The notes under the pieces were generated by a model. That model saw only the letters and a list, made by a program, of their open reading frames with translations, did no database searches and had not been told where the DNA came from. DNA of 5,314 nt, taken from NCBI GenBank assembly GCA_003445855.1, contig DMCG01000094.1:480-5793 (forward strand), given 5' to 3'. Origin of the DNA: Spartobacteria bacterium. Its GTDB lineage: Bacteria; Verrucomicrobiota; Verrucomicrobiia; Chthoniobacterales; UBA10450. Each line of letters begins with the position of its first letter. The stretch's first letter is position 1. Made by a program: the position numbers and the translations under genes. Positions 1 through 5,314 of this stretch are shown here, in pieces.

Positions 1-200
1 TCGGCTTTCAGGTTCGCGTTGTTCTCCGCGTTCGCGACCGCGCTCTTCAGCGTTTTGCCAATGAGAACCGCGGCTTTCTTCGGCGTAAACGCGAGCAGGT
101 CGAGCGCGGCCGAGACCGGCAGCCCCTGGATCTCGCGCGTGACTTCGCGCACCTTGAACGGCGAAATCCGCGCATACTTATATATCGATCTAACTTCCAT
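1..200 (-). CDS. rplV: Ribosomal protein L22 (uL22), N-terminal part, cut by the window edge
   Basis: The minus-strand reading from the ATG at 200-198 gives 66 full codons beginning MEVRSIYKYARISPFKVREV and continuing through GLPVSAALDLLAFTPKKAA and LKSAVANAENN. This is the typical start of bacterial L22, including the RISP.K.R.V segment and the SA..NAENN region. L22 is a large-subunit protein that binds 23S rRNA and lines the peptide exit tunnel with an extended hairpin; that hairpin lies beyond the window. The start abuts the stop of the upstream gene exactly (TAAATG), with no gap. I see no strong Shine-Dalgarno sequence before it (GTGTGAGTTTAAAATAA precedes the ATG), so translation probably depends on coupling to the upstream reading frame. 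The identity is clear even though only about 60 percent of a usual L22 is visible. Confidence 0.95.
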   Translation of the reverse strand, partial: MEVRSIYKYARISPFKVREVTREIQGLPVSAALDLLAFTPKKAAVLIGKTLKSAVANAENNANLKA

Positions 201-1037
201 TTATTTTAAACTCACACTCGAGTGGGCATCCACCTGGAGACGGTCGCCCACTTTTATTTTCTCTTTTTCAGAATCCATTTCTTGAATCACAGCGCCGCAA
301 ATTTGCTGCCGCACATCGACCACTCGCAACGTCGCGATCTTGCGCTCCCCGCGCATCACGCGCAGCGGCATTCCAATTTTCACGCCTTGCTTTTCACCGA
401 AGTTGCCGACCACGAACGACCACTCCTCCTTCACACTGATCACGCTGCCGTCCATCAAACTCGGCTGCGCGGAATTCGACGGCGGGCTTGTCGATCTTGC
501 CGCGAGCGCGTTCGTGCCGCGCAATTGCGCTTCCACATCCATGCGCGCCTGCGCATCACCGCCCTGAGAAGTTTTCAGATATCGCAGCATCGCTTCGTTC
601 AACCGCAGCATCTGATCGCGATACTCGTCGCGCTCTTTTTGGGCCAGCTGCAAATCGCTCACCGCGGTCAGGAGACGCTGTTCGATTTTTGCTCGATCTT
701 TGTTCGCTGAAGCCAGACCGAGCGCTTCCATGCGCAACTGCAAATCGGAAAACTTGCGCCGAAACAATTCCGCCTCGGCATTCGATTCCGCCAGGCTGCT
801 CGTCAACGTCTTGACCGATTCCTGCTGGATCGATAATTGCTTGCGCAGTTCTTCGTTCTGCGCCAGCAACGCCGCCGGGGTCATCCCGCCGTCGCGGGAT
901 TCCACGTTTTCAACTTTGGATTCTGACAAAGAACTGTTTCCCTCTGCCGCCAGCCCTCGAGCCAGCGTTACGCAGCCCACTAAAATCATTGCCGACTGCC
1001 GACTGCCGATTGCCGATTTCAAAAATCGAAAATCCAT
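201..1037 (-). CDS. Predicted exported coiled-coil protein with beta-rich C-terminal domain, inserted in the S10 operon
   Basis: This 278-residue product is not a ribosomal protein that I recognise. Residues 1-31 look like an export signal: basic residues R4, K7 and R13, a short hydrophobic stretch at 16-26, then either a lipobox-like L19-V20-G21-C22 or a signal peptidase I site near A31. Residues 55-157 are rich in Leu, Glu, Lys, Arg and Gln with heptad character and a probable break near 107-113, so a coiled coil is likely. Residues 159-196 form a Ser/Pro/Ala/Asn-rich linker. Residues 197-270 alternate hydrophobic and polar residues with Gly turns (SFVVGNFGEKQGVKIGMPL, later IKVGDRLQV). This resembles small SH3-like beta-barrel domains at the C-terminus of bacterial envelope proteins, though that match is from memory. 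The start is favoured by an AAGGTGG ribosome-binding site 7 nt upstream and by the TAATG overlap with rpsS. The stop touches the rplV start. The open frame and tight junctions indicate a real, expressed gene; its function is unknown. Confidence 0.85.
   Translation of the reverse strand: MDFRFLKSAIGSRQSAMILVGCVTLARGLAAEGNSSLSESKVENVESRDGGMTPAALLAQNEELRKQLSIQQESVKTLTSSLAESNAEAELFRRKFSDLQLRMEALGLASANKDRAKIEQRLLTAVSDLQLAQKERDEYRDQMLRLNEAMLRYLKTSQGGDAQARMDVEAQLRGTNALAARSTSPPSNSAQPSLMDGSVISVKEEWSFVVGNFGEKQGVKIGMPLRVMRGERKIATLRVVDVRQQICGAVIQEMDSEKEKIKVGDRLQVDAHSSVSLK
990..1017 (-). repeat. Four-copy 7-bp tandem repeat inside the inserted gene
   Basis: On the plus strand the heptamer TGCCGAY occurs four times in a row at 990-996, 997-1003, 1004-1010 and 1011-1017, ending in C, C, T and T. 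On the coding strand this is an (R)TCGGCA-type array, and it encodes residues 7-16 (KSAIGSRQSA), just before the hydrophobic part of the predicted signal. Short tandem heptamers of this kind usually sit between genes, in several phyla. At 28 bp (four units), a change of one unit would shift the frame. Confidence 0.85.
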
Positions 1038-1315
1038 TACTTCGCCACCTTCGCCGTGTGCGAACCGTGCTTCTTAAACATACGCGTTGCTGAAAATTCG
1101 CCGAGCTTATGACCGACCATGTTCTCGGTCACAAAAACGGATTGGAAAATCTTTCCGTTATGAACCAAAAACGTGTGGCCGACAAAATCCGGCGTCACCA
1201 TCGAGCGCCGCGACCAGGTCTTGATCGGTTTTTTCGCGCTCGCGCTGTTCATCTTGTCGATCTTCTCCAGAAGATGCGACTCGACGAAGGGTCCTTTTTT
1301 CAACGATCTAGCCAT
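1037..1315 (-). CDS. rpsS: Ribosomal protein S19 (uS19)
   Basis: The 92-residue product begins [19 protein letters not shown] and carries [23 protein letters not shown], then [13 protein letters not shown] and a C-terminal HGSHTAK. This is the full standard S19, the same length as the E. coli protein. S19 sits in the head of the 30S subunit next to S13 and contacts the tRNA region. I chose the ATG at 1315-1313 because the family begins [10 protein letters not shown]. An in-frame ATG at 1351 would add 12 residues ([12 protein letters not shown]) that fall in spacer repeat sequence and have no counterpart in the family. No clear Shine-Dalgarno precedes the chosen start (AATTTGATTTTTATG). The stop TAA shares its last A with the ATG of the next gene. 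Confidence 0.97.
1045..1051 (-). promoter_or_regulatory. Shine-Dalgarno sequence deciding the start of the inserted gene
   Basis: The minus strand reads AAGGTGG, followed by the 7-nt spacer CGAAGTA and the ATG at 1037. It lies inside the last codons of rpsS. It supports the upstream ATG over the in-frame ATG at 989-987 (residue 17), which has only tandem-repeat sequence before it. Confidence 0.6.
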
Positions 1316-1344
1316 AAAAATCAAATTACTTTTTGCGCGGCGAC

Positions 1345-1393
1345 GTAACATAGGCGTCCCGCCTGTTCCTAACAGCCGAGACGGCTGTGTTAC
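1345..1393. repeat. Two-hairpin palindromic element with closing arms
   Basis: Outer arms GTAACA (1345-1350) and TGTTAC (1388-1393) enclose two perfect hairpins. The first is AGGCG-TCC-CGCCT (1352-1364). The second is ACAGCCG-AGA-CGGCTGT (1372-1388), whose last T is shared with the outer arm. The whole can fold as a three-way junction of about 49 nt in DNA or RNA. The form resembles REP or MITE-like dispersed elements. From memory, GGCG-TCYCG-CC style repeats are frequent in soil Verrucomicrobia. Only one copy is in the window, so dispersal is not shown here. Confidence 0.65.
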
Positions 1394-1532
1394 AAACAGC
1401 GGTTTGACGCGTTACATTCGTACGCTTCATCGTTGTTTCTTCCGCTGGTATTCACGAAAAAGATTTAACTGGAAGCCACACATCCAGGAAAAATCGTACA
1501 CGCCAGCGACGTTAATCGCGTCGAATTTCAAT

Positions 1533-1593
1533 TTTCCTGCTTTCCTGTTTTCCTGATTCATTTTCTTAACAATTTCTTGGCTTCCTGGTTTCC
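1533..1593 (-). repeat. AGGAA-type polypurine repeat array after rplB
   Basis: On the minus strand, just after the rplB stop, the pentamer AGGAA recurs at 1586-1582, 1554-1550, 1546-1542 and 1538-1534, the last three spaced 8 and 8 nt apart; a related TGGAAA lies at 1594-1589. The 27-nt plus-strand segment 1533-1559 matches 4104-4130 in the other spacer at 24 of 27 positions, so the two arrays are related. Confidence 0.7.
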
Positions 1594-1596
1594 AGA

Positions 1597-2436
1597 TTAT
1601 TTCTTTCTTCCGCGCTCCAAAATGAAGCGATCACTCGGCTTGTGTTTGCTGCGTGTTTTAAATCCTTTCGCCAGTTGTCCCCACGGACTCACCGGATGAT
1701 GACGTCCGCCGCCCCCCTTTGATTTCCCCTGACCTCCGCCCATCGGGTGATCGATCGGATTCATCGCCATGCCGCGGACATGCGATCGTCGACCTTTCCA
1801 GCGCGTGCGTCCCGCCTTGCCGCTCGCGACATTCATGTGATCGACATTGCCAACCTGGCCGATCGTCGCGTAGGCGCTTTCGTGAATGCGGCGGATTTCG
1901 CCCGACGGCATTTTCACCAGCGCATAACCGCCTTCGCGGTTGTTCAACGTCGCTTGCTGACCGGCGCTGCGCGCAATTTGTCCGCCACGACCCGGCGCCA
2001 GTTCGATGTTGTGGATATTTGCGCCAAGAGGAATTGCGCGAAGCGGCAGCGCATTTCCAAGATCCGGCGCCACGTCCTCGCCAGCGGCGACGGTCGATCC
2101 AACGCGCAATCCGTCCGGCGCGAGAATATAACTTAGCTCACCGTCCGTGTATTTAATAAGAGCGATCCGGGCGGAACGGTTTGGATCGTACTCGATGCCG
2201 AGCACTTCCGCAGTCACGCCGCGCTTTCGGCGTTTGAAATCGATTTTGCGATATTTCTGTTTATGTCCGCCGCCGATGTGACGCGACGTGAGACGACCAT
2301 TGTTATTGCGGCCGCCGGTTCTCTTTTTCGGCTCAACCAAGCTCTTGGCCGGTTTCCATTTCGTAATTTCCTCGAAAGTAGGAAGCGACTTGAACCGCAG
2401 CGCCGGCGTGAGTGGGCGAAAACTTTTGAGTGCCAT
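1597..2436 (-). CDS. rplB: Ribosomal protein L2 (uL2)
   Basis: The 279-residue product is a full-length bacterial L2 (E. coli has 273). The N-terminal part holds [26 protein letters not shown], the OB-fold region carries [22 protein letters not shown], and the SH3-like region carries [10 protein letters not shown] and [12 protein letters not shown]. The C-terminal part has [11 protein letters not shown] at 225-235, followed by HPVSPWG and [13 protein letters not shown]2 is needed for subunit association and contributes to the peptidyl transferase region of 23S rRNA. The conserved Asp-His pair of this motif is present as D229-H230, but the second His, usual in E. coli (DHPHGGG), is Met232. The start lies 1 nt after the rplW stop, so coupling is likely; no strong Shine-Dalgarno is evident. 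A 281-nt spacer follows before rpsS. Confidence 0.98.
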
Positions 2437-2437
2437 A

Positions 2438-2719
2438 TTAAACCAGCTCGATCTTCTCGCCTTCCTTCAGCGTCACGATCGCTTTCTTCCATTTCGCTTT
2501 GCGACCGAGCGGACCGCGCACGCGCGTCCATTTCCCGGAATAATTGCAGGTGTTAACATCGAGAACTTTCTTTTGAAACAACTGCTCGATCGCGTGCTTG
2601 ATCTGAATCTTGTTCGCACGCGGGCTGACGCGAAATACGTACTTGTTCAGCTTCTCGCTCAGCAGCGACGACTTCTCCGTCAACGACGCGGTGTGAATGA
2701 TGTCGAATGGCTCGTTCAT
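2438..2719 (-). CDS. rplW: Ribosomal protein L23 (uL23)
   Basis: The 93-residue product [20 protein letters not shown] carries the family landmarks TEKS (15-18), the KYVFRV...[14 protein letters not shown] core, VNT, and the C-terminal [17 protein letters not shown]23 sits at the exit of the peptide tunnel and is the docking site for trigger factor and the signal recognition particle. The ATG at 2719 is chosen because it begins the family-conserved part and lies 10 nt after the rplD stop. The longer frame from 2800 would add 27 Pro/Arg-rich residues that overlap the end of rplD and look like out-of-frame rplD sequence. The ribosome-binding site is weak (AAAGAAA). The stop is followed after 1 nt by rplB. 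Confidence 0.96.
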
Positions 2720-2729
2720 TTTCTTTAAA

Positions 2730-3389
2730 TCACGCCGTAGCCTTGCTTGCCGCGCCGGAGCTACGCGAAGGAGGGGCGGAGGCGGACGCCCTTTCGCCAA
2801 GTTTTTCCAGAGCCGCCTGCGTCACCAAAATCTTCTCGCACGCGAGCAATTGCTCCGTGTTCACGTCCGATGCGGTTGCCAGTCGCGCCGTTTTCACATT
2901 GCGCGCCGACTTGTAGGTGTTGTCGTCGAACGAATCCGAGATCAGTAAAACTTTGCGCGCGTCCGTCGCCTTCTTTAAGATCGACATGAACAATTTCGTT
3001 TTGATCTCCGGCACGACGAACTTGTCGATGGTGAGAACGTCGCCGGCTTTGATCCGCTCGCTCAGCGCCTTTTGAAACGCGAGCCGGCGCACCGTTTTCG
3101 AAACTTTCTTGGAATAATCGCGCGGCTTCGGCCCAAACACGACGCCGCCTTTGCGCCAGATCGGCGACGAAGCGTAACCGGCGCGAGCGCGACCAGTTCC
3201 TTTTTGCCGCCACGGTTTCGCGCCGGACAAATCAACTTCGGCTTTCGTCTTCGTATTCGCCGAGCCGGAGCGACGAGCCGCGCGCATCGCGACGACGACA
3301 TCGTGCACGGCTTGCGTGCCGCGACCGTCTTCGATCATGTCGATCTTAGCTTCCTTTGCCGCGGCTTTGGTTAGAACTTTCGCGCTCAT
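2730..3389 (-). CDS. rplD: Ribosomal protein L4 (uL4)
   Basis: The 219-residue product is an L4 with the exit-tunnel loop clearly present at 57-88: AKPWRQKGTGRARAGYASSP followed by IWRKGGVVFGP. Downstream are SKKVSKTVRRLAFQKALSER and a globular part ending with NVNTEQLL-like sequence (SDVNTEQLLACEKILVTQAALEKL). L4 binds 23S rRNA, and its loop narrows the peptide tunnel; in E. coli L4 also represses its own operon, but nothing here shows that. Residues from about 198 on (GERASASAPPSRSSGAASKA) form an Ala/Ser-rich tail beyond the usual end of about 200 residues, encoded by a G+C-rich stretch. The ATG overlaps the rplC stop by 4 nt (ATGA). Confidence 0.97.
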   Translation of the reverse strand: MSAKVLTKAAAKEAKIDMIEDGRGTQAVHDVVVAMRAARRSGSANTKTKAEVDLSGAKPWRQKGTGRARAGYASSPIWRKGGVVFGPKPRDYSKKVSKTVRRLAFQKALSERIKAGDVLTIDKFVVPEIKTKLFMSILKKATDARKVLLISDSFDDNTYKSARNVKTARLATASDVNTEQLLACEKILVTQAALEKLGERASASAPPSRSSGAASKATA

Positions 3390-4030
3390 TTCTTCGCTTC
3401 GGTCGGCTTCTTGAGCGCGGGACGCACAACTACGTAGCTTCCGTTTGATCCCGGGACCGCACCGCTAATTAAAATCACTTTCTCGGCTTCGCGCACCTGC
3501 ATCACTTGCAGATTCTGCACGGTCACGCGCTCGTCGCCGAGATGACCGGGCATGCCCATGTTTTTCCAAATGCGTCCCGGTGTGGAACGGTAGCCGACCG
3601 CGCCGTTGCGTCGATGCGTTTTCGAACCGTGCGCCGCGCCCTGGCCGTGGAAGTTGTGCTTCTTCATCACGCCTTGGAAACCTTTGCCTTTCGACCTGCC
3701 GGTAACATCGACAAAGTCGCCCGGCTGAAATTGCGTGATGCTCAAATTGATTTCGCCTTCGGGTGCATCGACATCGAGTCGGAATTCACGGATGAGTTTC
3801 TTCGGCTCCGAACCGGCTTTCTTGAATTCGCCGAGAAGCTGCTTCGTCACGCGCGATTCCTTTTGCGAATCGAATCCGACTTGCACGGCCGAATAGCCCT
3901 CGTTCTCGCTCGTTAGGCGGCGCAGCAAAACGTTATCGCCGGCGGCGATCACGGTCACGGGACGCAGCCGACCGTTGGCGTCGTAAACGCTGGTCATGCC
4001 AATCTTTTGTCCAAGTAACCCGATGCTCAT
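3386..4030 (-). CDS. rplC: Ribosomal protein L3 (uL3)
   Basis: The 214-residue product starts MSIGLLGQKIGMTSVYDANG, the standard L3 N-terminus, and carries GRSKGKGFQGVMKKHNFHGQ (111-130), HGSKTHRRNGAVGYRSTPGR (134-153) and MGMPGHLGDERVTVQNL (158-174). L3 is an early-assembly 50S protein whose central extension reaches the peptidyl transferase centre. At the position of the E. coli Gln150 that is methylated by PrmB, this protein has His163, so that modification would not be expected. No Shine-Dalgarno is visible right before the ATG (TTTCCTAATTTGTCTTTATG); the preceding bases are the 3' arm of a long hairpin. Its stop overlaps the rplD start (ATGA). Confidence 0.98.
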   Translation of the reverse strand: MSIGLLGQKIGMTSVYDANGRLRPVTVIAAGDNVLLRRLTSENEGYSAVQVGFDSQKESRVTKQLLGEFKKAGSEPKKLIREFRLDVDAPEGEINLSITQFQPGDFVDVTGRSKGKGFQGVMKKHNFHGQGAAHGSKTHRRNGAVGYRSTPGRIWKNMGMPGHLGDERVTVQNLQVMQVREAEKVILISGAVPGSNGSYVVVRPALKKPTEAKK

Positions 4031-4041
4031 AAAGACAAATT

Positions 4042-4125
4042 AGGAAAGCAGGAAAGCAGGAAGAGATTTCATTCTTTTGATTGTCGATCTTAATCAAATC
4101 AACTTTCCTGTTTTCCTGCGTTCCT
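4042..4125. repeat. Long nested inverted repeat upstream of rplC
   Basis: The 21-nt arm at 4042-4062 pairs with 4105-4125 at 19 of 21 positions. Inside the 42-nt loop, TTTGATT (4076-4082) pairs with AATCAAA (4092-4098) around a 9-nt loop. In the transcript the 5' arm is purine-rich (AGGAA units) and the 3' arm pyrimidine-rich (TTCCTGC units), with mismatches only C-U and A-C. Confidence 0.8.
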
Positions 4126-4140
4126 GATTCCTCTGTTCCT
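4104..4140 (-). repeat. AGGAA polypurine repeat array after rpsJ
   Basis: On the minus strand, AGGAA begins at 4140, 4132, 4125, 4117 and 4109, spaced 8, 7, 8 and 8 nt apart. The first two units read GAGGAA and look like Shine-Dalgarno sequences. The opposite strand has three units starting at 4042, 4050 and 4058, which make the other arm of the inverted repeat. Segment 4104-4130 matches 1533-1559 at 24 of 27 positions. Confidence 0.75.
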
Positions 4141-4142
4141 CA

Positions 4143-4454
4143 TTAAATCTTAATCGTAATATCGACGCCCGCAGGCAAATTTAACTTCTTCAGCTCGTCC
4201 ACTGTCTTCGCCGTCGGCTCGATGATGTCGAGAAGCCGCTTGTGCGTGCGGATTTCAAATTGGTCCATCGATTTTTTATCGACGTGCGGCGAGCGGTTCA
4301 CGGTGAACTTCTCGATCAATGTTGGCAGCGGAATCGGCCCGGCCACGCGCGCACCGGTGCGCTTGGCCGTCTCGACGATGTCGATCACGGATTGGTCGAG
4401 CATTCGATGATCGAAAGCTTTTAAGCGAATGCGGATGCGCTGGCCGTTGGTCAT
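4143..4454 (-). CDS. rpsJ: Ribosomal protein S10 (uS10, NusE)
   Basis: The 103-residue product [20 protein letters not shown] continues with [48 protein letters not shown] and a C-terminal [13 protein letters not shown]. It is a complete, textbook S10 of the same length as in E. coli. S10 is in the 30S head and also acts as NusE in transcription antitermination with NusB and in coupling to NusG. The ATG overlaps the fusA stop by 4 nt (ATGA) and has the best ribosome-binding site among the intact genes here. A 112-nt repeat spacer separates it from rplC, so it forms a pair with fusA rather than leading the rplC block directly. Confidence 0.98.
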
Positions 4455-5314
4455 TTGGTCTCCTTTTGATCGAGAATGGCCGCGACCAGGTTCTGCGGCA
4501 CGGGCTGAAAATGCGAGGGCTCCATCGAATAGCTGGAGCGGCCCTTGGAAAGTGAACGGATCGCGGTCGCGTAACCGAAAAGTTCGGCGAGCGGCACTTC
4601 GGCGTGAATAATGGCAAGATGGCCGCGCTTCTCGATGCTGTTAATGCTGCCGCGCCGGCGGCTCAAGTCGCCGCAGATGTCGCCCTGAGATTCTTCCGGC
4701 GTGATGTTTTCGACCTTCATGATCGGTTCGAGCAAGATCGGTTTGCCCTGTTTAAAGCCATCTTTCATCGCGAAGATCGCCGCCAGTTTGAACGCGAGTT
4801 CGTTCGAATCGACTTCGTGGAACGAGCCGTAAACGATGTCGACCTCAACATCGACAACCGGATAACCGCCGAGCACGCCGTTGAGAATCGCTTCTTCGAT
4901 TCCCTTTTTGACTGCCGGGATGTATTCGCGCGGAATAATGCCGCCGACGATTTTGTTTTCGACCACCAGTCCTGTGCTGCGAGCGCCCGGACGCACGTCG
5001 ACTTCAACGTGGCCGTACTGACCACGACCGCCCGATTGCTTGATCAACTTCCCGACGCCGTGCGCGTTGCCGGTGATTGTTTCGCGATAGGCGATCTGCG
5101 GTTTTCCCGCATTCGCGTCCACTTTGAACTCGCGGAACATGCGGTCGCGAATGATTTCGAGATGCAGCTCGCCCATGCCGGCGATGATCGTCTGACCGGT
5201 ATCTTCATGCGTATAAACGCGGAAGGTCGGATCCTCTTCCGCGAGGCGCTGCAGGGCGACGCCCATTTTTTCCTGATCCAATTTTGTCTTTGGCTCAATC
5301 GCCATTGAAATAAC
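4451..5314 (-). CDS. fusA: Elongation factor G, C-terminal 287 residues, 5' end outside the window
   Basis: The frame is open to the window edge, and the three codons before the first visible Met read V-I-S, giving [20 protein letters not shown] as in EF-G. The visible part covers domains III to V, about 40 percent of a usual 700-residue protein. Landmarks in order are [21 protein letters not shown] (domain III), [13 protein letters not shown] and [20 protein letters not shown] (domain IV, with the tip His retained), [34 protein letters not shown] and [28 protein letters not shown] (domain V). EF-G is the cytosolic GTPase that moves tRNA and mRNA through the ribosome and helps recycle it; the GTPase domain lies outside. 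The stop TGA overlaps the rpsJ ATG, with no tuf gene between. A partial fusA paralogue cannot be excluded, but the operon position argues for the main copy. Confidence 0.97.
4460..4464 (-). promoter_or_regulatory. Shine-Dalgarno sequence of rpsJ
   Basis: AGGAG on the minus strand, 5 nt (ACCAA) before the rpsJ ATG, within the last codons of fusA. It contrasts with the weak or absent sites before rplC, rplB, rpsS and rplV. Confidence 0.8.

Follow-up and report, generated by a model that had tools for sequence, protein, structure and literature searches.

Few bacterial gene orders are as well conserved as that of the S10 operon, and export genes such as secY, yidC and lepB sit in ribosomal operons. 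In Escherichia coli K-12 the ribosomal genes rpsS (S19) and rplV (L22) are 14 nt apart and no gene lies between them. In Verrucomicrobiota a gene, here called X, is found in this slot, and it is compared below with two described envelope proteins. MreC dimerises through a coiled coil and carries two six-stranded barrels (available part of PMC8804602), and FlgT is a component of the Vibrio flagellar H ring (available part of PMC7693769). Full-text searches of the open-access literature, subscription papers and supplements apart, yielded nothing on a gene in the rpsS-rplV slot, and neither did the available part of the Methylacidiphilum genome paper (PMC2474590). In the accessible text of the 2012 molecular-signature paper on the PVC phyla, the one signature protein reported for these phyla is CT421.2, not X (PMC3444138). 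For Verrucomicrobium spinosum gene essentiality has been mapped with transposons, and the accessible part of the published study counts 100 essential proteins of unknown function (PMC12283558). The locus presents an uncharacterised, exported-looking putative scaffold in the S10 operon over much of a phylum, kept next to rplV even where rpsS has gone.

Gene X and its predicted product

The window, that is the whole stretch of 5,314 nt analysed, comes from a Spartobacteria assembly of 2.1 Mb that is 73% complete. Gene X (201..1037, minus strand) encodes 278 amino acids from an ATG start to a TAA stop at 201-203. It overlaps rpsS (1037..1315, minus) by 1 nt, base 1037 being common to the rpsS stop (1037-1039) and the X start codon, and its stop abuts the rplV ATG (198-200) with 0 nt between. 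Only the N-terminal 66 codons of rplV (3..200, minus) are present; a scaffold run of 336 N follows just past the window edge (window 1-3), inside rplV (L002:144 onward). The order on the minus strand is a truncated EF-G-like gene, rpsJ, rplC, rplD, rplW, rplB (L2; 1597..2436, minus; upstream in the same operon), rpsS, X and rplV. The identities of S19, L2 and L22 were checked, and the names EF-G-like, rpsJ, rplC, rplD and rplW are putative assignments. A promoter scan of positions 1-2500 found 0 sites against 1.2 in shuffled sequences, and 5 terminator-like sites were present in the same region where 4.0 were expected.

The structure model of X has an N-terminal helix, helices at residues 54-105 and 115-182, and a beta-domain at 196-270. 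A predicted signal-peptide region (residues 1-33; 939..1037, minus) is followed by a helical, coiled-coil-like region (residues 54-182; 492..878, minus) with a pLDDT of mostly 85-95, and 73-76 at residues 101-120. A low-confidence linker (residues 183-193; 459..491, minus) leads to a C-terminal predicted six-stranded, FlgT_C-like barrel (residues 194-272; 222..458, minus). The N-terminus resembles a signal peptide and export is predicted: by a simple rule, a hydrophobic N-terminus was present in 102 of 116 slot proteins, that of the window included, and in none of 323 ribosomal controls. The window's copy carries a lipobox-like LVGC at residues 19-22. M17 is a second possible start, and several close relatives align only from about residue 17. 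These results bear out the original prediction of a 278-residue gene fitted between rpsS and rplV with a 1-nt overlap and no gap, whose product would have an export-type N-terminus, a coiled coil, a linker and a small beta-domain.

In comparisons with seven relatives, dN/dS was 0.06-0.25 in the helical region and 0.05-0.14 in the C-domain. As judged from these ratios, both parts are under purifying selection. In the signal-peptide region, over 17-33 codons, the values were 0.86-1.82 in six of the seven pairs and 0.45 in one. The last residues of X are missing or variable among relatives.

No Pfam family exceeded its cut-off for the X of the window and none was listed in NCBIfam. Neither database gave a ribosomal or ribosome-binding family for it, so that the match to a ribosome-associated protein named beforehand as fatal to the original prediction did not appear; one weak L21 row (E 0.0049) was found among 28 relatives. 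MreC is like X in passing from an N-terminal membrane or signal segment through a coiled coil to a six-stranded barrel, and the X model matched MreC in Foldseek (E 8.7e-4). A weak NCBIfam match to MreC was seen in 3 of 28 family members (best 8e-5), and PF04085 (MreC) gave no row for the window's X in a Pfam search to E 10, the filters of which drop most rows above 0.1. However, MreC has two barrels whereas the X model has one. X is not MreC itself, as MreC proper is encoded elsewhere in 20 of the 20 genomes searched, including the window's own. The predicted fold of the C-domain is like that of FlgT_C; PF16538 gave no Pfam row for the window's X and matched 12 of 22 relatives within E 0.1 (6.2e-5 for the strongest), and X has helices where FlgT carries its other domains. 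With secY, yidC and lepB X shares the character of an export-related gene within a ribosomal operon, but it fits no translocase or peptidase family in Pfam and sits between rpsS and rplV.

Occurrence of X in Verrucomicrobiota

A protein search gave 4015 homologues of X at E up to 0.001. Among the matches listed (120 of the 4015) no precomputed Pfam domain was present and the named ones were hypothetical proteins; the metagenome-assembled genomes of close homologues bear the names Verrucomicrobia, Spartobacteria, Chthoniobacterales and Candidatus Udaeobacter. The slot survey covered Verrucomicrobiota genomes, and loci were selected by their protein match to X, position being checked only afterwards. 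The order rpsS-X-rplV was present in 44 of 46 named-genome loci; in the other two (L075, L077) the contig ends inside X and X-rplV is seen. X is split into two frames in three of the 46. In other families of the order rpsS adjoins X in 24/24 loci (L078-L101) and rplV does so in 23, the remaining one (L089) having no L22 match. At seven loci where the match was weak (L102-L105, L107, L110, L111) neither gene was present, and L106 had both beside X. At the class level all 52 loci whose E fell below 1e-19 (L118-L169) lay in the slot, as did the nine short forms (L170-L178), and none of nine other weak matches did (L179-L187); some of these loci repeat genomes already counted, and the short-form loci were fetched for their short frames, the nine non-slot loci having longer ones. 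The match tallies (87/98, 145/188 and 143/194) count non-slot proteins too.

Because the same protein occupies the same slot in many related genomes, with dN/dS values of 0.05-0.25, the filling of the slot exceeds chance. Homologues in the rpsS-rplV slot were what the original prediction had asked for, and the opposite outcome, absence elsewhere with signs of assembly error or chimerism, did not occur: homologues are widespread, and since the arrangement recurs in independent genomes an assembly error or chimera is rejected. The exact junctions, from which stable co-expression had been proposed, hold in the window and fail as a rule. In 97 usable family and order loci, some from the same genomes, the spacing between X and rplV was -1 to +1 nt in 38, 2-60 nt in 25 and 61-132 nt in 34, so translational coupling of the two genes is not general.

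In a phylum sample of 194 genomes, with counts taken among the matches listed, S19 and L22 were both found in 112. The two genes were colinear within 20 kb in 66 of these and not in 46, where they differed in contig or strand or were widely separated, which in drafts may reflect a contig break. At least 400 nt separated the two domains in 29 of the 66, and X was present in all 29 (27 from the listed matches, G185 and G258 by reading the locus). In the other 37 the space was 48-355 nt, and X was not found in the five of these small-gap genomes that were read (G360, G067, G076, G193, G338). G063, outside the set of 29, has 603 nt between rpsS and rplV and no recognisable X. The spread of X over the class and other families of the phylum contradicts a recent passenger, and the lineage-specific one first considered proves too narrow a description.

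Among the matches listed, X lies directly before rplV with rpsS elsewhere in 13 genomes (eight of f57, three of f73, G345 and G337). Ten of these were read together with G267, whose rpsS is not among the matches listed, and X precedes rplV in 11/11 (L238-L248). Two further loci, L257 (G359) and L254 (G342), have the same arrangement, a single base separating the X stop from rplV in L254. In G316 and G342 rpsS and X are more than 0.5 Mb apart on one contig with rplV right behind X, and a contig break therefore cannot explain the separation. X before rplV only was seen in 40 genomes; rpsS is not among the matches listed in 24 class genomes and in 3 of the 16 others, and these are not counted as shown rpsS splits. 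As X precedes rplV where rpsS is elsewhere, the X-rplV neighbourhood outlasts the rpsS-rplV neighbourhood. In two loci where X-rplV stands apart from rpsS (L239, L257) tatC immediately precedes X.

Sixteen relatives were chosen for an absent or weak X match, G067 and G076 being treated separately. Nine lacked rpsS or rplV in the assembly, six had both genes intact around an empty slot of 60-79 nt between the domains, and the sixteenth was G063 with its 603 nt. X is also absent from two 0.9-Mb genomes, one of which (G067) retains MreC. Losses of X are common, and its absence where both ribosomal genes are intact speaks for its dispensability, as do the three named loci with X in two frames. Most simply, X joined the operon at an early stage of the phylum's history and has since been lost many times, transfer of the segment being a possible alternative.

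The slot family is defined here by a gene that lies in the rpsS-rplV slot or immediately ahead of rplV, and by an N-terminal export or membrane segment; X has both features, the segment as judged by the simple rule. In a tree of the C-domain (84 columns, quick method, support by SH-aLRT only) one branch separates 81 slot rows from 19 non-slot rows (SH-aLRT 98), and 15 short forms make up one group (SH-aLRT 98). A second tree with 20 added rows again separates the 81 slot rows from the 19 non-slot rows by one branch; eight of the added rows fall on the slot side, and two of these (L277, L278) precede rplV. The short forms, whose close homologues bear names that include Coraliomargarita and Lentimonas, keep the signal segment and the barrel and are without the coiled coil. 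By profile comparison with the slot family they are less similar (E 1.1e-12) than the non-slot proteins (1.2e-18, hhalign), and in the class-level survey one non-slot protein (L179, E 2.8e-13) matched more strongly than any short form; the membership of the short forms is based on position and tree. The non-slot proteins (L179-L187 and others) are like X in having a membrane segment, a coiled coil and the same domain, but lie away from rpsS and rplV and on the opposite side of the SH-aLRT 98 branch. The neighbours of four non-slot loci showed no common theme in a Pfam scan of 10 proteins, two of them non-slot proteins themselves. Two such proteins are encoded in tandem at L256:268-2032, each with a membrane segment, a coiled coil and this domain, and represent a second family in the phylum.

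Proposed role and alternatives

From architecture and predicted fold on the one hand and gene order on the other we infer that X may be an exported, MreC-like envelope scaffold supplied in concert with the products of the ribosome operon, a reading to which we give a probability of about 0.45. X would be exported and located in the envelope, its long predicted helices would pair it into oligomers and a partner would bind to the predicted barrel at its C-terminus. Given its place in the S10 operon and presumed co-transcription, its supply would rise and fall with ribosome production. Since X sits in a ribosomal slot and is kept next to rplV, the cell would likely produce ribosomes and an envelope scaffold together, and the persistence of X-rplV suggests that envelope and ribosome supply have long been linked. 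The matching of envelope growth to ribosome number would then come down to a single gene, open to deletion and tagging. A bolder version appears improbable. In it X and rplV would be a two-gene unit throughout the phylum, with one X made for each copy of the tunnel protein L22; the exported scaffold would sense or set how far envelope growth keeps pace with ribosome assembly, and its export or saturation would feed back on the operon.

Nearly as likely as the scaffold reading is that X is an abundant envelope protein making use of the strong S10 operon, its position having no regulatory meaning. The many losses of X from genomes that retain both ribosomal genes are in keeping with this, as are the 61-132 nt between X and rplV in 34/97 loci. 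Six relatives of the slot lineage from a single genus group (L271-L276; f57 g138) showed no rplV match within the sequence retrieved, and relocation directly behind a gene for an RND (AcrB-type) pump, seen in three of the five scanned loci (L271, L272, L274), also fits such a passenger. On the other hand, the X-rplV neighbourhood is kept in the 13 genomes with rpsS elsewhere, and X fills 29/29 long gaps, although the 603 nt of G063 hold no recognisable X.

The same pump-associated relatives would suit a protein that serves a transport system as its periplasmic adaptor, much as membrane-fusion proteins serve RND pumps. One homologue (P0299) has the source name AcrA, and in a profile comparison a MexC-like chain matched weakly (E 0.19). 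However, the Pfam rows of the window's X include no HlyD/MFP or lipoyl domain, none occurs among the matches listed (25 of 42 families) for 22 relatives, the helices are missing from the short forms and there is no transporter gene in the window, which makes an adaptor very unlikely.

Slightly less probable again is a leader-type regulator, in which translation or export of X would control L22 synthesis in the manner of secreted arrest peptides. X stands directly before rplV even with rpsS elsewhere, and within 1 nt of it in 38/97 loci. Yet conservation lies in the helices and the barrel, the last residues being absent or variable; 61-132 nt separate X from rplV in 34/97 loci; and among the matches listed 37/66 colinear genomes have less than 400 nt, the five read being without X. 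Least probable is a cytoplasmic or membrane-bound ribosome-associated factor, to which the position among ribosomal genes would point, but the hydrophobic N-terminus (102/116 against 0/323) and the absence of any such family among the Pfam and NCBIfam matches of the window's X speak against it.

Repeats in and near the operon

A heptamer array (ATTGCCG, 4.4 copies; window 988-1018) lies within the signal-peptide codons of X, and parts of 33 and 27 bases were found at two further places in the genome. The sequence of relatives differs at this array, so the N-terminus of X may be rebuilt through short repeats. The spacer between rplB and rpsS (1316-1596, 281 nt) is the longest in the window and shows inverted repeats by eye. 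Octamer repeats of the TTTCCTGC type, on either strand, are present at 1533-1555, 4042-4062 and 4103-4126, in two spacers of the ribosomal operon.
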